The notes beneath the pieces were generated by a model. It saw only the letters and a program-made list of their open reading frames with translations. It had not been told where the DNA came from and did not search any database. Shown in pieces: positions 1-64,000 of a stretch of DNA of 64,000 nucleotides. Every line of letters starts with the position of its first letter. The first letter of the stretch is position 1. Position numbers and translations under genes: made by a program. Origin of the DNA: Methylobacterium sp. Leaf123 (GTDB lineage: Bacteria; Pseudomonadota; Alphaproteobacteria; Rhizobiales; Beijerinckiaceae); assembly GCF_001423405.1 (NCBI RefSeq), contig NZ_LMNS01000038.1:124001-188000 (forward strand). Reading direction: 5' to 3'.

Positions 1-146
1 GAAATCCTGCGCCGCCTCGTCACCGCCGCCCAGGGAACGGCTCCCGCTTCCGCGCGGGCATTTTTCCCGACATCCCGCCGTCCCCCTTGCGCCCTGGGCA
101 GCGGCCGGTGCCATCTCTGACGACGCTCCCCTGCACGGTCGCCCCG

Positions 147-1487
147 ATGAGCCTGCCCGCGCATCTCGCCCTGCGCCTTCTGATCGTGACCCTGCTCTGT
201 CTGGCGGGCGCCGTCGCCTGGACCCTGTGGGACGCGCGCAGCGCCCTGCGCGGCGAGGCGGCCGTGTCGGCGGAGCGGATCGCCGCAGCCCTTGCCCGGC
301 AACCGGGGCTCGGCAGCGTCGGGCCGGCGGCGCTGCCGGTCGGCGAGCCCCAGGCCGAACCGACGATCCTGATGCTGTTGCCAGGCATCTGCGCCGAGAT
401 CCGCCTCGGCAGCGAGGTACCACGGCGGCTCTGCGGCGATTGGGATGGGCTGGGCACGGCCCCGGCTTGGCTCGCCGCCGTCCTGTCGGCGAGCGCCCTC
501 GGCGATCCGGTCGTCCACGAGATCGTCTATCGCGGGCGGCGTCTCGGCACCGTCGCGGCTTGGCCGGATTCCAGCGCGGCCGCGGGCCGGGCGTGGCGGC
601 AGGTGCGGTTCGCGAGCGGCCTCGCCCTCTCACTCGCCGGAGCTACGGCGATTCTCGGCTGGTTCGCCGCCGCCGGCCTCGTCGCGCCCGCAGGACGGAT
701 CGTGCGCCATCTGGACGGCTTCGAGGCCGGCGCGTCCCGTCCGCCCCTGCCGCGCTTCGGGGCGGCGGAGTTCGACCGGATCGCCACCGCCTTCGACGCG
801 CTGGCCGGGCGCCTGGCCCGAACTGAAAGCGAGCGGACCGCGCTGATGCAGCGGCTCGTCCAAGTGCAGGAAGAGGAGCGGCAGAGCCTCGCCCGTGACC
901 TGCACGATGCGTTCGGCCAATGCCTCGCTGCCGCAGGGGCGCTTGCCGCCGCGATCGAGGCCGGCGCGCCGACGGACCGTGCAGATCTGCGCGCCGATGC
1001 GCGGGGCATCGAGGCGGTCGTCGCCTCCATGCGCGAGAGCCTGCGCGGTGCCCTGGCCCAGCTCGAACTCCCGGACTTTGCCGGGATCGGCTTGGGCGAC
1101 GGCATCCGCGGCCTCGTCTCGGACTGGCGGGCGCGGCTGCGGACCGGGCCGAGCCTGCATCTCGATGTGGAGGGCGACGGGTGGGACCTGTCCGACGAGG
1201 CGTCGGCGAGCCTCTATCGGATCACGCAGGAATTGCTGACCAACGCCCTGCGGCATGGACGGCCGAGCCATGTCTTCCTGCGGCTGCGGCGCACCGGAGC
1301 CGGGGGCCGGACCGTTACGCTGACCGTGGACGACGATGGCGGGGGTGACGCCGCCCGCGCGGCCCACGCATCCGGCCGCGGACTTCCCGGCATCCGGGCC
1401 CGGCTCGCCGCCCTCGGCGGCCAGCTCTCGCTCACCGGGAACGGCAGTGGCATCCGTGCCTGCGTCACCGTTCCGGTTCACGGTTGA
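147..1487 (+). CDS. Sensor histidine kinase, HisKA_3 (NarL/LuxR partner) type
   Basis: Membrane sensor kinase of about 446 residues. Two hydrophobic segments (about residues 9-28 and 155-178) flank a periplasmic domain of about 125 residues. A HAMP-like linker follows, then a HisKA_3 dimerisation helix with the phospho-acceptor His253 in ARDLHDAFGQ, then a HATPase with N-box (ELLTNALRHG) and G-box (GRGLPGIRARL). I chose the ATG at 147 rather than an in-frame start at 87, because the transmembrane helix begins directly after it. The response regulator starts 8 bp downstream, so the two form a two-component operon. The architecture resembles UhpB/MoxY-type kinases. The periplasmic signal cannot be read from the sequence. 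Confidence 0.9.
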   Translation: MSLPAHLALRLLIVTLLCLAGAVAWTLWDARSALRGEAAVSAERIAAALARQPGLGSVGPAALPVGEPQAEPTILMLLPGICAEIRLGSEVPRRLCGDWDGLGTAPAWLAAVLSASALGDPVVHEIVYRGRRLGTVAAWPDSSAAAGRAWRQVRFASGLALSLAGATAILGWFAAAGLVAPAGRIVRHLDGFEAGASRPPLPRFGAAEFDRIATAFDALAGRLARTESERTALMQRLVQVQEEERQSLARDLHDAFGQCLAAAGALAAAIEAGAPTDRADLRADARGIEAVVASMRESLRGALAQLELPDFAGIGLGDGIRGLVSDWRARLRTGPSLHLDVEGDGWDLSDEASASLYRITQELLTNALRHGRPSHVFLRLRRTGAGGRTVTLTVDDDGGGDAARAAHASGRGLPGIRARLAALGGQLSLTGNGSGIRACVTVPVHG

Positions 1488-1495
1488 GGCGGGCG

Positions 1496-2155
1496 ATGAC
1501 GACCATCCTCCTCGTTGATGATCATCCTGTCGTGCGGGAGGGCTATCGGCGCCTGTTCGAACGGCAACCGGGTTTCGCGGTCGTGGCCGAAGCCGCGACC
1601 GCGGCGGAGGCCTACCGCCTCTACAAGGCGCAGAGGCCGGACCTCGTGATCCTCGATCTGTCGCTGCCGGGGCCGAGCGGCATCGAGGCGATCCGGCATA
1701 TCCGGCAATGGGACGGCGCGGCCCGCATCCTCGTCTTCAGCATGCGCACCGGCGCCGCCATCGCGCGCCAAGCCTTCGCGGCGGGGGCCAGCGGCTATGT
1801 CAGCAAGGCGAGCGCCCCACGCGAATTGCTGGAAGCGGCGGCGGGCGTGCTGCGCGGCGAGCGGGCCATGAGCGCCGACATCGCCCTGGCGATCGCGCAG
1901 GACGAGGTGGCCGGCGGGCGCAGCAGCCTCGACGAACTCAGCCCGCGCGAGGTCGAGATTCTCGGCATGACGGCGGCGGGCGCGACGGCGCAGACCATCG
2001 CCGAGGCGCTGTGCCTCAGCCTCAAGACGGTTCAGAACAATCTCTCGCTGATCCGGGCCAAGCTGGGCGCCCGCACGGACGCCCATCTGGTCTGGATCGC
2101 CGTCGGCGCCGGGCTCGTGGCGGCTCCGCATGGCCCACCGGCCGCCGAAAGCTGA
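1496..2155 (+). CDS. LuxR/NarL-family response regulator
   Basis: Cytoplasmic DNA-binding regulator of 219 residues, the partner of the kinase just upstream. The receiver domain has the acidic pair Asp8/Asp9, the phospho-acceptor Asp54 in LVILDLSLPG, and the conserved Lys in GYVSKASAP. A LuxR-type helix-turn-helix follows (about residues 150-205: ELSPREVEIL and later AEALCLSLKTVQNNL). The ATG at 1496 is preferred over the in-frame TTG at 1484 because the receiver fold begins at MTTILLVDDH. The target genes are unknown. Confidence 0.9.
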   Translation: MTTILLVDDHPVVREGYRRLFERQPGFAVVAEAATAAEAYRLYKAQRPDLVILDLSLPGPSGIEAIRHIRQWDGAARILVFSMRTGAAIARQAFAAGASGYVSKASAPRELLEAAAGVLRGERAMSADIALAIAQDEVAGGRSSLDELSPREVEILGMTAAGATAQTIAEALCLSLKTVQNNLSLIRAKLGARTDAHLVWIAVGAGLVAAPHGPPAAES

Positions 2156-2177
2156 TCCATCTGATGGTCGAGGGACC

Positions 2178-3632
2178 TTATCCCGGAGGCCAGCGGAAAT
2201 CGTCCGCTCGGCCCGGCTGGGGCAGGGGGGCGGCGCCGCGCTGTAAGCTGCGCTCGCGGGTGCCGGTGGCATCCCCCTCCTGCGGCCGGGCGGTGAGGAG
2301 CGTCCCGCCCGGCGAGGTCTCGGTGCGGCCGAGCGGCACCACCGGCCCCGCCGCGGGCTTGACCGGCAGGCTCGGGATGCCCGGGGGCTCGGGCAGGCTC
2401 GGCAGCATCGCGGTGATCTTGCGATCGATCGCGGCCGTGTCGTCAACGCCCAATCCGGCGCTGCCCTCACCGGGCGTGGCGGCGATCGCGGCGGCGGGCT
2501 GCTCGGAGGGCAGGCCGCCCTTCTCCCCCATCAGGCGCTTCAACTCCACATCGGCGAAGTGGGCGACCTTGCGCGAGCCGGCGGCGGTGAAGTGGATCCC
2601 ATCCGAGGTGCGCAGCCGCGCCTCCTGGCCGTCCACGTCGGGCCCCGAGGTGGTGAAGCGGTTGCGGTCGTCCACGAAGCCCTGCCAGACCTCGGCATAG
2701 GATTGGCCGGCCCGCTGCACCCGCTCGCGCACGAGATCGTTGATGGCGGCGAAGTCGCGGCTCAGACTCTCGCTGCGGACCGGCGGCAGGCCGACCCAGA
2801 TCAGCGGCACCTTGTGCTCGGCAAACACCTTGGCGACCTCATCGACCCGCGCGGCGTAGATCTCACGCCACTTGTCGGACAGGGCCTCGACGCTCTGATC
2901 GCCCTCCCGGATGGCCTGCCGGTCATTCAACCCGACCATCATCAGGGCGTAGGAGACCTTCGGCGTGGACTTGAGAAAATCCTCGGCGGTCTTGGCCCAA
3001 TCCACCAGATCCTTGCGCACGAGCCCGCTATCGGCCTTCGAGCGGTCGAGCACGGCGATTTCGGCGTTCTCGGAGAAGGCGTCATCGACGCCCTTGGCGA
3101 GGTAGCTCGCGAGCGAGTCACCGAACACGGCGATCTGCGTCGTCGGCGCCGCCTTCGGCACCTTGGCCTTGGGCTGCGCCACCGCGGGGGCGGGGCTCGG
3201 CCGGCGGCGGCGGGCGGCCCGCTCCTCGTCCGAGCGGCCCGCTGTGGCGGGGGTGGGGGCGGCAGCGGGCGCACGCGGACGCGACGGCCGGGCATAGCCG
3301 GGCGAGGGCTGGGGCGGCGGGGTCGGCTGGGCGCGCGGCTGGTCCTCCCACGGCCAGTAGAACTGGCGCGGCGCCTCCTGCGGCGGCGCGGCCCGGCGGG
3401 CGGGGGGCCGGCCATAGCCGTACTCGTCGGCATAGGCGCCGCGGGCCCGGCGGCGCGGCGGCGGCGCGGCGTAGGGATCGGCCGCGGGCGCGTCGTAGCT
3501 GTCGCCCCACTGTGCCGCGGCCGGCTGCGGCAGGACGGACCACGCCGCCGCGAGCCAGAGGGCCGCGAGGAGGAGGCCGAGGATCGCAGGGGAGCGCGGG
3601 AACGCGGTGCGATCGGTCGGGCGGCGGTGCAT
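2178..3632 (-). CDS. Exported DUF459 / SGNH-like hydrolase family protein
   Basis: Exported protein of 484 residues. It has an N-terminal hydrophobic signal segment (about residues 16-40, ending AAAQ), a long Pro/Arg/Ala-rich low-complexity stretch (about 45-160), then a folded DUF459 domain. SGNH-like blocks are visible: GDSLA, MVGLNDRQ and SDGIHFTAAG. A Pro/Gly-rich tail follows. DUF459 proteins are periplasmic and are thought to be esterase-like, but no substrate is established. It converges with the response regulator gene (22 bp between the stop codons), so it is probably a separate transcription unit. Confidence 0.85.
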   Translation of the reverse strand: MHRRPTDRTAFPRSPAILGLLLAALWLAAAWSVLPQPAAAQWGDSYDAPAADPYAAPPPRRRARGAYADEYGYGRPPARRAAPPQEAPRQFYWPWEDQPRAQPTPPPQPSPGYARPSRPRAPAAAPTPATAGRSDEERAARRRRPSPAPAVAQPKAKVPKAAPTTQIAVFGDSLASYLAKGVDDAFSENAEIAVLDRSKADSGLVRKDLVDWAKTAEDFLKSTPKVSYALMMVGLNDRQAIREGDQSVEALSDKWREIYAARVDEVAKVFAEHKVPLIWVGLPPVRSESLSRDFAAINDLVRERVQRAGQSYAEVWQGFVDDRNRFTTSGPDVDGQEARLRTSDGIHFTAAGSRKVAHFADVELKRLMGEKGGLPSEQPAAAIAATPGEGSAGLGVDDTAAIDRKITAMLPSLPEPPGIPSLPVKPAAGPVVPLGRTETSPGGTLLTARPQEGDATGTRERSLQRGAAPLPQPGRADDFRWPPG

Positions 3633-3721
3633 GCGCGAAGCCTCGATCGAAGGGGAGGGGACGGCGCGGGGCCGACCTCACATCCCGTCAGGATAGCGCC
3701 TTGAGGGGCGCGCGTCTAAGC

Positions 3722-3799
3722 GTGCCTCGCAAAACGCCCGATCACCGATCGTGTCCCCTTCTGGCCTGCCGGCGCCGCGGGGGTTTTGTGAGAGACACT
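3722..3799. repeat. Dispersed hairpin repeat, family R1, copy 1
   Basis: A unit of about 78 bp opens with GTGCCTCGCAAAACGCCCG and closes with a diverged inverted copy ending TTTTGTGAGAGACACT. A second copy at 23714-23792 has the same arms and centre (CGATCACCGATCG). The right end touches the stop codon of mltB. On the minus strand the unit would fold into a stem just after mltB, so it may serve as its transcription terminator. Confidence 0.75.
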
Positions 3800-4979
3800 A
3801 TGGCCGTCCCTCCAGGCGCTCCAGAAGCGCTGGCCGGGCGTAACCGTCGGCGGGCAGGCCCTCGCGGATCTGGTATTGCCGCACCGCCTCGCGCAGCTTC
3901 GGGCCGGCGCGCCCATCCTGTTCGCCGGCATAGAGACCTTTCGCGGCGAGTCCCGCCTGGAGACGCTTGAGACCCGGCCCATCGAGGCGGGCGGCGCCGT
4001 TGGGCCAGGGCGCGGCGAGCGCCGGGCCTCCCGCCAGCCGGTCGGCGAGGTGGCCGACCGCCAGGGCGTAGGAATCGCTGGTGTTGTAGCCGCGGATCAC
4101 CTCGAAATTGTCGGTGATGAGGAAGACCGGACTCCCGAGCCCGCCCGGCAGGAACAGGCTCGCCTCGCCGCCCGTCGGCAGGGCTTTGCCGTCGGTGCGG
4201 CGTACCCCGCGGGCGGCGAAGCCGGCGAGGGGACCCCGGTAGCGGGTCAGGTCGAAATCCTTCGGCAGGCTGACCTCGTAGCCCCAGGACAGGCCGGGCT
4301 TCCAGCCGAGCGATTGCAGGTAATGTGCGATGGAGGCCAGCGAATCGGCCTCCGAGCGCCAGATGTCGCGGCGCCCGTCGCCGTCGAAATCGACCGCCTC
4401 CCGCAGATAGACCGAGGGCAGGAACTGCACCTGCCCCATGGCGCCGGCCCAGGAACCGACCATCCGCGCCGGCTCGATATCGCCATTCTCGAGGATCTGG
4501 AGAGCGGCCAGCAGCTCGTCGCGAAACAGGCTGCCGCGGTGGCGGGCGTAAGCCAAGCTTGCCAGCGCCCGGATCGTCGGCAGGGAGCCGGCGCTGGCGC
4601 CGAAATCCGACTCGACGCCCCAGAAAGCCAGCACGACCGAGCGCGGCACGCCGGTCTTGGCCTCGATGGCGGCAAGGGTGGCGGCAAGGCGCTTGCCCTG
4701 CGCCTGCCCCCTGGCGATGCGCGCGCCCGAGACCGCGCCGACGAGGTAGTCCCAGACCGGCCGGCTAAACTCGCTCTGGCGGCGGGTGCGGGCGACCACG
4801 TCCGGGTCCGGCCCCTGCATGCCGGCGAAGGCCGCGTCGAAGGTCTTCTGCGAGATGCCGCGGGCCGTGGCGTCGGGGCGCAGGGAGGCGACGAAGCCGG
4901 AGAAGTCGCCGTCCTGCGCCCGGACTGGCCCTGCCAGCATCGCCAGCGCGAGGATGACGGCAGCGCGGAGTGCACTCAC
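3798..4979 (-). CDS. mltB: Lytic murein transglycosylase, MltB family
   Basis: Periplasmic lytic transglycosylase that cleaves peptidoglycan glycan strands to give 1,6-anhydroMurNAc ends. The 393-residue product has a signal peptide ([12 protein letters not shown]), an SLT_2 domain with the predicted catalytic Glu123 in FWGVESDFG, the family block [15 protein letters not shown], and a C-terminal peptidoglycan-binding domain (about residues 325-390). The start is taken as GTG at 4979, which overlaps the galE stop as GTGA. A longer in-frame reading upstream runs antiparallel through galE sequence and has no family similarity. No lipobox is visible, so it is probably a soluble form. Confidence 0.9.
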
Positions 4980-5968
4980 CGCCGGTTCCGCTTCGCCAGG
5001 GTGTCCTCCCAGGCGAGCGCCTGGGCGACGATGGCGTCGAGGTCGTCGTGCTTCGGGGTCCAGCCGAGTTCGTTGCGGATGCGGTCGGCGCCCGCGATGA
5101 TCTGGGCGGGGTCGCCCGGACGGCGGGGCGACAGGCGCACCTCGAAGTCGCGGCCGGAGATGCGCTTGACCACCTCCACGACCTCCAGCACCGAGTAGCC
5201 CCGGCCGTAGCCGCAATTGAGGGTCAGGCTCTCGCCGCCGCTGCGCAGATGGTCGAGCACGGTCAGATGCGCCGCGGCCAGATCCGAGACCTGGATGTAG
5301 TCGCGCAGGCACGAGCCGTCGGGCGTGGGATAGTCGGTGCCGTACACATCGAGATGCGTGCGCTGGCCGAGTGCGGCTTGCGTCGCGACCTTGATCAGAT
5401 GGGTGGCGGCCGGCATCGATTGCCCGGAACGCCCGCGCGGATCGGCCCCGGCCACGTTGAAGTAGCGCAGCACCCCATAGGTGAAGCCGTGCGCGGCGGC
5501 GGCATCGCCCAGCATCCACTCGCTCATCAGCTTCGAGCGGCCATAGGGGTTGATCGGGTTCGTCGCCAGGGTCTCGGGCACCGGCACGATCTCGGGCTCG
5601 CCGTAGACGGCTGCCGTCGAGGAGAAGATGAAGTGCCGCACATTCGTGCGCGCAGCCGTTTCGATGAGCGCGCGCGTTTTCACGGTGTTGGCGAGGTAGT
5701 AGCCCAGCGGGTCGGAGACCGATTCCGGCACCACGATCTTGGCCGCGAAATGCGCGACCGCGTCGATCTGGTGACGCAGGATCGTCTCGGTGACGAGGGC
5801 TTGGTCGGCCACATCGCCGACGACGAGGCGCACTTCCGGAGGCAGAGCCCAATCGTAGCCGGTCGAAAGGTCGTCGAGGACCACCACCTCCTCATGGCCG
5901 GCATCGACCAGCGCCAGCACCATGTGGCTGCCGATATAGCCCGCGCCGCCCGTGACCAGAACCGCCAT
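4976..5968 (-). CDS. galE: UDP-glucose 4-epimerase
   Basis: Cytoplasmic extended short-chain dehydrogenase of 330 residues that interconverts UDP-glucose and UDP-galactose for polysaccharide synthesis. It shows the NAD-binding Rossmann motif GGAGYIGSH at the N-terminus, the active-site region [10 protein letters not shown], and the catalytic YGRSK (YxxxK). The length matches bacterial GalE. ATG 5968 is preferred over the adjacent in-frame GTG at 5971. It is divergent from galU, so the two UDP-sugar genes share one intergenic region, and it is translationally coupled to mltB. Confidence 0.95.
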
Positions 5969-6139
5969 CACTCACCCCTGATCTGTCCTCGCCGTCCGTC
6001 GGCGAAAATTTCAGCCACGCTTTATGACGAAATCGTGCCAATCCTAACGCAAGCGGGGCTGTTAGCGGCGGCCTGCGTGCTATTTGATCCCCTGTCGATC
6101 AGGGCTCGCCCCGACACACGCAAAAACGGGTCCCGCCAC

Positions 6140-7006
6140 ATGAAACGAATTCGCAAGGCCGTCCTTCCCGTCGCGGGCCTCGGCACGCGCTTCCTCCCGG
6201 CCACCAAGGCCGTGCCGAAGGAGATGCTCACCGTCGTCGACCGCCCGGTCGTCCAACACGTCGTCGATGAGGCCCGCGAGGCCGGCATCGAGCACTTCAT
6301 CTTCGTGACCGGCCGCGGCAAGGCGGTGATCGAGGATCATTTCGATATCGCGTTCGAATTGGACCACATGCTGCAGGAGCGCGGCAAGCAGGCGGCCTAT
6401 GAGGAGCTGAAGAAGGACCTGCCCAAGGCCGGCCAGACCAGCTTCACCCGGCAGCAGGCGCCGCTCGGCCTCGGCCACGCCGTCTGGTGCGCCCGCGAGA
6501 TCGTGGGCGACGAGCCCTTCGCGGTGCTGCTGCCCGACATGCTGAGCCGCGGCTGCATGGGCCAGATGCTGAAGGCCTACGAGCAGCATGGCGGCAACGT
6601 CATCGCCGTCGAGGAGGTGAAGCCCGAGGAGACGCACCAATACGGCATCGTCGCCGTCGGCGAGACCTTCGACCAGACCTTCGAGATCACCGGCATGGTC
6701 GAGAAGCCCAAACAGGGCACCGCCCCCTCGAACTACATCATATCCGGCCGCTACATCCTCCAGCCCGAGATCTTCTCGATCCTGGAGCGGGGCGAGACCG
6801 GCGCGGGCGGCGAGATCCAGCTCACCGATGCGATGATCCGGCTGGCCGAGGAGCAGAAGTTCTACGGCATGCGCTTCGACGGGCGCACCTACGACACCGG
6901 CTCCAAGATCGGCTTCCTGACCGCCAACCTAGCCTACGGCCTGGAGCGGCCAGAACTGGCCGATGCGCTGAAAGCAGAGATCCGCGCGCTGCTCGGCGAG
7001 GGCTAA
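6140..7006 (+). CDS. galU: UTP-glucose-1-phosphate uridylyltransferase
   Basis: Makes UDP-glucose from UTP and glucose-1-phosphate. The 288-residue length is normal for GalU. The N-terminus carries the nucleotidyltransferase signature ([21 protein letters not shown]), followed by [15 protein letters not shown] and, further on, ITGMVEKPK and DTGSKIGFL. It lies divergent to galE, which uses its product, so the pair supplies UDP-glucose and UDP-galactose for envelope glycans. A strong intrinsic terminator follows at 7170-7196. Confidence 0.96.
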
Positions 7007-7169
7007 TCCCGTTCCATACATTCGCGTCGGGCAGATATGCGCGGCGCACATGTGGAAACGTTATCATCGCCCTTGCGATTTGTGCACCGCGATGCGATTT
7101 GTGCATTGCGAGATCGCGATGGCGTCGCGGTCCCGCAGCCCTTCTTGGGCGTTTCCTCCCTAGACTTCG

Positions 7170-7196
7170 GGCCGTCCTTCGGGGCGGCCTTTTTTT
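7170..7196 (+). terminator. Intrinsic terminator after galU
   Basis: An eight-base stem (7170-7177 with 7182-7189, one G-U pair) is closed by a stable TTCG tetraloop and followed by seven T residues. It lies about 160 bp after the galU stop and before the convergent amidohydrolase gene. Confidence 0.85.
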
Positions 7197-7247
7197 GTCT
7201 AAAGCGGATCGCCGGGCCGGCTGAAAGCCGCGTCTTGGTCCGGAAAG

Positions 7248-8144
7248 CTACTCGGCCGCGATGCGGTGGGACGGCAGTTCGACCGTCTCGGCGGCGACCC
7301 CGGCGATGACCTCGGCGAGATGGTCCGCAAGCGTCGCGAAGCCGGCCGTCAGCGCCAGCGACTGCTCATTCATGTAGAGCGCCCGGTTGATCTCGATCTG
7401 CAGCGCGTGCCGCCCGAGACCGGGTTCGCCGTAATGCTCGGTGATGAAGCCGCCGGCATAGGGCTTGTTGCGCACCACCTTGTAGCCGAGCGCCCGCAAC
7501 CGGCTCTCGAACCCAGCGACCAGGGATGGCAGGCAGGCCGTGCCGAAGCGGTCGCCGAGCACGAAATCGGCCTGGGCGCTCTCGTCCCGCCCGAGGCTCG
7601 ATGACGGCATCGAGTGGCAATCGATCAGGAAGGACCGGCCGAAGGTCCGTGCCGTGCGGTGAATCAGGCCGCGCAGGGTCCGGTGATACGGCTTGTAGAG
7701 CGTCTCGATGCGCCGCACCGCCTCTTCCACCGGCAGCCGCTCCCGGTAGATTTCCTGCCCGTCGGCGACGATGCGCGGCACCGTGCCCAGGCCCCCGGCC
7801 ACCCGCATCGAGCGGGTGTTGGCGAAGGAGGGCAGGCGCCCGGCGAACATGCGGGGGTCGAGTTCGTAGGGCTCGCGGTTCACGTCGAGATAGGCGCGGG
7901 GGAAGTTCGCCCGCATCAACGGTGCGCCGAGTCCGACGACCGCGGAGAACAGCCGATCGACATGGGCATCCTCCGAACGGCGCAGGGCCAGCGCGTCGAG
8001 CCGGGAGGCCGCGAGGAACGAGGCGGGATAATGCGCGCCGGAATGCGGCGTGTTGAACACGAAGGGAATCGCGTGCTGCGCCGGCTCGTCCACGGCGAAG
8101 GGTGGATCGAACGCCTCGGGGCCGTCTGGCTGTGAAGGGCTCAT
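7248..8144 (-). CDS. N-formylglutamate amidohydrolase family protein
   Basis: Zinc-dependent amidohydrolase-type protein of about 298 residues. Family blocks seen are FNTPHSGAHYP, SEDAHVDRLF, LDVNREPYELDP, FLIDCHSMPS, LGDRFG and LQIEINRALY. In histidine degradation HutG-type enzymes hydrolyse N-formyl-L-glutamate, but no hut genes lie nearby, so the true substrate could be another N-acyl amino acid. ATG 8144 is chosen because upstream in-frame sequence is low-complexity and outside the family. It is divergent from cpdR. Confidence 0.85.
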   Translation of the reverse strand: MSPSQPDGPEAFDPPFAVDEPAQHAIPFVFNTPHSGAHYPASFLAASRLDALALRRSEDAHVDRLFSAVVGLGAPLMRANFPRAYLDVNREPYELDPRMFAGRLPSFANTRSMRVAGGLGTVPRIVADGQEIYRERLPVEEAVRRIETLYKPYHRTLRGLIHRTARTFGRSFLIDCHSMPSSSLGRDESAQADFVLGDRFGTACLPSLVAGFESRLRALGYKVVRNKPYAGGFITEHYGEPGLGRHALQIEINRALYMNEQSLALTAGFATLADHLAEVIAGVAAETVELPSHRIAAE

Positions 8145-8451
8145 CGCGACGCGGGGGCCTGAGCGTGGCACGGAAGGGACATTGCGCCACTTTGCGGCGC
8201 CTCGTCCGCCCTGTCCACCATGCGCCGCACCGAGCCGGGAGAGGAGCGGGACAGCGCCTTGCGATTGTCGGGTGCGTCGCGACACCGGGTGCGTTTAACG
8301 CTCTGTTTACCAAGCCGGCGCTTTATGAAATGAACACCCACCGAGCATCTCTCGCAAAGCGCCGACCGCGCTGTCATGCCCTCAAGCGGCATGCTAGCGA
8401 CCGGCGTGACCTGAGACACTCCAAGGCGCATGGGCACCGGGACGCCGTTCG
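8145..8451. other. Intergenic region between the amidohydrolase gene and cpdR
   Basis: A 307-bp divergent promoter region. It holds one candidate CtrA-type site at 8295-8310 and an imperfect hairpin around 8377-8396 (GCATGCC/GGCATGC-like). I see no small gene or RNA in it. Confidence 0.5.
8295..8310 (+). promoter_or_regulatory. Candidate CtrA-binding site upstream of cpdR
   Basis: The sequence TTAA-N7-TTTAC resembles the alphaproteobacterial CtrA consensus TTAA-N7-TTAAC with one mismatch. It lies about 140 bp before cpdR, a cell-cycle gene of the CtrA-degradation pathway, so the position makes biological sense. A single 8-base match in a long region is weak evidence. Confidence 0.3.
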
Positions 8452-8808
8452 ATGAAGATCCTGCTCGCGGAAGACGACAACGACATGCGTCGGTTTCTGG
8501 CCAAGGCGCTCCAGAACGCCGGCTACGACGTGCTGTCCTTCGACAACGGCCTGTCCGCCTATAATCGCCTGCGCGAGGAGCCGTTCGAGCTTCTCCTGAC
8601 CGACATCGTCATGCCGGAGATGGACGGCATCGAGTTGGCGCGCCGCGCCACCGAACTCGATCCCGACATCAAGGTGATGTTCATCACCGGCTTTGCCGCG
8701 GTGGCGCTGAACCCGGATTCGAAGGCGCCGAAGGATGCGAAGGTGCTCTCGAAGCCCTTCCACCTGCGCGACCTCGTCAACGAAGTCGAGAAGCTGCTGG
8801 CGGCCTGA
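8452..8808 (+). CDS. cpdR: Single-domain response regulator CpdR
   Basis: Stand-alone receiver of 118 residues, the same length as Caulobacter CpdR. Unphosphorylated CpdR acts as an adaptor that brings substrates to polar ClpXP and so links the CckA-ChpT phosphorelay to CtrA turnover. It has the acidic pair at 8/9, phospho-acceptor Asp51 in LLLTDIVMPEMDG, and the family-specific block NPDSKAPKDAKVLSKPFHL. The protein ends in Ala-Ala, as expected for a protein itself exposed to proteolysis. It is monocistronic here. Confidence 0.95.
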   Translation: MKILLAEDDNDMRRFLAKALQNAGYDVLSFDNGLSAYNRLREEPFELLLTDIVMPEMDGIELARRATELDPDIKVMFITGFAAVALNPDSKAPKDAKVLSKPFHLRDLVNEVEKLLAA

Positions 8809-8930
8809 AGCCGCCCGAGCGGAGAGCCGGCGCAGCGATCTTCCGATTCTGTGGTCCGGCCGCAGTAGGAAGATCCTCGCGGCTCGCCTATATCCGTCGC
8901 CTCTATCCCTCTCGGGCACGCGACGGACCC

Positions 8931-9188
8931 ATGCAGCCGGTCACGATCTACACCACCGCCTGGTGCCCCTATTGCTCGGCGGCCAAGAGCCTGCTGCGCG
9001 AAAAAGGCGTGTCCTTCAACGAGATCGACGTCGAGAAGACGTCGGGCACCCGCGCGACCATGGTCCAGCGGGCCGGCGGACGCACCTCGGTGCCGCAGAT
9101 CTTCGTCGGCGACCGCCATGTCGGCGGCTGCGACGACCTCTACGCGCTCGAGCGGGCCGGCGACCTCGATCCGCTGCTCGCGGCATGA
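8931..9188 (+). CDS. grxC: Glutaredoxin 3
   Basis: Glutathione-dependent dithiol oxidoreductase of 85 residues. The active site CPYC is at residues 12-15 (TTAWCPYCSAAK), with the glutathione-binding TSVPQIFVG block and the GGCDDL motif later. It reduces protein disulfides and glutathionylated proteins in the cytoplasm. Its stop overlaps the start of the nitrilase-family gene (ATGA), an order common in alphaproteobacteria that suggests a joint role in glutathione metabolism. Confidence 0.95.
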   Translation: MQPVTIYTTAWCPYCSAAKSLLREKGVSFNEIDVEKTSGTRATMVQRAGGRTSVPQIFVGDRHVGGCDDLYALERAGDLDPLLAA

Positions 9189-10030
9189 CGGACCTGTCCG
9201 GCCACAAGCCCTTCCTCGCCGCCTGCGTGCAGATGCGCGGCGGCCGCGATCCGGCCGTCAACCGCGAGGCCGCCGTGCAGGCGGTGCGCGAGGCGGCCCG
9301 CCGGGGCGCGGCCTATGTGCAGACGCCCGAAACCACCTCGCTGATCGAGCGCGACCGCGCCGCCCTGTTCGAAAAGGTCGGACCGCAGGAGCGCGACGCC
9401 ACGCTCGCCGCCCTCCGAGAGGTCGCGCGGGCGGAAAAGATCGTTCTCCAGATCGGATCGCTCGCGATCCGCGAGGGCGAGAAGATCGCCAACCGCGCCT
9501 TCCTCATCGACGCCGCGGGCGAGATCCAAGCGGCTTACGACAAGCTCCACCTCTACGACGTCGATCTGCCCAACGGCGAGAGCTGGCGCGAATCGGCGAC
9601 CTATTCGGGCGGCGATTGCGCCGTGGTCGCGCAGACGCCGCTGGCCAGCCTTGGGCTGACGATCTGCTACGATATCCGCTTTCCCGCCCTCTACCGGGCG
9701 CTGGCCGAGGCCGGTGCCACGGTGATGACCGCGCCGGCCTGCTTCACCCGCCAGACCGGCGCGGCGCATTGGCATATCCTGCAGCGGGCGCGGGCCATCG
9801 AGACCGGCTCCTTCATGATCTCGGCGGCGCAAGGGGGCCGGCACGAGGACGGACGCGAGACCTTCGGCCACTCGCTCATCGTCGATCCCTGGGGCCGCAT
9901 CCTCGCCGAGGCCGAGGGCGACGCGCCGGGCATCATCCTCGCCGAGATCGACCTCGCGCGGGTCGCGGATGCACGCGCCCGCATTCCCACCCTGTCCCAC
10001 GCGCGCAGCTTCGGCGTGCGCCGCGCCTGA
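9185..10030 (+). CDS. Nitrilase-superfamily carbon-nitrogen hydrolase (Nit1/deaminated-glutathione-amidase type)
   Basis: Cytoplasmic amidase of 281 residues with the Glu-Lys-Cys triad of the nitrilase superfamily. The Glu is in VQTPETTS, the Lys in AYDKLHLYD, and the Cys in TICYDIRFP. Relatives of the Nit1 branch hydrolyse deaminated glutathione. Coupling to grxC by a 4-bp overlap supports a repair role in glutathione metabolism, but this is inference. ATG 9185 is fixed by the overlap; longer in-frame upstream sequence would read through grxC. Confidence 0.9.
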   Translation: MTDLSGHKPFLAACVQMRGGRDPAVNREAAVQAVREAARRGAAYVQTPETTSLIERDRAALFEKVGPQERDATLAALREVARAEKIVLQIGSLAIREGEKIANRAFLIDAAGEIQAAYDKLHLYDVDLPNGESWRESATYSGGDCAVVAQTPLASLGLTICYDIRFPALYRALAEAGATVMTAPACFTRQTGAAHWHILQRARAIETGSFMISAAQGGRHEDGRETFGHSLIVDPWGRILAEAEGDAPGIILAEIDLARVADARARIPTLSHARSFGVRRA

Positions 10031-10051
10031 AGCCATCCCATCTCAAGCATC

Positions 10052-10141
10052 AACCCGAAAGGTGGTCTCCGGCTTTCGGAAAAGATGATGCAGAAATAAG
10101 AGGATAGAGCATCGTCCCGGATCCGGCATCCGGGACGATGC
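10052..10141. repeat. Dispersed palindromic repeat, family R2, with a perfect 14-bp hairpin
   Basis: The segment GGCTTTCGGAAAAGATGATGC is followed by a perfect inverted repeat: the 14-bp arm GCATCGTCCCGGAT at 10109-10122, a 5-base loop, and the opposite arm at 10128-10141. Related GCATCGT...CGAAA...GGACGATGC units occur at 51570-51608, 61655-61703 and 61721-61766. It sits between two co-oriented genes. Confidence 0.7.
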
Positions 10142-10151
10142 CCTAAGGGCC

Positions 10152-10628
10152 ATGATCCTTTTCACGCTTGCCTGCGATTCGGGCCACCGGTTCGAGAGCT
10201 GGTTTCCCTCCAACGCGGCCTATGACGAGCAATCGGCCCGCGGCCTCGTCACCTGTCCGTTCTGCGACTCGGCCAGAGTCGCCAAGGCGCCGATGGCCCC
10301 GGCGGTGGCGCGCACCGACCGTGGCCGGGCCGAGGCGCCCGCGCCGCAGCTTCCGGTTCCGGCGGCGCCGGCCGAGGTGCCGGTGCCGATGCTCGCCGCC
10401 GAGCCGGAGCGGCAGTTGCGCGCCCTGCTGCGGGCCGTGCGCGAGCACGTCGTCTCGACCGCCGAGCATGTCGGCGACCGCTTCGCCGACGAGGCGCGGG
10501 CGATCCATTACGGCGATGCGGAAGGGCGCCCGATCTACGGCGAGGCGAGCCCGAAGGAGGCGCGGGCGCTGATCGAGGAGGGCATCGAGGTCATGCCCCT
10601 GCCGCCGGCACCCGACGACCGGCACTGA
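10152..10628 (+). CDS. DUF1178 family protein
   Basis: Small cytoplasmic protein of 158 residues. The N-terminus looks like a degenerate zinc ribbon (Cys8, His12, then Cys35 and Cys38 in TCPFCDSARVAK). A Pro/Ala-rich linker follows, then a conserved helical C-terminus with GDRFADEARAIHYGDAE and GEASPKEARALIEEGIEVMPLP. It is widespread in alphaproteobacteria beside grxC and nitrilase genes, as here. Its function is not known. Confidence 0.88.
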   Translation: MILFTLACDSGHRFESWFPSNAAYDEQSARGLVTCPFCDSARVAKAPMAPAVARTDRGRAEAPAPQLPVPAAPAEVPVPMLAAEPERQLRALLRAVREHVVSTAEHVGDRFADEARAIHYGDAEGRPIYGEASPKEARALIEEGIEVMPLPPAPDDRH

Positions 10629-10673
10629 CGACCGACACGGATGCCTGGACGGAAGGTGGGGCTCAGACCAAGT

Positions 10674-10709
10674 CTCAGTGAGCCTGCCCCATAGGTCCGT
10701 CTCACTGAG
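10674..10709. repeat. Inverted repeat, 9-bp arms
   Basis: CTCAGTGAG at 10674-10682 is perfectly complementary to CTCACTGAG at 10701-10709. It lies in the convergent gap between the DUF1178 gene and the LOV kinase, next to a second hairpin. Confidence 0.5.
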
Positions 10710-10747
10710 GTCCGGCGGACGACCGCCGCCGCGCCGTCGCGCGGGCA

Positions 10748-10776
10748 GACTTCGATGAGGCAGGCTCATCGAAGTC
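10748..10776. terminator. Perfect 12-bp hairpin between convergent genes
   Basis: GACTTCGATGAG (10748-10759) pairs perfectly with CTCATCGAAGTC (10765-10776) around a 5-base loop. It lies 6 bp past the LOV kinase stop. There is no clear T-tract, so it may be a stem-only terminator or a repeat end. Confidence 0.5.
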
Positions 10777-10781
10777 CGGTA

Positions 10782-11846
10782 TCAGGCCCCGATGCGGTCG
10801 GCCGGGAGGCGGAGTTCGACGGCGGTGCCCGCCGGGTCGCGCGGGCGGACGCGGATCGCACCGCCGATCTGCCGGCTCAGAACCTCGATCAGCGTCGCCT
10901 CGAAGCTCCCGTCGCCCGCCGCGCTCAGACCGATTCCGTCATCCTCCACCGTCACCGTGACGTCGGCCCCGTCGCGGGTGATGCGAACGGTCAGCCGTCC
11001 GGCCCGGGATGGGAACGCGTGACGGATGGCGTTGGAGACAACCTCGTTGACGATGAGCGCGAGCGGTCCCGCCGCCTCGGGCCGGACGCGGAGCGGCGCG
11101 AGATCGAGCACGAGCGCGACGTCGCGCCGGCCCGAAGCCTCCACCAGGGTCTCGGCGATTTCGCCGACGAGATCGGCCAGATCGTGGCCCGCATTGTCCT
11201 CCGTCGGGGGAGGCTGGCGGTAGAGCGTGCTGAGGGCATCGATGCGCCCGAGCGCCTCGCCGAGCGCCGCACGAACCGCCGGATCGGGGCTGTTGCCGCT
11301 CTGAAGCGTCAACATGGCCGAGATCATCTGGAGATCGTTGCGGGCGCGGTGTCCGATCTCGCGCAGCAGCAGGGCGTTCGCGTCGAAGGCGGCCCGCGTC
11401 CGGTCGCGCTCGGCGGCGAGCGCGTGGCGCTCGCTCACGTCGAACTGCGAGGCGAAGTAGAACAGCAGCGTGCCGTCCTCGTCGTGGACGGGGCTGAGAT
11501 ACAGCGCGTTGTGGAAGGTCGAGCCGTCCTTGCGGTAGTTCAGGAGTTCTTCGTTCACGTCCCGCTCGGCATCGACCGCCGCACGGATCCGCGCCACCGC
11601 GTCGAGATCGGTGCCGGGCCCCTGCAGGAAGCGGCAATTGCGGCCCGTCACCTCCAGCCGCGTGTACCCGGTGAGCCGCAGGAACGCGTCGTTGGCATAG
11701 ATGATCGGATTGTCGAGCCGGTGCGGATCGGTGATGATCATCGCCATGCGCGTGGCCCGCACGGCGCCCGCGAAGAGATCGCCCGTGCCGGAACGGATGC
11801 TGGCCCGAACCCGCTCCGTCAGCTGCCAGTCGCCGCCGGACTCCAT
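10782..11846 (-). CDS. LOV-domain (blue-light) sensor histidine kinase, HisKA_2 type
   Basis: Soluble kinase of 354 residues with no membrane segment. The N-terminal PAS domain is a true LOV domain: GRNCRFLQG at residues 68-76 with photoactive Cys71, plus the flavin-contacting Asn103 (LLNYRKDG), Asn113 (FHNALYLSP) and Gln134 (FASQFDV). A HisKA_2 phospho-acceptor helix follows with His166 in [14 protein letters not shown], then a HATPase domain ([21 protein letters not shown]). Blue light should form the flavin-cysteinyl adduct and alter kinase activity. It diverges from msrA. No response regulator lies beside it. Confidence 0.92.
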
Positions 11847-12020
11847 CCGTTGCCGATTGCTCCTCAGGTGCGAATGGCGCGGCCGGAGCCGCAGAGGGCG
11901 CAGCCTCGCCTGACCCCGTCGCCAAAGCAGACGGCGATGACCATATCAAGCGAAATCGAGCGGAACGCAGACCGGCGCTCCGATCCGCGCCATACCCCGC
12001 CATCACCAGAGGAAACAGCG

Positions 12021-12680
12021 ATGCTTCTGTTCCGCAAGCGGCCCGAAATGCCGGCCCCGTCCGAAGTGCTGCCCGGCCGGCCGCATCCCCTGCCGACCGC
12101 CGAGCGCCATTTCGTCAACGGCAATCCCTTGAAGGGCCCCTATCCGGAGGGCGTGGAGACGATCGTGCTCGGGCTCGGCTGCTTCTGGGGCGCCGAGCGC
12201 AAGTTCTGGGAATTGCCCCAGGGCGTCCACGTCACCGCCGTGGGCTATGCCGGGGGCACCACCCCCAACCCGACCTACGAGGAGGTCTGCTCCGGGCTCA
12301 CGGGACACAACGAGGTCGTCCTGGTCGCCTATGACCCCGCCGTGCTGCCGCTGGAGGCCGTGCTCAAGACCTTCTTCGAGAGCCACAACCCGACGCAGGG
12401 GTACCGCCAGGGCAACGATGTCGGCACCCAGTACCGCTCCGGCATCTACACGGGCAGCGAGGCCCAGGCCGCTTCGGCACGGGCGGTGCGCGATGCCTAT
12501 GCGCAGGCGCTCGACGCGCGGGGCTACGGGGCGATCACGACGGAGATCGTGCCGCTGGAGAGCTTCTACTTCGCGGAAGAGTACCACCAGCAATACCTCG
12601 CCAAGAATCCCGGCGGCTATTGCGGGCTCGGCGGCACCGGCGTGTCCTGCCCCGTCGGGGTCGGCGTCGCGGCGGCGTGA
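12021..12680 (+). CDS. msrA: Peptide methionine sulfoxide reductase A
   Basis: Reduces the S-form of methionine sulfoxide in oxidised proteins. The 219-residue product has the catalytic Cys54 in LGCFWGAER and recycling cysteines Cys201 and Cys210 in the tail ([14 protein letters not shown]). ATG 12021 has an AGGAAA ribosome-binding site 7 bp upstream, which favours it over an in-frame ATG at 11940. It is transcribed away from the LOV kinase, and the 174-bp gap must hold both promoters. Confidence 0.95.
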
Positions 12681-12741
12681 TTCTCTGCCCGGCCCGGCAA
12701 GGGCGGTCCAAGCTTGACCGTCTTGCGGGGCCGGTGCGCCC

Positions 12742-13287
12742 ATGCCAAATCCCGGCCCCTCGGATGGCCGGGATCGAGAGACAATGCTGGAACGTGGCTT
12801 CGAACGCTTTCTCTTCGCCTGCCGGTGGCTGCTGGCGCCGTTCTACGCCGCGCTGACGGTCGCCCTCGTCGTCCTGCTGGTCCGGCTGCTGCTGGAACTC
12901 GGCCACGTCGTCACGCATGCCTTCGAGTCCACCGAGTCGCAGACCATCCTCAGCGTTCTGGCATTGGTCGATCTGACCTTTACCGGCTCGCTGCTGATCA
13001 TCGTGATCTTTTCGGGCTACGAGAACTTCGTCTCGAAGTTCGATCACACCGACCACAAGGACTGGCCCGCCTGGATGGGCACCATCGACTTCAGCGGGCT
13101 CAAGCTGAAGCTGATCTCCTCCATCGTCGCGATCTCGGCGATCCAGCTCCTGAAGTCGTTCCTCGATCTGAAGAACTACACCGACCGCGACCTGTACTGG
13201 CTGGTCGGCATCCACATGGTGTTCGTGGTGTCCGGCCTGCTGATGGCGCTGACCGACCGGCTCTCGGCCGGACACCACGAGAAGTAA
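12742..13287 (+). CDS. YqhA / UPF0114 family membrane protein
   Basis: Inner-membrane protein of 181 residues (167 if it starts at the in-frame ATG 12784, just before LERGFERF). Four hydrophobic segments are visible at about residues 25-50, 65-95, 115-140 and 150-172. Family blocks include FSGYENFVSKFDH and WMGTIDFSGLKLKLISSIVAISAI. The family is widespread but has no settled function. It converges with mepA, with only 7 bp between the stops. Confidence 0.85.
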   Translation: MPNPGPSDGRDRETMLERGFERFLFACRWLLAPFYAALTVALVVLLVRLLLELGHVVTHAFESTESQTILSVLALVDLTFTGSLLIIVIFSGYENFVSKFDHTDHKDWPAWMGTIDFSGLKLKLISSIVAISAIQLLKSFLDLKNYTDRDLYWLVGIHMVFVVSGLLMALTDRLSAGHHEK

Positions 13288-13294
13288 GCAGGCT

Positions 13295-14224
13295 CTACCG
13301 CGCGTGCAGCACCGCGCGGCAGGCGTCCGGCAGGCCGGCGAGGGTCATCGGCGGGCGCGGCTTCGGCGGGGTTTTGGGCTTGGGCGGGTGCAGCACCGCC
13401 GCGCTGAACCAGTAATCGAGTTCGGAGCCGCAGCCGTCGCCGGGGGGCGGGGGGGCTTGGTCGTCGCAGGCGCCGTCACCGGCCGGGCAGGCGAGGCGGA
13501 TATGGTAGTGGTAGTTGTGCCCGTACATCGGGCGCACCTTGGTGAGCCAGCCGCGATCCCCGCCCGCCTCGCGGCACAGGGCCTTCTTGATCGCCGCATT
13601 CACGAAGATCCGCGCCACCTCCGGCTGCTTGGCCGTCATGCGGATCAGCGCGGTGTGCTGGCGCGTCCAGACGTCGGGGTCGATGTCAAGCCGGTCCGAG
13701 CGCACCATGTCGGTGGCCGAGGTTTCCTCGCGCTCGGCCCGGGTCATGCGGTGCTCCGGCATCGGGGTGAGCCAGACATCCACGTCGAGGCCGAGCTGGT
13801 GCGAGGCGTGGCCGGTGAGCATCGGACCGCCGCGGGGCTGCGACATGTCGCCGACGAGAAGGCCGGGCCAGCCGGCTTGCGGCGCGCGGGCGGCCAGCCG
13901 CTCGATGAAGTCCACGAGATGGGGCGTGCCCCACATCCGGTTGCGCGAGGGCCGCATCACCTGCCAGGTCGCGCCGTCGAGGGCCAGCGCTTCACCGCCG
14001 GAGAAGCAGCCCTTGGCGTAGGAGCCGAATGGCCGCGCCGGCCCGCTGCTCGGCCCGGTGACGCGGCCGAACAGGGCCTTGGCCGGCGTCGAGGGATCGT
14101 TAGGGTTGGCGAGCGGCGGAAGCGGCTTCGGGTTGACGCTGCCGCGGTCCTGCGCCGCAGCCGGGCTCAGCAGCGCCGGGAGGGCAAGCGCGAGGGCAGG
14201 GAGTGTCAGGCGGGTCAGCGGCAT
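13295..14224 (-). CDS. mepA: Penicillin-insensitive murein endopeptidase
   Basis: Periplasmic LAS-family zinc peptidase that cuts D-Ala-mDAP cross-links in peptidoglycan. The 309-residue product has a signal peptide (ALALPALLSPAAAQ), the first metal motif in GHASHQLGLDVDVW, a conserved block EVARIFVNAAIKKALC, and the second metal/catalytic motif GHNYHYHIRL. A Cys- and Pro-rich C-terminus follows. Start ATG 14224 is taken because the signal peptide begins there. Confidence 0.93.
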   Translation of the reverse strand: MPLTRLTLPALALALPALLSPAAAQDRGSVNPKPLPPLANPNDPSTPAKALFGRVTGPSSGPARPFGSYAKGCFSGGEALALDGATWQVMRPSRNRMWGTPHLVDFIERLAARAPQAGWPGLLVGDMSQPRGGPMLTGHASHQLGLDVDVWLTPMPEHRMTRAEREETSATDMVRSDRLDIDPDVWTRQHTALIRMTAKQPEVARIFVNAAIKKALCREAGGDRGWLTKVRPMYGHNYHYHIRLACPAGDGACDDQAPPPPGDGCGSELDYWFSAAVLHPPKPKTPPKPRPPMTLAGLPDACRAVLHAR

Positions 14225-14341
14225 GCGCGGTGGCTCGTCCGGGATGTCGGGGCAGGGTGGGGCAAGAGTGTAGGCAGAACTGGCCGGAACGTGCCCGGCC
14301 GCATGGGCGTTTTTTATGGCAAGCTGTAACAACGTTGCAGG

Positions 14342-14746
14342 ATGATCGCCATGGATCCGGTTCCTTCCGACGCTGCGGCCCAAACGGCGCTCGCGCCCCG
14401 CAGCCTGATCGCCAGCGATCGCGTCATCGGCACCGAGGTGCGCCGGGCCGACGGAAGCAAGGTCGGCCGCATCGAGCGGCTGATGCTCGACAAGCGCTCG
14501 GGCCGCGTCGCCTACGCGGTGATGAGCTTCGGCGGCTTCCTCGGCATGGGCGAGGAGTATTACACGCTGCCCTGGGCGGTTTTGCGCTACGACCCCGGCC
14601 TCGACGCCTACGTCGTCGACATCACCGAAGAGCAGTTGCGCGACGCGCCCGCCCGCTCGCCGGAGGGCGGCGACCCGGAGGATGAGCGCGCCTGGGAGGA
14701 GCATGTCCACCGCTACTACAATGCGGCCCCGTATTGGGGGATTTGA
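14342..14746 (+). CDS. PRC-barrel domain protein
   Basis: Cytoplasmic protein of 134 residues with one PRC-barrel domain (about residues 22-98: SDRVIGTEVRRADGSKVGRI, then YAVMSFGGFLGMGEEYYTLPW). The C-terminus is acidic and ends EEHVHRYYNAAPYWGI. PRC barrels occur in photosystem H subunits and RimM but also in many stand-alone stress-linked proteins like this one. No precise role can be given. The start may be ATG 14342 or ATG 14351. Confidence 0.8.
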   Translation: MIAMDPVPSDAAAQTALAPRSLIASDRVIGTEVRRADGSKVGRIERLMLDKRSGRVAYAVMSFGGFLGMGEEYYTLPWAVLRYDPGLDAYVVDITEEQLRDAPARSPEGGDPEDERAWEEHVHRYYNAAPYWGI

Positions 14747-14749
14747 CGC

Positions 14750-15097
14750 CTAAGGCCGGGTCAGGAATCCGATCGGCTCCCGCGGCGGCTGGCCGAGCCA
14801 GACCAGCACTGCCCCGAGGCCGAGCCCGAACAGGGCCGCCGGAACGAGGCCGAGCGGGGTCAGCAGAACCGTATCCGCCCAGGGTGCCGCCTGCCGGATC
14901 GCGGTTCCCAGCGCAGTGATCCGCTCCTGCGGCAAGGATTGGATCAATTCGGCGAGGCTCGTGACGCGCAGACCGTTATTCGCGATGGAGCGGGCGCCGT
15001 CGTAGCAGAGCTGCACGAAGCCCGCCGCCATCACCACGAGCCCGAGCGCCCGGCTGAAGAACGGCAGTCCGAGGAAGCGGGAAACGGTTCGCAGCAT
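14750..15097 (-). CDS. Hypothetical small membrane protein
   Basis: A protein of 115 residues with two hydrophobic segments: about residues 10-32 (LPFFSRALGLVVMAAGFVQL) and 78-105. A short loop in between contains LAELIQSLPQERI. ATG 15097 marks where membrane-protein character begins; upstream in-frame sequence is low-complexity. It converges with the PRC-barrel gene (3 bp between the stops) and lies downstream of nhaA on the same strand. I do not recognise a named family. Confidence 0.6.
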   Translation of the reverse strand: MLRTVSRFLGLPFFSRALGLVVMAAGFVQLCYDGARSIANNGLRVTSLAELIQSLPQERITALGTAIRQAAPWADTVLLTPLGLVPAALFGLGLGAVLVWLGQPPREPIGFLTRP

Positions 15098-15182
15098 GTT
15101 CACCCTCGCACGGGATGACGGGCCGGAGGACGGACCACCTGCCACCGCGACGCTTCCGGCCTGAGTAGGCCGAGGCCGGAGG

Positions 15183-16424
15183 TCAAGGCAAGCGGTCAGA
15201 CCCGGCTCCGAGGTCCCGGCGCGGTTTCGCCTCCCGCGCGGTCGCCCGGGCGAGCAGCACGGCCCCGAACAGCGCCGAGAGCAGTGAGCCGCATAGGACG
15301 CCGAGCTTGGTCTCGGTCTCGTGCAGCCCATCCGTGAAGGCGAGCGCGCCGATGAACAGGCTCATGGTGAAGCCGATGCCGCAGAGGAGCGCAACGCCGT
15401 AGACCTGGACCCAGGTCGCCCCCGCCGGGCGGGACACGAGGCCGAGGGCGGCGGCGAGCCGCACGCTCGTGAAGATGCCGACCTGCTTGCCGATGAACAG
15501 GCCGAGCGCGACGCCGAGGGTCACGGGCTCGATCAACGCCCGCGCCGGCAGGCCGAGGAGCGTCACCCCGGCATTGGCGAAGCCGAAGATCGGCACGATC
15601 AGGAACGAGACCCAGGGCGTCAGGGCGTGCTCGAGACGGTGCAGGGGCGAGGTGACGTCCTCCGGTCGGCCCGGACTCGGGCGGATCGGCACGAACAGGG
15701 CGAGCAGCACCCCGGCCACGGTGGCGTGCACGCCGGAGCGCAGGACGAACACCCAGAGGACGAGGCCCGCGAGCATATAGGGCAGGAGCGCGCGCACACC
15801 GAGGCGGTTGAGGGCGAACAGCACGGCCAGCATCCCGGCCGAGGCCGCCAGCATCGTCGCGTCGAGCTGCCCCGTATAGAACAGCGCGATAATGACCACG
15901 GCGCCGAGATCGTCGACGATGGCCACCGCCGACAGGAAGATCTTGAGGGAGATGGGCACGCGCGAGCCGAGCAGAGCGAGGACGCCCAGCGCGAAGGCGA
16001 TGTCGGTGGCGGCCGGGATCGCCCAGCCCCGCGCCGTGGACTGGCCGGCGTTGAAGGCGAGGTAGACCAGGGCCGGCACGGCCATGCCCGCCGCCGCGGC
16101 AAGCCCCGGCAGCACCCGGTCGGGCCAGGTGCGCAGGCGCCCGTCCAGCCCCTCCCGCTTGATCTCAAGGCCCACCAGCAGGAAGAACACGACCATCAGG
16201 CCGTCGTTGATCCAGTGCATCAGGCTCAGGGGCCCGAGATGGATGTGAAGCAGGTCGTGGTAGGCCGGCGCCAGGGGCGAATTGGCGACCACGAGCGCGG
16301 CGCCGGCCGCGACCATGAGCACGATGCCGCCGGCCGCCTCGTTCGTGAGGAAGCGGCGCGTCGCCGAATACGAGCGTTGCAGAGGGCGTGGGAGCGCACG
16401 GACGGCGGGAGGTGGCGGCTTCAT
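15183..16424 (-). CDS. nhaA: Na+/H+ antiporter NhaA
   Basis: Inner-membrane electrogenic sodium/proton antiporter of 413 residues with about twelve hydrophobic segments. The ion-binding aspartate pair is in [21 protein letters not shown], corresponding to Asp163/Asp164 of the E. coli enzyme. Other family blocks are [31 protein letters not shown] and [21 protein letters not shown]. It should serve pH and sodium homeostasis. Start ATG 16424 gives the usual short charged N-terminus. Confidence 0.95.
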
Positions 16425-16513
16425 GCCGTGACCCGTTGCCCGCCCCGGGCCGGCACCGCAACCCGGCTGCTGAGAAAAATCATGCGGCTTGGAGAATCAG
16501 GCGGCTTGGAAAA

Positions 16514-17155
16514 TCAAGACGATTTCGCCAGCGCCGCCCGGATCAGCCGCTTGCCGTCCTCGCTCGACCATTCGGCCGGCCCCTTCATCACGCCGAGCGT
16601 GCAACCCTTGGCATCGATCAGCATCGTCGTCGGCAGCCCCGTGGAGCCGACCGCCGACTGGATCACCGGCAGCACCTTGCCCTCGGGGTCGCCGTAATAG
16701 GTCAGATGCGTGATGCCGTTGGCCTTGAACCATGCGGGCGGCTTGTCGAGGTTGCGCGTCTCGACATTGATCGCCACCACTTGGAAGGTGTCGCCGCCGA
16801 GTTCCGCCTGAAGGCGGTCGAGGGCCGGCATCTCCGCCTTGCAGGGGGCGCACCACGTCGCCCACAGGTTCACGAGGAGCAGCTTTCCGCGCAAGGCCGC
16901 CAGATCGGTCGGCGCGCCGTCCGGCCCCTTGAAAGCCACGGCGGGGGCCGGTTTCGGGGGAGCGGACGCGTCGAAAGCGGCGACGTCGCCGCGGGCCAGC
17001 GGCGCGAGCCGGGCCGCGACCGGGGCGGCTTCGGCGCAGGGGCCGGCGGCCGCGAGGTTGCCGAGGTTCGAGCCCGTCCCGTATAGGGCGAGGCCGCCGA
17101 TCAGGACGGCGGCGAGTGCGCCGCCCGCGGCAAGGATTTTCGGGGTCGCCGTCAC
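16514..17155 (-). CDS. TlpA/ResA-type membrane-anchored thioredoxin
   Basis: Periplasmic thiol-disulfide oxidoreductase of 213 residues. One N-terminal signal anchor (about 8-26) is followed by a thioredoxin domain with the active site WCAPC (Cys102/Cys105, in [15 protein letters not shown]) and the cis-Pro segment [12 protein letters not shown]. The TlpA family keeps cytochrome c or cytochrome oxidase thiols reduced. It diverges from argH, a pairing often seen in Hyphomicrobiales. A Cys at residue 40 outside the active site is also present. Confidence 0.9.
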
Positions 17156-17194
17156 GGCCGAACCTCGTTTCGCGTGCGGAAGGTGGGATCAGCC

Positions 17195-18586
17195 ATGAGC
17201 AACCGGATGTGGGGTGGACGCTTCGCCAGCGGCCCGGCCGAGATCATGGAGGAGATCAACGCCTCCATCGGGTTCGACAGGCGGCTCGCGTCCCAGGACA
17301 TCCGCGGCTCGCTGGCGCATGTCGCGATGCTGGGCAAGCAAGGCATCCTGCCGGCCGAGGATGTGGCAGCCATCGAAGCCGGGCTCAAGTCCGTCGAGGC
17401 GGAGATCGCGCGCGGCGAATTCGTCTTCCGGCGCGAGTTGGAAGACATCCACATGGCGGTGGAGAGCCGCCTGACCGAGATCGTCGGCCCCGCCGCCGGG
17501 CGCCTGCACACCGCCCGCTCGCGCAACGATCAGGTCGCCACCGACATGCGGCTGTGGGTGCGCGACACCCTCGACGCCCTCGACGCGCAGGTCGCCGAAC
17601 TCCAGCGGGCGCTGGCCGAGACGGCGGTGAAGCATGCCGGGACGGTGATGCCGGGCTTCACCCACCTGCAATCGGCCCAACCCGTCACCTTCGGCCATCA
17701 CTGCCTCGCCTATGTCGAGATGCTGGCGCGCGACCGCGGCCGGTTCCGCGACGCGCGGGCGCGGCTCAACGAATGCCCGCTCGGCGCCGCCGCACTCGCC
17801 GGCACCTCCTTCCCCATCGACCGGCACGCCACGGCCGCCGCCCTCGGCTTCGACCGGCCGACCGCGAACTCGCTCGATTCCGTGGCCGACCGCGATTTCG
17901 CGCTGGAATCGCTCTCGGCGGCCTCGATCTGCGCGGTCCACCTCTCGCGCTTCGCCGAGGAGCTGGTCGTCTGGACCTCGGCCCAGTTCGGCTTCGTGCG
18001 GCTCTCCGACGGCTTCACCACCGGCTCGTCGATCATGCCGCAGAAGCGCAACCCCGACGCGGCCGAACTCGTGCGCGCCAAGGCGGGCCGCATCATCGGC
18101 GCGCTCACCGGCCTGCTCATCGTGATGAAGGGGCTGCCGCTCGCCTATTCGAAGGACATGCAGGAGGACAAGGAAGGCACCTTCGACGCCCTGCAATCGC
18201 TCTCGCTGTGCCTTGCCGCCATGGCCGGCATGGTGCGCGACCTCGAACCCGTGGCCGAGACGCTCAAGCGCGCGGCGGGCTCCGGTTACGCCACCGCGAC
18301 CGATCTCGCCGATTGGCTGGTGCGCGAGTTGAACATGCCGTTCCGGCAGGCCCACCACGTCACGGGCCGCGTCGTCGCGGCGGCCTCCGAGCGCAGCATC
18401 GGGCTGGAGGAACTCTCCCTCGAAGACATGCGGGCGATCGAGCCGGGCATCACGGACGCGGTCTTCGCGGTCCTCGGCGTCGAGAATTCGGTGGCAAGCC
18501 GGACCAGCTATGGCGGCACCGCCCCGGACAACGTGCGCCGGCAGGCGGAGGGCTGGCTGGAGAAGCTCGGCCCTGTGGAGAAGTAG
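17195..18586 (+). CDS. argH: Argininosuccinate lyase
   Basis: Final step of arginine synthesis, splitting argininosuccinate into arginine and fumarate. The 463-residue product has WGGRF near the N-terminus, [13 protein letters not shown], and the fumarase-superfamily signature [11 protein letters not shown] at residues 277-287. ATG 17195 follows AGGTGGGA, which decides it over the in-frame ATG at 17174. The TlpA gene is divergent; a small hypothetical gene follows on the same strand. Confidence 0.97.
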
Positions 18587-18683
18587 GGGCAACCCTGCGG
18601 GAACAGGCACGGAAAATGCGGCGTTCAGGATTCAGCTAACTGAGCTTGGCTATCCGACCGTCCGAACCCGCGGAGTGCCATCG

Positions 18684-18995
18684 ATGAACGTTGAGAGTTG
18701 GATCACCGTCGAGGAGACGCCCGCCCTGGCCGCCCAGGCGATGGCGGTCATCGATGCTCGCCTCGCGCGGCTCACCGATGCGGAACGAGACGCCTTCTGG
18801 GCCTCGATCCGCAAGGCCTACAACACGCCCTACAACGATCCGGTGAAGCCAGCGCAGCCCAAGCCGGTCGAGCCGACGCCCGGCCCCGCTCCGTCGGCGG
18901 TCGAGATCCGGCTTCCCGCGATTGATCCGTCGATCGACCTGCCCGCGGCGGCACTCGCCTCGGCGACGCTCGCAGCGGAGATGCGGGCGGCCTGA
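18684..18995 (+). CDS. Hypothetical protein, 103 aa
   Basis: Short protein with a helical, acidic N-terminal half (VEETPALAAQAMAVIDARLARLTDAERDAFW is the start of the pattern, residues 8-38), then a Pro-rich linker (KPAQPKPVEPTPGPAPS) and an Ala/Leu-rich tail. No signal peptide, membrane segment or known domain is seen. It lies 98 bp after argH and may be co-transcribed. I do not recognise the family. Confidence 0.55.
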   Translation: MNVESWITVEETPALAAQAMAVIDARLARLTDAERDAFWASIRKAYNTPYNDPVKPAQPKPVEPTPGPAPSAVEIRLPAIDPSIDLPAAALASATLAAEMRAA

Positions 18996-19147
18996 CACTG
19001 CATCCGGCCGGTTCAGGCGGCGTCGCCGGGTGTGGCGCATGGCCGTTTTCGGTTAATCGGAGCGGTCAGGGGTTTCCTGTTCCGCTGCGGCCCGTCATCC
19101 TGACCGTGCGTGAAGATGGCCGGCCCGGCCGTCCGTACACCCGAGTC

Positions 19148-19834
19148 ATGATGCAGCGGCACCGCCTTTCGATCTCTCATCCCGCCTCTCGCCCCGGCCG
19201 CCCCCTCGCGGCCCTTATGCTGGCCGCCGCGGCGGCCGCGGCGCTGCCCGGCCCGTCCGGGGGCGCCCTGGCGCAGGAGGGCATACAGGGCGCGGAGATC
19301 ATCCTCGCCCGGTCGAGCCGCCGCCAATCCAAGAGTTCGGCGCTGCCGCCGGGGATGCAGCAGGCGGTGCCGCTGGCGGTGTTCGGCGACTGGAACGTCT
19401 TCACCAACGGCGCCCAGGGCCGCGACAAGCTCTGCTACGTCATCGCCCAGCCGACGACCCGTAGCCCCAAGACGCTCGCGCGCGACACAGGCTACCTGTT
19501 CGTCACCTTCCCCAAGGGCGGCGCCCAGGGGGAGATCGCGGTAATGCTCGGCTTCAAGCCCAAGCCCGCCGCAGCGCAAGCCAAGCCCGGCGCGGCCGCC
19601 GCCCCGAGCGACCCCTACCTGACCGTCGGCAGCACCCGCTACGGCCTCGTGGCGAAGGACGAGAACGCCTGGATACAGAACCAGGCCGACGAGCCGCGCA
19701 TCGTCGCGGAGATGAGCCGGACCCAGACCGCGACGGTCCGCACGACCTCCCAACGCGGCAAGCCGACTCAGGACGAGTATGCGCTGGGCGGCTTCGCCGA
19801 CGCGCTCAAGCGCGCCCGCGAGGAGTGCAAGTAG
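19148..19834 (+). CDS. Invasion-associated locus B (IalB) family exported protein
   Basis: Exported protein of about 228 residues with an Arg-rich N-terminus and a signal segment (PLAALMLAAAAAAALPG...ALAQ). The mature part carries the IalB pattern: VFGDWNVFTNGAQGRDKLCYVIAQP, GYLFVTFPKGGAQGEIAVMLGF, then VGSTRYGLVAKDENAWI and a C-terminal Cys (AREECK). IalB proteins are periplasmic and common in alphaproteobacteria; in Bartonella one is linked to erythrocyte invasion, which is not implied here. A 20-residue Lys/Pro/Ala insert interrupts the domain. Confidence 0.85.
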   Translation: MMQRHRLSISHPASRPGRPLAALMLAAAAAAALPGPSGGALAQEGIQGAEIILARSSRRQSKSSALPPGMQQAVPLAVFGDWNVFTNGAQGRDKLCYVIAQPTTRSPKTLARDTGYLFVTFPKGGAQGEIAVMLGFKPKPAAAQAKPGAAAAPSDPYLTVGSTRYGLVAKDENAWIQNQADEPRIVAEMSRTQTATVRTTSQRGKPTQDEYALGGFADALKRAREECK

Positions 19835-19934
19835 GTCTTCGCCTCAGCAGGCCGCATCGCCGGCCTTCCGCGCAAGCAGGCTGAGCCGGGATCGCCGCGG
19901 TTTCGCAATCGACGACGCTTCTGAAGCAAACGCC

Positions 19935-19972
19935 CAAAAACAAGCCGGCGGCCCGAATCGGCGCCGCCGGCT
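19935..19972 (-). terminator. Intrinsic terminator on the minus strand
   Basis: Read on the minus strand, a 10-bp GC-rich stem (19963-19972 with 19943-19952) is followed by a T-rich run (TTGTTTTTG). It lies 26 bp past the stop of the small gene at 19999-20253 and faces the IalB-like gene. Confidence 0.75.
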
Positions 19973-19998
19973 GTTCTCATGCGGAATGTTGCGACGGA

Positions 19999-20253
19999 TC
20001 ACACCACCGCGCGCAGGCGCGGCTGGCGGCCTTTCTCGCGGGCCGCGCGGGCTGCTTGCTCCACGTTGCGGAACAGCGTGCCGTCGAGCCCATCGAAGCG
20101 GCGCTCGGACGAGAAGAAGCGGACACCGCCGCGCTCGGGCACGGCAATGCCGGCGGTGACGTCGCCGATCTCGATCACGCGGGCGGGGGTCGCGTCCGCG
20201 ACGGAGAGGTCGAGCGCGTCATCGTCGAGGTAAGCGGTCTGGACACGGGTCAT
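19999..20253 (-). CDS. Hypothetical protein, 84 aa
   Basis: Small soluble protein, with an acidic first half and a basic C-terminus (AAREKGRQPRLRAVV). The central segment VIEIGDVTAGIAVPERGGVRFFSSERRFDGLDGTLF looks like two or three beta strands (residues 26-61). A clean terminator follows on its own strand, which supports it being expressed. No family recognised. Confidence 0.55.
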   Translation of the reverse strand: MTRVQTAYLDDDALDLSVADATPARVIEIGDVTAGIAVPERGGVRFFSSERRFDGLDGTLFRNVEQAARAAREKGRQPRLRAVV

Positions 20254-20694
20254 GACGGGGTGAACTCCTGCGGCCTTCGTCGGCCGGTTATCGGCAAGGC
20301 GTTCGTGGGCGCTGCTCTAGCCCACGGATGTGACTGTCTGCCGACAACATCCCCACACCCGGCCACGCCATCCGCCGGGCAATCTCGAATTCTTCCAAAT
20401 AAAGACACCATTCACGGCCAGTCCTCCTCTCTCGCGAGGACCACGGCGCAAGTGCGTCGTGATGCATTAGCGTTTGATAACGCGGCGCAAGCTTGCCACT
20501 ACAAATCACCGCGGCGCGAAGTCGTTCGCACGTCCTAAAGATGAGGTGTCCCACCTCAACCGTCAACGGAATGTTCTTTCGAAGTTCAGCTTGACAGGGA
20601 AAGATCGCGCCGCGATTCGCGTGATCCGCGGCGCGTCTCGCCTGTCGGGGACGGGCTTACGCCGAACCTAGCAAAGCCCGGGCCGAAACCGGCC
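20254..20694. other. Intergenic region without a recognised gene
   Basis: A stretch of 441 bp with visibly lower GC than its surroundings. Short open frames cross it on both strands but none has coding character or a credible start. I see no tRNA, terminator or repeat in it. It must hold the promoter of the 84-aa gene. Confidence 0.5.
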
Positions 20695-21381
20695 TCAGGC
20701 CCCGGCGACGATGCGCCCGAGATCGGCATGCGCCGAGAACACCGCGTCGGCCCCGGCATCGAGGAGATCCCGTCCCGCCCGGTCGTGGCCCCAATGCCCG
20801 CCGCCGGTGAAGCCGACGACCCGCATGCCGGCCGCCCGCGCCGCCTGCACCCCCGGCACGCTGTCCTCGATCACGAGGCAGTGTTCCGGCGCGATGCCCA
20901 TCCGCTCCGCCGCGAACAGGAACAGGTCCGGGAACGGCTTTCCGCGCGCCACCTGTGCGGAGGAGAAGACGCGCCCCTCGAACAACGGCAGCAGCCCGGT
21001 GAGCCCGAGCGAGCGGCGCAGCCGCACCGGATCGCTGCTGGAGGCGACGCAGAACGGCAGAGGCAGGAGGCCGAGCGCGTCGGCGATCCCGGCCATGGCG
21101 GCCAGTTCCGCCTCGAAGGCGGCGAGCGTCTCCGCCTTCACCCGCTCGACGAAGCCGTCCGGGGCCGTGACCCCGTCCTCGCGGGCGACGCGCTCCATGA
21201 TCGAGGTCATGGAGGTTCCGGCAAACCGCTCCCGCACGCTGTCGAGGCTGATGGCGAGCCCGATCCCGTTGAGCCCACGCGTCAGGGTCGCGAGGCTGAT
21301 CGGCTCGCTGTCGATCAGCACGCCGTCGCAGTCGAAGATCACGAGGGCGAGGGGAGGCGAGGCGGGGAAGGCATCCGTCAT
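20695..21381 (-). CDS. HAD-superfamily hydrolase (beta-phosphoglucomutase/GPH-like)
   Basis: Cytoplasmic phosphatase-like protein of 228 residues. Motif I is [12 protein letters not shown] (Asp17, Asp19), motif II is the Ser in [11 protein letters not shown], motif III the Lys in [11 protein letters not shown], and motif IV is [17 protein letters not shown]. The alpha-helical cap lies between motifs I and II, so it is subclass I. The substrate is probably a small phosphorylated sugar or glycolate. It diverges from the carbamoyltransferase gene. Confidence 0.88.
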
Positions 21382-21458
21382 CGGCGGCTCGTCTCGCACG
21401 GCAGTTAGAGCACCGCAACGCAGTTGTCGGGTCCTCGCCCGGCGTGTAGCCCGGCAGC

Positions 21459-23228
21459 ATGCGCACCTATCTCGGCCTCGCGACGACCTTCCACGATCCG
21501 GCGCTCGCCCTCGTCGGGCCGGACGGGACCGTGCTGTTCGCCGAGGCCGCCGAGCGCTACCTGCAATACAAGCGCGCCCCGAATTGCGAGCCCGATCCCG
21601 GCACCCGCATGGCGGGCCTGCTGAAGCGTCACGTGCCCGAGGGGACGGATCTCGTCATCGCCACCTCCTGGGGCGAGCAGTTCTCGGAGTTTCTCCAGGG
21701 GCAGGCGGCGTCGGGCGCCTTCGAGCTGCCGGCCTTGGCCGCGCACCCCTCCACCCTCAACCGCTCCTTCGTGCCGGAGCGGGCCGAGCGCGTCTTCATC
21801 GCCGACCTCCACGCCATGCAGGCGCGGGCCGGCAACGGCACGGTGTTGGCGCTCGACAACGAAACCCGCGGACTCAGCGGCAAGCCGCGGGCGACCATTG
21901 CCGGGCGGCGGCGCTACGCCCACCATTTGGCGCACGCCGCCTACGCCCTGTGGAGCAGCCCGTTCGAGGAGGCGACCGCGCTCATTGTCGACGGCATGGG
22001 CGAGACCGGCGCCGCGGCGATCTACCGCCTGACGAACGGGCGCATCGAGGAGGTGCGGCGTCACCGCGGGCGCGGCTCGGTCGGCTTCCTCTACGGGCTC
22101 GTCACGGATCTCGCCGGCTTCGACCAGATCAAGGGCGAGGAATGGAAGATCATGGGGCTCGCGCCCTATGGCCGGACCGACCCCGACCTGATGGCGCTGC
22201 TGCGCCGCCTGTTCTCGGTCGAAGAGGGCCGCCTGAAATTCGCCGACGAGGCCACCGTGCAGGCGGTGGCCGCCGAGATCCTGTCGCGGCGCCCGAAGGA
22301 CGTCGGCGAGCAGGGCTGGGCCGACCTCGCCCGCTGCGGCCAGGACATTTTTTCGGAGCTGATGGACGTGCTGGTGGCCGAGGCTTGGCGGCTGGCGCCC
22401 GGCGAAAACCTCGTCATCGCCGGCGGCTGCGGGCTCAACTCCTCTTACAACGGGCGCGTGCTCGGGCGCTCGGGCTTCCGACATCTGCACGTGCCCTCGG
22501 CCCCGGCGGATGATGGTAACGCCATCGGCGCCGCGTGGCTGGCACTCGCCGAAGACGATCCCGACTGGAAGGGGCCGGCGCGCGCGACGCGCCCGCTCAC
22601 GCCCTATCTCGGCTCGCTCGTTTCCACCGAGCCGCTGGAGCGGATGGCCGAGTGGGAGCCCCGTGCCCGCCGCCTCGGCCACGAGGGCGTGACGCGGGAG
22701 GCGGCGAAGATTCTGGCCGAGGGCGGGCTCGTCGGCTGGGTCCAGGGCCGGGCGGAGTTCGGCCCGCGTTCGCTCGGCAACCGCTCGATCCTCGCCGACC
22801 CGCGCCCGGCCCACGCCAAGGCGTCGCTCAACGCCAAGGTGAAGTACCGCGAGGCGTTCCGCCCCTTCGCGCCCTCGATCCTGGCCGAGGCCGGGCCGGA
22901 CTGGTTCGAGGATTATGCCGACAGCCCCTACATGGAGCGCACGCTCGTGTGGCGCGAGGCGGTGCGGGATCAGGTGCCGGCGGTGGTCCATGCCGACGGC
23001 ACCGGCCGGCTCCAGAGCGTGACGCGCGAGCGCAACCCGGCCTATGCGGCTCTGATCGAAGCGTTTGCTGATCTCACCGGCGTGCCGATCCTGCTCAACA
23101 CGAGCTTCAACGTGATGGGCAAGCCGATCCTCCACACGGCGGAGGATGCGATCCTGATGTTCTATACCACCGGCCTCGATGCCATCGTGGTCGAGGACTG
23201 GATCCTGACGAAAAAGGCGCCCGCCTGA
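21459..23228 (+). CDS. Carbamoyltransferase, NodU/CmcH family
   Basis: Cytoplasmic enzyme of 589 residues that transfers a carbamoyl group from carbamoyl phosphate, through carbamoyl-adenylate, to a hydroxyl of a sugar or natural product. The N-terminal Kae1-like part has the metal-binding pattern [12 protein letters not shown] and IVDGMGETG, and [13 protein letters not shown]. The C-terminal part begins near residue 425 with [20 protein letters not shown] and includes [13 protein letters not shown] and [13 protein letters not shown], typical of the family. Neighbours do not reveal the acceptor: the HAD hydrolase is divergent and no glycosyltransferase or polyketide gene lies close. Confidence 0.92.
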
Positions 23229-23270
23229 AGCGGACGCCCTTTATCCTTACGCATGATGCAGTCGCGAGAA

Positions 23271-23633
23271 TTACTCGCAGACCTCGACCCGGCGGTAGGT
23301 GAACTCGACCTCGTCGAGCCACACCTTGCGGCGCTCGTAATGGCAGATCGGGCCCCGGCGCGGCGGCGGCGCCATGTAGACCGGCTCCTCCTCGACATAG
23401 ACCCGGCGCGCGGGCGGCGGGGACGGAGGCGCGGCCCCGTTGAGGAGCGCGCCGACGGCGAGGCCGCCGATGACGCCGGCCGCGGCGCCACCGATCAGGG
23501 CCCCGTTGCGGCCGTCGCGAGCGGAGGCCGGAGCGGCGGAGAGAACCGCAGCGCCGAGAAGCGCGGCGCAGATGCCCTTGCGGGCGAGAACGGAGAGGGA
23601 CAGGGCGGGCACGCGAACCGATCCTTTGGACAA
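23271..23633 (-). CDS. Exported glycine-zipper-like small protein
   Basis: Exported protein of 120 residues. It has a signal segment (ICAALLGAAVLSAAPASA), then a Gly/Ala-rich hydrophobic run (GALIGGAAAGVIGGLAVGALL) like a glycine zipper, a Pro-rich linker (APPSPPPARRVYVEEEPVYMAPPP), and a Tyr/Val-rich C-terminus with two Cys (ICHYERRKVW and VEVCE). It probably sits in the periplasm or outer-membrane layer. The function is unknown. Confidence 0.7.
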   Translation of the reverse strand: MSKGSVRVPALSLSVLARKGICAALLGAAVLSAAPASARDGRNGALIGGAAAGVIGGLAVGALLNGAAPPSPPPARRVYVEEEPVYMAPPPRRGPICHYERRKVWLDEVEFTYRRVEVCE

Positions 23634-23713
23634 CCGGATTATTCAGGCACGTGAGCCCGAATTAATCCGGCCAAGCTTAAGGATTGGCGAACGCGCCGTT
23701 GCTGGTGGTTCAG

Positions 23714-23792
23714 AGTGCCTCGCAAAACGCCCGATCACCGATCGAGTCCCCTCTGGGCATGCCGGCGCAGCGGGCGTTTTGTGAGAAACACT
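23714..23792. repeat. Dispersed hairpin repeat, family R1, copy 2
   Basis: The unit starts AGTGCCTCGCAAAACGCCCG and ends CGTTTTGTGAGAAACACT; the outer arms are inverted copies of each other. It is nearly identical to 3722-3799. As in copy 1, the right end touches the stop codon of a minus-strand gene (here the haloacid dehalogenase). Confidence 0.75.
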
Positions 23793-24466
23793 CAGATCAC
23801 CTCGTCGAGGCTCTTCACGACCGCGCGAGGCGGCTGGTCGGGGTACTCGTCGGGCTGTCCCTTCCGGTTCACCCACACCGCGTCCAAGCCGAAGGCGGTG
23901 GCCCCCGCGATGTCCCAGCGGTTCGAAGAGAAGAACGCCACGCGGTTCCGGTCGGTGGCGAGCTGATCCAGAACCATCTGGTAGGCGGCCGGCGCCGTCT
24001 TGAAGGTCCGGATGAGATCGACCGAGAGCACCGCGTCGAGCCGCTCGCCCAGGCCGGACGAGGCCACCGCGCGCTCCAACATCGCCGCGTCGCCGTTGGA
24101 GAACAGCGCGGTCTTCACGCCGCCCTCGCGCAGCCGCTCCAGAACGCCGGGCACCTCGGCATAGGCGTCGAGGTCGCGATAGGCATCGAGGAGCTTTTCG
24201 CGAAAATTCCGGTCGATCTCGGGGTGCTTCGCCAAGGCGAAATCGAGAGCACGCTGGGTCAAATCCCAGAAAGCGACGTAGCGGCCCATCAGGCCGTGCA
24301 CCCAGGAATATTCGAGCTGCTTGGTGCGCCAGACCTCAGAGAGGCTGTCCGCCTGAGGCCCGAGCGCACCGGCATGGCGCGCGACCGCCGAATGCACGTC
24401 GAACAGCGTGCCGTAGGCGTCAAAAACGGCGTAGCTTTCGCCGGGGCGGAGATGAGGATGAGCCAT
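23792..24466 (-). CDS. Haloacid dehalogenase, type II (HAD superfamily)
   Basis: Cytoplasmic HAD enzyme of 224 residues. The nucleophile is Asp16 in VFDAYGTLFDV, which has the Ala-Tyr spacing of L-2-haloacid dehalogenases rather than the DxD of phosphatases. Further blocks are LFSNGDAAML, TFKTAPAAYQMVL (motif III Lys) and FFSSNRWDIAGATAFGLDAVWVNR (motif IV). These enzymes turn L-2-haloacids into D-2-hydroxyacids. The natural substrate here may differ. It ends against repeat R1. Confidence 0.9.
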   Translation of the reverse strand: MAHPHLRPGESYAVFDAYGTLFDVHSAVARHAGALGPQADSLSEVWRTKQLEYSWVHGLMGRYVAFWDLTQRALDFALAKHPEIDRNFREKLLDAYRDLDAYAEVPGVLERLREGGVKTALFSNGDAAMLERAVASSGLGERLDAVLSVDLIRTFKTAPAAYQMVLDQLATDRNRVAFFSSNRWDIAGATAFGLDAVWVNRKGQPDEYPDQPPRAVVKSLDEVI

Positions 24467-24503
24467 ACCGGGTGAGATGAGGCGCGGGCCCGATCCGGAA
24501 AGC

Positions 24504-26033
24504 CTACCTGCGGCGCAATCGCACGCCGAACGCGCCCATCACGGCAAGCAGCGTGCCGGCGTAAGCGAGCGCCCCGGCCAAGCCGAGGAGGGCGAGCACC
24601 GCGATCTCGCGCAAATGCGGCAGGGCGGGCACGATCCGCTCGGCGAAGGGCAGGCCGTAGACGGCGAGCACCGCCAGCACCGCACTCGCCACGATGACCG
24701 CGGCGACGGTGACGCCGAGCACCCGCCCCGGCGCGGTCCAGCCGCGGCGCAGCGCCAGCCCGTAGAGCAGAGCGAGGTTGATCCACTGGGCGATGGCGGT
24801 GGCGAGCGCGAGGCCCGCGACACCGTAGGGGCCGGTCAGCACGAGCTTCAGCGCGACGTTGACGGCGATCGCCGTGAGCGAGGCGTAGAGCGGCGTCGTC
24901 GTGTCCTGCCGGGCGTTGAAGCTCGCCACGGCCGAGCGCACCATCACCACGGCGGGCAGGGCCAGCCCGTAGGCCGCGAGCACGGAGGCGGCGCGGGCGG
25001 CATCCTCGGCGGTGAAGGCGCCGCGCTGGAACAGGGCCGCCATGATCAGCCCCGGCAGCGTCAGGAAGGCGATGGTGAAGGGGGCCGAGAGCGCCAGCGA
25101 GAAGCCCGCGGCCCGGTTCTGCGCCGCATGCGCGCCGGCCACGTCGCCCGCGGCGATGCGCCGGCTCATCTCGGGCAGGAGCACCGTGCCGGCGGCGATG
25201 GCGATGACGCCGAAGGGCAGTTGGTAGAGCCGGTCGGCGTAGTACAGCGCCGAGACCGCACCGGTCGGCAGGAAACTCGCGATGATGGTGTCGGCAAAGG
25301 TCGCGATCTGGAAGCCGGCCGAACCGATCACGGCGGGCCCCAGGATCTTGAAGAAGCGGATCATGTCGGGATCGCGCAGGGTCGGTTTGGTCAGCCGCGG
25401 CGCGTAAGCGCGTCGGCGCGCATCCCACCACACAAGCGCGAATTGCAGCACGCCCGAGACCGAGACGCCCCAGGCCGCGGCATAGGCCGCGTTCGGGAAC
25501 AGGAAGGCCAGGGCGAGTGCCATCAGCATCGAAAGGTTGAGCAGCACCGGCGCGCCGGCCGCGGCGGCAAAGCGCCGATGCGCGTTGAGGATGCCGGAAA
25601 ACAGCGTCACCAGCGTCATGAACAGCAGGTAGGGGAAGGTGATCCGCGTGAGGCTCACGGCCAGGGCGAACCGCTCCCCATCCTCCGAGAAGCCCGGCGC
25701 CAGCGCCCGCACGATCCAGGGCATCGCCGGAAGCGCGAGGGCGAGCAGCACCACCTGCACGATCAGCATCAGGGTGAAGACGCGGTCGGCGAAGCGCGCG
25801 GCCACACCCTCGGCACCCGCCTGCTCCAGATGGGTGTAGGCCGGCACGAAAGCGGTGTTGAACGCCCCCTCGCCGAAGATCGCACGGAAGTGGTTCGGCA
25901 GGCGGAAGGCGACGACGAAGGCATCGGCCATCGGCCCGGCCCCCATCACGGCGGCCGTGACCACGTCGCGGGCAAAGCCCGTGACCCGCGAGACCAGCGT
26001 CCAGCCGCCGACGGAGAGGATCGAGCGGATCAT
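24504..26033 (-). CDS. murJ: Lipid II flippase MurJ
   Basis: Inner-membrane protein of 509 residues with about fourteen hydrophobic segments, of the MATE/MOP superfamily. It moves lipid II across the membrane for peptidoglycan synthesis. Family blocks include VSRVTGFARDVVTAAVMGAG near the N-terminus, ALPNHFRAIFGEGAFNTAFVP-like residues 44-64, and LLPEMSRRIAAGD. The positively charged residues at the start of helix 1 and in the loops fit the family. It is followed by the haloacid dehalogenase gene, 37 bp away. Confidence 0.95.
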   Translation of the reverse strand: MIRSILSVGGWTLVSRVTGFARDVVTAAVMGAGPMADAFVVAFRLPNHFRAIFGEGAFNTAFVPAYTHLEQAGAEGVAARFADRVFTLMLIVQVVLLALALPAMPWIVRALAPGFSEDGERFALAVSLTRITFPYLLFMTLVTLFSGILNAHRRFAAAAGAPVLLNLSMLMALALAFLFPNAAYAAAWGVSVSGVLQFALVWWDARRRAYAPRLTKPTLRDPDMIRFFKILGPAVIGSAGFQIATFADTIIASFLPTGAVSALYYADRLYQLPFGVIAIAAGTVLLPEMSRRIAAGDVAGAHAAQNRAAGFSLALSAPFTIAFLTLPGLIMAALFQRGAFTAEDAARAASVLAAYGLALPAVVMVRSAVASFNARQDTTTPLYASLTAIAVNVALKLVLTGPYGVAGLALATAIAQWINLALLYGLALRRGWTAPGRVLGVTVAAVIVASAVLAVLAVYGLPFAERIVPALPHLREIAVLALLGLAGALAYAGTLLAVMGAFGVRLRRR

Positions 26034-26076
26034 GTTTTGGCAGACGATCCCGTGCGAACGGCCGATCCCATTCAGG

Positions 26077-26183
26077 CCCTCATCCCGAGGTGCCGCGAAG
26101 CAGCCTCGAAGGATCTTCCAGGGATCGCGCGGGATCTGGAAGATCCTTCGAGGCCCGCTGACGCGGGCACCTCAGGATGAGGG
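26077..26183. repeat. Dispersed palindromic repeat, family R3, copy 1
   Basis: CCCTCATCCCGAGGTGCC on the left and GGCACCTCAGGATGAGGG on the right form the outer arms. Inside is a long near-perfect hairpin (TCGAAGGATCTTCCAG near 26108 and its inverted copy ending near 26154). A diverged copy lies at 52336-52447. It sits just upstream of murJ and past the end of the next minus-strand gene. Confidence 0.75.
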
Positions 26184-26283
26184 CGCGGGTGGGATCGCCT
26201 TGCCTTGGCAGTAAGCCTCCGGGGCTAGGCGCGACAAGGACCGTTGAGTCACGGCGACGCCGAAAAGCTGCCGGCCGATCGGC

Positions 26284-26865
26284 TCAGGGCTCAAGGCCGA
26301 GCTGCCGCCGGAACTCCTCCAAAGGCACAGGTGGAGGCGACTCACGCGGTTCCTCGATCACGCTGGCCGCTGGCGGCTGCCATGAGCCATTCGCTTCCAC
26401 GACCCATCGTCCCTTTCGCGAACTCGCAATCAGTCGGGAGCCGTCGGTGCCTTCGAAGACGACGCTCCAAATCGGACGATCCGACTTCCACAGGGAGCTG
26501 GCGGAGTCGTACATCGACGCGTTCGGGCCGGCATTGAGCACCAATTCGGGGATGATGGCCTCACTGGTCAACCGAGCGATCATCGTCATGCAGAGCCCTT
26601 CTCGGCAATCGTCCTCGACCCGCAGGAAGATCGTATCGCCCTCCCGCCATGAATCACCGAGGATCTTGGTGTTGGCCAGCGCCGCTTCCGCATCCCCTGG
26701 CCGTTCGACGCGAAGCATCGACGCCACCCGTTCCCTCAGGATCGCCGGGAGCGGAGTATCGATGGGAACGCGTGCCGACGCTGCATGAACGGCGCTTATG
26801 GCGGCGAAGCTCAGAATCGCGGTCGCGAAAGCCCCATAGCGCCACCTCATCCGAACTCTAGGCAC
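26284..26865 (-). CDS. Hypothetical exported protein, 193 aa
   Basis: The N-terminus is a basic stretch (RMRWRYG) followed by a hydrophobic segment (FATAILSFAAISAVHAAS) that looks like a cleaved signal peptide. The mature part has a Cys pair (DDCREGLC, residues about 87-94) that could form a disulfide, several beta-type stretches, and a Pro/Glu-rich C-terminus. GC content is somewhat lower than in its neighbours. Start could be ATG 26865 or the in-frame ATG 26850. No family recognised. Confidence 0.6.
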   Translation of the reverse strand: MPRVRMRWRYGAFATAILSFAAISAVHAASARVPIDTPLPAILRERVASMLRVERPGDAEAALANTKILGDSWREGDTIFLRVEDDCREGLCMTMIARLTSEAIIPELVLNAGPNASMYDSASSLWKSDRPIWSVVFEGTDGSRLIASSRKGRWVVEANGSWQPPAASVIEEPRESPPPVPLEEFRRQLGLEP

Positions 26866-27065
26866 GACGGAGACTCCTACAATGCTAGGCTACACCGAAT
26901 CTCGACTGTATACAGCGGCTTGACGCATTTCAGCGAGACTGACGTCGCCTATCCGGGAGCACCGCCGGGCGCACGGCGCGTGAGTGTCTCACCCGTCGGA
27001 TGCAGCCAAGGCGGACGACGCCCCATACGATCGCTTCGACCCCACAACCTTTCATCTCCGTCTTG

Positions 27066-27917
27066 ATGAACCGCCCGAACGATCCCGCCCCCACCCTCCG
27101 TGCAATCTCCGAGAGCATGTCCCACCAAGCGGTGGCATAGGTCGATGCGCGGCTCGACGCAATCCGGGCCGAGCACGGGGTTGCACTGCCACTCGCCATC
27201 GAAAGCGGAAGCCGCGCCTGGGGCTACCCGTCGCTCGACAGCGATTACGATTGCCGCTTCGTCTTCGTGCGCCCGCTCGACGCCTACCTGACGCCTTGGC
27301 CGCTGCGCGACGTGATCGAGACACCGATCGAGGGTGACCTCAACGTGAACGGGTGGGATCTCGGCAAGGCCCTGACGCTGCTCCTCAAGGGCAACGCCGT
27401 CATCCTCGAGTGGCTGACCTCGCCCATCGTCTACCGGGGCGATGCGGCGTTTCGCGACGATTTCCTCCGGCTCGCCGCCGCGGTCGCGTCCCGTGCGGCG
27501 ATCGGGCGGCACTATCTGCGCCTCGGCGAGCGGCAGAAGATTTTGGCCTTCTCGGAGGGCGAGGACGTTTCGCAGAAGAAGATTTTCTACATTCTGCGGC
27601 CCGCGGCGGCCCTGCGCTGGCTGCGCCTGCATCCAGAGGCGGCAGTCGCGCCGATGAACTTCTCGCAACTCATGGCAGCGTGCGCGCCACCGGCCGCGGT
27701 GCAAGCGATCTGCGACGACCTGCTGGCGCGCAAGGCGGTGACACGAGAATTCGGGCGGGCGCCGCTTCCGCCCGAACTGGCCGCTTTCGTGGAGGGTGAA
27801 TTCGCCTGGGGCAACGAGACCTTCGACACCGCGGCAGTGCGCATCACGCCGGAGGCGCAAGATGCAGCGGAAAACTTCTTCCGACGCTGGGTGCGCCGGC
27901 TCGACCCGGCGCATTGA
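27066..27917 (+). pseudogene. RlaP/YcgL-type nucleotidyltransferase interrupted by an in-frame TAG
   Basis: From ATG 27066 the frame runs 24 codons to a TAG at 27138-27140, then continues open to 27917 with clear family sequence. Immediately after the stop comes VDARLDAIRAEHG, then the nucleotidyltransferase core ESGSRAWGYPSLDSDYDCRF, then NVNGWDLGKALTLLLKGN and later FYILRPAAALRWL and PMNFSQLM. No ATG, GTG or TTG in frame lies between the TAG and the core motif, so a shorter functional start is unlikely; the first GTG at 27267 deletes the catalytic motif. The amber codon would be one base from GAG or CAG. It is either a decayed gene, a sequence error, or readthrough. Product is a predicted predicted-nucleotidyltransferase of unknown substrate. 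Confidence 0.75.
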
Positions 27918-27960
27918 AGCGGGGCGGGCGGCGCGAACGCCGCCCGAGACGAGAGGCGAA

Positions 27961-28557
27961 TTACTTCGCTTCGCCGTACAGCTTCTCGACGTACTCCCAG
28001 TTCACGAGGTTCTCGATGAACGCCTTGAGGTAGTCGGGGCGGCGGTTGCGGTAGTCGATGTAGTAGGAGTGCTCCCACACGTCGACGCCGAGGATCGGGG
28101 TCGCGCCGTGGACCAGCGGGTTCTCGCCGTTCGGGGTCTTCAGGATGGCGAGCTTGCCGTCCTTGACCGCAAGCCAGGCCCAGCCGGAGCCGAACTGGCC
28201 GACGCCGGCCTGGATGAAGTCCGCCTTGAACTTCTCGTAGCCGCCGAGATCCTCGTCGATCTTCTGAGCGAGCGCGGCCGGGGGCTGACCGCCGCCGTTT
28301 GGCTTCATCCAGTTCCAGAAGTGGAGGTGGTTGAAGTGCTGGCCGGCGTTGTTGAAGAGCGCCTGATTGGTGTTGTAACTCGCCTTGACGATCTCCTCGA
28401 CGCTCTTGCCGGCGAGGTCGGTGCCTTCGAGCAGCTTGTTACCGGTGTCGACATAGGCCTTGTGGTGCTTGTCGTGGTGAAACTCGAGGGTTTCCTTCGA
28501 CATGTAGGGCCCCAGCGCATCGTAGGCGTAGGGCAGCTCGGGCAGGGTGAACGTCAT
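27961..28557 (-). CDS. sodB: Superoxide dismutase, Fe/Mn family (Fe-type features)
   Basis: Cytoplasmic enzyme of 198 residues that converts superoxide to peroxide and oxygen. Predicted metal ligands are His27 (ETLEFHHDKHH), His77 (FNHLHFW), Asp159 and His163 (DVWEHSYYIDY). Gln73 in NNAGQHFNH matches the active-site Gln position of iron enzymes rather than the Gly found in E. coli Mn-SOD, so Fe is favoured; cambialistic use cannot be excluded. ATG 28557 begins the canonical MTFTLPELPYAYDAL. Confidence 0.95.
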   Translation of the reverse strand: MTFTLPELPYAYDALGPYMSKETLEFHHDKHHKAYVDTGNKLLEGTDLAGKSVEEIVKASYNTNQALFNNAGQHFNHLHFWNWMKPNGGGQPPAALAQKIDEDLGGYEKFKADFIQAGVGQFGSGWAWLAVKDGKLAILKTPNGENPLVHGATPILGVDVWEHSYYIDYRNRRPDYLKAFIENLVNWEYVEKLYGEAK

Positions 28558-28926
28558 GCGTGTCTCCTGGGTTGTCCGGGTCTCGCGGGAAGCGAAGGCG
28601 AAGCGCGCAGGCCGTTTGAAGCGCGCGGCCGGCGAGGTGACGCGCGGGTAGGTAAGTCGGTGGACCGGGCTCGGCAACGCCAGCGGAGCCGTATCCGTGC
28701 GCATGTCACCGTTCCGGGCGGGGCATCCACCGTTTTGCGAAGGGCATCCGCCGCTGCCATCGCTCGATGCGGTGCGTGAGGACACCGCAAGGCGGGCACT
28801 CCCCTGTGCATGGAGCGACGGAAAGGCCGGTTTCCGCGCGGGGCGTGGCCGTGCGATTTTGCAATGAGCGGGCGGGGGGTTATCCTGTGGCCCTCACGCC
28901 GCCCGCGACAGTCAGTCGAGAGTACC
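28558..28926. other. Divergent intergenic region, no gene recognised
   Basis: 369 bp between sodB and the membrane protein gene at 28927. Open frames extend into it from both sides but lose family or membrane character. It must contain both promoters; I see no convincing operator, repeat or RNA structure. Confidence 0.45.
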
Positions 28927-29904
28927 ATGGTCGTCGCGCTGCTCGCGCTCAGTTCCGTCATGATCCTCGGGGGCATCGCCGCCGTGGTCCAGGGCTTTCC
29001 CTATGTCCGGCTGGAGAGCGGGCTGGCGATGGTGATCGGCGGCTCGACCGCGGCGTCGGCCGGCGTCGTCCTGCTCGGCCTGACGGCCATCGTCTACCGC
29101 CTGCGCACGCTCCACGGCGCTGTCGAGAGCCTGCGCGAGGCATCTCCCCCGTTGAGCATCCCGGCCGCAACGCCGGCCGGAACGGTGCCCTGGGAGGCAC
29201 CGGAAGCGCCGGCCTTCACGGCTCCCGAGGTTTCGCCGCCGGAGCGGCCCTCGTTCACCGGTCTGGGGATGGCCGGCGCGGGGGCGGCCGGTCTCGCGGG
29301 GCTGTCGATCGGCGCGTTGCGGCCGGGCGCGCGCGGCTCTGAGCCGGTTTTCGAGGATCCGACGCCCTCGGCCGAACCGCAGCCGAGCGCCGTCGAGCCG
29401 CTGCTGCCCAACCTGCTGCCGGAGGCCGCGCCGCGTGCGAGCGATGACGACCTGTTCCGCAGCCCCGAGCCCGCGCACGAACCCGAGCGGGCGCCGGCCT
29501 TCCCCGAACCCGAGCCGGTGACGCTTCCGAACCCGGTCGCCGAGGAGCGGGACGCGGCGCGGATCGCGGCCCAGACGCCCGCGGCCGAACCGATCGGCCT
29601 GCGCTCCTTCCTCGACGAGCCGGCGCCTGCACCTTTGCCGGAGGTGCAGCCCGAGCCGGAAGCCGTCGCGCCTGCGCCGCAAGAGGTCGTGGCGCACGAG
29701 ACGGAGGCTCAGGAGCCGGAGGCGAATGCCCCGGAGGAGCGGCACGCGGTCGGTTCCTACGCGTCGGGCGCCAACACCTACGTGATGTTCTCCGACGGCT
29801 CGATCGAGGCGGATACGCCGCGCGGCCGCTTCACCTTCGCCTCGCTCGATGAGCTGAAGAGCTTCGTCAATGCCGGCGGCGAGGAGGCACGGGGCGCGGC
29901 CTGA
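28927..29904 (+). CDS. Membrane-anchored Pro/Glu-rich protein, 325 aa
   Basis: Two N-terminal hydrophobic helices (about residues 2-24 and 33-58) are followed by a long low-complexity region rich in Pro, Glu and Ala (about 70-285) with repeated PEP/EPEP patterns such as SPEPAHEPERAPAFPEPEP. A short conserved-looking C-terminus follows (YASGANTYVMFSDGSIEADTPRGRFTF, residues about 278-305, then LDELKSFVN). This layout, a membrane anchor, a flexible spacer and a small C-terminal module, suggests a cytoplasmic tether. No named family recognised. ATG 28927 is taken since the first helix starts there. Confidence 0.65.
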   Translation: MVVALLALSSVMILGGIAAVVQGFPYVRLESGLAMVIGGSTAASAGVVLLGLTAIVYRLRTLHGAVESLREASPPLSIPAATPAGTVPWEAPEAPAFTAPEVSPPERPSFTGLGMAGAGAAGLAGLSIGALRPGARGSEPVFEDPTPSAEPQPSAVEPLLPNLLPEAAPRASDDDLFRSPEPAHEPERAPAFPEPEPVTLPNPVAEERDAARIAAQTPAAEPIGLRSFLDEPAPAPLPEVQPEPEAVAPAPQEVVAHETEAQEPEANAPEERHAVGSYASGANTYVMFSDGSIEADTPRGRFTFASLDELKSFVNAGGEEARGAA

Positions 29905-29958
29905 GGCTGCGCATCCCGGCCGATCTCAAGACTTGTGAAATTTTATGCGCGTGAAGCC

Positions 29959-29980
29959 GGAGGAGGTCGCGGCCTCCTCC
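29959..29980. terminator. Hairpin between convergent genes
   Basis: GGAGGAGG (29959-29966) pairs with CCTCCTCC (29973-29980), extended by one further C-G pair. It lies between the membrane protein gene and the convergent PAS kinase. It has no T-tract, so the terminator call is tentative. Confidence 0.4.
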
Positions 29981-30048
29981 GATCCCATCGCGCGGCCCAA
30001 CCACATCCTCTTCCCCACATGCCGGTCCGATGACGGGGCGCCTGCCCC

Positions 30049-31800
30049 TCACGCCAGCGGGTTGAGCGCCGGGTTTCGCGCGGGCAGGGGCGCGGCGAGC
30101 GTCAGGTGGAATCCCTCGGGCGCGTAATCGGTCGTGATCTGCGCCTGAACCTGTGCGGTCAGCACCCGTTGCAGCAGGCGTGAGCCGAAGCCCTGGCGGG
30201 TCGGCGGGGCGACGGGAGGACCACCGCTCTCGCGCCAATCGAGATGCAGCACACCGGCCTCGACGCTCCACGTGATCGCGACCCGTCCGCGGCCGGTGGA
30301 GAGCGCGCCGTACTTGGCGGCGTTGGTGGTCAATTCGTGGATCGCCATGCCGATCGGAACGGCGATCTCGGAGGGCAGGTCCACCGACGGGCCGTCGAGG
30401 ACGATGCGCAGATCCGGCGAGGTCTCGGTCTCGCTCTCGGCATAGGGCATCAGTTCGGAGGCGAGCAGGTCGCGCAGGCTCGCCGTCTGCCATGTGGCCT
30501 CGGTGAGCACGCTGTGGGTGTGGGCGAGCGACTTGATGCGGCCGACGAAGGCCTCGTGGAAGCTGTCGATGCTGGTGGCGGTGCGCGCCGTCGAGCCGAC
30601 GATGGCCTGGACGGTGGCCAGCGTGTTCTTCACCCGGTGGTGTAGCTCGCGGATCAGGAGGCTGCGGCGCTCCTCCGAGAGGTGGCGGTCAGTCACGTCG
30701 GCGACGACGCCGATCAGGCGCCGCGGCAGCCCGCCCGGCCGGGTCCGCTCGAACCGGCCGGCCATGTCGATGGTGCGCCAGAGGCCGTCGTCGTGGCGGC
30801 GGATGCGGCCGGTGGCGTGCAGGATCGTGTCCTCGCGCAGCGCCCGCAAGATCGCCTGCCGGAAGACCGGGCGATCCTCGGGATGGAGGATCTCATTGAG
30901 GAAGGCGGACTTGCCGATGCTGCCCTCTTCCGGCCGACGGCCGAAGATCGCGAACATCCGCTCGTTCTCCCAGGTCGCCCGGTCGTCGAGGACGTGCCAC
31001 TCGAAAATGCCGAGGTCGGCGACCGTGGTGGCGACCCGCAGGCGCTCCTCGCGTTCGGCCAAGGCCTCCCGAGCCTCGACCCGAGTGGTGACGTCCTGCA
31101 CCACGCCGACGATGCCGATGGGCGCGCCGTCGGCGGCAAGCAGCGCCTCGCCGCGGGCGCCGATCCAGATCTCGGCGCCGTCGGTGGCGCGTCGAAAGCG
31201 GGTCTGGAACGCATAGGGGCGACGCTCGGCGATCGCCGCGGCGACCGCGGCCTGGATCCGTTCGGCGTCTTCGGGATCGACCTGGCCGCGCATCCCCTCC
31301 CAGGTGACGGAGCGCCCCGGCGCATAGCCGAGGATCTGCGCTGCGCGGCGGGAAAACACCATCTGACCGGTGACGAGATCCCAGCGCCACTCGCCGAGCC
31401 CCGCAGCCGTCAGGGCGTCGCGGTTCTGCTCGGCCCGGACGAGATCGTCGGCATCGACGAGATTCACCACCGCGACCGTCTCGCTGCCATCCTCTCCGGA
31501 CAGGGTCAGGCGCAGATCGAGGCTGGTGCCATCCGCCCGCAGCCAACGGCGGATGCCGGCCTTCAGACCGGGCGTCTCGCCGTCGAACGCGTCGCGGCCG
31601 ATCACGTGGTCGATCGGGCGGCCATCGAGGGCACCCGAGGGGTAGCCGAGCCAGCGGTACAGGCAGGGATTGGCGGTGCGGATCGTGCGTCCATCGGGCG
31701 CGAAGACGGCGAGCCCCACCGGCGCGCGGTCGAAGGCCGCGCGGTACAAGGCGGGCGACAGGTCCGCCGGTCGAGAGCCCTTGTCCGCGCTGTCGTACAC
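30049..31800 (-). CDS. Three-PAS HWE-family sensor histidine kinase
   Basis: Soluble kinase of 583 residues. Three PAS-type domains are visible: about residues 18-130 (starting FDRAPVGLAVFAPDGRTI), 135-250 (GLGEWRWDLVTGQMVFSRRAAQILG) and 262-380 (DLGIFEWHVLDDRATWENERMFAIFG). The HWE core follows, with His in LLIRELHHRVKNTLATVQ, N-box HELTTNAAKYGALS, and the family-naming Trp-x-Glu in LDWRESGGPP. In alphaproteobacteria such kinases often feed the general stress response through PhyR, or light and redox signalling. No LOV Cys motif is present here, so the signal is unknown. No regulator is adjacent. Confidence 0.92.
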   Translation of the reverse strand: MYDSADKGSRPADLSPALYRAAFDRAPVGLAVFAPDGRTIRTANPCLYRWLGYPSGALDGRPIDHVIGRDAFDGETPGLKAGIRRWLRADGTSLDLRLTLSGEDGSETVAVVNLVDADDLVRAEQNRDALTAAGLGEWRWDLVTGQMVFSRRAAQILGYAPGRSVTWEGMRGQVDPEDAERIQAAVAAAIAERRPYAFQTRFRRATDGAEIWIGARGEALLAADGAPIGIVGVVQDVTTRVEAREALAEREERLRVATTVADLGIFEWHVLDDRATWENERMFAIFGRRPEEGSIGKSAFLNEILHPEDRPVFRQAILRALREDTILHATGRIRRHDDGLWRTIDMAGRFERTRPGGLPRRLIGVVADVTDRHLSEERRSLLIRELHHRVKNTLATVQAIVGSTARTATSIDSFHEAFVGRIKSLAHTHSVLTEATWQTASLRDLLASELMPYAESETETSPDLRIVLDGPSVDLPSEIAVPIGMAIHELTTNAAKYGALSTGRGRVAITWSVEAGVLHLDWRESGGPPVAPPTRQGFGSRLLQRVLTAQVQAQITTDYAPEGFHLTLAAPLPARNPALNPLA

Positions 31801-31907
31801 GATACTCCCCGTTCAGCCGCCCGCCGCGGGTGCAAGCGGGACCGTCCGGAGGGCGGCACCATGACGGAGGTCGCCGCGGACAACAAGATGCCCGAGCGAG
31901 GCAAGCC

Positions 31908-32840
31908 TCATCGACCGCTGCCGGTCAACAGGCGCGGCAGGGCTGCCATCAGCATAAACCCTGCGCGGATCACCGCACCGGCATCGCCGACCGCGCCGCG
32001 CACCAGCGCCCGGCCGAGGCGGACGGGCAGGTTCACGGCCAGGGCGGCAGCCAGGACGGCGAGCGACACCGCCCGGCCGTGATGCTTGTGGGCGTAGAGC
32101 GCCTGCGCCCGCAGGAAGTAGAACAGGCGACGGTCCTTCACCGCCTCGGTGGTGCCCTGGCCGCGGTGACGGATCTCGGCCCCTGCGACATGGCACACCG
32201 CAAAGCCGGCAGCGGCAGCGCGGGCGCAGAGGTCGGCATCCTCCCAGTAGACGAAGAAGCGCTCGTCGAACCCACCGAGCGCCGCGAAGAGCGGGCGCCG
32301 GATCATCAGGAACGCGCCCATCACCGCATCGACCGGCCGGGTCTCGGCGTGATCCCAATCGAGCAGGAAGTGCGGCGCCACGCGGCCGGGCAGCAGGCGG
32401 TCGAGGAACAGGGTGTGGGCGATCAGGCTCGCACCCGTCGGGTGGCGGGCGCAGGTGCGGTGCGTCTGCCCGGCGTCATCGACCAGCCGAGCGCCGACGA
32501 TGCCGGTGCCGGGATCGGCCTCGAGCCGCGCGCGGGCGACGGCGATGCCGTCCCGGCTCACCTGCGTATCGGGGTTGAGAAACAGGATCGCCGCGGCCGT
32601 GCCTTGGGCCGCGCCCTGGTTGCAGGCACGGGCGAAGCCGCGATTGTCGTCGTTGCGCAGCACCGTGAGCGCGAGGCCCGGTTGATCCAGCCCCTCGGCA
32701 GAGCCGTCGGAGGAGGCGTTGTCGACGACGACGACGCGCAGATGTTCCGCTCTCTTGCTCGCGGCGAGGCTCGCGAGGCAGGCCCGGAGCTGGTCCCCGG
32801 CATTCCAATTGACGATGACGACGTCGAGAGCTGCCGTCAC
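31908..32840 (-). CDS. Family 2 glycosyltransferase (rhamnosyltransferase-like), second gene of pair
   Basis: GT-A glycosyltransferase of 310 residues. The nucleotide-sugar binding start is LDVVIVNWNAGDQL, with VVVVDNASSDGS and the metal-binding stretch FLNPDTQVS. Then comes GAFLMIRRPLFAALGGFDERFFVYWEDADLC, typical of the WbbL/RfbF group. The C-terminus has a hydrophobic segment (VSLAVLAAALAVNLP) that may lie on the membrane. Start GTG 32840 overlaps the upstream gene's stop as GTGA. Product is probably an O-antigen or exopolysaccharide sugar transfer. Confidence 0.88.
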   Translation of the reverse strand: MTAALDVVIVNWNAGDQLRACLASLAASKRAEHLRVVVVDNASSDGSAEGLDQPGLALTVLRNDDNRGFARACNQGAAQGTAAAILFLNPDTQVSRDGIAVARARLEADPGTGIVGARLVDDAGQTHRTCARHPTGASLIAHTLFLDRLLPGRVAPHFLLDWDHAETRPVDAVMGAFLMIRRPLFAALGGFDERFFVYWEDADLCARAAAAGFAVCHVAGAEIRHRGQGTTEAVKDRRLFYFLRAQALYAHKHHGRAVSLAVLAAALAVNLPVRLGRALVRGAVGDAGAVIRAGFMLMAALPRLLTGSGR

Positions 32841-33742
32841 GGCGGCGCGTCCGCCGGCCGGCCGAGATGCCCGCCCAGCCCTTGCGCCAGGGCCGCGAGA
32901 AGGCGCGCGAGCACGCGGGGCGAGAACCGGTGACGGCTCCAGTAGAGCCCGATCTGGAGCGGCAGATAGGCGGCCTGTTTCAGCTTCCACCGGGCCGGCA
33001 CGTGCGGCAGGCGCCAGCTATAGGCGGAGTTGCGCACGTATACGGCCATGCGGAACAGCGGCTGGTCGGGCATCGCCACCGGCAGGAATCGCATCCGGAT
33101 CGTGCCGCGCCCGACGCTGTGCGGGATGGCGGTGCCAAAATCCATCCAGCAACTCCGGCCGCGCGCCCAGGCACGAAAGCACCATTCGAGATCGACGGCG
33201 TCGATGAAGAAATCCTCGCGGAATGGGCCGACCCTGTCGAAGGCCGCCAGATCCAGGAGCGAGCCGGAGGTCGCCAGGAACTCGACGGGTCGAAGGTTTT
33301 CGCGGCGCGGCATGCCGGGGCGCAGCGGATAGACCGGTGCCTTATGGCCGGGCTTCGGCGCCGGTGCCGGTCCGACAAGGGCCGGGGGCGGGTCTTCGCC
33401 TGCGGCCCGGTCGAGGGCATGGCCCAGCGCCTGCGCCGTCTCGACGGTGGCATCGGCATCCTGATCGAGCAGAAACAGGCGGCGGAACCCGGCGACCGTC
33501 GCCGCCTCGGCCAGCGCGTTCAGGGCGGTGGCGATGCCCTGGTTGCGGCCCTCACCGAGCCGGGTAAGCCCCGCCGCGCCCCGCAACTGCGCCAGCGCCT
33601 CGAGCGGGATGCCGCCATTGTCGTAGACGAGGACGGGCAGGCGCCCGGCAAAGCGCTCGACGATCCGCGCCACCTGTTCGGGCGAGGGACGGAAGAACAC
33701 GACCGCGACGGCGGTGTCAGGGGGAGGTTCGGGGGGCGTCAC
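32837..33742 (-). CDS. Glycosyltransferase (rhamnosyltransferase-like), first gene of pair
   Basis: Protein of 301 residues with a GT2-like fold: TAVAVVFFRPSPEQVARIV, VLVYDNGG, EGRNQGIATALNALAEAA, and the metal site LLDQDADAT. Then GSLLDLAAFDRVGPFREDFFIDAVDLEWCFRAWARG matches the rhamnosyltransferase acceptor region. It overlaps the next glycosyltransferase by 4 bp, so the two are translated together and probably add successive sugars to one surface glycan. Confidence 0.87.
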   Translation of the reverse strand: MTPPEPPPDTAVAVVFFRPSPEQVARIVERFAGRLPVLVYDNGGIPLEALAQLRGAAGLTRLGEGRNQGIATALNALAEAATVAGFRRLFLLDQDADATVETAQALGHALDRAAGEDPPPALVGPAPAPKPGHKAPVYPLRPGMPRRENLRPVEFLATSGSLLDLAAFDRVGPFREDFFIDAVDLEWCFRAWARGRSCWMDFGTAIPHSVGRGTIRMRFLPVAMPDQPLFRMAVYVRNSAYSWRLPHVPARWKLKQAAYLPLQIGLYWSRHRFSPRVLARLLAALAQGLGGHLGRPADAPP

Positions 33743-33782
33743 GTCGGACCTGTTATCGCGGCCAAAGGCCTAGGCGTCGCCC

Positions 33783-35285
33783 TCACTCGACGACGAGCTT
33801 GTAGCTCAGACCGGGCTTCACCACCGCACCGCGTTGCAGGCTGTTGAGCACGAGGAAGCGATCGACGGCGCGGTCGGGCACGCTCATGCGGCGGGCCAGC
33901 CCCTCGACGGTGTCGCCCGGCGCGGCCGTGACGATCCGCAGATGCGCCGGCTTGAGGGAGGCGGTCTCCTCCGGCTCGATCGGGCGCAGGCTCTCCAGCC
34001 AGCGGCGGAAGGCCGGCTCGGGGTCGGTCGCGCCCTTGGCCGCCATGATCATGCGGTAGGTGGTCTCGCCCATGCGGATCGCCGCCAGCCGAAAGGTCCA
34101 GTCCTTGCCCCGCGACAAGGCAACAGCGGCCGAGCGCCCGCCGACGATGCGGTTCTCGACCGAGCCCGCCTCAATGGCGTCGTTCCAGGTCGCGCGCAGC
34201 ACGTCTTCCAAGCTGCGGTCGCCGCTCGCTTCGACCTGATCGAACAGCAGGCGGCGGCTGCCCTCCGGCGTCGTGCCGAGCACGGCGTTGCGGGTGTTCT
34301 CGATGGCGAAGGCGTCCGGCACCTCGAAGGCGATGCTCAAGCCCGGATGCAGGAAGCGGCGACCGCGCACCAGCCCCTCGCCGGGATTGTCGCCATAGGC
34401 GAGCCCGTCGATCGCCGCGAGATAGCGGGCGCGGTCGTCGGCGCCGAGGCCGGGGGCGCCGATGCGCCGGGCCGCGCGGGTAACCAGCGCGATGCGCTCG
34501 GCGGTCGCCGGATGGGTCGCGAGCATGTCCGGCTCGGCCGCGCTGCCATTGCCGGCCTTGAGCGCCATGGTGCGCTGGAGCGCATCGAGGAAGCGGCCGG
34601 CACCGAACGCATCGTAGCCGGCCTGGGCCAGCACGCGCACACCGTTCGTGTCCGCCTCCAGCTCCTGTTCGCGGGAGAAGCGGGCGAGGGTGAACTTGGA
34701 CTGGCTCTCGAGCTGCGCCCCGGTGACGGGATCGTTCAGCACATCGGCGACGACGCGGCTCACGAGTTGCGAGCGCAGGGCCATCTCGCTGCGGGCGGTG
34801 GCATGGCGCAAGGTCACGTGGGCGATCTCGTGCGCGAGCACCGCCGCGACCTCGGAGCTGTCGCCGGCAAGCGCCAGCAGGCCGCGGGTGACGTAGAGCC
34901 GTCCGCTCGGCAGGGCGAAGGCGTTGACGACGGGCGAGTCGAGCAGCGTGACCGCGTAGCTCTCCTCCGGCCGGTCGCTGGCGCGCACGAGCCGGTCGGT
35001 GATCTCGGTGATGAGCCGGTGCGCGGCGGGCGCGCGGTACTCTCCGCCGAAGGAGGCCACGAGCTTGGCGTGGTCCGCCTCATCGGAGCGCGTGCGCCCC
35101 GTCGTCTTCGGCGCCTGCTCGGGCACCGTGATGACCGCCGGCGTCAAGACGCTTCCGGTCTGGTCGGCGGCGCACGCCGCGAGCAGGCCCGCGAGCGCGG
35201 CCAGCATGCCGAGCCGCGCAAGTCCCTGACGGCCGACCCCGCATGTGCGCCGCCGCCTCAATATGTGCTGCCGATCCCCCGTCAT
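33783..35285 (-). CDS. M48-family metallopeptidase lipoprotein with C-terminal LysM-like module
   Basis: Periplasmic zinc protease of 500 residues, BepA/LoiP-like. It has a lipoprotein signal with lipobox LLAAC (Cys38) and the zinc motif HEIAH (His152, Glu153, His156) in AAVLAHEIAHVTLRH. The third ligand is Glu208 in EQELEAD. The C-terminal 55 residues (AAPGDTVEGLARRMSVPDRAVDRFLVLN) form a LysM-like module that may bind peptidoglycan. Such proteins handle outer-membrane protein quality control. The neighbouring SNase-like gene lies 6 bp upstream. Confidence 0.9.
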   Translation of the reverse strand: MTGDRQHILRRRRTCGVGRQGLARLGMLAALAGLLAACAADQTGSVLTPAVITVPEQAPKTTGRTRSDEADHAKLVASFGGEYRAPAAHRLITEITDRLVRASDRPEESYAVTLLDSPVVNAFALPSGRLYVTRGLLALAGDSSEVAAVLAHEIAHVTLRHATARSEMALRSQLVSRVVADVLNDPVTGAQLESQSKFTLARFSREQELEADTNGVRVLAQAGYDAFGAGRFLDALQRTMALKAGNGSAAEPDMLATHPATAERIALVTRAARRIGAPGLGADDRARYLAAIDGLAYGDNPGEGLVRGRRFLHPGLSIAFEVPDAFAIENTRNAVLGTTPEGSRRLLFDQVEASGDRSLEDVLRATWNDAIEAGSVENRIVGGRSAAVALSRGKDWTFRLAAIRMGETTYRMIMAAKGATDPEPAFRRWLESLRPIEPEETASLKPAHLRIVTAAPGDTVEGLARRMSVPDRAVDRFLVLNSLQRGAVVKPGLSYKLVVE

Positions 35286-35291
35286 GCCGTT

Positions 35292-36137
35292 CTAGCGCCG
35301 TAGCGCCCGCTCCCCCTCGACGACCTCGATGCCTTCGACGCCCGCCAGATCGATGAACGGCCCCCGACCGATCTCGACCATGCCGCGGATTCTCACGAGG
35401 CGACCCCTCAGCGTGGCCGCCGATAAACCCTGTTCGCTCAGAATCCGCCAAGAGCGTTTCTGCACGGTTACGGTCAAGCCTTGCCCGCCACGGCGCGCGA
35501 AGTCGAGATAGGTTCGGGCCGAGCGCTCGCCGACATGAAGGATGCGTCCCTCCACCACCGTGAAGCGCCCGGCGCGTGCGCTCAATGCCGCCGCATCGGT
35601 CGCGGCGAGCGGGCCACCGGCCCAGATGCCGAGCCCGGCCGCGCGTGGCGCCGACTCGAGGGTGCGGAGCGCCGGGCGGCAGAGCGTGTCGGCCTCGCCG
35701 GCATCGGCATAGGCAAGCCCGGCCGCGACCAATCCTCCGGCGAGATCGACCGGCTCCGCCTCGCCCGCGATCGCGTCGGCGCGACGGCGGCCCCAGCGGT
35801 CCTCGGCCCCGCGCTCGGTCAAAACGAGGGACGCGCCGCGATAGGCGTGCAGCCAGCCCCGCGCGGCCGCGTCAAACGCCGGCTCGTCGGGCCAGCGCAG
35901 CCCGGAGAGCACGGCCCGGCGGCCGGATGCGAGAAGCAGCTCGCCCCTGGGTCCGATCTCGGCAAGGCGGTCCGCCCGCGCGGCGGAAGCCCGGCATGCC
36001 TCCTCCACCCGTGGAGCGCCCGAGGCATCGCCCGGCGCGCCGCAGGCGGCCGCGAGCAACCAGACGAGAGCCGGGGCACCGCCTCGGCTCGTCCGGCTCC
36101 CCCGCGAGCCGATCTCGTGACCATCACCGGGCAACAT
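35292..36137 (-). CDS. Thermonuclease (SNase-like) family protein, probably exported
   Basis: Protein of about 281 residues. An N-terminal hydrophobic stretch (APALVWLLAAACGAPG) looks like a signal or lipoprotein segment. The SNase-type barrel is recognisable from SGLRWPDEPAFDAAARGWLHAYRGASLVLTERGAEDRWGRRRA (residues about 93-136) and VAAGLAYAD. A later OB-like stretch (VVEGRILHVGERSARTYLDF) is typical of alphaproteobacterial members. Catalytic residues are only partly visible, so activity is uncertain. ATG 36137 gives the signal; an upstream in-frame extension to 36293 lacks it. Confidence 0.72.
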   Translation of the reverse strand: MLPGDGHEIGSRGSRTSRGGAPALVWLLAAACGAPGDASGAPRVEEACRASAARADRLAEIGPRGELLLASGRRAVLSGLRWPDEPAFDAAARGWLHAYRGASLVLTERGAEDRWGRRRADAIAGEAEPVDLAGGLVAAGLAYADAGEADTLCRPALRTLESAPRAAGLGIWAGGPLAATDAAALSARAGRFTVVEGRILHVGERSARTYLDFARRGGQGLTVTVQKRSWRILSEQGLSAATLRGRLVRIRGMVEIGRGPFIDLAGVEGIEVVEGERALRR

Positions 36138-36299
36138 CGCCACCGTTCGCGCTCGGTCTTTCGATTCAAGCGAGGATGCCGCGCGAAAAGTGCCCGGATC
36201 GCGGCACGCGCGAGCACCGCCCGCGCGCAATCGCGGATTGCCGGCGCGTGCGCTTCCCGGGCAACAGCGCGATGGTCGCGCGCTCCGGCTCATTCCTTA

Positions 36300-36324
36300 C
36301 AACCGCTCCGGCCCGGAGCGGTTG
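36300..36324. repeat. Perfect 11-bp inverted repeat with 3-base loop
   Basis: CAACCGCTCCG (36300-36310) is followed by GCC and its exact complement (36314-36324). It lies 36 bp before the tRNA-Arg gene, in the promoter area of the tRNA or in the leader of the divergent SNase-like gene. Confidence 0.5.
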
Positions 36325-36359
36325 GCGGTGCCGTGCGATGATGCTAAGCCGGTGGAGAC

Positions 36360-36679
36360 GTCTCCGTAGCTCAGCTGGACAGAGCACAGGTTTCCTAAAC
36401 TCCACAATTGGGCGCCGTGATGGGAAACCGCACGGCGGATCCACTCAAATTCGGGGAAAGCTTCCGGCGCCACGGCGCTCTGCCGATCCCGAGCCAAGCC
36501 CGAGGTCCGGTCACGGTCCACGGGAAGGTGTAGAGACTAGACGGGTGGCACCTAAAGGCTTCGTTCGAAGCCCACGGTGAAGGGATAGTCCAGACCACGA
36601 ACGCGCGAACAGCGTGGCGGCGAAAGTCGAAGTGGTATGAAACCTGGGGTCGCAGGTTCGAGCCCTGCCGGGGACGCCA
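36360..36679 (+). tRNA. tRNA-Arg(CCT), interrupted by a group I intron
   Basis: Exon 1 is 36360-36396 and exon 2 is 36640-36679. Joined, they give a normal 77-nt tRNA: acceptor stem GTCTCCG with CGGGGAC (one T-G pair), D-arm TAGCTCAGCTGGACAGAGCA, anticodon stem CAGGT/ACCTG around loop TTCCTAA (anticodon CCT), T-arm GCAGGTTCGAGCCCTGC, and an encoded CCA (36677-36679). It decodes AGG. The intron lies directly after the third anticodon base. The same tRNA carries a group I intron in Agrobacterium, so this is a known location. Confidence 0.96.
36397..36639 (+). ncRNA. Group I intron (IC3-like), no internal reading frame
   Basis: The 243-nt intron starts after exon-terminal T36396 and ends at G36639 (omega-G). 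The internal guide GGGAAACC at 36422-36429 pairs with exon bases GGTTTCCT (36389-36396), giving the required U-G pair at the 5-prime splice site. Core elements match the bacterial tRNA introns: CTCAAATTCGG(G)GAAA in the P4/J region, CCGAGCCAAGC, GGTGTAGAGACTAGACGG (P7, guanosine site), GGTGAAGGGATAGTCCAG, and GGCGAAAGTC near the 3-prime end. It should self-splice. It encodes no homing endonuclease. Assignment rests on motif match; no folding was run. Confidence 0.93.
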
Positions 36680-36864
36680 AACGTTTTCGCTGCCTCAGAT
36701 TGCAAACAAACATTCGATACTTCCTTCGATCTGAGTGCGACGTCGCGCCGCAGCTATAACAAATGACATAACGTGTGTGTCGTTGCCATTGGCTCCTGGC
36801 GCGCCCTTGCACGAGGAAAGTTTTCGTTCGAAGCATCGCCCGAAAGAACTTGGGCAGAACGAAG

Positions 36865-37272
36865 ATGGCAGGCCAGAAGACCGATGAGCGCGACGTCCTT
36901 CTCGGACGTCGCATTGCCGAGCAACGCAAACGCTCGAAGCTGACGCAGCGAGCGGTCGCCGACAGCTTCGGGATGTCTGCCGCGCAACTCCAGAAGTACG
37001 AAAAAGGCGTCAACCGGATCAGCGCGATTCATCTCGCGATCCTCAGTCGGCTTACCAATACTCCGGTTTCCGACTTCCTCGACGGCATTCCGCATCCGGA
37101 CCCGGAAACGGAACGCGGTTTTTCAGACAATGGCCAGCACGCTTATGCTGTCGAGCCGTGGTCTGATCTCGCCCGCGCCTTCGCTCGCCAGTTCACCGAA
37201 ACATTCACCGAGCAACAGCGCCGCGAACTCTCCGCCGCCGTCGAGATCCTCAGTCAGGAACTCAAGGGCTGA
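36865..37272 (+). CDS. XRE-family transcriptional regulator upstream of metK
   Basis: Cytoplasmic protein of 135 residues. A helix-turn-helix of the Cro/C1 type occupies about residues 14-70 (LLGRRIAEQRKRSKLTQRAVADSFGMSAAQLQKYEKGVNRIS). The C-terminal helix (QQRRELSAAVEILSQELKG) may dimerise. I chose ATG 36865 as it precedes the domain; the upstream in-frame extension is not protein-like. This regulator lies before metK and trmB in many Hyphomicrobiales, so it may control S-adenosylmethionine synthesis, though this is inferred from context only. Confidence 0.85.
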   Translation: MAGQKTDERDVLLGRRIAEQRKRSKLTQRAVADSFGMSAAQLQKYEKGVNRISAIHLAILSRLTNTPVSDFLDGIPHPDPETERGFSDNGQHAYAVEPWSDLARAFARQFTETFTEQQRRELSAAVEILSQELKG

Positions 37273-37330
37273 CAGTCGCAGCCGCAGGCGGGAATCACAA
37301 GACGAGAGCGCACGCGGCAGCGTTCGTTAA

Positions 37331-37367
37331 AACGGACGATTTCGCCATTCCGGCTTGACCGTCCGTT
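37331..37367 (+). promoter_or_regulatory. Candidate promoter/inverted repeat in the metK leader
   Basis: AACGGAC (37331-37337) and GTCCGTT (37361-37367) form a perfect 7-bp inverted repeat. A TTGACC hexamer at 37355-37360 could be a -35 box; a matching -10 is poor. Further down, CTGGAGACCAG and GCGCC...GGCGC stems could form in the 180-nt leader. I do not recognise a known riboswitch in it. Confidence 0.25.
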
Positions 37368-37452
37368 ACGGCGATGCGACAAGCCGCGCCTCTGGAGACC
37401 AGGGTAAGCGCCGTGACACACGAGGCGCGCCCGACAATCGGGGGTGCACACG

Positions 37453-38628
37453 ATGCCTCGTTCCGACTACCTCTTCACCAGCGAATCCGTCTCCGAAGGC
37501 CACCCCGACAAGGTGAGCGACCGGATCTCGGACACCGTGGTCGATGCCTATCTCTCGGCCATGCCGGAGGCGCGTCTCGGCGTCGAGACGCTGACGACGA
37601 CCAACCGCGTCGTGATCGCGGGTGAGGTGCGCGGCCCCGATTCCGTGACCTTCAAGGATCTGGAAGAGCTGACCCGTGAAGCCGTGCGCGACATCGGCTA
37701 CGAGCAGTCGGGCTTCCACTGGAAGAACAACGACGTCGCCATCCACCTGCACGCGCAGTCGGCCGACATCGCGCAGGGCGTGGACGCCGCCGGCAACAAG
37801 GACGAGGGCGCGGGCGACCAGGGCATCATGTTCGGCTACGCCGCCGACGAGACCCCGGCACTGATGCCGGCCCCGATCTTCTACGCTCACAAGATCCTCA
37901 AGGACCTCGCCGACGCGCGTAAGGCCAAGCAGGGCGACGCTGCCAAGCTCGGCCCCGATGCCAAGAGCCAGGTCACCGTGCGCTACGCCAACGGCCGCCC
38001 GGTCGAGGTGACGCAGATCGTGCTCTCGACGCAGCATCTCGACGAGTCGCTCGACTCGGCCGACGTGCGCGCCATCGTCGAGCCCTACATCCTCGCAGCT
38101 CTGCCGCAGGGCTGGGTCAACGAAGGCACCGCCTGGCACGTCAACCCGACCGGCAAGTTCGTGATCGGCGGCCCCGATGGCGATGCCGGCCTCACCGGCC
38201 GCAAGATCATCGTCGACACCTACGGTGGCGCGGCGCCCCATGGCGGCGGTGCCTTCTCCGGCAAGGACCCGACCAAGGTCGATCGTTCGGCCGCCTATGC
38301 CGCCCGCTATCTGGCCAAGAACGTCGTCGCCGCCGGCCTTGCCCGTCGCGCCACGATCCAGCTCTCCTACGCCATCGGCGTGGCCAAGCCCCTGTCGATC
38401 TACGTCGATCTGCACGGCACCGGCACGGTGGACGAGGCGAAGCTCGAGACGGTCCTCATGGACGCCCTCGATCTCTCGCCCCGCGGCATCCGCACGGCGC
38501 TTCAGCTCAACAAGCCGATCTACGCCCGCACCTCGGCCTACGGCCATTTCGGCCGCGAGCCCGATGCCGATGGCGGCTTCTCCTGGGAGAAGACCGACCT
38601 CGCCGACAAGCTGAAGTCGGCGTTCTGA
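37453..38628 (+). CDS. metK: S-adenosylmethionine synthase
   Basis: Makes S-adenosylmethionine from methionine and ATP. The 391-residue product has [14 protein letters not shown] at the N-terminus, [12 protein letters not shown], and the P-loop-like [23 protein letters not shown]. Length and order of domains are normal. ATG 37453 is preferred over the GTG at 37444. It is followed 9 bp later by trmB, which uses the product. The upstream XRE gene is separated by 180 bp of leader. Confidence 0.98.
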
Positions 38629-38637
38629 GCCCGAACC

Positions 38638-39375
38638 ATGATGGGGAGGGATGACGACATCCCTCCCGAGACGGGCGGGACGGCGGAGACCGAGCGGGCC
38701 TTCTACGGGCGCCGAAAGGGCAAGCGCCTGCGTCCGGGCCAGGAGCAGCGCCTCGAAGGGGCGCTGCCGGGCTTACGCGTCGCGCTCCCCGAGCGCGGCG
38801 AGTTCCTCGATCCGCCGAGCCTGTTCCCGGTTGATGTCGACGAGGTCTGGCTGGAAATCGGCTTCGGCGGCGGCGAGCATCTCGCGGCGCAGGCCGAGGC
38901 TCACCGCCAAGCCGGCATCATCGGCTGCGAACCCTTCGTCAACGGCGTGGTCAAGCTGCTGCGCGCGGTGGACGATCGCGGCTTGCGCAACGTCCGCGTC
39001 TGGGACGAGGACGCGACCGCTCTGCTTGCCGCCCTGCCGGATGCGAGTCTCGCCCGCGTCTACCTGCTCTATCCCGATCCCTGGCCGAAACGCCGCCAGC
39101 GCAAGCGCCGCTTCGTGTCGGACGCCTCGCTCGCCGAGATCGCCCGGGTGCTGCGCCCCGGCGGCCATTTCCGCTTCGCCAGCGATATCGACGACTATGT
39201 CGGCTGGACCCTGGTCCGCGCCGCCCGTTGCCCGCAACTCCGCTGGAGCGCCGAGACCGCCGACGACTGGCGCAAGCCGTTCGCCGGCTGGCCGGGCACC
39301 CGCTACGAGGCCAAGGCCCTCGCGGCCGGCCGGCTGCCGAGCTACCTCACGTTCGAGCGGGTCGCCGCAGACTGA
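38638..39375 (+). CDS. trmB: tRNA (guanine-N7-)-methyltransferase
   Basis: Methylates G46 in the tRNA variable loop using S-adenosylmethionine. The 245-residue product has the SAM-binding motif VWLEIGFGGGEHLAAQAE, ENPFVNGVVKLLRA-like CEPFVNGVV, and the family signature LYPDPWPKRRQRKRRFV. An acidic N-terminal extension of about 30 residues precedes the core. Two adjacent ATGs (38638 and 38641) are possible. It forms a metK-trmB operon. Confidence 0.95.
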   Translation: MMGRDDDIPPETGGTAETERAFYGRRKGKRLRPGQEQRLEGALPGLRVALPERGEFLDPPSLFPVDVDEVWLEIGFGGGEHLAAQAEAHRQAGIIGCEPFVNGVVKLLRAVDDRGLRNVRVWDEDATALLAALPDASLARVYLLYPDPWPKRRQRKRRFVSDASLAEIARVLRPGGHFRFASDIDDYVGWTLVRAARCPQLRWSAETADDWRKPFAGWPGTRYEAKALAAGRLPSYLTFERVAAD

Positions 39376-39412
39376 TCCGGCGGCCGAACACGCCCTCATC
39401 GCCCAACGAAGC

Positions 39413-39468
39413 CGAAGCGATCCAGCGCGCCGCCTTTCTCTGAAAGGTCGCGCGGCTGGATCGCTTCG
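39413..39468. terminator. Large imperfect palindrome between convergent trmB and topA
   Basis: The outer arms CGAAGCGATCCAGC (39413-39426) and GCTGGATCGCTTCG (39455-39468) are perfectly complementary over 14 bp. The inner part also pairs (GCGCG/CGCGC and CTTTC-TCT-GAAAG). It is likely a bidirectional terminator or a palindromic repeat unit. No long T-tract is present. Confidence 0.6.
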
Positions 39469-39614
39469 CTGTCGTTCGCGTTCGACGGCCGGCTGAACGA
39501 TTTTTGGATGATGAGGACACGCGGCGAAATCGTGTGCGCGCCCTCGCGACCCGGATGCAGGCCGGATGTCGAGACGCCCCGACATCCGACGGAAGCAACC
39601 GCTTCCAGCGGGCC

Positions 39615-42347
39615 TCAGCCCGCCTTCGTCTTCGACGTAGCCTTCTTTGCAGCCGCCGGCTTGGCCGCAGCCTTCGTCGCCGGCGCCTTGGTGGTCGCCT
39701 TGGCCGCCGTCTTGCGCACGGCCGGCTTCTTTGCCTCGCCGGCCTCCGCCTTCTTCGCCGGCGCACGAGCGCGGGTCGCCGTCTTGCGAACCGGCTTCTT
39801 GCCGCCGCCGGAGGCGCGCTTGGCGTTCACGAGATCGATCGCCTGCTCCAGCGTCAGATTCTCGGCGGCCATCGTCTTCGGCAGCGTCGCGTTGACCGAG
39901 CCGTCGCTGACATAGGGGCCGTACTTGCCGGCCTTGACCACGAGGGCAGCGCCGTCCGGATGCTGGCCGAGGGCACGGCCGGGGTCAGAGGAGGGGCGGC
40001 CGCGCCCGCCGCCCTGCTCCTTGGCGACGATGAGATCGATGGCGCGGTTGCCGCCGATCTCCAGCACGTCGTCATCCTTGCCGAGATTGGCATAGGTCTT
40101 CCCGTGCTGCACGTAGGGGCCGAAGCGGCCGAGATTGGCTAGAATCGGCTCGCCGGTCTCCGGATGCTTGGCCACCTCGCGCGGCAGCGAGAGCAGGCGC
40201 AGCGCGATCTCCAATGTGACGCTGCCCGGCGTCATGCCCTTCGGGAGCGAGGAGCGCTTGGGCTTCTCCGCGCCCTTCTCGGCACTCGCCTCGCCGAGCT
40301 GCACGAACGGCCCGAAGCGCCCGTCGCGTAGGGTGACGGGCATACTGGTGGCCGGATCGTCGCCGAGCACACGCACGCCGGGCTGGCCGCCCTCGGCCGA
40401 GGAGCCGTCCCCCTCGCCCTCGACGCCGGAGGCCGAGAGCTGGCGGGTGTACTTGCACTCAGGATAATTCGAGCAGCCGATGAAGGCGCCGAACTTGCCG
40501 AGCTTGAGCGAGAGCTGGCCGGCCCCGCAGGTCGGGCAAGCGCGCGGATCGCCGCCATCCGCCTTCTCGGGGAAGATGTGGGGGCCGAGCAGGCCGTTGA
40601 GCGCCTCGAGAACCTCCGCGACGCGCAGCTCCTTGGTGCCGCCGATGGCCGCCGAGAAGTCGCGCCAGAAGTCGCGCAGGACCGAGCGCCAGTCGATCTC
40701 GGCATTCGAGACCCGGTCGAGCTGCTCTTCCAGGCTCGCGGTGAAATCGTACTCGACGTAGCGCTTGAAGAAGCTCTCGAGGAAGCCGGTAACGAGCCGC
40801 CCCTTGTCCTCCGGCTGAAGGCGCTTCTTCTCGATGCGGACATATTCGCGGTCGCGCAGAGTCTGCAGCACCGCGGCATAGGTCGAGGGCCGGCCGATGC
40901 CGAGTTCTTCCATCCGCTTGACGAGGCTGGCCTCGGAATAGCGCGGCGGCGGCTCCGTGAAGTGCTGGGTCGAGGCGATGCGCTCGCGCTTCAAGGCGTC
41001 GCCCGCCTTCATCGCCGGCAGGCGCTTGGCGTCCTCGTCCTCCTCGTCGTCCTTGCCTTCCTGATAGAGGGCGAGGAAGCCGTCGAACTTCACGACCTGA
41101 CCGGTGGCGCGCAGATCGATCCGGCGCGGGCCGACATTCGCGCTCACCTCGACGGTGGTGCGCTCCAGCTCGGCCGATTCCATCTGGCTGGCGATGGTGC
41201 GGGTCCAGATCAGGTCGTAGAGCTTGGCCTGCTCCGGTTCGAGGTAGCGGGCGATCTGCTTCGGGAGCCGGCCCATATCGGTCGGGCGCACGGCCTCGTG
41301 GGCCTCCTGCGCGTTCTTGGCCTTCACCGAGTATTTGCGCGGCGCACCGGGGACGTAGGCGTCGCCGAACTCGCGGCCGATCACCCGGCGGGCGTCCTGG
41401 ATCGCCTCCGGCGCCATGTCGACGCCGTCGGTTCGCATGTAAGTGATGATACCGACGGTCTCGCCGCCGACATCCACGCCCTCGTAGAGCCGCTGCGCGA
41501 CCCGCATGGTCTGCGCCGGGGCCATCCCGAGCTTGCGGGACGCCTCCTGCTGCAGCGTGGAGGTGGTGAAGGGCGGCTGCGGGTGGCGCTTGGCGGGCTT
41601 GGCCTCGACGCTGGCGACTTGGAAGGTCGCGAGTTCGAGGTCGCGCTTGAAGGCGGCGGCCTCCTCGGCATTGCCGACATCGAGGCGCTGGATGCGCTTG
41701 CCATCCGCGCCGACGAGCCGGGCCTCGAACACGCCACCGGCTTCCGTCACCAGCGTCGCGATGATCGACCAGTACTCACGCGGCTTGAAGCGCTCGATCT
41801 CCATCTCGCGCTCGACCACGAGGCGGAGCGCCACCGACTGCACCCGGCCGGCCGAGCGGGCGCCGGGCAGCTTGCGCCACAACACCGGCGAGAGGTTGAA
41901 GCCGACGAGGTAATCGAGGGCACGGCGCGCGAGATAGGCATCGACCAGGGCCTGATCGATCTGGCGCGGCTTCTTCATCGCCGCGTCGACCGACGCTTTG
42001 GTGATGGCGTTGAAGGTCACCCGCTCGACGGGAATCCCCTTCAGCGCCTTGCGGGCGGTGAGCGCTTCGATGACGTGCCAGGAGATCGCCTCGCCCTCGC
42101 GATCCGGGTCGGTCGCGAGGATGAGCTTCTCAGCTCCCTTCACGGCGCGGGCGATCTCGGACACGCGCTTGGCGCCGCGATCCTCCACCTCCCAGATCAT
42201 GGCGAAATCGGCCTCCGGATCGACCGAGCCGTCCTTGGCCGGCAGATCGCGGATATGGCCGAAAGAGGCCAGAACCTCGTAATCGCCCCCCAGGTACTTG
42301 TTGATCGTCTTGGCCTTGGCCGGCGACTCGACGACGACGACTTTCAT
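39615..42347 (-). CDS. topA: DNA topoisomerase I
   Basis: Type IA topoisomerase of 910 residues that relaxes negative supercoils. The Toprim domain starts at KVVVVESPAKAKTINKYLG, with the acidic triad in ATDPDREGEA. The active tyrosine is Tyr303 in GIITYMRTDG. Zinc-finger-type modules follow (CPTCGAGQ...FIGCSNYPECKYTR), then several topo C-terminal repeats (KFGPYVSDG, RFGPYVQHGKTY). The last 60 residues are a Lys/Ala/Pro-rich tail resembling histone H1 tails, common in alphaproteobacteria. In relatives topA often follows dprA; here it lies elsewhere and on the opposite strand. Confidence 0.97.
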   Translation of the reverse strand: MKVVVVESPAKAKTINKYLGGDYEVLASFGHIRDLPAKDGSVDPEADFAMIWEVEDRGAKRVSEIARAVKGAEKLILATDPDREGEAISWHVIEALTARKALKGIPVERVTFNAITKASVDAAMKKPRQIDQALVDAYLARRALDYLVGFNLSPVLWRKLPGARSAGRVQSVALRLVVEREMEIERFKPREYWSIIATLVTEAGGVFEARLVGADGKRIQRLDVGNAEEAAAFKRDLELATFQVASVEAKPAKRHPQPPFTTSTLQQEASRKLGMAPAQTMRVAQRLYEGVDVGGETVGIITYMRTDGVDMAPEAIQDARRVIGREFGDAYVPGAPRKYSVKAKNAQEAHEAVRPTDMGRLPKQIARYLEPEQAKLYDLIWTRTIASQMESAELERTTVEVSANVGPRRIDLRATGQVVKFDGFLALYQEGKDDEEDEDAKRLPAMKAGDALKRERIASTQHFTEPPPRYSEASLVKRMEELGIGRPSTYAAVLQTLRDREYVRIEKKRLQPEDKGRLVTGFLESFFKRYVEYDFTASLEEQLDRVSNAEIDWRSVLRDFWRDFSAAIGGTKELRVAEVLEALNGLLGPHIFPEKADGGDPRACPTCGAGQLSLKLGKFGAFIGCSNYPECKYTRQLSASGVEGEGDGSSAEGGQPGVRVLGDDPATSMPVTLRDGRFGPFVQLGEASAEKGAEKPKRSSLPKGMTPGSVTLEIALRLLSLPREVAKHPETGEPILANLGRFGPYVQHGKTYANLGKDDDVLEIGGNRAIDLIVAKEQGGGRGRPSSDPGRALGQHPDGAALVVKAGKYGPYVSDGSVNATLPKTMAAENLTLEQAIDLVNAKRASGGGKKPVRKTATRARAPAKKAEAGEAKKPAVRKTAAKATTKAPATKAAAKPAAAKKATSKTKAG

Positions 42348-42495
42348 GAACCTCTGCCTCTCGCCAGAGCCTCACCGCAGATACGGTTTTGGGAATGGCG
42401 CGGATGCGTACCGGTCGGAGGCCGGCTCTCGCGCCGCGCAGAAGTGGGTGAGCCGCGCGGCGTTGTCAAATCGGGTGAACGTGCCGGACGTCGCC

Positions 42496-43476
42496 TTAAA
42501 TCCCCGCGTACCACTCGTAGCCGCGGTCCTCCCAGTAGCCGCCCTTGCCGTCGCCGATGCCGTTCAGGCCCTCGGTCACCTCGATCCGCATGACGTATTT
42601 CGCCTGCTTGTAGCCGAGTTGGCGCTCAACCCGAAGGCGTAAGGGGGCGCCGTTCGAGACCGGCAGCGCCTTCCCGTTCAGGTCGTAGGCCAGGATCGTC
42701 TGCGGGTGGTAGGCGTCGGTGAGATCGATGCTCTCGTAATAGCGCACCGGCGTGCCCTGGCTCTCTTCGTCCTCAGGCTTCGGTGCCTCCGCGCCTGCGG
42801 CCTGCGAATCACTCGCCTGATTCTCGGCCCCCTCCAGTCGCGTCTCCATGCTGGGATTGGCGGTCTTTTCCGGCTCCGCCTCTTCCTCTTCCTCCTCGCC
42901 GCTCATGGCGTATTCCATCGTGTCGGCGCAGTGGAACACGGCGTAGCGGGCCTTCGGCTTCAAGCCGGCCCGCTGAAGCACCTCCGCGAGCGGCACACCG
43001 GTCCATTTGCCGATGGCGCTCCAGCCCTCGACGCAATCGTGCCGGGTCGTCTGCGTGCGGGCGGGGAGGGCTCTGAGGTCGGATAGGCTGAGATCCTGCG
43101 GCCGCTCGACGAGGCCATCGACGCGCAGCTTGAACCCGTCGAAGCTCTTGGCGGCGAGCGCCTTATACGCCCGGTCCGGCGGCTCGATCGTGCCGTTCGG
43201 CTTGAACCACGGCGAGATCTCCGAATCCGGAAATTCCTTGGCGAGCGAAGCCGGCGTCAGCAGCAGGCGCTGCACGAACAGGTTGGCATCCTCGCCCGCC
43301 TTCAGCGCGCGCTGCCCGGTCGGGCTTGCGGCGAAGCGGTCGCAGCCGCCGAGCGCCGAGACACCGAGCAGGCCGGCCGCTGCCGTAAGGAAACCGCGGC
43401 GGTGGGGCAGGGCGATCGACGCGGGGATCCGGAGACGGCGGGGCGTGAGGCGCGGGGTCATGAGACGGGGTGTCAT
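42496..43476 (-). CDS. Molybdopterin-dependent oxidoreductase, YedY/sulfite-oxidase-like, with acidic insert
   Basis: Exported protein of 326 residues. The Tat-type signal is RRGFLTAAAGLLGVSALGG, preceded by a basic leader. The Mo-ligand Cys is in TRHDCVEGWSAIGKWTGVPL. The body ends with YYESIDLTDAYHPQTILAYDLNGKALPVSNGAPLRLRVERQLGYKQAKYVMRIEV (residues about 246-300), as in the family. An unusual insert of about 45 residues, starting EEEEEEAEPEKTANPS and very rich in Glu, Ala and Ser, breaks the domain after FHCADTMEYAMSG. It overlaps the cytochrome b gene by 4 bp (ATGA), which should be its electron partner. Confidence 0.88.
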   Translation of the reverse strand: MTPRLMTPRLTPRRLRIPASIALPHRRGFLTAAAGLLGVSALGGCDRFAASPTGQRALKAGEDANLFVQRLLLTPASLAKEFPDSEISPWFKPNGTIEPPDRAYKALAAKSFDGFKLRVDGLVERPQDLSLSDLRALPARTQTTRHDCVEGWSAIGKWTGVPLAEVLQRAGLKPKARYAVFHCADTMEYAMSGEEEEEEAEPEKTANPSMETRLEGAENQASDSQAAGAEAPKPEDEESQGTPVRYYESIDLTDAYHPQTILAYDLNGKALPVSNGAPLRLRVERQLGYKQAKYVMRIEVTEGLNGIGDGKGGYWEDRGYEWYAGI

Positions 43477-44345
43477 GGGGTCTCTCCCGGACCGGCGGGA
43501 AGCTTCTTGCGCTCGATCACGAACCAGCCGGTGATCATGCTGCGCATGTTGTTGGCCACGCCCGAGAGCAGCACGAGCAGGACGTGGACGATCACGAACA
43601 GCACCAGCAGGTTCGTGACGATGAAGTGGATCGTGCGGGCGGATTGCCGGCCGCCGAACAGGTCGGGCAGGGGCACCACGGCGTTGACGCCCGGCGACAT
43701 GGCGAGCCCCGTCAGCAGCATCAGCGGCAGCAGCACCGCCACCACGACGAGGTAGGAGAGCTTCTGCAGCACGTTGTAGCGCTTGGCTTCCTCACCCTCG
43801 GGAAAGTGCAGGGTCAGGTGCTCGCGAATCGAGGAGCCGAACCCGCGCATCTGGTCGCCGTCGGGGATCAGGCGGCGGCGCAACTGCCCCGTGCCGAGCC
43901 CGTAGAGGAGGTAGATCAGCCCGTTGAGGACGAAGGCCCAGGCGAACAGGAAGTGCCAGCGCCGTCCCGTGGCGAGATCCTGATGCGCCGGCAGGGTCGC
44001 CCAGGCGGGGAAGGCGCGCCCCGCTTGCTGGCCGTTGAGGTTCGACAGGCCGAGCACGCCCGTGGTCTCGAAGGTGTGGCCGGCCACATAGACGATGCCG
44101 CGAGGCGTGCCGTCGTCCCGCTGGTCGTCGGTGATGGCGACGAAGGGCTTATCGAAGGTCGAGGCCGCGCCCCAGTAGAGCGCCGGATGGGCGTTGAAGA
44201 TCTGCAAGCCGCTCATCAGCAGAATGGCGAGGCAGACCACGTTGAGCCAGTGCGCCAGCCGGATCACCAGCGGATGGCGAAACATCCAGCGCCGCCGCAC
44301 CGTCTCGACGATGTCCGGCCCCGAGAGCGTCGATCCTGCGGCCAC
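43473..44345 (-). CDS. Cytochrome b/b6-type membrane subunit
   Basis: Inner-membrane protein of 290 residues with four or five hydrophobic segments (about 30-48, 128-148, 195-220, 245-270). Candidate haem-ligand histidines occur in IRLAHWLNVV, RRWHFLFAWAF and ARTIHFIVTNLLVLFVIVHVLLV. It resembles the b-type cytochromes that pair with periplasmic molybdoenzymes, hydrogenases and formate dehydrogenases. Its stop overlaps the YedY-like gene, so both form one redox module that passes electrons between the quinone pool and the periplasmic enzyme. Confidence 0.85.
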   Translation of the reverse strand: MAAGSTLSGPDIVETVRRRWMFRHPLVIRLAHWLNVVCLAILLMSGLQIFNAHPALYWGAASTFDKPFVAITDDQRDDGTPRGIVYVAGHTFETTGVLGLSNLNGQQAGRAFPAWATLPAHQDLATGRRWHFLFAWAFVLNGLIYLLYGLGTGQLRRRLIPDGDQMRGFGSSIREHLTLHFPEGEEAKRYNVLQKLSYLVVVAVLLPLMLLTGLAMSPGVNAVVPLPDLFGGRQSARTIHFIVTNLLVLFVIVHVLLVLLSGVANNMRSMITGWFVIERKKLPAGPGETP

Positions 44346-44431
44346 GGTGCGGCTGTTCCTTCGTTGCAGCGACCTGCGCCGGGAGGATGGACCGCGCGGC
44401 GCGGGAAGACTGAGAAGCTTCGTTCGACACG

Positions 44432-44461
44432 AAAAAGCCCGCCCGGTCTAACCGGGCGGGC
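44432..44461 (-). terminator. Intrinsic terminator on the minus strand
   Basis: A perfect 10-bp stem GCCCGCCCGG/CCGGGCGGGC (44437-44446 and 44452-44461) with a 5-base loop is followed on the minus strand by TTTTTC. It lies 49 bp past the stop of the small exported-protein gene at 44510. Confidence 0.85.
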
Positions 44462-44509
44462 CGTTGGTCGCCTAGATGGCGACCCGGTCACACTCGGGTG
44501 ACGGGGGGA

Positions 44510-44821
44510 TCACATCCCGCCCGCACCGGACTCCATGCCGGAGCCGGAATTCATACGCTTGGAGCGCATCGTCTTCTTGCTCTTCATCGGCTTTTTCATC
44601 TTCTTGGAGCTGCGCTTCATCGGGCGCTGCTCCTGGCCCATGTCGTCGCCCATGGCGCCCTGCTGCATTTGGCCGCCCATCTGGCCACCCATTTGCCCGC
44701 CGGTCTGGCCCCCCATGCCGGGCTCCATGCCGCCCCGCTGCATGCCCTGAGCGTAGGCGCCGGACGAGAGAGCGAGACCGAGCGAGAGCGCACCGGCGGT
44801 CAGGAGAAGTCGCGTATTCAT
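44510..44821 (-). CDS. Small exported Met/Gly/Gln-repeat protein with basic tail
   Basis: Protein of 103 residues. A good signal peptide ([21 protein letters not shown]) precedes a mature part that is almost all low-complexity: GGQ-Met repeats ([18 protein letters not shown]), then a Lys/Met/Arg/Ser run ([22 protein letters not shown]), then a Gly/Ser/Met end. Met-rich periplasmic proteins sometimes bind copper or scavenge oxidants, and the basic run could bind anions or DNA; neither is shown. It has its own terminator and is likely well expressed. The small open frame on the other strand is a shadow. Confidence 0.75.
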
Positions 44822-45095
44822 GAGCTACCTTTCGTTTCCGGGTAGGCCAGCGAATACCGGGACAGGCATTCGGCGCACTCAAACCCCAACAGATGTTGAG
44901 AAAACGGAAGCGAGGCCGGTTCGTTCAAATTTTTCTCGATCACGGGCTCGCGATGATCAGGAAAATCTCTCATCCGCGACCGGGAGAGACCGTTTTTCCT
45001 CAGGCCATCACCCACGCCGGCCCACCGAGCGCCCCCGCGCCTTGCCGGGCCCCGCCGAGACACCTATAGCGCGGGGCCGACGCCAGAACCGCCGC

Positions 45096-46043
45096 ATGAC
45101 CGCTCAGACCGCATCCGCCTTCCCGCACCGGCACCTGCTCGGCATCGAAGGCCTGAGCCGGCCGGACATCGAATCGCTGCTGGAGCGTGCCGACGCCGCC
45201 GTCGCCCTGTCGCGGCAGGTCGAGAAGAAGCGCACCGTCCTGCGCGGCCGCACGCAGATCAACCTGTTCTTCGAGCCCTCGACCCGCACGCAATCCTCGT
45301 TCGAACTCGCGGGCAAGCGCCTCGGCGCCGACGTGATGAACATGTCGGTCGCCTCGTCCTCGGTGAAGAAGGGCGAGACGCTGATCGACACGGCCGCGAC
45401 GCTCAACGCGATGCGACCCGACATCATCGTGGTGCGCCACCACGCGGCGGGCGCGGTGCATCTGCTCGCTCGCAAGGTCGATTGCGCCGTGGTCAATGCC
45501 GGCGACGGCGCCCACGAGCACCCGACCCAGGCGCTGCTCGACGCGCTCACCATCCGCCGCAACAAGGGCGGCATCGAGGGCCTTCAGGTCGCGATCTGCG
45601 GCGACGTCCTGCATTCGCGGGTCGCGCGCTCCAACATCATCCTGCTTCAGGCGCTCGGCGCCCGGGTGCGGGTGATCGGCCCCTCGACGCTGCTGCCCAC
45701 CGGCATCGAGCGCTTCGGCGTCGAAGTGTTCACCGACATGCGCGCCGGGCTGAAGGGCTGCGACATCGTGATGATGCTGCGCCTCCAGCGCGAGCGCATG
45801 AACGGCTCCTTCGTGCCGTCCGTGAAGGAGTATTTCCGCTATTACGGCCTCGACGGCGACAAGCTGGCGCTCGCCAAGCCCGGCGCCCTGGTGATGCATC
45901 CGGGGCCCATGAACCGCGGCGTCGAGATCGCCTCCGACATCGCCGACGGGGCGCAGTCGCTGATCCGCGAGCAGGTCGAGATGGGCGTCGCCGTGCGCAT
46001 GGCCGTGCTGGAAGCGCTGGCGACCCACTTGCCGAACGGGTGA
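45096..46043 (+). CDS. pyrB: Aspartate carbamoyltransferase catalytic subunit
   Basis: First committed step of pyrimidine synthesis. The 315-residue product has the carbamoyl-phosphate motif [31 protein letters not shown], and the aspartate-binding [11 protein letters not shown] 45096 starts the family sequence; long in-frame sequence upstream is not conserved. It is followed 5 bp later by a dihydroorotase-like gene lacking metal ligands, as in other organisms where that protein is a structural partner of PyrB. No pyrI is seen. Confidence 0.96.
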
Positions 46044-46048
46044 CACCA

Positions 46049-47353
46049 ATGAGCGCGCTCGTCCTCTCCAACGCCCACCTCCTCGATCCGGCCACCGGTC
46101 GTGAGGGCCCCGGCGCCGTGCTCGTGCGCGACGGGCGCATCGCCGATGTCGCCTGGGGTGCCGCCCCCGGCGCGCCGGAGGGCGCTCAAACAATCGATTG
46201 CGGCGGTCTCACCCTCGCGCCGGGCCTGATCGACCTGCGCGCCTTCGTCGGCGAGCCCGGTGCGGAGCATCGCGAGACCCTGGCCTCGGCGAGCGCGGCG
46301 GCGGCGGCCGGCGGCGTGACGACGCTGGTCTGCATGCCCGACACCAACCCCGTCATCGACGGGCCGGCCATCGTCGATTTCGTGCTGCGCCGCGCCCGCG
46401 ACACCGCCTGCGTCAACGTGCTGCCGGCCGCCGCCATCACCAAGGGGCTGGCCGGCCGGGAGATGACCGAGTTCGGCCTGCTGGCGGAAGCCGGCGCCGT
46501 CGCCTTCACCGATGGGCTGAAAGCCGTCACCAATGCGCAGGTGATGCGCCGCGCGCTGACCTACGCCCGCGATTTCGGCGCGCTGCTGATGCAGCATGTC
46601 GAGGAGCCGGACCTCGTCGGCGAAGGCGTGATGAACGAGGGCGAGATGGCCTCCCGCCTCGGCCTGATCGGCATCCCCCGCGAGGCCGAGACGGTGATGC
46701 TGGAGCGCGACATCCGCCTCGTGCGCCTCACCGGCGCGCGCTACCACGCGGCGATGATTTCCTGCGCCGATTCCGTCGAGATCGTGCGGCGGGCCAAGGA
46801 GGCGGGGCTGCCCGTGACCTGTGGCGTCTCGGTCAACAACCTCGTGCTCAACGAGGGCGACATCGGCCACTACCGCACCTTCTGCAAGCTCTCGCCGCCC
46901 CTGCGCCGCGAGGACGACCGGCAGGCGGTGATCGCCGCGCTGAATGACGGCGTGATCGATGTCATCGTGTCCGACCACAATCCGCAGGATGTGGAAACCA
47001 AGCGCCTGCCGTTCGCCGAGGCCGCCGACGGGGCGCTCGGCATCGAGACGCTGCTCGGGGCCGCCTTACGCCTGCTCCATACCGGCGACGTGACGCTGCC
47101 AACGCTGCTGAAGGCGCTTTCCGCGAACCCGGCGAACCTGCTCGGCCGCGAGGCGGGGCGGCTCGAAAAGGGCGCACCCGCGGATCTCGTCCTGATCGAT
47201 CCCGATCTGCCCTACCTGCTCGACAAGCGGCAACTGAAGTCGCGCTCCAAGAACTCGCCCTTCGACGAGGCCCGGCTCCAGGGCGCGGCGGTGCTGACGC
47301 TGGTCGGCGGCCGGGTCGTTTACCGCTCCGACCTCTCGGCCCTGGCCGCATGA
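46049..47353 (+). CDS. Dihydroorotase-like protein lacking metal ligands (PyrX/PyrC-prime type)
   Basis: Protein of 434 residues with the class I dihydroorotase fold ([54 protein letters not shown]). The zinc motif HxH normally after PGxID is replaced by Arg64-Ala65-Phe66, the substrate Arg is Gly68, and the His of the HxS strand is Met ([11 protein letters not shown]). Catalysis is therefore unlikely. In Pseudomonas a noncatalytic PyrC-prime joins PyrB to build the transcarbamoylase complex, and the same role is inferred here. A separate active pyrC must exist elsewhere. Confidence 0.88.
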
Positions 47354-47958
47354 CCCCGCTTCTCGCGGCCGGCTGGCCTATCCTCATCGCCGCCCTCGTC
47401 ATCGGCTACGCCTGCGGCGCGATCCCCTTCGGGCTGATCCTCACGAAATTCGCCGGCCTCGGCGACGTGCGGGCGATCGGCTCGGGCAATATCGGCGCGA
47501 CCAACGTGCTGCGCACCGGCCGCAAGGGCCTCGCCGCTGCGACCCTTCTCTGCGACGCGCTCAAGGGCACCCTGCCGGTGCTCGCGGCAAGCCAGTGGGG
47601 CGAGGGGCCGGCTTTGGCCGCGGGCCTCGGGGCCTTCCTCGGGCATCTCTTCCCGGTCTGGCTCGGCTTCAAGGGCGGCAAGGGCGTGGCGACCTTCATC
47701 GGCGTGCTGCTGGCGCTGAGCCCGCTGACGCTGGCCGCCTTCGCCGCGATCTGGCTCGGGCTCGCCTTTGCCCTGAAATACTCCTCGCTTGCCGCCCTCG
47801 CGGCCTCGGCCGCCACGCCGCTCATCCTGTGGGCGCTGGGACACGGAGCGGTTGCAGCACTCTTCCTCGTGCTCGCAGCTTTGCTATGGTGGAAGCACGC
47901 ACCCAACATCCGCCGCCTCGCCGCCGGCACCGAGGGGCGGATCGGGAAGAAGGGGTGA
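47350..47958 (+). CDS. plsY: Glycerol-3-phosphate acyltransferase PlsY
   Basis: Inner-membrane enzyme of 202 residues that transfers acyl groups from acyl phosphate to glycerol-3-phosphate. Five hydrophobic helices are visible. The three family motifs are seen: [16 protein letters not shown] with [39 protein letters not shown], and [19 protein letters not shown] near the end. The start overlaps the upstream stop (ATGA). It lies between the dihydroorotase-like gene and dprA, an order kept in many alphaproteobacteria. Confidence 0.95.
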
Positions 47959-47989
47959 GCGCCGCCCCCTTCCGGACGGAGGGGGACCG

Positions 47990-49183
47990 ATGCAGCTCAC
48001 CGACGCGCAACGCCTCGATTGGCTGCGCCTGATCCGCACCGACGGCGTCGGCCCGCGCACCTTCCGCGGCCTGATCAACCGTTTCGGCAGCGCATCGGCC
48101 GCCCTCGACGCTCTGCCGGACCTGACGAAGCGGGCGGGCAAGCGCGCCGTGCCGCCCACGAAGGCCGAGGCCGAGCGTGAGATGGCGGCCGCCGCCCGCC
48201 TCGGCATCCGCTTCCTCGCCATGGGGGAGGCGGCCTACCCGAAGGCGCTGCACGCCACCGACACCGCGCCGCCGCTGATCGCCGTTCGCGGCGATCCGGC
48301 CACATTTCTCAAGCCTTCGGTGGCCATCGTCGGCTCGCGCAACGCCTCGACCGCGGGCCTCGCCTTCACCGAGCGGCTCGCGCGGGGTTTCGGCGAGGTC
48401 GGTCTCGTCGTGGTCTCAGGGCTTGCCCGCGGCATCGATGCCCGCGCCCACAAGGCCACGCTGGTCACCGGCACCGTCGCGGTCCTCGCGGGCGGTCAGG
48501 ACCGGATCTATCCGGAAAACCATGCCAATCTCGTCGAGGAGATCGTCGGGGCGGGCGGGGCGGTGGTCGCCGAGATGCCGATGGGCTGGGTGCCGCGCGG
48601 GCGCGACTTTCCCCGCCGCAACCGCATCATCTCCGGCCTCAGCCTCGGCACCGTCGTCGTGGAGGCCGCCCGCCGCTCCGGCTCGCTCATCACCGCCCGC
48701 TTCGCGCTGGAACAGGGCCGCGAGGTCTTCGCGGTCCCCGGCTCGCCGCTCGATCCGCGGGCGGAGGGCACCAACGATCTGATCCGCCAGGGGGCGACTT
48801 TGGTCTCGGAGGTCGAGCATGTCCTGTCGGTGCTCGATCCGCTGATCGCCGGGGACGCGCCGCAAGCGGAGGGCCTGAACGACCGCTTCGAGAGCTGGGG
48901 CACGCCCGATTACTGGGACGAGATCGATTTCGACGGCCGAGCCGAGATCGCCTTGCCGCTGTTTCCCGCTGCGGCGGAGCCGGTCGAGGCGCCCCCTGAG
49001 CCTAGCGACGACCGCGCGCGGCTGATCGCGTGCCTCAGCCCGACGCCGGTCGGAACCGACGAGCTTTCCCGCTCGACCGGCCTGCCGGTTCGGATCGTGC
49101 AGACGACGCTGCTCGAACTCGAACTCGATGGCCAAATCGAGCGGCACGGCAGTGGGACGGTCTCCTTGGTTTCGCGGGCGTAA
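47990..49183 (+). CDS. dprA: DNA-processing protein DprA
   Basis: Loads RecA on incoming single-stranded DNA during transformation. The 397-residue product has an N-terminal SAM-like helical part (LDWLRLIRTDGVGPRTFRGLI), an extended Rossmann fold with VAIVGSRNAS, VVVSGLARGIDARAH, GQDRIYPENH, FPRRNRIISGLS and GSLITARFALEQGREVFAVPGSP, then a C-terminal winged helix (PVGTDELSRSTGLPVRIVQTTLLELELDG, residues about 352-382). ATG 47990 has a GGAGGGGGA ribosome-binding site, so the upstream in-frame part is excluded. Confidence 0.95.
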   Translation: MQLTDAQRLDWLRLIRTDGVGPRTFRGLINRFGSASAALDALPDLTKRAGKRAVPPTKAEAEREMAAAARLGIRFLAMGEAAYPKALHATDTAPPLIAVRGDPATFLKPSVAIVGSRNASTAGLAFTERLARGFGEVGLVVVSGLARGIDARAHKATLVTGTVAVLAGGQDRIYPENHANLVEEIVGAGGAVVAEMPMGWVPRGRDFPRRNRIISGLSLGTVVVEAARRSGSLITARFALEQGREVFAVPGSPLDPRAEGTNDLIRQGATLVSEVEHVLSVLDPLIAGDAPQAEGLNDRFESWGTPDYWDEIDFDGRAEIALPLFPAAAEPVEAPPEPSDDRARLIACLSPTPVGTDELSRSTGLPVRIVQTTLLELELDGQIERHGSGTVSLVSRA

Positions 49184-49548
49184 CGCAGTCGATCCGGCGG
49201 GTGAAGGCCAATGGCGCCGGGACAGGGCGGCGCCGTTGCAATGCTCAGTCGCCGATTCCAGGAGATCTTGCCGGCGTTGCCGTGCCGCTGCGGCTCACGC
49301 CCATCGCCACGCCGAGAGAGAACGGGCGCCCGGCAGACATCGGCATCGCGTCGAACGGCTGCGTTCTATGACCAACAATTCTTTGATCCGAAGCTTGCGC
49401 TTAAGAGTCCATCAAACACTGCGCATTGTCGTCGGGGCGAATCACGATTATTGAGCCGCAATCCCATCTCGGTTCGGCTAGAAGAATCGATATCGGATTT
49501 TCCGCGAAGCCCCCCAGTCGAGGCGGCCCGCGGGCGGGGGCTCGAACG
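49184..49548. other. Intergenic region, no gene recognised
   Basis: 365 bp after dprA, with mixed and partly lower GC. Open frames exist but lack coding character. It should contain the promoter of the SGNH hydrolase operon. I see no repeat or RNA element here. Confidence 0.45.
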
Positions 49549-50409
49549 GTGGAACGGCTTCTTCGTCAGGCTCGGATACGGACGGCCCCGACGGGACGTC
49601 CGCGGCGTCTCCTCGGCGCGACGGCGCTGATTCTGGCCCTCACCCTCTCCTCGACGGCGGTGCTCGCCTACACCGACCTGCTGCCGCAACACCTCGATCT
49701 CGGCTTCGACCTCGATCTCGGCCTGTTCGAGGATGCGACCCCGACCGGCCTTCCGCATGTCGCCCAGAAGATCGCGCTGGGCGGGCCGCTGAGCATCGTC
49801 GCCTTCGGCTCCTCCTCGACGGAGGGGATCGGCGCCTCGACACCCGCCGCCGCCTATCCCGCCCGCCTCGAAGCCGGGCTGCGGCGCGCCCTGCCGCATC
49901 TCGGCAGCAAGATCACGGTCGCCAACCGCGGCATCGGCGGCGAGGCGGTGGACGACATGCTGGCCCGGCTCGACCGGGACGTGATCGCGCCCCGGCCCGA
50001 TCTCGTGATCTGGCAGACCGGCAGCAACGACCCCCTGCGCGGCGTCTCCCTCGACCATTTCCGCGAGGCGACCGAGGCGGCGCTGGAGCGCATCCGCGCG
50101 GCCGAGATCGACGTGGTTCTGATGGAGCCGCAATGGTGCCCGACGCTCGACGCCACCCCCGGCGCCGACCGGTTCCGCGACGCGGTGCGCACCCTCGGCG
50201 CCGATCTCGGCGTCCCGGTGATCCGCCGCTCCGACCTGATGCGCGACTGGATCGGGCAGGGGCGGCTGACCCGAACCGAATTGTTCGCCAGCGACGGCCT
50301 GCACATGGCCGATGGCGGCTACGCCCTGCTCGCCGAGGCCGCGCAGGACACGGTGCTCGACGGCGCCGAGGCGGCGCCGGTCGCCCTCGCCGAGACGGGG
50401 ACCGATTGA
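49549..50409 (+). CDS. Exported SGNH/GDSL-type hydrolase
   Basis: Protein of about 286 residues if it starts at GTG 49549 (a longer TTG start at 49426 is possible). A basic N-region is followed by a hydrophobic helix (ALILALTLSSTAVLAY), then the SGNH blocks: nucleophile Ser in IVAFGSSSTEGIGAS (about residues 83-97), Gly in VANRGIGGEAVDDML, Asn in WQTGSNDPLRG, and Asp/His in ASDGLHMADGGYALL. It is probably a periplasmic esterase or acetyl hydrolase. Its stop overlaps the next start (TTGA), so it is coupled to the putative papain-like protein. Confidence 0.85.
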   Translation: MERLLRQARIRTAPTGRPRRLLGATALILALTLSSTAVLAYTDLLPQHLDLGFDLDLGLFEDATPTGLPHVAQKIALGGPLSIVAFGSSSTEGIGASTPAAAYPARLEAGLRRALPHLGSKITVANRGIGGEAVDDMLARLDRDVIAPRPDLVIWQTGSNDPLRGVSLDHFREATEAALERIRAAEIDVVLMEPQWCPTLDATPGADRFRDAVRTLGADLGVPVIRRSDLMRDWIGQGRLTRTELFASDGLHMADGGYALLAEAAQDTVLDGAEAAPVALAETGTD

Positions 50410-51557
50410 GGCCATTCTCCGGGGCGGCCCCCATCGCCCGCGGGTTCGCGGTCGGCCTTGGGCTTGCGGCAGCGCCCGCCGGGGCGGTCGATCTGCGCCT
50501 GCTTCCCGAGAACCCGCGCTACGCCCGCAACCCGACCTGTGCGGACGTCACCGTGGTGGCGCCGGCCCGCCGGCCCGGCACGCATCCGCTCGACGACCGG
50601 ATCAGCCCCAACCCGGCCCTGTCGCCGATGAGCCAGGGCGACAGCGCGATCTGCTTTGCCTACGCCACCGCGGACATGATCTCGCAGCGCGTCGGTACCA
50701 CCGTCTCGGCGCTGGATGTCGCCACCCGCTACTACTTCGCCGACCCGTCAGGCCTCGAACGGAGCCGGGATCGCGCCTTGCGGAACTACCTGCGCCGGCA
50801 TCCCGACCTTGCGGAAGAGATCGCCGAGAGCCGCAACGACACCGAGGCGAGCCGCGAGCGCAACCCCGGCCGCAAGCCGTATTTCGACAAGCTGGAGGAC
50901 GGGCAGGAGGAGGCGGCGACCCTCCTCTATAACCTCGGCGGCCTATGCACGGACCGCGATCTGCCCTCCTTCGACGGCTACGGCCAGCACGCGCGCACCT
51001 TCGGTGCCCTGCGCTGGCGCAGCCGCGTCGCCGCCCCCAAAATCTCGTGGCGCAGCGTCGGCGGGACGGTGCCGCGGTTGCGCGATCCGGCGACCGACGC
51101 CTTCAACGCCGGCTGGATCGCCCATGTCGAGCGGCGCTGCCGCCGCAAACCCCTGCCGGTGCCGCTGATCCCGGTTTCGGATTCGATCGCCGACAACCAG
51201 CTCGACTTCATGGACAAGGCCGCCCGCAGCGAGCCCGGCCTCAAGGCCGGCACAGACCGGCTGATGGGGATGATCGACTACGCCCTCGACCGGGGCCGCC
51301 TGCCGGTGGTGGGCTATTCCTGGTACGTGCTGGAAGAGCGCCTGCCGAAGGATCCGGACCTCGCCGCCGACCATTCGAGCCCGATCATCGCCCGGCGCAA
51401 GGCGGGCGGGCGCTGCCAGTACCACCTTCAGGACAATACCGGCGAGTACTGCGCCCGGATGCGGCCGGGCATCCGCGAACGCTGCGACCTTGGCCGGGTC
51501 TGGCTCGACGAGGACGAGCTGCGCGCCTCGCTCTACAGCGTGATCTATCTGCGGTAG
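50406..51557 (+). CDS. Exported protein, putative papain-like cysteine peptidase
   Basis: Protein of 383 residues starting at TTG 50406, which overlaps the SGNH stop. A signal peptide (FAVGLGLAAAPAGAVD) is clear. Around residue 83 the sequence SQGDSAICFAYATADMIS resembles the papain nucleophile region (Gln before, Cys then aromatic-Ala). Near the end, His323 in ADHSSPIIARR and Asn344 in CQYHLQDNTGEYC have the order and setting of the papain His and Asn. The Cys-His distance (240 residues) is longer than in papain because of a middle insert. Additional cysteines suggest disulfides. The peptidase call is an inference from motif pattern. Confidence 0.6.
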   Translation: MRPFSGAAPIARGFAVGLGLAAAPAGAVDLRLLPENPRYARNPTCADVTVVAPARRPGTHPLDDRISPNPALSPMSQGDSAICFAYATADMISQRVGTTVSALDVATRYYFADPSGLERSRDRALRNYLRRHPDLAEEIAESRNDTEASRERNPGRKPYFDKLEDGQEEAATLLYNLGGLCTDRDLPSFDGYGQHARTFGALRWRSRVAAPKISWRSVGGTVPRLRDPATDAFNAGWIAHVERRCRRKPLPVPLIPVSDSIADNQLDFMDKAARSEPGLKAGTDRLMGMIDYALDRGRLPVVGYSWYVLEERLPKDPDLAADHSSPIIARRKAGGRCQYHLQDNTGEYCARMRPGIRERCDLGRVWLDEDELRASLYSVIYLR

Positions 51558-51569
51558 CCTTCTGTTCCT

Positions 51570-51608
51570 GCATCGTTTTTCCGAAAACCGGCGGCCTCGG
51601 GACGATGC
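51570..51608. repeat. Dispersed palindromic repeat, family R2, short copy
   Basis: GCATCGTTTTTCCGAAAACCGG followed by CGGCCTCGGGACGATGC gives an imperfect inverted repeat of the R2 type. It lies in the 82-bp gap before the DJ-1 family gene. Confidence 0.65.
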
Positions 51609-51639
51609 TGTTAGTTTTTCGAGCGGAGAATTCGGGACC

Positions 51640-52323
51640 ATGACGATCGAGATCGGCTTCCTCGTCTTTCCCCAGGTGCAGCAGCTCGACCTGACCGGGC
51701 CCTACGAGGTGCTGGCCATGGTGCCGGGCGCCCGCGTCCATCTCGTCGCCAAGGCGTTGGGGCCGGTCGCGAGCGCCACCGGCCTCGTGCTGACGCCCAC
51801 GCTCACCTTCGCCGATTGCCCGGCCCTCGACGTGATCTGCGTGCCCGGCGGCACGGGGGTGAACCCGCTGCTGGAGGATGCCGAGACCCTCGACTTCCTG
51901 CGCCGTCAGGCGGCGAGGGCACGCTATGTCACCTCCGTCTGCACCGGTGCCCTGGTGCTCGGCGCGGCCGGACTTCTGCGAGGCAAGCGGGCCACCACGC
52001 ACTGGGCGGCGCATGACCTGCTCGCGGCCTTCGGAGCAATCCCGACACAGGGACGCGTGGTGCGCGACGGCAACCTGATTACCGGCGGCGGCGTGACCGC
52101 GGGCATCGATTTCGGCCTGACGCTTGCCGCCGAACTGGCCGACGCGGCGACCGCGAAGGCGATCCAGCTCCACCAGGAATACGCCCCGGCTCCGCCCTTC
52201 GATGCCGGCCGCCCCGAAAGTGCCGGCCCCGAAATTCTCGCGGCGGCCCGCGAGCGGCTGTCGGCGACGCGCCGGGAGCGGGAGGTTATCGTGGCGCGGG
52301 TGACGGGTGCCGAAAGGCGGTGA
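51640..52323 (+). CDS. DJ-1/PfpI family protein (isonitrile hydratase-like)
   Basis: Protein of 227 residues with a class I glutamine-amidotransferase-like fold. The nucleophile elbow is Cys101 in TSVCTGALVLGAAGLL. Other blocks are FPQVQQLDLTGPYEVL, DVICVPGGTGVNPLL and GRVVRDGNLITGGGVTAGIDFGL, the pattern of the cyclohexyl-isocyanide hydratase (InhA) branch. The C-terminus continues as a short charged helix rather than an AraC domain, so it is an enzyme-type member. The natural substrate is unknown. Confidence 0.85.
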   Translation: MTIEIGFLVFPQVQQLDLTGPYEVLAMVPGARVHLVAKALGPVASATGLVLTPTLTFADCPALDVICVPGGTGVNPLLEDAETLDFLRRQAARARYVTSVCTGALVLGAAGLLRGKRATTHWAAHDLLAAFGAIPTQGRVVRDGNLITGGGVTAGIDFGLTLAAELADAATAKAIQLHQEYAPAPPFDAGRPESAGPEILAAARERLSATRREREVIVARVTGAERR

Positions 52324-52335
52324 TCCCACCGACCA

Positions 52336-52447
52336 CCTCATCCTGAGGCGCCGGCCTCATCGGGCTTCGACGGATCTTCCGGTGACCGCGCGATCCCTGG
52401 AGCACCCTTCGAGGCCGCCGCTTCGCTTCGGCACCTCAGGGTGAGGG
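52336..52447. repeat. Dispersed palindromic repeat, family R3, copy 2
   Basis: CCTCATCCTGAGGCGCC on the left and GGCACCTCAGGGTGAGGG on the right, with an inner TTCGACGGATCTTCC and CCTTCGA pair. It is a diverged copy of 26077-26183 and lies between the convergent DJ-1 and ruvX genes. Confidence 0.7.
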
Positions 52448-52481
52448 AGGGGATCGGGCCAAGCCGCGCCTTTGCCTTCCC

Positions 52482-53006
52482 TCACTCGCGCTCTTGCGAC
52501 CAATGGCGGTCCCTTGCGTCGTCCGCGTCCTCCCTCCCTCCCAGAAGCCCGCCCATGACGTCGAGGCAGCTTTGCAGGATGTAGGCGGCGGCGAGCTTGT
52601 CCACGAGTTCACCACGCCGTGCCCGCGACGCGTCGGCTTCGAGCAATGTGCGGGTGACGGCGGCGGTGGAGAGGCGTTCGTCGAAGAACAGGACCGGAAG
52701 CGGCAGGAGCGGCTTGAGGTTGCGGGCAAAGCTCCGGCTCGACTGCGCCCTCGGCCCTTCGGAGCCGTCCATGTTGAGCGGCATGCCGATCACGAGGCCG
52801 CCGACGGCGTGGGTCGCGCAGAGCGTCACGATCCGCGCCACGTCGGGCGTGAACTTCACCCGCCGGATCGTCTCGAGCGGCGAGGCGATCTGCCGGCCGA
52901 CATCGGACAGGGCGATGCCGATGGTCTTGGTGCCGAGGTCGAGCCCGATCAGGCGCGGCGCGCCGGCCGAGGCTTCGGCGAAGGCCGCCATCTCCTCCCG
53001 GTTCAC
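52482..53006 (-). CDS. ruvX: Putative pre-16S rRNA nuclease / Holliday-junction resolvase-like (YqgF)
   Basis: RNase H-fold nuclease of about 174 residues involved in 16S rRNA 5-prime maturation. Motifs: [17 protein letters not shown] (catalytic Asp), [34 protein letters not shown], and [15 protein letters not shown] (last acidic residue). The GTG at 53006 overlaps the upstream gene stop (GTGA) and has GGAG about 10 bp before it. The in-frame ATG 52991 is the alternative, but its GGAGGAG lies directly against the codon, which is too close. Confidence 0.92.
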
Positions 53007-53581
53007 GAATCCGTCGCTCCGAGCTGTTCCAGGGCCGCCGCGTCGTCGCCCGCGAAGGTCGCGGGCAGCGGGCCTTCCCCGTCGCCGAGGATGTGCAGGA
53101 TCTCGAGGCCCTGAAGCCCGCGCAGGAAGGTGGGCAGGTCGGCACCGCCGAAATGCACCGTCTCCAGATCGGCGCACAGCACCCAGATGTCGTATTCGGG
53201 AAAGCCCGGCGTCACGTCGAAGAACAGGAAATCGCCCCGCTCGGTCTGCCCGAAGAAGCAGGCCCGCTCCATCAACCCGGCATCGGCATCACCCTCGATG
53301 GTGAAGCGGTGCGGCTCGTCGCTGTCCTCGTCGCGCAAGCCGTCGAGGGCGAGCGCCACGCCATGCGAGATCAGGTGCGCGCGCGAAGGGAGATCCGCCG
53401 CCTCCACCGGAACCGGGGTGAAGATGCGCAGATGCCCGCCGATCCGCCCGGCGCCGCAGCTCTGCGCGAAGTTGCGGTAGCTCTGGGGGAGGGGAAAGCC
53501 GAGTTCCGCCTCAGCGCGGGCGAGATCCGCCTCGGTGGAGGTCAGCCCCGGACGCAGTTCCCGGAAGACGCTGTCCCACAT
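53003..53581 (-). CDS. SMI1/KNR4 (SUKH) family protein
   Basis: Protein of 192 residues with a SUKH fold: [33 protein letters not shown] is the typical start (residues about 14-46), then HLRIFTPVP and later [27 protein letters not shown] proteins are often immunity proteins against polymorphic toxins, but many are plain housekeeping adaptors. No toxin gene is near. It is coupled to ruvX through GTGA. ATG 53581 is taken; an upstream in-frame extension lacks family sequence. Confidence 0.8.
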
Positions 53582-53741
53582 GCTTCGTCCTCGCCGCAGC
53601 CTAGTAAGAAAGGGGCTTACGCCCGCCTGCGCGGACTTGTCCACCGCGCAGATTAACCATGGCGGGCAGTCCTCCCTCCCGGGATGGAGCGGAAAGCAAA
53701 AAGCGGTGTTAAGGTTTCGTTAACGACGCCGGAACCGCCCC

Positions 53742-53930
53742 GTGCCCCTCACGACGCCGCCGACGACCCCTCCCGCCTCTGCCCGATCCGGTCGCCTCAT
53801 GCGGCGGCACATGCTGATGCTGGCGCTTGCCGTGGAGATCCTCTGCGTCGGGGCCTACAACGCCGACCGCTACCGCCGCCCCGGAATCACCGTGGACATG
53901 CCGGTGACGCGGGGCCACGTCATCGTCTGA
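53742..53930 (+). CDS. Small single-pass membrane protein, 62 aa
   Basis: A Thr/Pro-rich start is followed by a single hydrophobic helix (MLMLALAVEILCVGAYNA) and a basic/polar end (RYRRPGITVDMPVTRGHVIV). Start may be GTG 53742 or the in-frame ATG 53799, which would leave 43 residues. No family recognised; the call rests on its amino-acid pattern and the lack of any other gene here. Confidence 0.4.
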   Translation: MPLTTPPTTPPASARSGRLMRRHMLMLALAVEILCVGAYNADRYRRPGITVDMPVTRGHVIV

Positions 53931-54087
53931 GCCGCCGGTTCGATCGGGGATTACAGGCTCTGTGACACTCTCCGCCATCGGCGCGGCCCGGAGCGTTGCT
54001 CCTGCGCGAAGGCGGGTGCTATAGCCCGGCGGATCCCGGCGCGAGGTCGTTACCCGCGCTCACGGCAGGCGAGGCGACACGGGCGGC

Positions 54088-54375
54088 ATGTCGGTCGACG
54101 AGACAACGGTACGGCGCATCGCGCATCTGGCCCGCATCGCGGTGACCGACGAGGACGTCGGCCCGCTGAAGGGGGAGCTCAACGCGATCCTCGCCTTCGT
54201 CGAGCAACTCGGCGCGGTGGATGTGGAGGGCGTCGAGCCGATGACCTCCGTCACCCCGATGCGCATGAAGAAGCGCGCCGACGTGGTGACCGATGGCGGC
54301 CGGGCGAGCGACGTGGTCGCCAACGCCCCCGAGACCGAGGACAATTATTTTCTCGTGCCGAAGGTCGTCGAGTAG
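54088..54375 (+). CDS. gatC: Aspartyl/glutamyl-tRNA amidotransferase subunit C
   Basis: Small stabilising subunit (95 residues) of GatCAB, which converts Glu-tRNA(Gln) and Asp-tRNA(Asn) to the amide forms. Typical blocks are [41 protein letters not shown], and the C-terminal [16 protein letters not shown]. It is followed 96 bp later by gatA. No gatB lies in the window, so the operon is incomplete here. Confidence 0.95.
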
Positions 54376-54471
54376 TCCCCTCGGACGCGACGGAGCGGCT
54401 TTTCTGCCACCCGCGCGACGCCACGCGCCCGCGGGATCGGTGCGGATACCTGGCAGACACTTGGAACGGGC

Positions 54472-55953
54472 ATGACGGCACTCAACGAACTCACCCTGGC
54501 CGAGGCTCGCGACGGGCTGAAGGCCAAAGACTTCTCGGCCCGCGAGATCGCGCAGGCGCATCTCGACGCCATCGACAAGGCGCAGGCGCTCAACGCCTAC
54601 ATCGTCGCGACGCCCGACCGGGCGCTGAAGATGGCGGAGGTCTCGGACCAGAAGATCGCCAAGGGCGAGGCGCGGCCCCTCGAAGGCCTGCCGCTCGGCA
54701 TCAAGGATCTGTTCGCGACGCAAGGCGTCCACACCACCGCCGGCTCCAAGATCCTCGAAGGGTTCGAGCCGCATTACGAGTCGAACGTCTCGTCCCAGCT
54801 CTGGCGCGACGGCGCGGTGATGCTGGGCAAGCTCAACCTCGATGAGTTCGCCATGGGCTCGTCCAACGAGACCAGCGCCTACGGCAAGACCATCTCCCCC
54901 TGGCGCCGCCAGGGCTCGGACGCGCCGCTCGTGCCCGGCGGCTCGTCGGGCGGCTCGGCGGCGGCGGTGGCTGCCCATCTGTGCCTCGGCGCCACCGCGA
55001 CCGATACCGGCGGCTCGATCCGCCAGCCCGCCGCCTTCACCGGCACCGTCGGCATCAAGCCGACCTACGGGCGCTGCTCGCGCTGGGGCATCATCGCCTA
55101 CGCCTCCTCCCTCGATCAGGCAGGCCCGATCGCCCGCACGGTGCAGGATTGCGCGATCCTGCTCGGCTCCATGGCCGGCCACGACCCGCGCGACACGACC
55201 TCGGTCGATATGCCGGTGCCCGATTTCGAGGCCGCCATCTCGCGTGGCGTGAAGGGCCTCACCATCGGCATTCCGAAGGAGTACCGGGTCGAGGGCATGC
55301 CCGCCGAGATCCAGCGGCTCTGGGATCAGGGCGCGGACTGGCTGAGGGAGGCCGGCGCGACGATCAAGGAAATCTCGCTGCCGCACACGCAATACGCACT
55401 GCCGGCCTACTACATCGTGGCGCCGGCCGAGGCCTCCTCGAACCTCGCCCGCTACGACGGCGTCCGCTACGGCCTGCGCGTGCCGGGCAAGGACATCGCC
55501 GGGATGTACGAGAACACCCGCGCCGCCGGCTTCGGCCGCGAGGTGAAGCGGCGCATCATGATCGGCACCTACGTGCTCTCGGCGGGCTATTACGACGCCT
55601 ATTACGTCCGGGCCCAGAAGATCCGCACGCTGATCAAGCGCGATTTCGAGGCGGCCTACGCCTCCGGCGTCGATGCGATCCTCACGCCCGCAACCCCGTC
55701 GGCCGCCTTCGGCATCGGCGAGATGGCGAGCGCCGACCCGGTCGAGATGTACCTCAACGACGTGTTCACGGTGACGGTGAACATGGCGGGCCTGCCCGGC
55801 ATCGCGGTGCCGGCCGGCCTCGACGCGCAGGGGCTGCCGCTCGGCCTCCAGCTCATCGGGCGTCCCTTCGACGAGGAGACGCTGTTTGCCGCCGCGCAGA
55901 CCATCGAGAATGCGGCCGGTCGGATCAGCCTGCCGAAGGCGTGGTGGGCGTGA
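54472..55953 (+). CDS. gatA: Aspartyl/glutamyl-tRNA amidotransferase subunit A
   Basis: Amidase-signature glutaminase of 493 residues that supplies ammonia for tRNA-dependent amidation. The predicted Lys-cisSer-Ser triad is Lys78 ([12 protein letters not shown]), Ser158 ([12 protein letters not shown]) and Ser182 ([13 protein letters not shown]). Other blocks are [18 protein letters not shown] and [11 protein letters not shown]. Length is normal. The stop overlaps the start of a small membrane protein gene (GTGA). Confidence 0.97.
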
Positions 55954-56261
55954 ACGCCGCCCCCATCGTCCCGGTCTATTCGTTCTCGGTCTGGATCCTC
56001 GCCGGGTTCGACCCGCTCCTGATCCTGATCGCCGTGTTCCTCGGCTGGAAGGCGGATCAGTTCGGCAAGGTCTTCATCGCGGCCATCGCCGCTTTGGGGG
56101 TCTCGGTGCTGTTCGCGTGGCTCGTCACGCGGATCGGCCTGCCCTGGCCGGCCCCCGTGGCCGCCGACCTGCCGACATTCTTTCCAGTACGGACGGTTTC
56201 GGCGTTTCTCTGGGCGGTGGCCGGATATGGTGCGCGGCGGGTGTTCGACCGGCGGCACTGA
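55950..56261 (+). CDS. Small membrane protein, 103 aa, coupled to gatA
   Basis: Starts at GTG 55950, inside the gatA stop (GTGA). Three hydrophobic segments are seen, about residues 10-30 ([22 protein letters not shown]), 38-60 and 76-95, with an Arg-rich end ([11 protein letters not shown]). A related frame on the reverse strand is only a shadow. No family recognised. Placement suggests co-expression with gatA without a clear shared role. Confidence 0.7.
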
Positions 56262-56338
56262 TCGCCACGCCCGTACTTTACGGTTGCATCAGCTGAGCGA
56301 CTCTGCACTCTTGCGTGCATGCTTGCGACGCCGATGCC

Positions 56339-56581
56339 GTGAAGACGCTTCTCTACACAGCCGCCGCCCTGAAAAGCCTCACCAAACTCCCCAAATCCGT
56401 GCAGGCTGACATCCTGGCGAAGCTGGAACGCTATGCGGCAACCGGATCGGGTTCGACGAAGTCCCTCGTCGGCCGGCCCGGCGTGCGGTTGCGGATCGGT
56501 GATTACCGCGCGGTCTTTACCGAGACCGCCGACACAATCTCGGTCTTTGCGATCGGTGACCGACGTGACATCTACACCTGA
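56339..56581 (+). CDS. RelE/HigB-type toxin of a toxin-antitoxin pair
   Basis: Protein of 80 residues from GTG 56339 (an in-frame GTG at 56315 is the alternative). The pattern is that of a small ParE/RelE-fold mRNA interferase: LYTAAALKSLTKLPKSVQADILAKLERYA, then LVGRPGVRLRIGDYRAVFTE (the core strand-turn with Arg and Tyr), and SVFAIGDRRDIYT at the end. The antitoxin follows 15 bp downstream, so the order is toxin first, as in HigBA systems. Confidence 0.85.
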   Translation: MKTLLYTAAALKSLTKLPKSVQADILAKLERYAATGSGSTKSLVGRPGVRLRIGDYRAVFTETADTISVFAIGDRRDIYT

Positions 56582-56596
56582 GAGGGTGCAGCAGCC

Positions 56597-56983
56597 ATGA
56601 AGCCGCAAATCATCAGAACGGAAACGGGCGAGGAACTCGTCGTGCTGACGCGACGAGAGTACGATGCCCTTCTCGCCACCATCGACGGCGAAGATGCCGA
56701 GGATCGCGACACGGCACGGCTCACGGACGCGTACCTGATCGAGGAAGCAGCCGGGCAACCTGCTGCGATACCGCACTGGTTCGTGAAACTCGTGGTCGAA
56801 CACGGCTCGCCCGTCGCGGCCGCCCGCGCTCACGGCGGCGGCACGCAGGCCGATCTCTCGAAAGCCACCGGCATCCCGCAAGACGCCATCATCCGGTTCG
56901 AGCGAGCGGAAGCCGATCCGGACGACGGGCAACGGCAGCGCATCGCAACCTACACCGGTGTCGCGCCGGATTGGCTTGGCTGA
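56597..56983 (+). CDS. Antitoxin with C-terminal XRE-type helix-turn-helix
   Basis: Protein of 128 residues. The N-terminal part (PQIIRTETGEELVVLTRREYDALLA) looks like the toxin-binding part of Phd/YefM-type antitoxins. The C-terminal 55 residues form a helix-turn-helix (GTQADLSKATGIPQDAIIRFERAEADPDD). It should neutralise the toxin encoded just upstream and repress the operon. The stretch of acidic residues at about 30-40 is typical for an antitoxin. Confidence 0.82.
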   Translation: MKPQIIRTETGEELVVLTRREYDALLATIDGEDAEDRDTARLTDAYLIEEAAGQPAAIPHWFVKLVVEHGSPVAAARAHGGGTQADLSKATGIPQDAIIRFERAEADPDDGQRQRIATYTGVAPDWLG

Positions 56984-57032
56984 ACCGGATTATGAGCGGG
57001 CACGGTTCCAACCGCGCCCGCTCCTGCGCTTG

Positions 57033-60000
57033 CTACTCCGCCGGCACCGAATGCCCGTGAGGAGCCGGAGCGGGCACCGCCTCGGCATTCTCGCCCGCGG
57101 CGACGTCCTTGCGCCGGAACAGGCGCATCACCACCACGAAGAACACCGGCACGAAGAACACCGCGAGCACGGTGGCCGAGATCATGCCGCCCATCACGCC
57201 GCTGCCGATCGCCTGCTGGCTCTTCGAGGAGGCACCGGTCGCGATGGCGAGCGGCACCACGCCGAAGATGAAGGCGAGCGAGGTCATCACGATCGGGCGG
57301 AAGCGGAGCGTCGCCGCCTGGATCGTCGCCTGGACGATGTTGGTGCCGGGCTTCCACAGATCCTTGGCAAACTCCACGATCAGGATCGCGTTCTTGGCCG
57401 AGAGGCCGATGATCGTGATGAGCCCGATCTTGAAGTAGACGTCGTTGGGCATGCCGCGCAGATACACCGCCGCCACCGAGCCGATGACGCCGAGCGGAAT
57501 CACGAGCAGCACCGAGATCGGGATCGACCAGCTCTCGTAGAGCGCGGCCAGACACAGGAACACGATCAGCACCGAGAGCGCCAGCAGCAGCGAGGCCTGC
57601 GAGCCCGCCTCCTTCTCCTGGAGCGACTGGCCGGTCCAGGCGTAGCCGAAGCCCTTCGGCAGGAAGGTCATCAGCCGCTCCATCTCCTTGATGGTGTCGC
57701 CGGAGGTGTAGCCGGGGGCCGGATCGCCGGTGATGCGCACCGACTGGTAGCCGTTGAAGCCGATGATCTGGGCCGGGCCGACGCCCCATTTCAGGTCGGC
57801 GAAGGAGGACATCGGCACCATCGTCCCCTGCGCGTTCTTGACCGAGTAGTTGAGCAGGTCCGATGCGTGCAGGCGTTGGAGATCCTCGGACTGCACGATC
57901 ACGCGCTGCATCTTGCCGCGATTCGGGAAGTCGTTGACGTAGACCGAGCCGAGATTGACCTGGATCGTGTTGTTGATGTCCTCGAAATCGACGCCGAGGG
58001 CGGCCGCCTTCTCGCGGTCGATGATGAGTTCGGCCTCCGGCGCGGGCGGCAGGCCCTCGACATAGACCTTCGTGAGCACGGGGCTCTTGCGGGCGAGCGA
58101 GAGCAGTTGCTCCTGCGCCGCCATCAGCGCCGAGTAGCCCTTCTGCGCCCGGTCCTGCAGGCGGAACGAGAAACCCGAGGCGTTGCCGAGATTGTCGATC
58201 GGCGGCGGCTCCAGCGCCTGGATCACCGCATCCTTGTAGCCCCCGAGCGCCTTGTTGGTGCCCTCGACCAGCCGCGCCGCGGAGTTCTCCACGTCGCGCT
58301 CGTCCCAGGGCTTGAGCGTCACGAAGGCCTGGCTCGTCATCTGGCCCTGGCCGGAGAACGAGAAGCCGTTGATGACGGTGACCGTCGCCACGCCCGGCTG
58401 GGCGAGGAGATGATCCTCGACCCGCTTCACCGCGGCCTCGGTGCGGTTGAAGGAGGAGCCCGGCGGGGTCTGGATATCGACGGTGAAGAAGCCCTGATCC
58501 TCGAGCGGCAGGAAGCCCTCGGGCAGGCGCATGAAGGCGTAGGCCACGCCCGCCACCAGCACAAGATAGATCAGCATCACCCGGCCGGACTTCCGGATGA
58601 ACCATGCCACGCCGCGGCCGTATCGGGCGGTCTCGCGGTCGACGAACCGGTTGAACCATCCGAACACGCCGCCCTTGGCGTGGCCGTGCCCCTTCTCGAT
58701 CGGCTTCAGCATCGTGGCGCAGAGCGCCGGGGTCAGCGAGAGGGCAAGCAGGGCCGAGAAGGCGATGGAGGTCACCATCGCGATCGAGAACTGCCGGTAG
58801 ATGATGCCGACCGAGCCGGGGAAGAACGCCATCGGGATGAACACGGCGATCAGCACCAGGGTGATGCCGATGATCGCCCCCGTGATCTGGCTCATCGCCT
58901 TCCGAGTCGCCTCCTTCGGGGGCAGCCCTTCCTCGTTCATGATGCGCTCGACGTTCTCGACGACGACGATGGCGTCGTCGACGAGGATGCCGATGGCCAG
59001 CACCATGCCGAACATGGTCAGCACGTTCACGGAGAAGCCCGCGAGCAGCATGACGGTGCAGGTGCCGAACAGGGCGATCGGCACGACGATGGTCGGGATG
59101 AGGGTGTAGCGGATGTTCTGGAGGAACACGAACATCACGATGAAGACCAGCACCACCGCCTCGACCAGCGTGTGCAGCACCTTCTCGATCGAGGCGTCGA
59201 CCGCGGGCGTAATGTCGTAGGGGATGTCCCACTTCACCGTGTCGGGGAAGAACTGCGACAGCTCGACCATCTTGGCGCGGATCGCCTTGGCGGTCTCGAT
59301 GGCGTTGCCGTCGGGCGCCAGCGTCACGGAGATGCCCGCCGCCGGGCCGCCGTTGAGGCGGGTGGTGAACTTGTAGTCGTCGCCGCCGAGTTCGATCCGG
59401 GCGACGTCGCGCAGGCGCACGTTGGAGCCATCGGGGTTCGCCCGCAGCACGATGGCGCCGAACGCCTCCGGCTCGGTCATCTGCCCCTTGACGATGATCG
59501 GGAAGTTGACGGCGTGGCGTTCAGGCGACGGCTGCGCGCCGACCGCGCCGGAGGCGATCTGCACGTTCTGCCGGCCGATCGCCTTGGTCACGTCGGCGGC
59601 GTTGAGGGAGAGGCCGCGCAGCTTGTCCGGGTCGATCCAGATCCGCAGCGCCCGCTCGGTCGAGTAGAGGGTCGCGCGGCCGACGCCGGGGATGCGGCGG
59701 ATCTCGTTGATCACGTTGCGGATCAGGAAGTCGCCCAACCCCACCTCGTCGGTCTTCCCATCGGTGGAGACCAGCGTGATGATGTTCAGCGTCGCGGCCG
59801 AGGCTTCCTCCACGAGGATGCCCTGTTGGCGCACTTCGGCCGGCAGGCGCGCCTCGACGCGCTTCAGGCGGTTCTGCACCTCGACGCCGGCATAGCCGGG
59901 ATCGGTGCCGGGCTGGAAGCTCGCGGTGATCTCGACCACGCCGAACGAGTCGGAGGCGGATTCGAAGCTCAGGATGTTGGCCGCGCCGTTGAGCTCGTCC

Positions 60001-60197
60001 TCGATGAGGCGCGTCGTGCCGGTGTAGAGATTCTCCACCGAGGCGCCGGGATAGGAGGTCGAGAGCGCGATCGCAGGGGGCGCGATGATCGGGTACTGGG
60101 CGATCGGCAGTTGCGGGATCGAGAGCGCGCCGCCCAGCAGAATGAAGAGGGCGACGACCCAGGCGAAGACCGGCCGGTCGATGAAGAAGCGAGCCAT
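57033..60197 (-). CDS. RND efflux transporter, HAE1 family (AcrB/MexB-like)
   Basis: Inner-membrane drug-proton antiporter of 1054 residues with twelve hydrophobic segments and two large periplasmic loops. The proton-relay Asp pair is Asp407/Asp408 in ILVDDAIVVVENV, exactly the AcrB numbering. Family sequence also includes RFFIDRPVFAWVVALFI at the start and GLSAKNAILIVEFAKDLW. It is the second gene after its adaptor (78 bp gap). No TolC-type gene is in the window. A long frame on the opposite strand is a shadow. Confidence 0.96.
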   Translation of the reverse strand: MARFFIDRPVFAWVVALFILLGGALSIPQLPIAQYPIIAPPAIALSTSYPGASVENLYTGTTRLIEDELNGAANILSFESASDSFGVVEITASFQPGTDPGYAGVEVQNRLKRVEARLPAEVRQQGILVEEASAATLNIITLVSTDGKTDEVGLGDFLIRNVINEIRRIPGVGRATLYSTERALRIWIDPDKLRGLSLNAADVTKAIGRQNVQIASGAVGAQPSPERHAVNFPIIVKGQMTEPEAFGAIVLRANPDGSNVRLRDVARIELGGDDYKFTTRLNGGPAAGISVTLAPDGNAIETAKAIRAKMVELSQFFPDTVKWDIPYDITPAVDASIEKVLHTLVEAVVLVFIVMFVFLQNIRYTLIPTIVVPIALFGTCTVMLLAGFSVNVLTMFGMVLAIGILVDDAIVVVENVERIMNEEGLPPKEATRKAMSQITGAIIGITLVLIAVFIPMAFFPGSVGIIYRQFSIAMVTSIAFSALLALSLTPALCATMLKPIEKGHGHAKGGVFGWFNRFVDRETARYGRGVAWFIRKSGRVMLIYLVLVAGVAYAFMRLPEGFLPLEDQGFFTVDIQTPPGSSFNRTEAAVKRVEDHLLAQPGVATVTVINGFSFSGQGQMTSQAFVTLKPWDERDVENSAARLVEGTNKALGGYKDAVIQALEPPPIDNLGNASGFSFRLQDRAQKGYSALMAAQEQLLSLARKSPVLTKVYVEGLPPAPEAELIIDREKAAALGVDFEDINNTIQVNLGSVYVNDFPNRGKMQRVIVQSEDLQRLHASDLLNYSVKNAQGTMVPMSSFADLKWGVGPAQIIGFNGYQSVRITGDPAPGYTSGDTIKEMERLMTFLPKGFGYAWTGQSLQEKEAGSQASLLLALSVLIVFLCLAALYESWSIPISVLLVIPLGVIGSVAAVYLRGMPNDVYFKIGLITIIGLSAKNAILIVEFAKDLWKPGTNIVQATIQAATLRFRPIVMTSLAFIFGVVPLAIATGASSKSQQAIGSGVMGGMISATVLAVFFVPVFFVVVMRLFRRKDVAAGENAEAVPAPAPHGHSVPAE

Positions 60198-60275
60198 GAG
60201 GCGCGTTGATGTCCTATGCCATCGGGCCGGCGGGGCGTCGGGACGCCCGCCGGCCGCGCGATGCTTGAAAAGAAA

Positions 60276-61616
60276 TCAGTCGGCGAACTGGGCGACGGGC
60301 TGGGCGACCGGATCGGCCTTGGACGAACTCTTCTCGTTCGTCTCTTTGCCGCTCGTCTCTCGGCCGTCGGTGTCGTGACTGTCGGTGTCGATCGGCTTGC
60401 CCTCGTCGGCGGAAGCCTCCGTCTTCCACGGGACGGTCTTCACTTGGATGCCCGCGGAGATCTTCTGGAAGCCTTCGACGACGACCTTCTCGCCGCCCTC
60501 CAGGCCCTCGCGGATCAGCCAGTTGCCGCCGACCACGGGGCCGACCTCGACCGGCTGAAGCATGACCTTGCCGTCGGCCTTGACCACCCAGACCTCGGGC
60601 TTGCCGTCGCTGGTGCGCTGGATCGCCTGCTGCGGCACGGCGATGGCGTCCGAGTCGATGCCCTGCTTGATCCGGGCGCGGACATACATTCCGGGAAACA
60701 GCTCGTTGTGCGGGTTGGGGAACTGCACCCGCAGCGTCACCTGACCCGTGCTCGGGTCGGCGGTGACGTCGGAGAACAGCAGGCGCCCGGCCGAGCCGTA
60801 GAGCGTGCCGTCATCCATGATGAGGTGGACGTTGGCGGTGTCGGCGGCGAGCTTGGCGAGTTCGCCCGAGGCGATGTCGCGGCGCAGCTTGTTCAGCTCG
60901 CCCACCGATTGGGTGATGTCGACATAGATCGGGTCGAGCTGCTGGATCGTGGCGAGCACGCCTGTGATGCCGGACTCGATCAAGGTGCCTTCGGTGAGCA
61001 GCGCCCGGCCGATGCGGCCGGAGATCGGCGCGCGCACGTCGGTCCAGGACAGGTTGAGCCGCGCCCGGTCGCGGGCCGCCTTGGCGCCGGCGACTTCGGC
61101 CTCGGCCTGCTTCTTGGCGGCGAACGCCGTGTCGTACTGCGCCTGGCTCGCGGTGTTGCGGGCGAGCAGGGTCTCGAGGCGGTCGGCCTGCTGGTTGGCC
61201 AGCACCAGGGCGGCCTCGCGGTTGGCCAGCGTCGCCTCGGCGCTCGCGAGGTCCACCTGATAGGGGGCCGGGTCGATCTTGTAGAGGACGTCGCCCTCGT
61301 TGACGTGGCTGCCCTGCTCGAACAGGCGCCGGATCACCAGACCCGAGACGCGGGAGCGCACCTCGGCGATGCGCATCGGCGCGACGCGGCCGGGCAGGTC
61401 GCGGACGTAGGGGATCGGTTGCGGACGCACGCTGACGACGCTGACCTCGGGCGGCGGCAGGGGCACAGGCGCGGCCGCCTTCTGCTCGTTGCAGGCCGAG
61501 ACGGCGACGAGGACGGCACCGACGAGAAGAGAGGCCGGCAGGGACCAGCGGGAGCGGCGGCTTCCGGCCTTGGCGGGGCCGGGGCTGCTGCCGGGCGACT
61601 GGGGAGACGGCGTCAC
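60276..61616 (-). CDS. RND efflux periplasmic adaptor (membrane fusion protein)
   Basis: Protein of 446 residues, AcrA/MexA-like. The signal is of the lipoprotein type (LVGAVLVAVSAC; Cys near residue 43). Then comes the lipoyl half-motif (VRSRVSGLVIRRLFEQGSHVNEGDVLYKIDP), the helical hairpin (residues about 95-170), and the second half (VRAPISGRIGRALLTEGTLI). The extended C-terminus is low-complexity and rich in Asp, Ser and Lys. GTG 61616 has AGGAG about 10 bp upstream, which fixes this start. It is the first gene of the efflux operon. Confidence 0.93.
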   Translation of the reverse strand: MTPSPQSPGSSPGPAKAGSRRSRWSLPASLLVGAVLVAVSACNEQKAAAPVPLPPPEVSVVSVRPQPIPYVRDLPGRVAPMRIAEVRSRVSGLVIRRLFEQGSHVNEGDVLYKIDPAPYQVDLASAEATLANREAALVLANQQADRLETLLARNTASQAQYDTAFAAKKQAEAEVAGAKAARDRARLNLSWTDVRAPISGRIGRALLTEGTLIESGITGVLATIQQLDPIYVDITQSVGELNKLRRDIASGELAKLAADTANVHLIMDDGTLYGSAGRLLFSDVTADPSTGQVTLRVQFPNPHNELFPGMYVRARIKQGIDSDAIAVPQQAIQRTSDGKPEVWVVKADGKVMLQPVEVGPVVGGNWLIREGLEGGEKVVVEGFQKISAGIQVKTVPWKTEASADEGKPIDTDSHDTDGRETSGKETNEKSSSKADPVAQPVAQFAD

Positions 61617-61654
61617 GATGAGGTTACTCCTACGATGCTTTCGGCATTGGTTCT

Positions 61655-61703
61655 GACATCGTCCTTTTCCCGAAAGCCGGATGACCGGCGTTCGGGACGA
61701 TGC
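61655..61703. repeat. Palindromic repeat family R2, tandem copy a
   Basis: CATCGTCCTTTTCCCGAAAGCCGG opens the unit and CCGGCGTTCGGGACGATGC closes it, forming an imperfect hairpin. It lies within 40-90 bp upstream of the adaptor gene start, inside the likely leader or promoter. Confidence 0.7.
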
Positions 61704-61720
61704 GCTAATCTCTTGTTTTG

Positions 61721-61766
61721 GCATCGTCTTTTGCCGAAAGCCGACGGCCAGCATTCAGGACGATGC
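61721..61766. repeat. Palindromic repeat family R2, tandem copy b
   Basis: GCATCGTCTTTTGCCGAAAGCCG opens and AGCATTCAGGACGATGC closes the unit. It is a diverged partner of copy a, 17 bp away in direct orientation. Confidence 0.7.
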
Positions 61767-62049
61767 GTTGACGCGACCGGGATCTCCCGGACGAAGCACG
61801 TCACGGATGACGGGCGGCGACCGGATCGGCCGCACGCGCCGTTGCAATCACCGGGCCGCCGCGTCGATCGGAGATCGAAGGCCCAGGACGAGGATGCCGA
61901 AAGCATCGGGGATCGACTGTGCGGGACAGCCCAACGTGTTCGGAGTGCATCCTGCGGGCGAAGTTTGGCAATCCGACGACAGCGCGGATCAGCGCCACGC
62001 CATCGCTCAATCCCCTCGCAACGCCCGCACCATCGGGACGAGGCGCCGG

Positions 62050-62418
62050 TCAGACCCGGGGCGGACGCTCGGGCTGGCCGCGCTCGGCGGCGGCAGGATT
62101 CCGATCCGAGATCGGGCGCGGGAGGGACGATGCCGACGCGCGGTCGAGCCCCGGAATGATCGCGCTCATGCGCCCGAAGCTCGCCGCCTCGTCGAGATCG
62201 AGCACGGCATGGCCGATCCGCACGCCGGCGAGCGGGTCCGTGTCCGGGCGTTGCTCGAAGGTCACCACGCCGTGGGCCTGCGGGATCCCGCCGAGGGCCG
62301 AGCCATCGGCCGGCAGTCCGATGACGACGAGCAGGCTCAGCAGCCCGACGAGCATGGACAGGACGATGCGGGCCGGTCGGCCGGCATAGGCACGGCCTGT
62401 CGAGGCATGGCGAGTCAT
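62050..62418 (-). CDS. Hypothetical membrane-anchored protein, 122 aa
   Basis: A basic start (TRHASTGRAYAGRPAR) precedes one hydrophobic helix (IVLSMLVGLLSLLVVIGLPADG), then a periplasmic-type segment with HGVVTFEQRPDTDPLAGVRIGHAVLDLDEAASFG and an Arg/Pro-rich end. ATG 62418 is chosen; the long in-frame extension upstream has no protein character. No family recognised. Confidence 0.5.
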   Translation of the reverse strand: MTRHASTGRAYAGRPARIVLSMLVGLLSLLVVIGLPADGSALGGIPQAHGVVTFEQRPDTDPLAGVRIGHAVLDLDEAASFGRMSAIIPGLDRASASSLPRPISDRNPAAAERGQPERPPRV

Positions 62419-62710
62419 GATGATCACGATAGCATGATTGTGGTGGATGAAACGTTCCCGCGCAATCGACTGCGGCATTCTGGCAGATCCCCCGGGACGC
62501 CCCGCCGGCTTTTCATCCAGCCGAGCATGCCTGCGTGGTGAGCCGATGTGCCGGGCCGCACCGTGTTCCGGACGCGCCCGACGTTTCGGCGCGGGCGTTG
62601 CCGAGACCCCACACCCTTGCCTTCCTCCTGCCGTGACGGCCGGCCCTAAAGCGCTCGACCCGCCTGCTGCCGCCACCCGCGGCGCGGCCCCTTCGAGGAG
62701 GACACCCGTC

Positions 62711-63310
62711 TTGCCGACCCGATCCTGGCCGAACCGTTTCACGCTGCCGCGCCTGGCCGCAACGCTTGCCCTCGGTGGCGCCCTCGCGGCGGCGGCCCTC
62801 GTGCCGGCCCACGCCAACCCGCTCGACAGCGGGCCGCTGGCCGACTTCATCAACGTGTTCAAGACGCAGGCCATCCCACGCGACACGGTGGCCTATGCCG
62901 GCAAGGAGAAGCCCGGCACGATCGTGATCTCCACGAGCCAGCGCCGCCTCTACTACGTGCTCGGCGGCGGCGAGGCGATCCGCTACGGCGTCGGCGTCGG
63001 CCGGCGCGGCTTCTCGTGGTCGGGCACGAAGACGATCACGGGCAAGAAGGAATGGCCGGCCTGGCGCCCGCCGTCGCAGATGCTCGCCCGCCGCCCGGAC
63101 CTGCCACGCTACATGGCCGGCGGCCAGGACAACCCGCTCGGCGCACGCGCGATGTATCTCGGCTCCTCGCTCTACCGCATCCACGGCTCCAACGAGCCGG
63201 AGACGATGGGCGCAGCAGTGTCGTCGGGCTGCATCCGCATGACCAACAAGGACGTGGTCGATCTCTACGACCGGGTGCGGGTTGGAACGAAGGTGATCGT
63301 GAAGGACTGA
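62711..63310 (+). CDS. L,D-transpeptidase, ErfK/YbiS/YcfS/YnhG (YkuD) family
   Basis: Exported enzyme of 199 residues that makes 3-3 peptidoglycan cross-links or anchors proteins to peptidoglycan. It has a signal peptide (LALGGALAAAALVPAHA) and the YkuD domain: GTIVISTSQRRLYYVLGGGEAIRYGVGVGR, then His158 in YRIHGSNEPETMG and catalytic Cys174 in SSGCIRMTNKDVVDLY. The start is TTG 62711, which has a strong GAGGAGG 9 bp upstream; a longer in-frame reading is not credible. A perfect terminator-type hairpin lies about 175 bp downstream. Confidence 0.92.
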   Translation: MPTRSWPNRFTLPRLAATLALGGALAAAALVPAHANPLDSGPLADFINVFKTQAIPRDTVAYAGKEKPGTIVISTSQRRLYYVLGGGEAIRYGVGVGRRGFSWSGTKTITGKKEWPAWRPPSQMLARRPDLPRYMAGGQDNPLGARAMYLGSSLYRIHGSNEPETMGAAVSSGCIRMTNKDVVDLYDRVRVGTKVIVKD

Positions 63311-64000
63311 CCGCGCGCATGCGGGCCATTTGTCCGCAGCAGCGTGCGATGTCTGCCGTGATCAAAGAATGACGCGGTGATCGCGGGCTTGGCCGCATGA
63401 GCCTCGAGCACCGTCGTATTCGACGGCGGGTCGAGGGGCCCATCGGCGTCGCCCTCAGGGTGTCGAACAGCACGCATATCTCCAAGAAAGAGGGGCCGAC
63501 TATCCCTGTCGGCCCCTCTTTCTCCGAAATGACCGTCATTCAAGCCGGCTTATCGAACTGTCGGCGCTCATCGGTGAGACTGCACAGGCCTGTCCGCAGT
63601 GCCGCGGGTCTTCCTCCTCGCCCGTTTCCTGATCAACGGAGGCTGGAGCAAGGGCCGATCAGGTTCGGGCCATCTGCATCGTAGCCGGCGACTGCAAGAG
63701 AGTTGCGGCCCCCATCTGACTTGAAGCGCTTCAAGGTAGGCTGGATGTTGCTCCGGCGATCCGGGACGGTGCGGGCTACCTCAGCGCACAGGACAGCCTT
63801 GCTCGCGGTGAAGGCCACTTCGATCGCGTTGAAGTTGAGCGAGCGGGCCGACAGGTAAAGGGAGCCACGCCGACGGGCTCGCGTGGAAACCCTCGCCGCC
63901 TCAACCGGCTCGCACAGCGTTCACGCTTCGGAGTGAGAGCCTGCTGGGGGGCCAAGGTCGGTCGATCGGATCCTGTCGGCGGCCTGTTCCGGGCCCGAGA
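63311..64000. other. Terminal region without a recognised gene
   Basis: 690 bp after the L,D-transpeptidase gene, holding one perfect hairpin at 63485-63523. Beyond it a short minus-strand frame at 63633-63818 has somewhat protein-like sequence but no good start. Nothing else can be supported before the window ends. Confidence 0.45.
63485..63523. terminator. Perfect 16-bp hairpin, bidirectional terminator type
   Basis: AGAAAGAGGGGCCGAC (63485-63500) and GTCGGCCCCTCTTTCT (63508-63523) pair perfectly around a 7-base loop. The arms end in A-rich and T-rich segments, so it could stop transcription from both sides. Confidence 0.8.

Follow-up and report, generated by a model that had tools for sequence, protein, structure and literature searches.

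A group I intron in the tRNA-Arg(CCU) gene of Methylobacterium and its distribution in the genus

The interrupted tRNA-Arg(CCU) gene and the arginine tRNAs

The window, i.e., the whole stretch of 64,000 nucleotides that was analysed from contig NZ_LMNS01000038.1 of Methylobacterium sp. Leaf123, contains a tRNA-Arg(CCU) gene split by a group I intron (Table 1). A sequence-only reading had proposed this 243-nt interruption at 36360-36679, and its coordinates proved exact; the intron boundaries were set by ARAGORN and by comparison with relatives. ARAGORN identified the joined exons (77 nt, with CCA, as had also been claimed) as tRNA-Arg(cct). With introns allowed it made the same call on the unspliced 320 nt, while at default settings it reported 0 tRNA genes in the window and missed the split tRNA-Arg. 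RF00028 matched positions 36392-36607 along the full model (1-253) with 36.7 bits and an E-value of 1.1e-6, a score that lies below the curated gathering score of 50; for this reason, a gathering-threshold Rfam scan of the window omits the intron. The match was the single one at E ≤ 1 within 33000-40000, and at E ≤ 0.001 there was no second one in the genome (5.43 Mb, 40 contigs). The annotation is thereby corrected, as the default tRNA search misses tRNA-Arg(CCU) and the Rfam cut-off misses the intron, and the same layout recurs across the genus. Elsewhere in the window, at 7131-7205, lies the Rfam suhB (mmgR) small RNA (71.1 bits).

Inside the intron, no sense frame stays free of stops for more than about 60 codons, and one antisense frame is open across all 80 codons and contains a 67-aa ORF at 36395-36598. 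Pfam returned nothing credible for the longest sense frame or the antisense frame (best E 0.17, an unrelated family), and no endonuclease frame was found in the intron by ORF survey and Pfam, in agreement with the sequence-only reading. A promoter/terminator consensus scan near the tRNA-Arg(CCU) gene found none. The downstream neighbours are genes for a helix-turn-helix protein, metK and a Methyltransf_4 protein, the last of which we take to be probably trmB, and an M48 peptidase is encoded upstream.

The decoding of AGG had been proposed to depend on splicing. No second intact tRNA-Arg(CCU) gene was present among the 45 tRNA matches obtained in the genome at E ≤ 0.001, nor was one recovered by similarity search with the spliced gene. 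The other arginine anticodons in the genome are ACG, CCG, and UCU, and the gene most similar to the spliced tRNA is tRNA-Arg(UCU) (80%), whose counterparts in other bacteria decode AGG through wobble pairing. Since this tRNA-Arg(UCU) is intact, splicing need not be required for AGG decoding; any dependence would be at most partial, and the proposal was overstated. AGG is rare: 26 long ORFs of the window, picked by length and GC3, contain 1052 arginine codons, of which 14 are AGG. The tRNA inventory of the genome also lacks tRNA-Ile(GAU) and tRNA-Ala(UGC), which usually sit in rRNA operons, and therefore the draft assembly may lack some genes.

Table 1. Exons, intron, and structural elements of the interrupted tRNA-Arg(CCU) gene in window positions, with pairing across introns at the same site
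Feature	Position	Strand	Observation
Exon 1	36360-36396	+	37 nt of tRNA-Arg(CCU)
Intron	36397-36639	+	243 nt, directly after U36 in the anticodon loop; last base G
Exon 2	36640-36679	+	40 nt, encodes CCA
P1	36394-36412	+	exon CCU 36394-36396 with guide GGG 36410-36412; U-G at 5' splice site; 330/330 cells paired, invariant
P2 with GAAA loop 36424-36427	36413-36437	+	98.7% of cells paired (shuffles 96.8%); double changes in 5/7 pairs; GAAA in 109/110
P3 (36441-36446 with 36543-36548)	36441-36548	+	660/660 cells paired; double changes in 2/6 pairs
P4 (36452-36456 with 36487-36491), P5 inside	36452-36491	+	550/550 cells paired, nearly invariant
P6 (36493-36495 with 36527-36529) and P6a/P6b extension	36493-36529	+	P6 invariant
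18-nt core block GGTGTAGAGACTAGACGG	36527-36544	+	identical in 109/110 introns
P7, guanosine-binding helix (36535-36539 with 36586-36590)	36535-36590	+	550/550 cells paired
P8 with outer stem	36549-36579	+	P8 99.8% paired
P9 (36594-36598 with 36632-36636)	36594-36636	+	93.1% paired vs. 92.5% in shuffles, barely above
P9b GNRA hairpin	36619-36628	+	330/330 cells paired; loop GAAA or GGAA in 110/110

Fold of the intron and its conservation

A group IC3 plan was drawn on the sequence and then scored across introns at the same site. The sample comprised 121 introns, of which the genus contributed 108, the family 2, and named records 11; 110 of the introns are distinct. Three Arg(CCU) introns that failed the exon filter (L087, L103, and L154) are absent from it and present in the intron tree described below, and L112, truncated where its stretch ends, was dropped as well. 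Every cell of P1, P3, P4, P5, P6, P7, and P9b was paired in the 110 distinct introns. All 110 also share the CCU/GGG guide, the splice-site U-G and the final G, so that the group I hallmark (P1 guide, 5' U-G, and terminal G) is found throughout, as is the arrangement put forward for the window copy alone by the sequence-only reading, an intron that starts after U36, ends in G and pairs its guide with the exon through a U-G.

Over all cells, 92.2% were paired, whereas 100 shuffles averaged 88.0% and peaked at 88.5%; this excess is only indicative because shuffles ignore relatedness. The corresponding values were 97.5% vs. 91.3% for P6a, 71.7% vs. 46.8% for P6b, and 88.0% vs. 72.7% for the outer stem of P8, in which double changes occur in all six pairs (6/6). 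Helix P9a as drawn was unsupported (50.9% vs. 51.2% in shuffles) and was rejected. Double changes were seen in 30 of the 71 named pairs, those in the outer helices resting on many sequences and those in P3 and P7 on one to three (in P7, an A-T pair is replaced by G-C once, in a single sequence), and P1, P4, P5, and P6 barely vary, so that no covariation evidence comes from these helices. In the plan, P7 forms a pseudoknot with P3, and both the P4-P6 and the P3-P8 domain are present, several of the helices varying too little to prove pairing. Judged from these features of the sequences, it is very likely that the intron functions as a group IC3 ribozyme, which would splice itself from the transcript.

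Distribution in Methylobacterium and beyond

DNA similarity and the synteny of the tRNA region place the window with records named Methylobacterium and Methylorubrum (e.g., L060, L119, and L172). The 320-nt locus was matched in 111/111 genomes of the genus, in 107 over its full length, in one (G227) in two pieces and in three without the intron, which is thus present in 108 of 111. The exons of these 108 genomes differ from those of the window at no position in 55 and at one position in 53. In the 318-nt intron of G227 (locus L421), the P6 extension contains a GC-rich, repeat-like insert.

The three exceptions (G237, G238, and G291) have an uninterrupted tRNA-Arg(CCU) and no credible intron match anywhere else in their genomes (best E 0.007); their retention of the tRNA suggests that it is needed. 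A metK tree of 79 rows, from which 41 of the 108 intron-bearing genomes are omitted (39 without metK in the stretch and 2 with pieces that were too short), joins them in one clade (SH-aLRT 93) nested in a 7-row clade (SH-aLRT 99) that also holds intron-bearing genomes, and we therefore count one loss. Their tRNA has 5 differences from the window exons, four of them in the T arm, whose change the three genomes share, and this coupling of a single loss to a changed T arm is the sole unexpected point of the analysis. Two of the three keep metK downstream of the tRNA. In the third, phage-type frames follow directly downstream of the tRNA; the phage families to which PHROGs assigns them are DNA methyltransferase (E 1.3e-17) and queuine tRNA-ribosyltransferase (E 1.4e-47).

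Forty loci of the genus have no metK in the stretch (39 with the intron and 1 without), and for these the single longest downstream frame was judged by eye. In L366 (257-nt intron) and L405 (258-nt intron), a frame of at least 470 aa begins 89 nt after exon 2. The L366 frame is an integrase by PHROGs (E 3.2e-13), as is its continuation in L463 (E 3.5e-15), and the L405 frame was called integrase by its likeness to L366; Pfam found only DUF6538 on the L366 frame and nothing on the continuation. The 3' exon of the intron-bearing tRNA-Arg(CCU) is thus a probable landing site of integrative elements. The idea that the intron shields the tRNA from integration was rejected, as in these two loci such integrase frames lie directly downstream of the intron-bearing tRNA.

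It is conceivable, and to our judgement rather improbable, that in the intronless clade the intron was removed together with a replacement of the T arm, perhaps by recombination with the tRNA end of an integrative element; the link of the loss to such an element is a guess drawn from one of the three genomes. If true, elements landing at the 3' exon would offer genomes a way to lose their tRNA introns.

In a family sample of 199 genomes (10 of the genus), near full-length matches outside the genus were found, among the matches listed, in only 2 of 189 genomes (G038 and G032). Sixteen exon-1 places picked by hand from the family matches were all uninterrupted tRNA-Arg(CCU) genes. Other family genomes match the intron core alone, again among the matches listed, and these core-only matches would fit introns in other tRNAs; low-similarity introns in the Arg(CCU) of other hosts could be missed by this search. 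The core 18-mer was present in at least 119 genome stretches (120 places) and at least 120 viral stretches, and its spread over so many genome stretches marks the block as class-wide. The host tRNAs of the 120 genome places found, as called by ARAGORN with some doubtful anticodons, were Leu(UAA) in 46, Arg(CCU) in 14, 'Met'(CAU) in 10, others in 39, and unsolved in 11.

On an intron tree of 109 rows, all 20 Arg(CCU) rows (20/20) fall in one clade (SH-aLRT 99), which takes in records named Xanthobacter, Herbaspirillum, and Corallincola and sits among alphaproteobacterial Leu and Phe introns, with the CAU-type introns apart from it. The tree was built on 241 columns from a set without Bartonella or Agrobacterium sequences; 56 of its 105 inner branches are weakly supported and long branches, including L103, were flagged. 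The grouping points to common descent of the window intron with the other introns at the Arg(CCU) site.

Apparent group I introns in tRNAs were also encountered on plasmids and in viral sequences. Of 72,556 plasmid records, 1271 were hit by the query from the window, in no case over more than 80% of its length. The two inspected, L464 (pCTX-M3, 1430-1728) and L465 (947-1246), each carry an unannotated tRNA interrupted by a group I intron, which RF00028 matches at E about 1e-6 and below the cut-off; ARAGORN labels this tRNA Stop(tta), which we read as Leu(UAA), and in L464 it lies not far from aac(3)-IId. Among the 120 viral places found (L174-L293), which hold apparent group I introns on contigs that may contain host DNA, ARAGORN placed a tRNA around 92 and left 28 unsolved. 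Gordonia phage Daredevil (L466, 752-1063) has an apparent group I intron in a tRNA-Lys(ttt) by ARAGORN, with no RF00028 match at E ≤ 0.01 at the locus. According to a 2014 review (PMC3984707), every phage group I intron then known lay in a protein gene.

Proposed explanation and relation to known introns

We are highly confident that the insert is an IC3 group I intron which self-splices to give an AGG-reading tRNA, carries no mobility gene and has been long held in the genus, with one loss. This reading is supported by the full-model RF00028 match, the folding of the spliced exons as tRNA-Arg(CCU), the conserved fold, the presence of the intron in nearly all genomes of the genus, and the reported splicing of a homologous intron in the Bartonella bacilliformis tRNA-Arg(CCU) (PMC7717549). 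The precursor would be transcribed whole, after which the intron would fold and bind guanosine in P7; the transcript would be cut after U36, with the exon held by the CCU/GGG guide helix and its U-G, and the freed exon would attack behind the final G, so that the two exons are ligated and yield a mature tRNA able to read AGG.

The occupied site could alternatively reflect the recent arrival of a mobile intron, which we regard as unlikely. Between-class transfer would fit the Arg(CCU) introns that records named Xanthobacter, Herbaspirillum (a betaproteobacterium), and Corallincola (a gammaproteobacterium) contribute to the clade of the window intron, and the near absence of full-length matches in the family outside Methylobacterium, among the matches listed, leans the same way. 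However, 108 of the 111 Methylobacterium genomes carry the intron at the same site, the three that lack it group in a single nested clade, and the search for an endonuclease frame was negative. Retention of the intron as a switch that limits the supply of tRNA-Arg(CCU) might instead explain why it is nearly fixed in the genus although it has no mobility gene, yet one clade lost the intron and kept the tRNA, and we give this possibility very little credence. Least probable of all, and close to dismissed here, is a decayed intron that has lost splicing and sits in a dead tRNA gene: the RF00028 score under the cut-off, the rarity of AGG, and the presence of a tRNA-Arg(UCU) that could cover this codon would all be compatible with it, but the guide, the splice-site U-G, the final G, and P7 are intact here and in 110/110 introns, with double changes, the exons are intact and nearly unchanged across the genus, and decay is at odds with an intron present in 108 of its 111 genomes. 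For the long-held, self-splicing intron that we favour, the clean set of 108 introns at one site together with one loss should be useful in studying how introns persist without mobility genes.

Regarding its relatives, the window intron is up to 84.1% identical over 207 aligned positions to alphaproteobacterial tRNA-Leu(UAA) introns (e.g., L055, Phenylobacterium), which differ in their host tRNA and lie outside the Arg(CCU) clade. The sequence-only reading had described the core as almost identical to that of the Azoarcus tRNA-Ile(CAU) intron, which shares the IC3 plan with GNRA loops. This was overstated, as the likeness lies mainly in the class-wide 18-nt block, presumably identical in the Azoarcus intron, and three 'Met_cat' introns (L084, L078, and L075) that stood in for the Azoarcus type are 68-74% identical to the window intron. 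With these stand-ins showing lower identity than the Leu(UAA) introns and separate tree branches, the Azoarcus type was rejected as the nearest relative.

A literature search, judged by titles and the openings of abstracts, gave no paper on a group I intron in a Methylobacterium tRNA, and this copy may nonetheless have been described already; the finding alters no general idea. Group I introns occur in tRNAs of cyanobacteria, alpha- and betaproteobacteria, as stated in PMC4033280. The sequence-only reading had also held that the site has precedent, and PMC7717549 confirms this: in Bartonella bacilliformis, an unannotated tRNA-Arg(CCU) contains the group I intron BbgpI, which is reported to be spliced in vivo and to splice itself in vitro. 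BbgpI interrupts the same tRNA, has CCT repeats at its borders as here, and hides a tRNA that was found only once the intron had been removed; it differs in belonging to another genus, the likeness being one of description (PMC7717549). The same text traces the tRNA-Arg(CCU) intron family to Agrobacterium tumefaciens, where it was first found, and later to other alphaproteobacteria (Reinhold-Hurek and Shub 1992 and Paquin et al. 1999, as cited in PMC7717549). By description, these introns share the host tRNA and the class of the window intron (PMC7717549), which is a member of this known alphaproteobacterial tRNA-Arg(CCU) group I family, nearly fixed in its genus.
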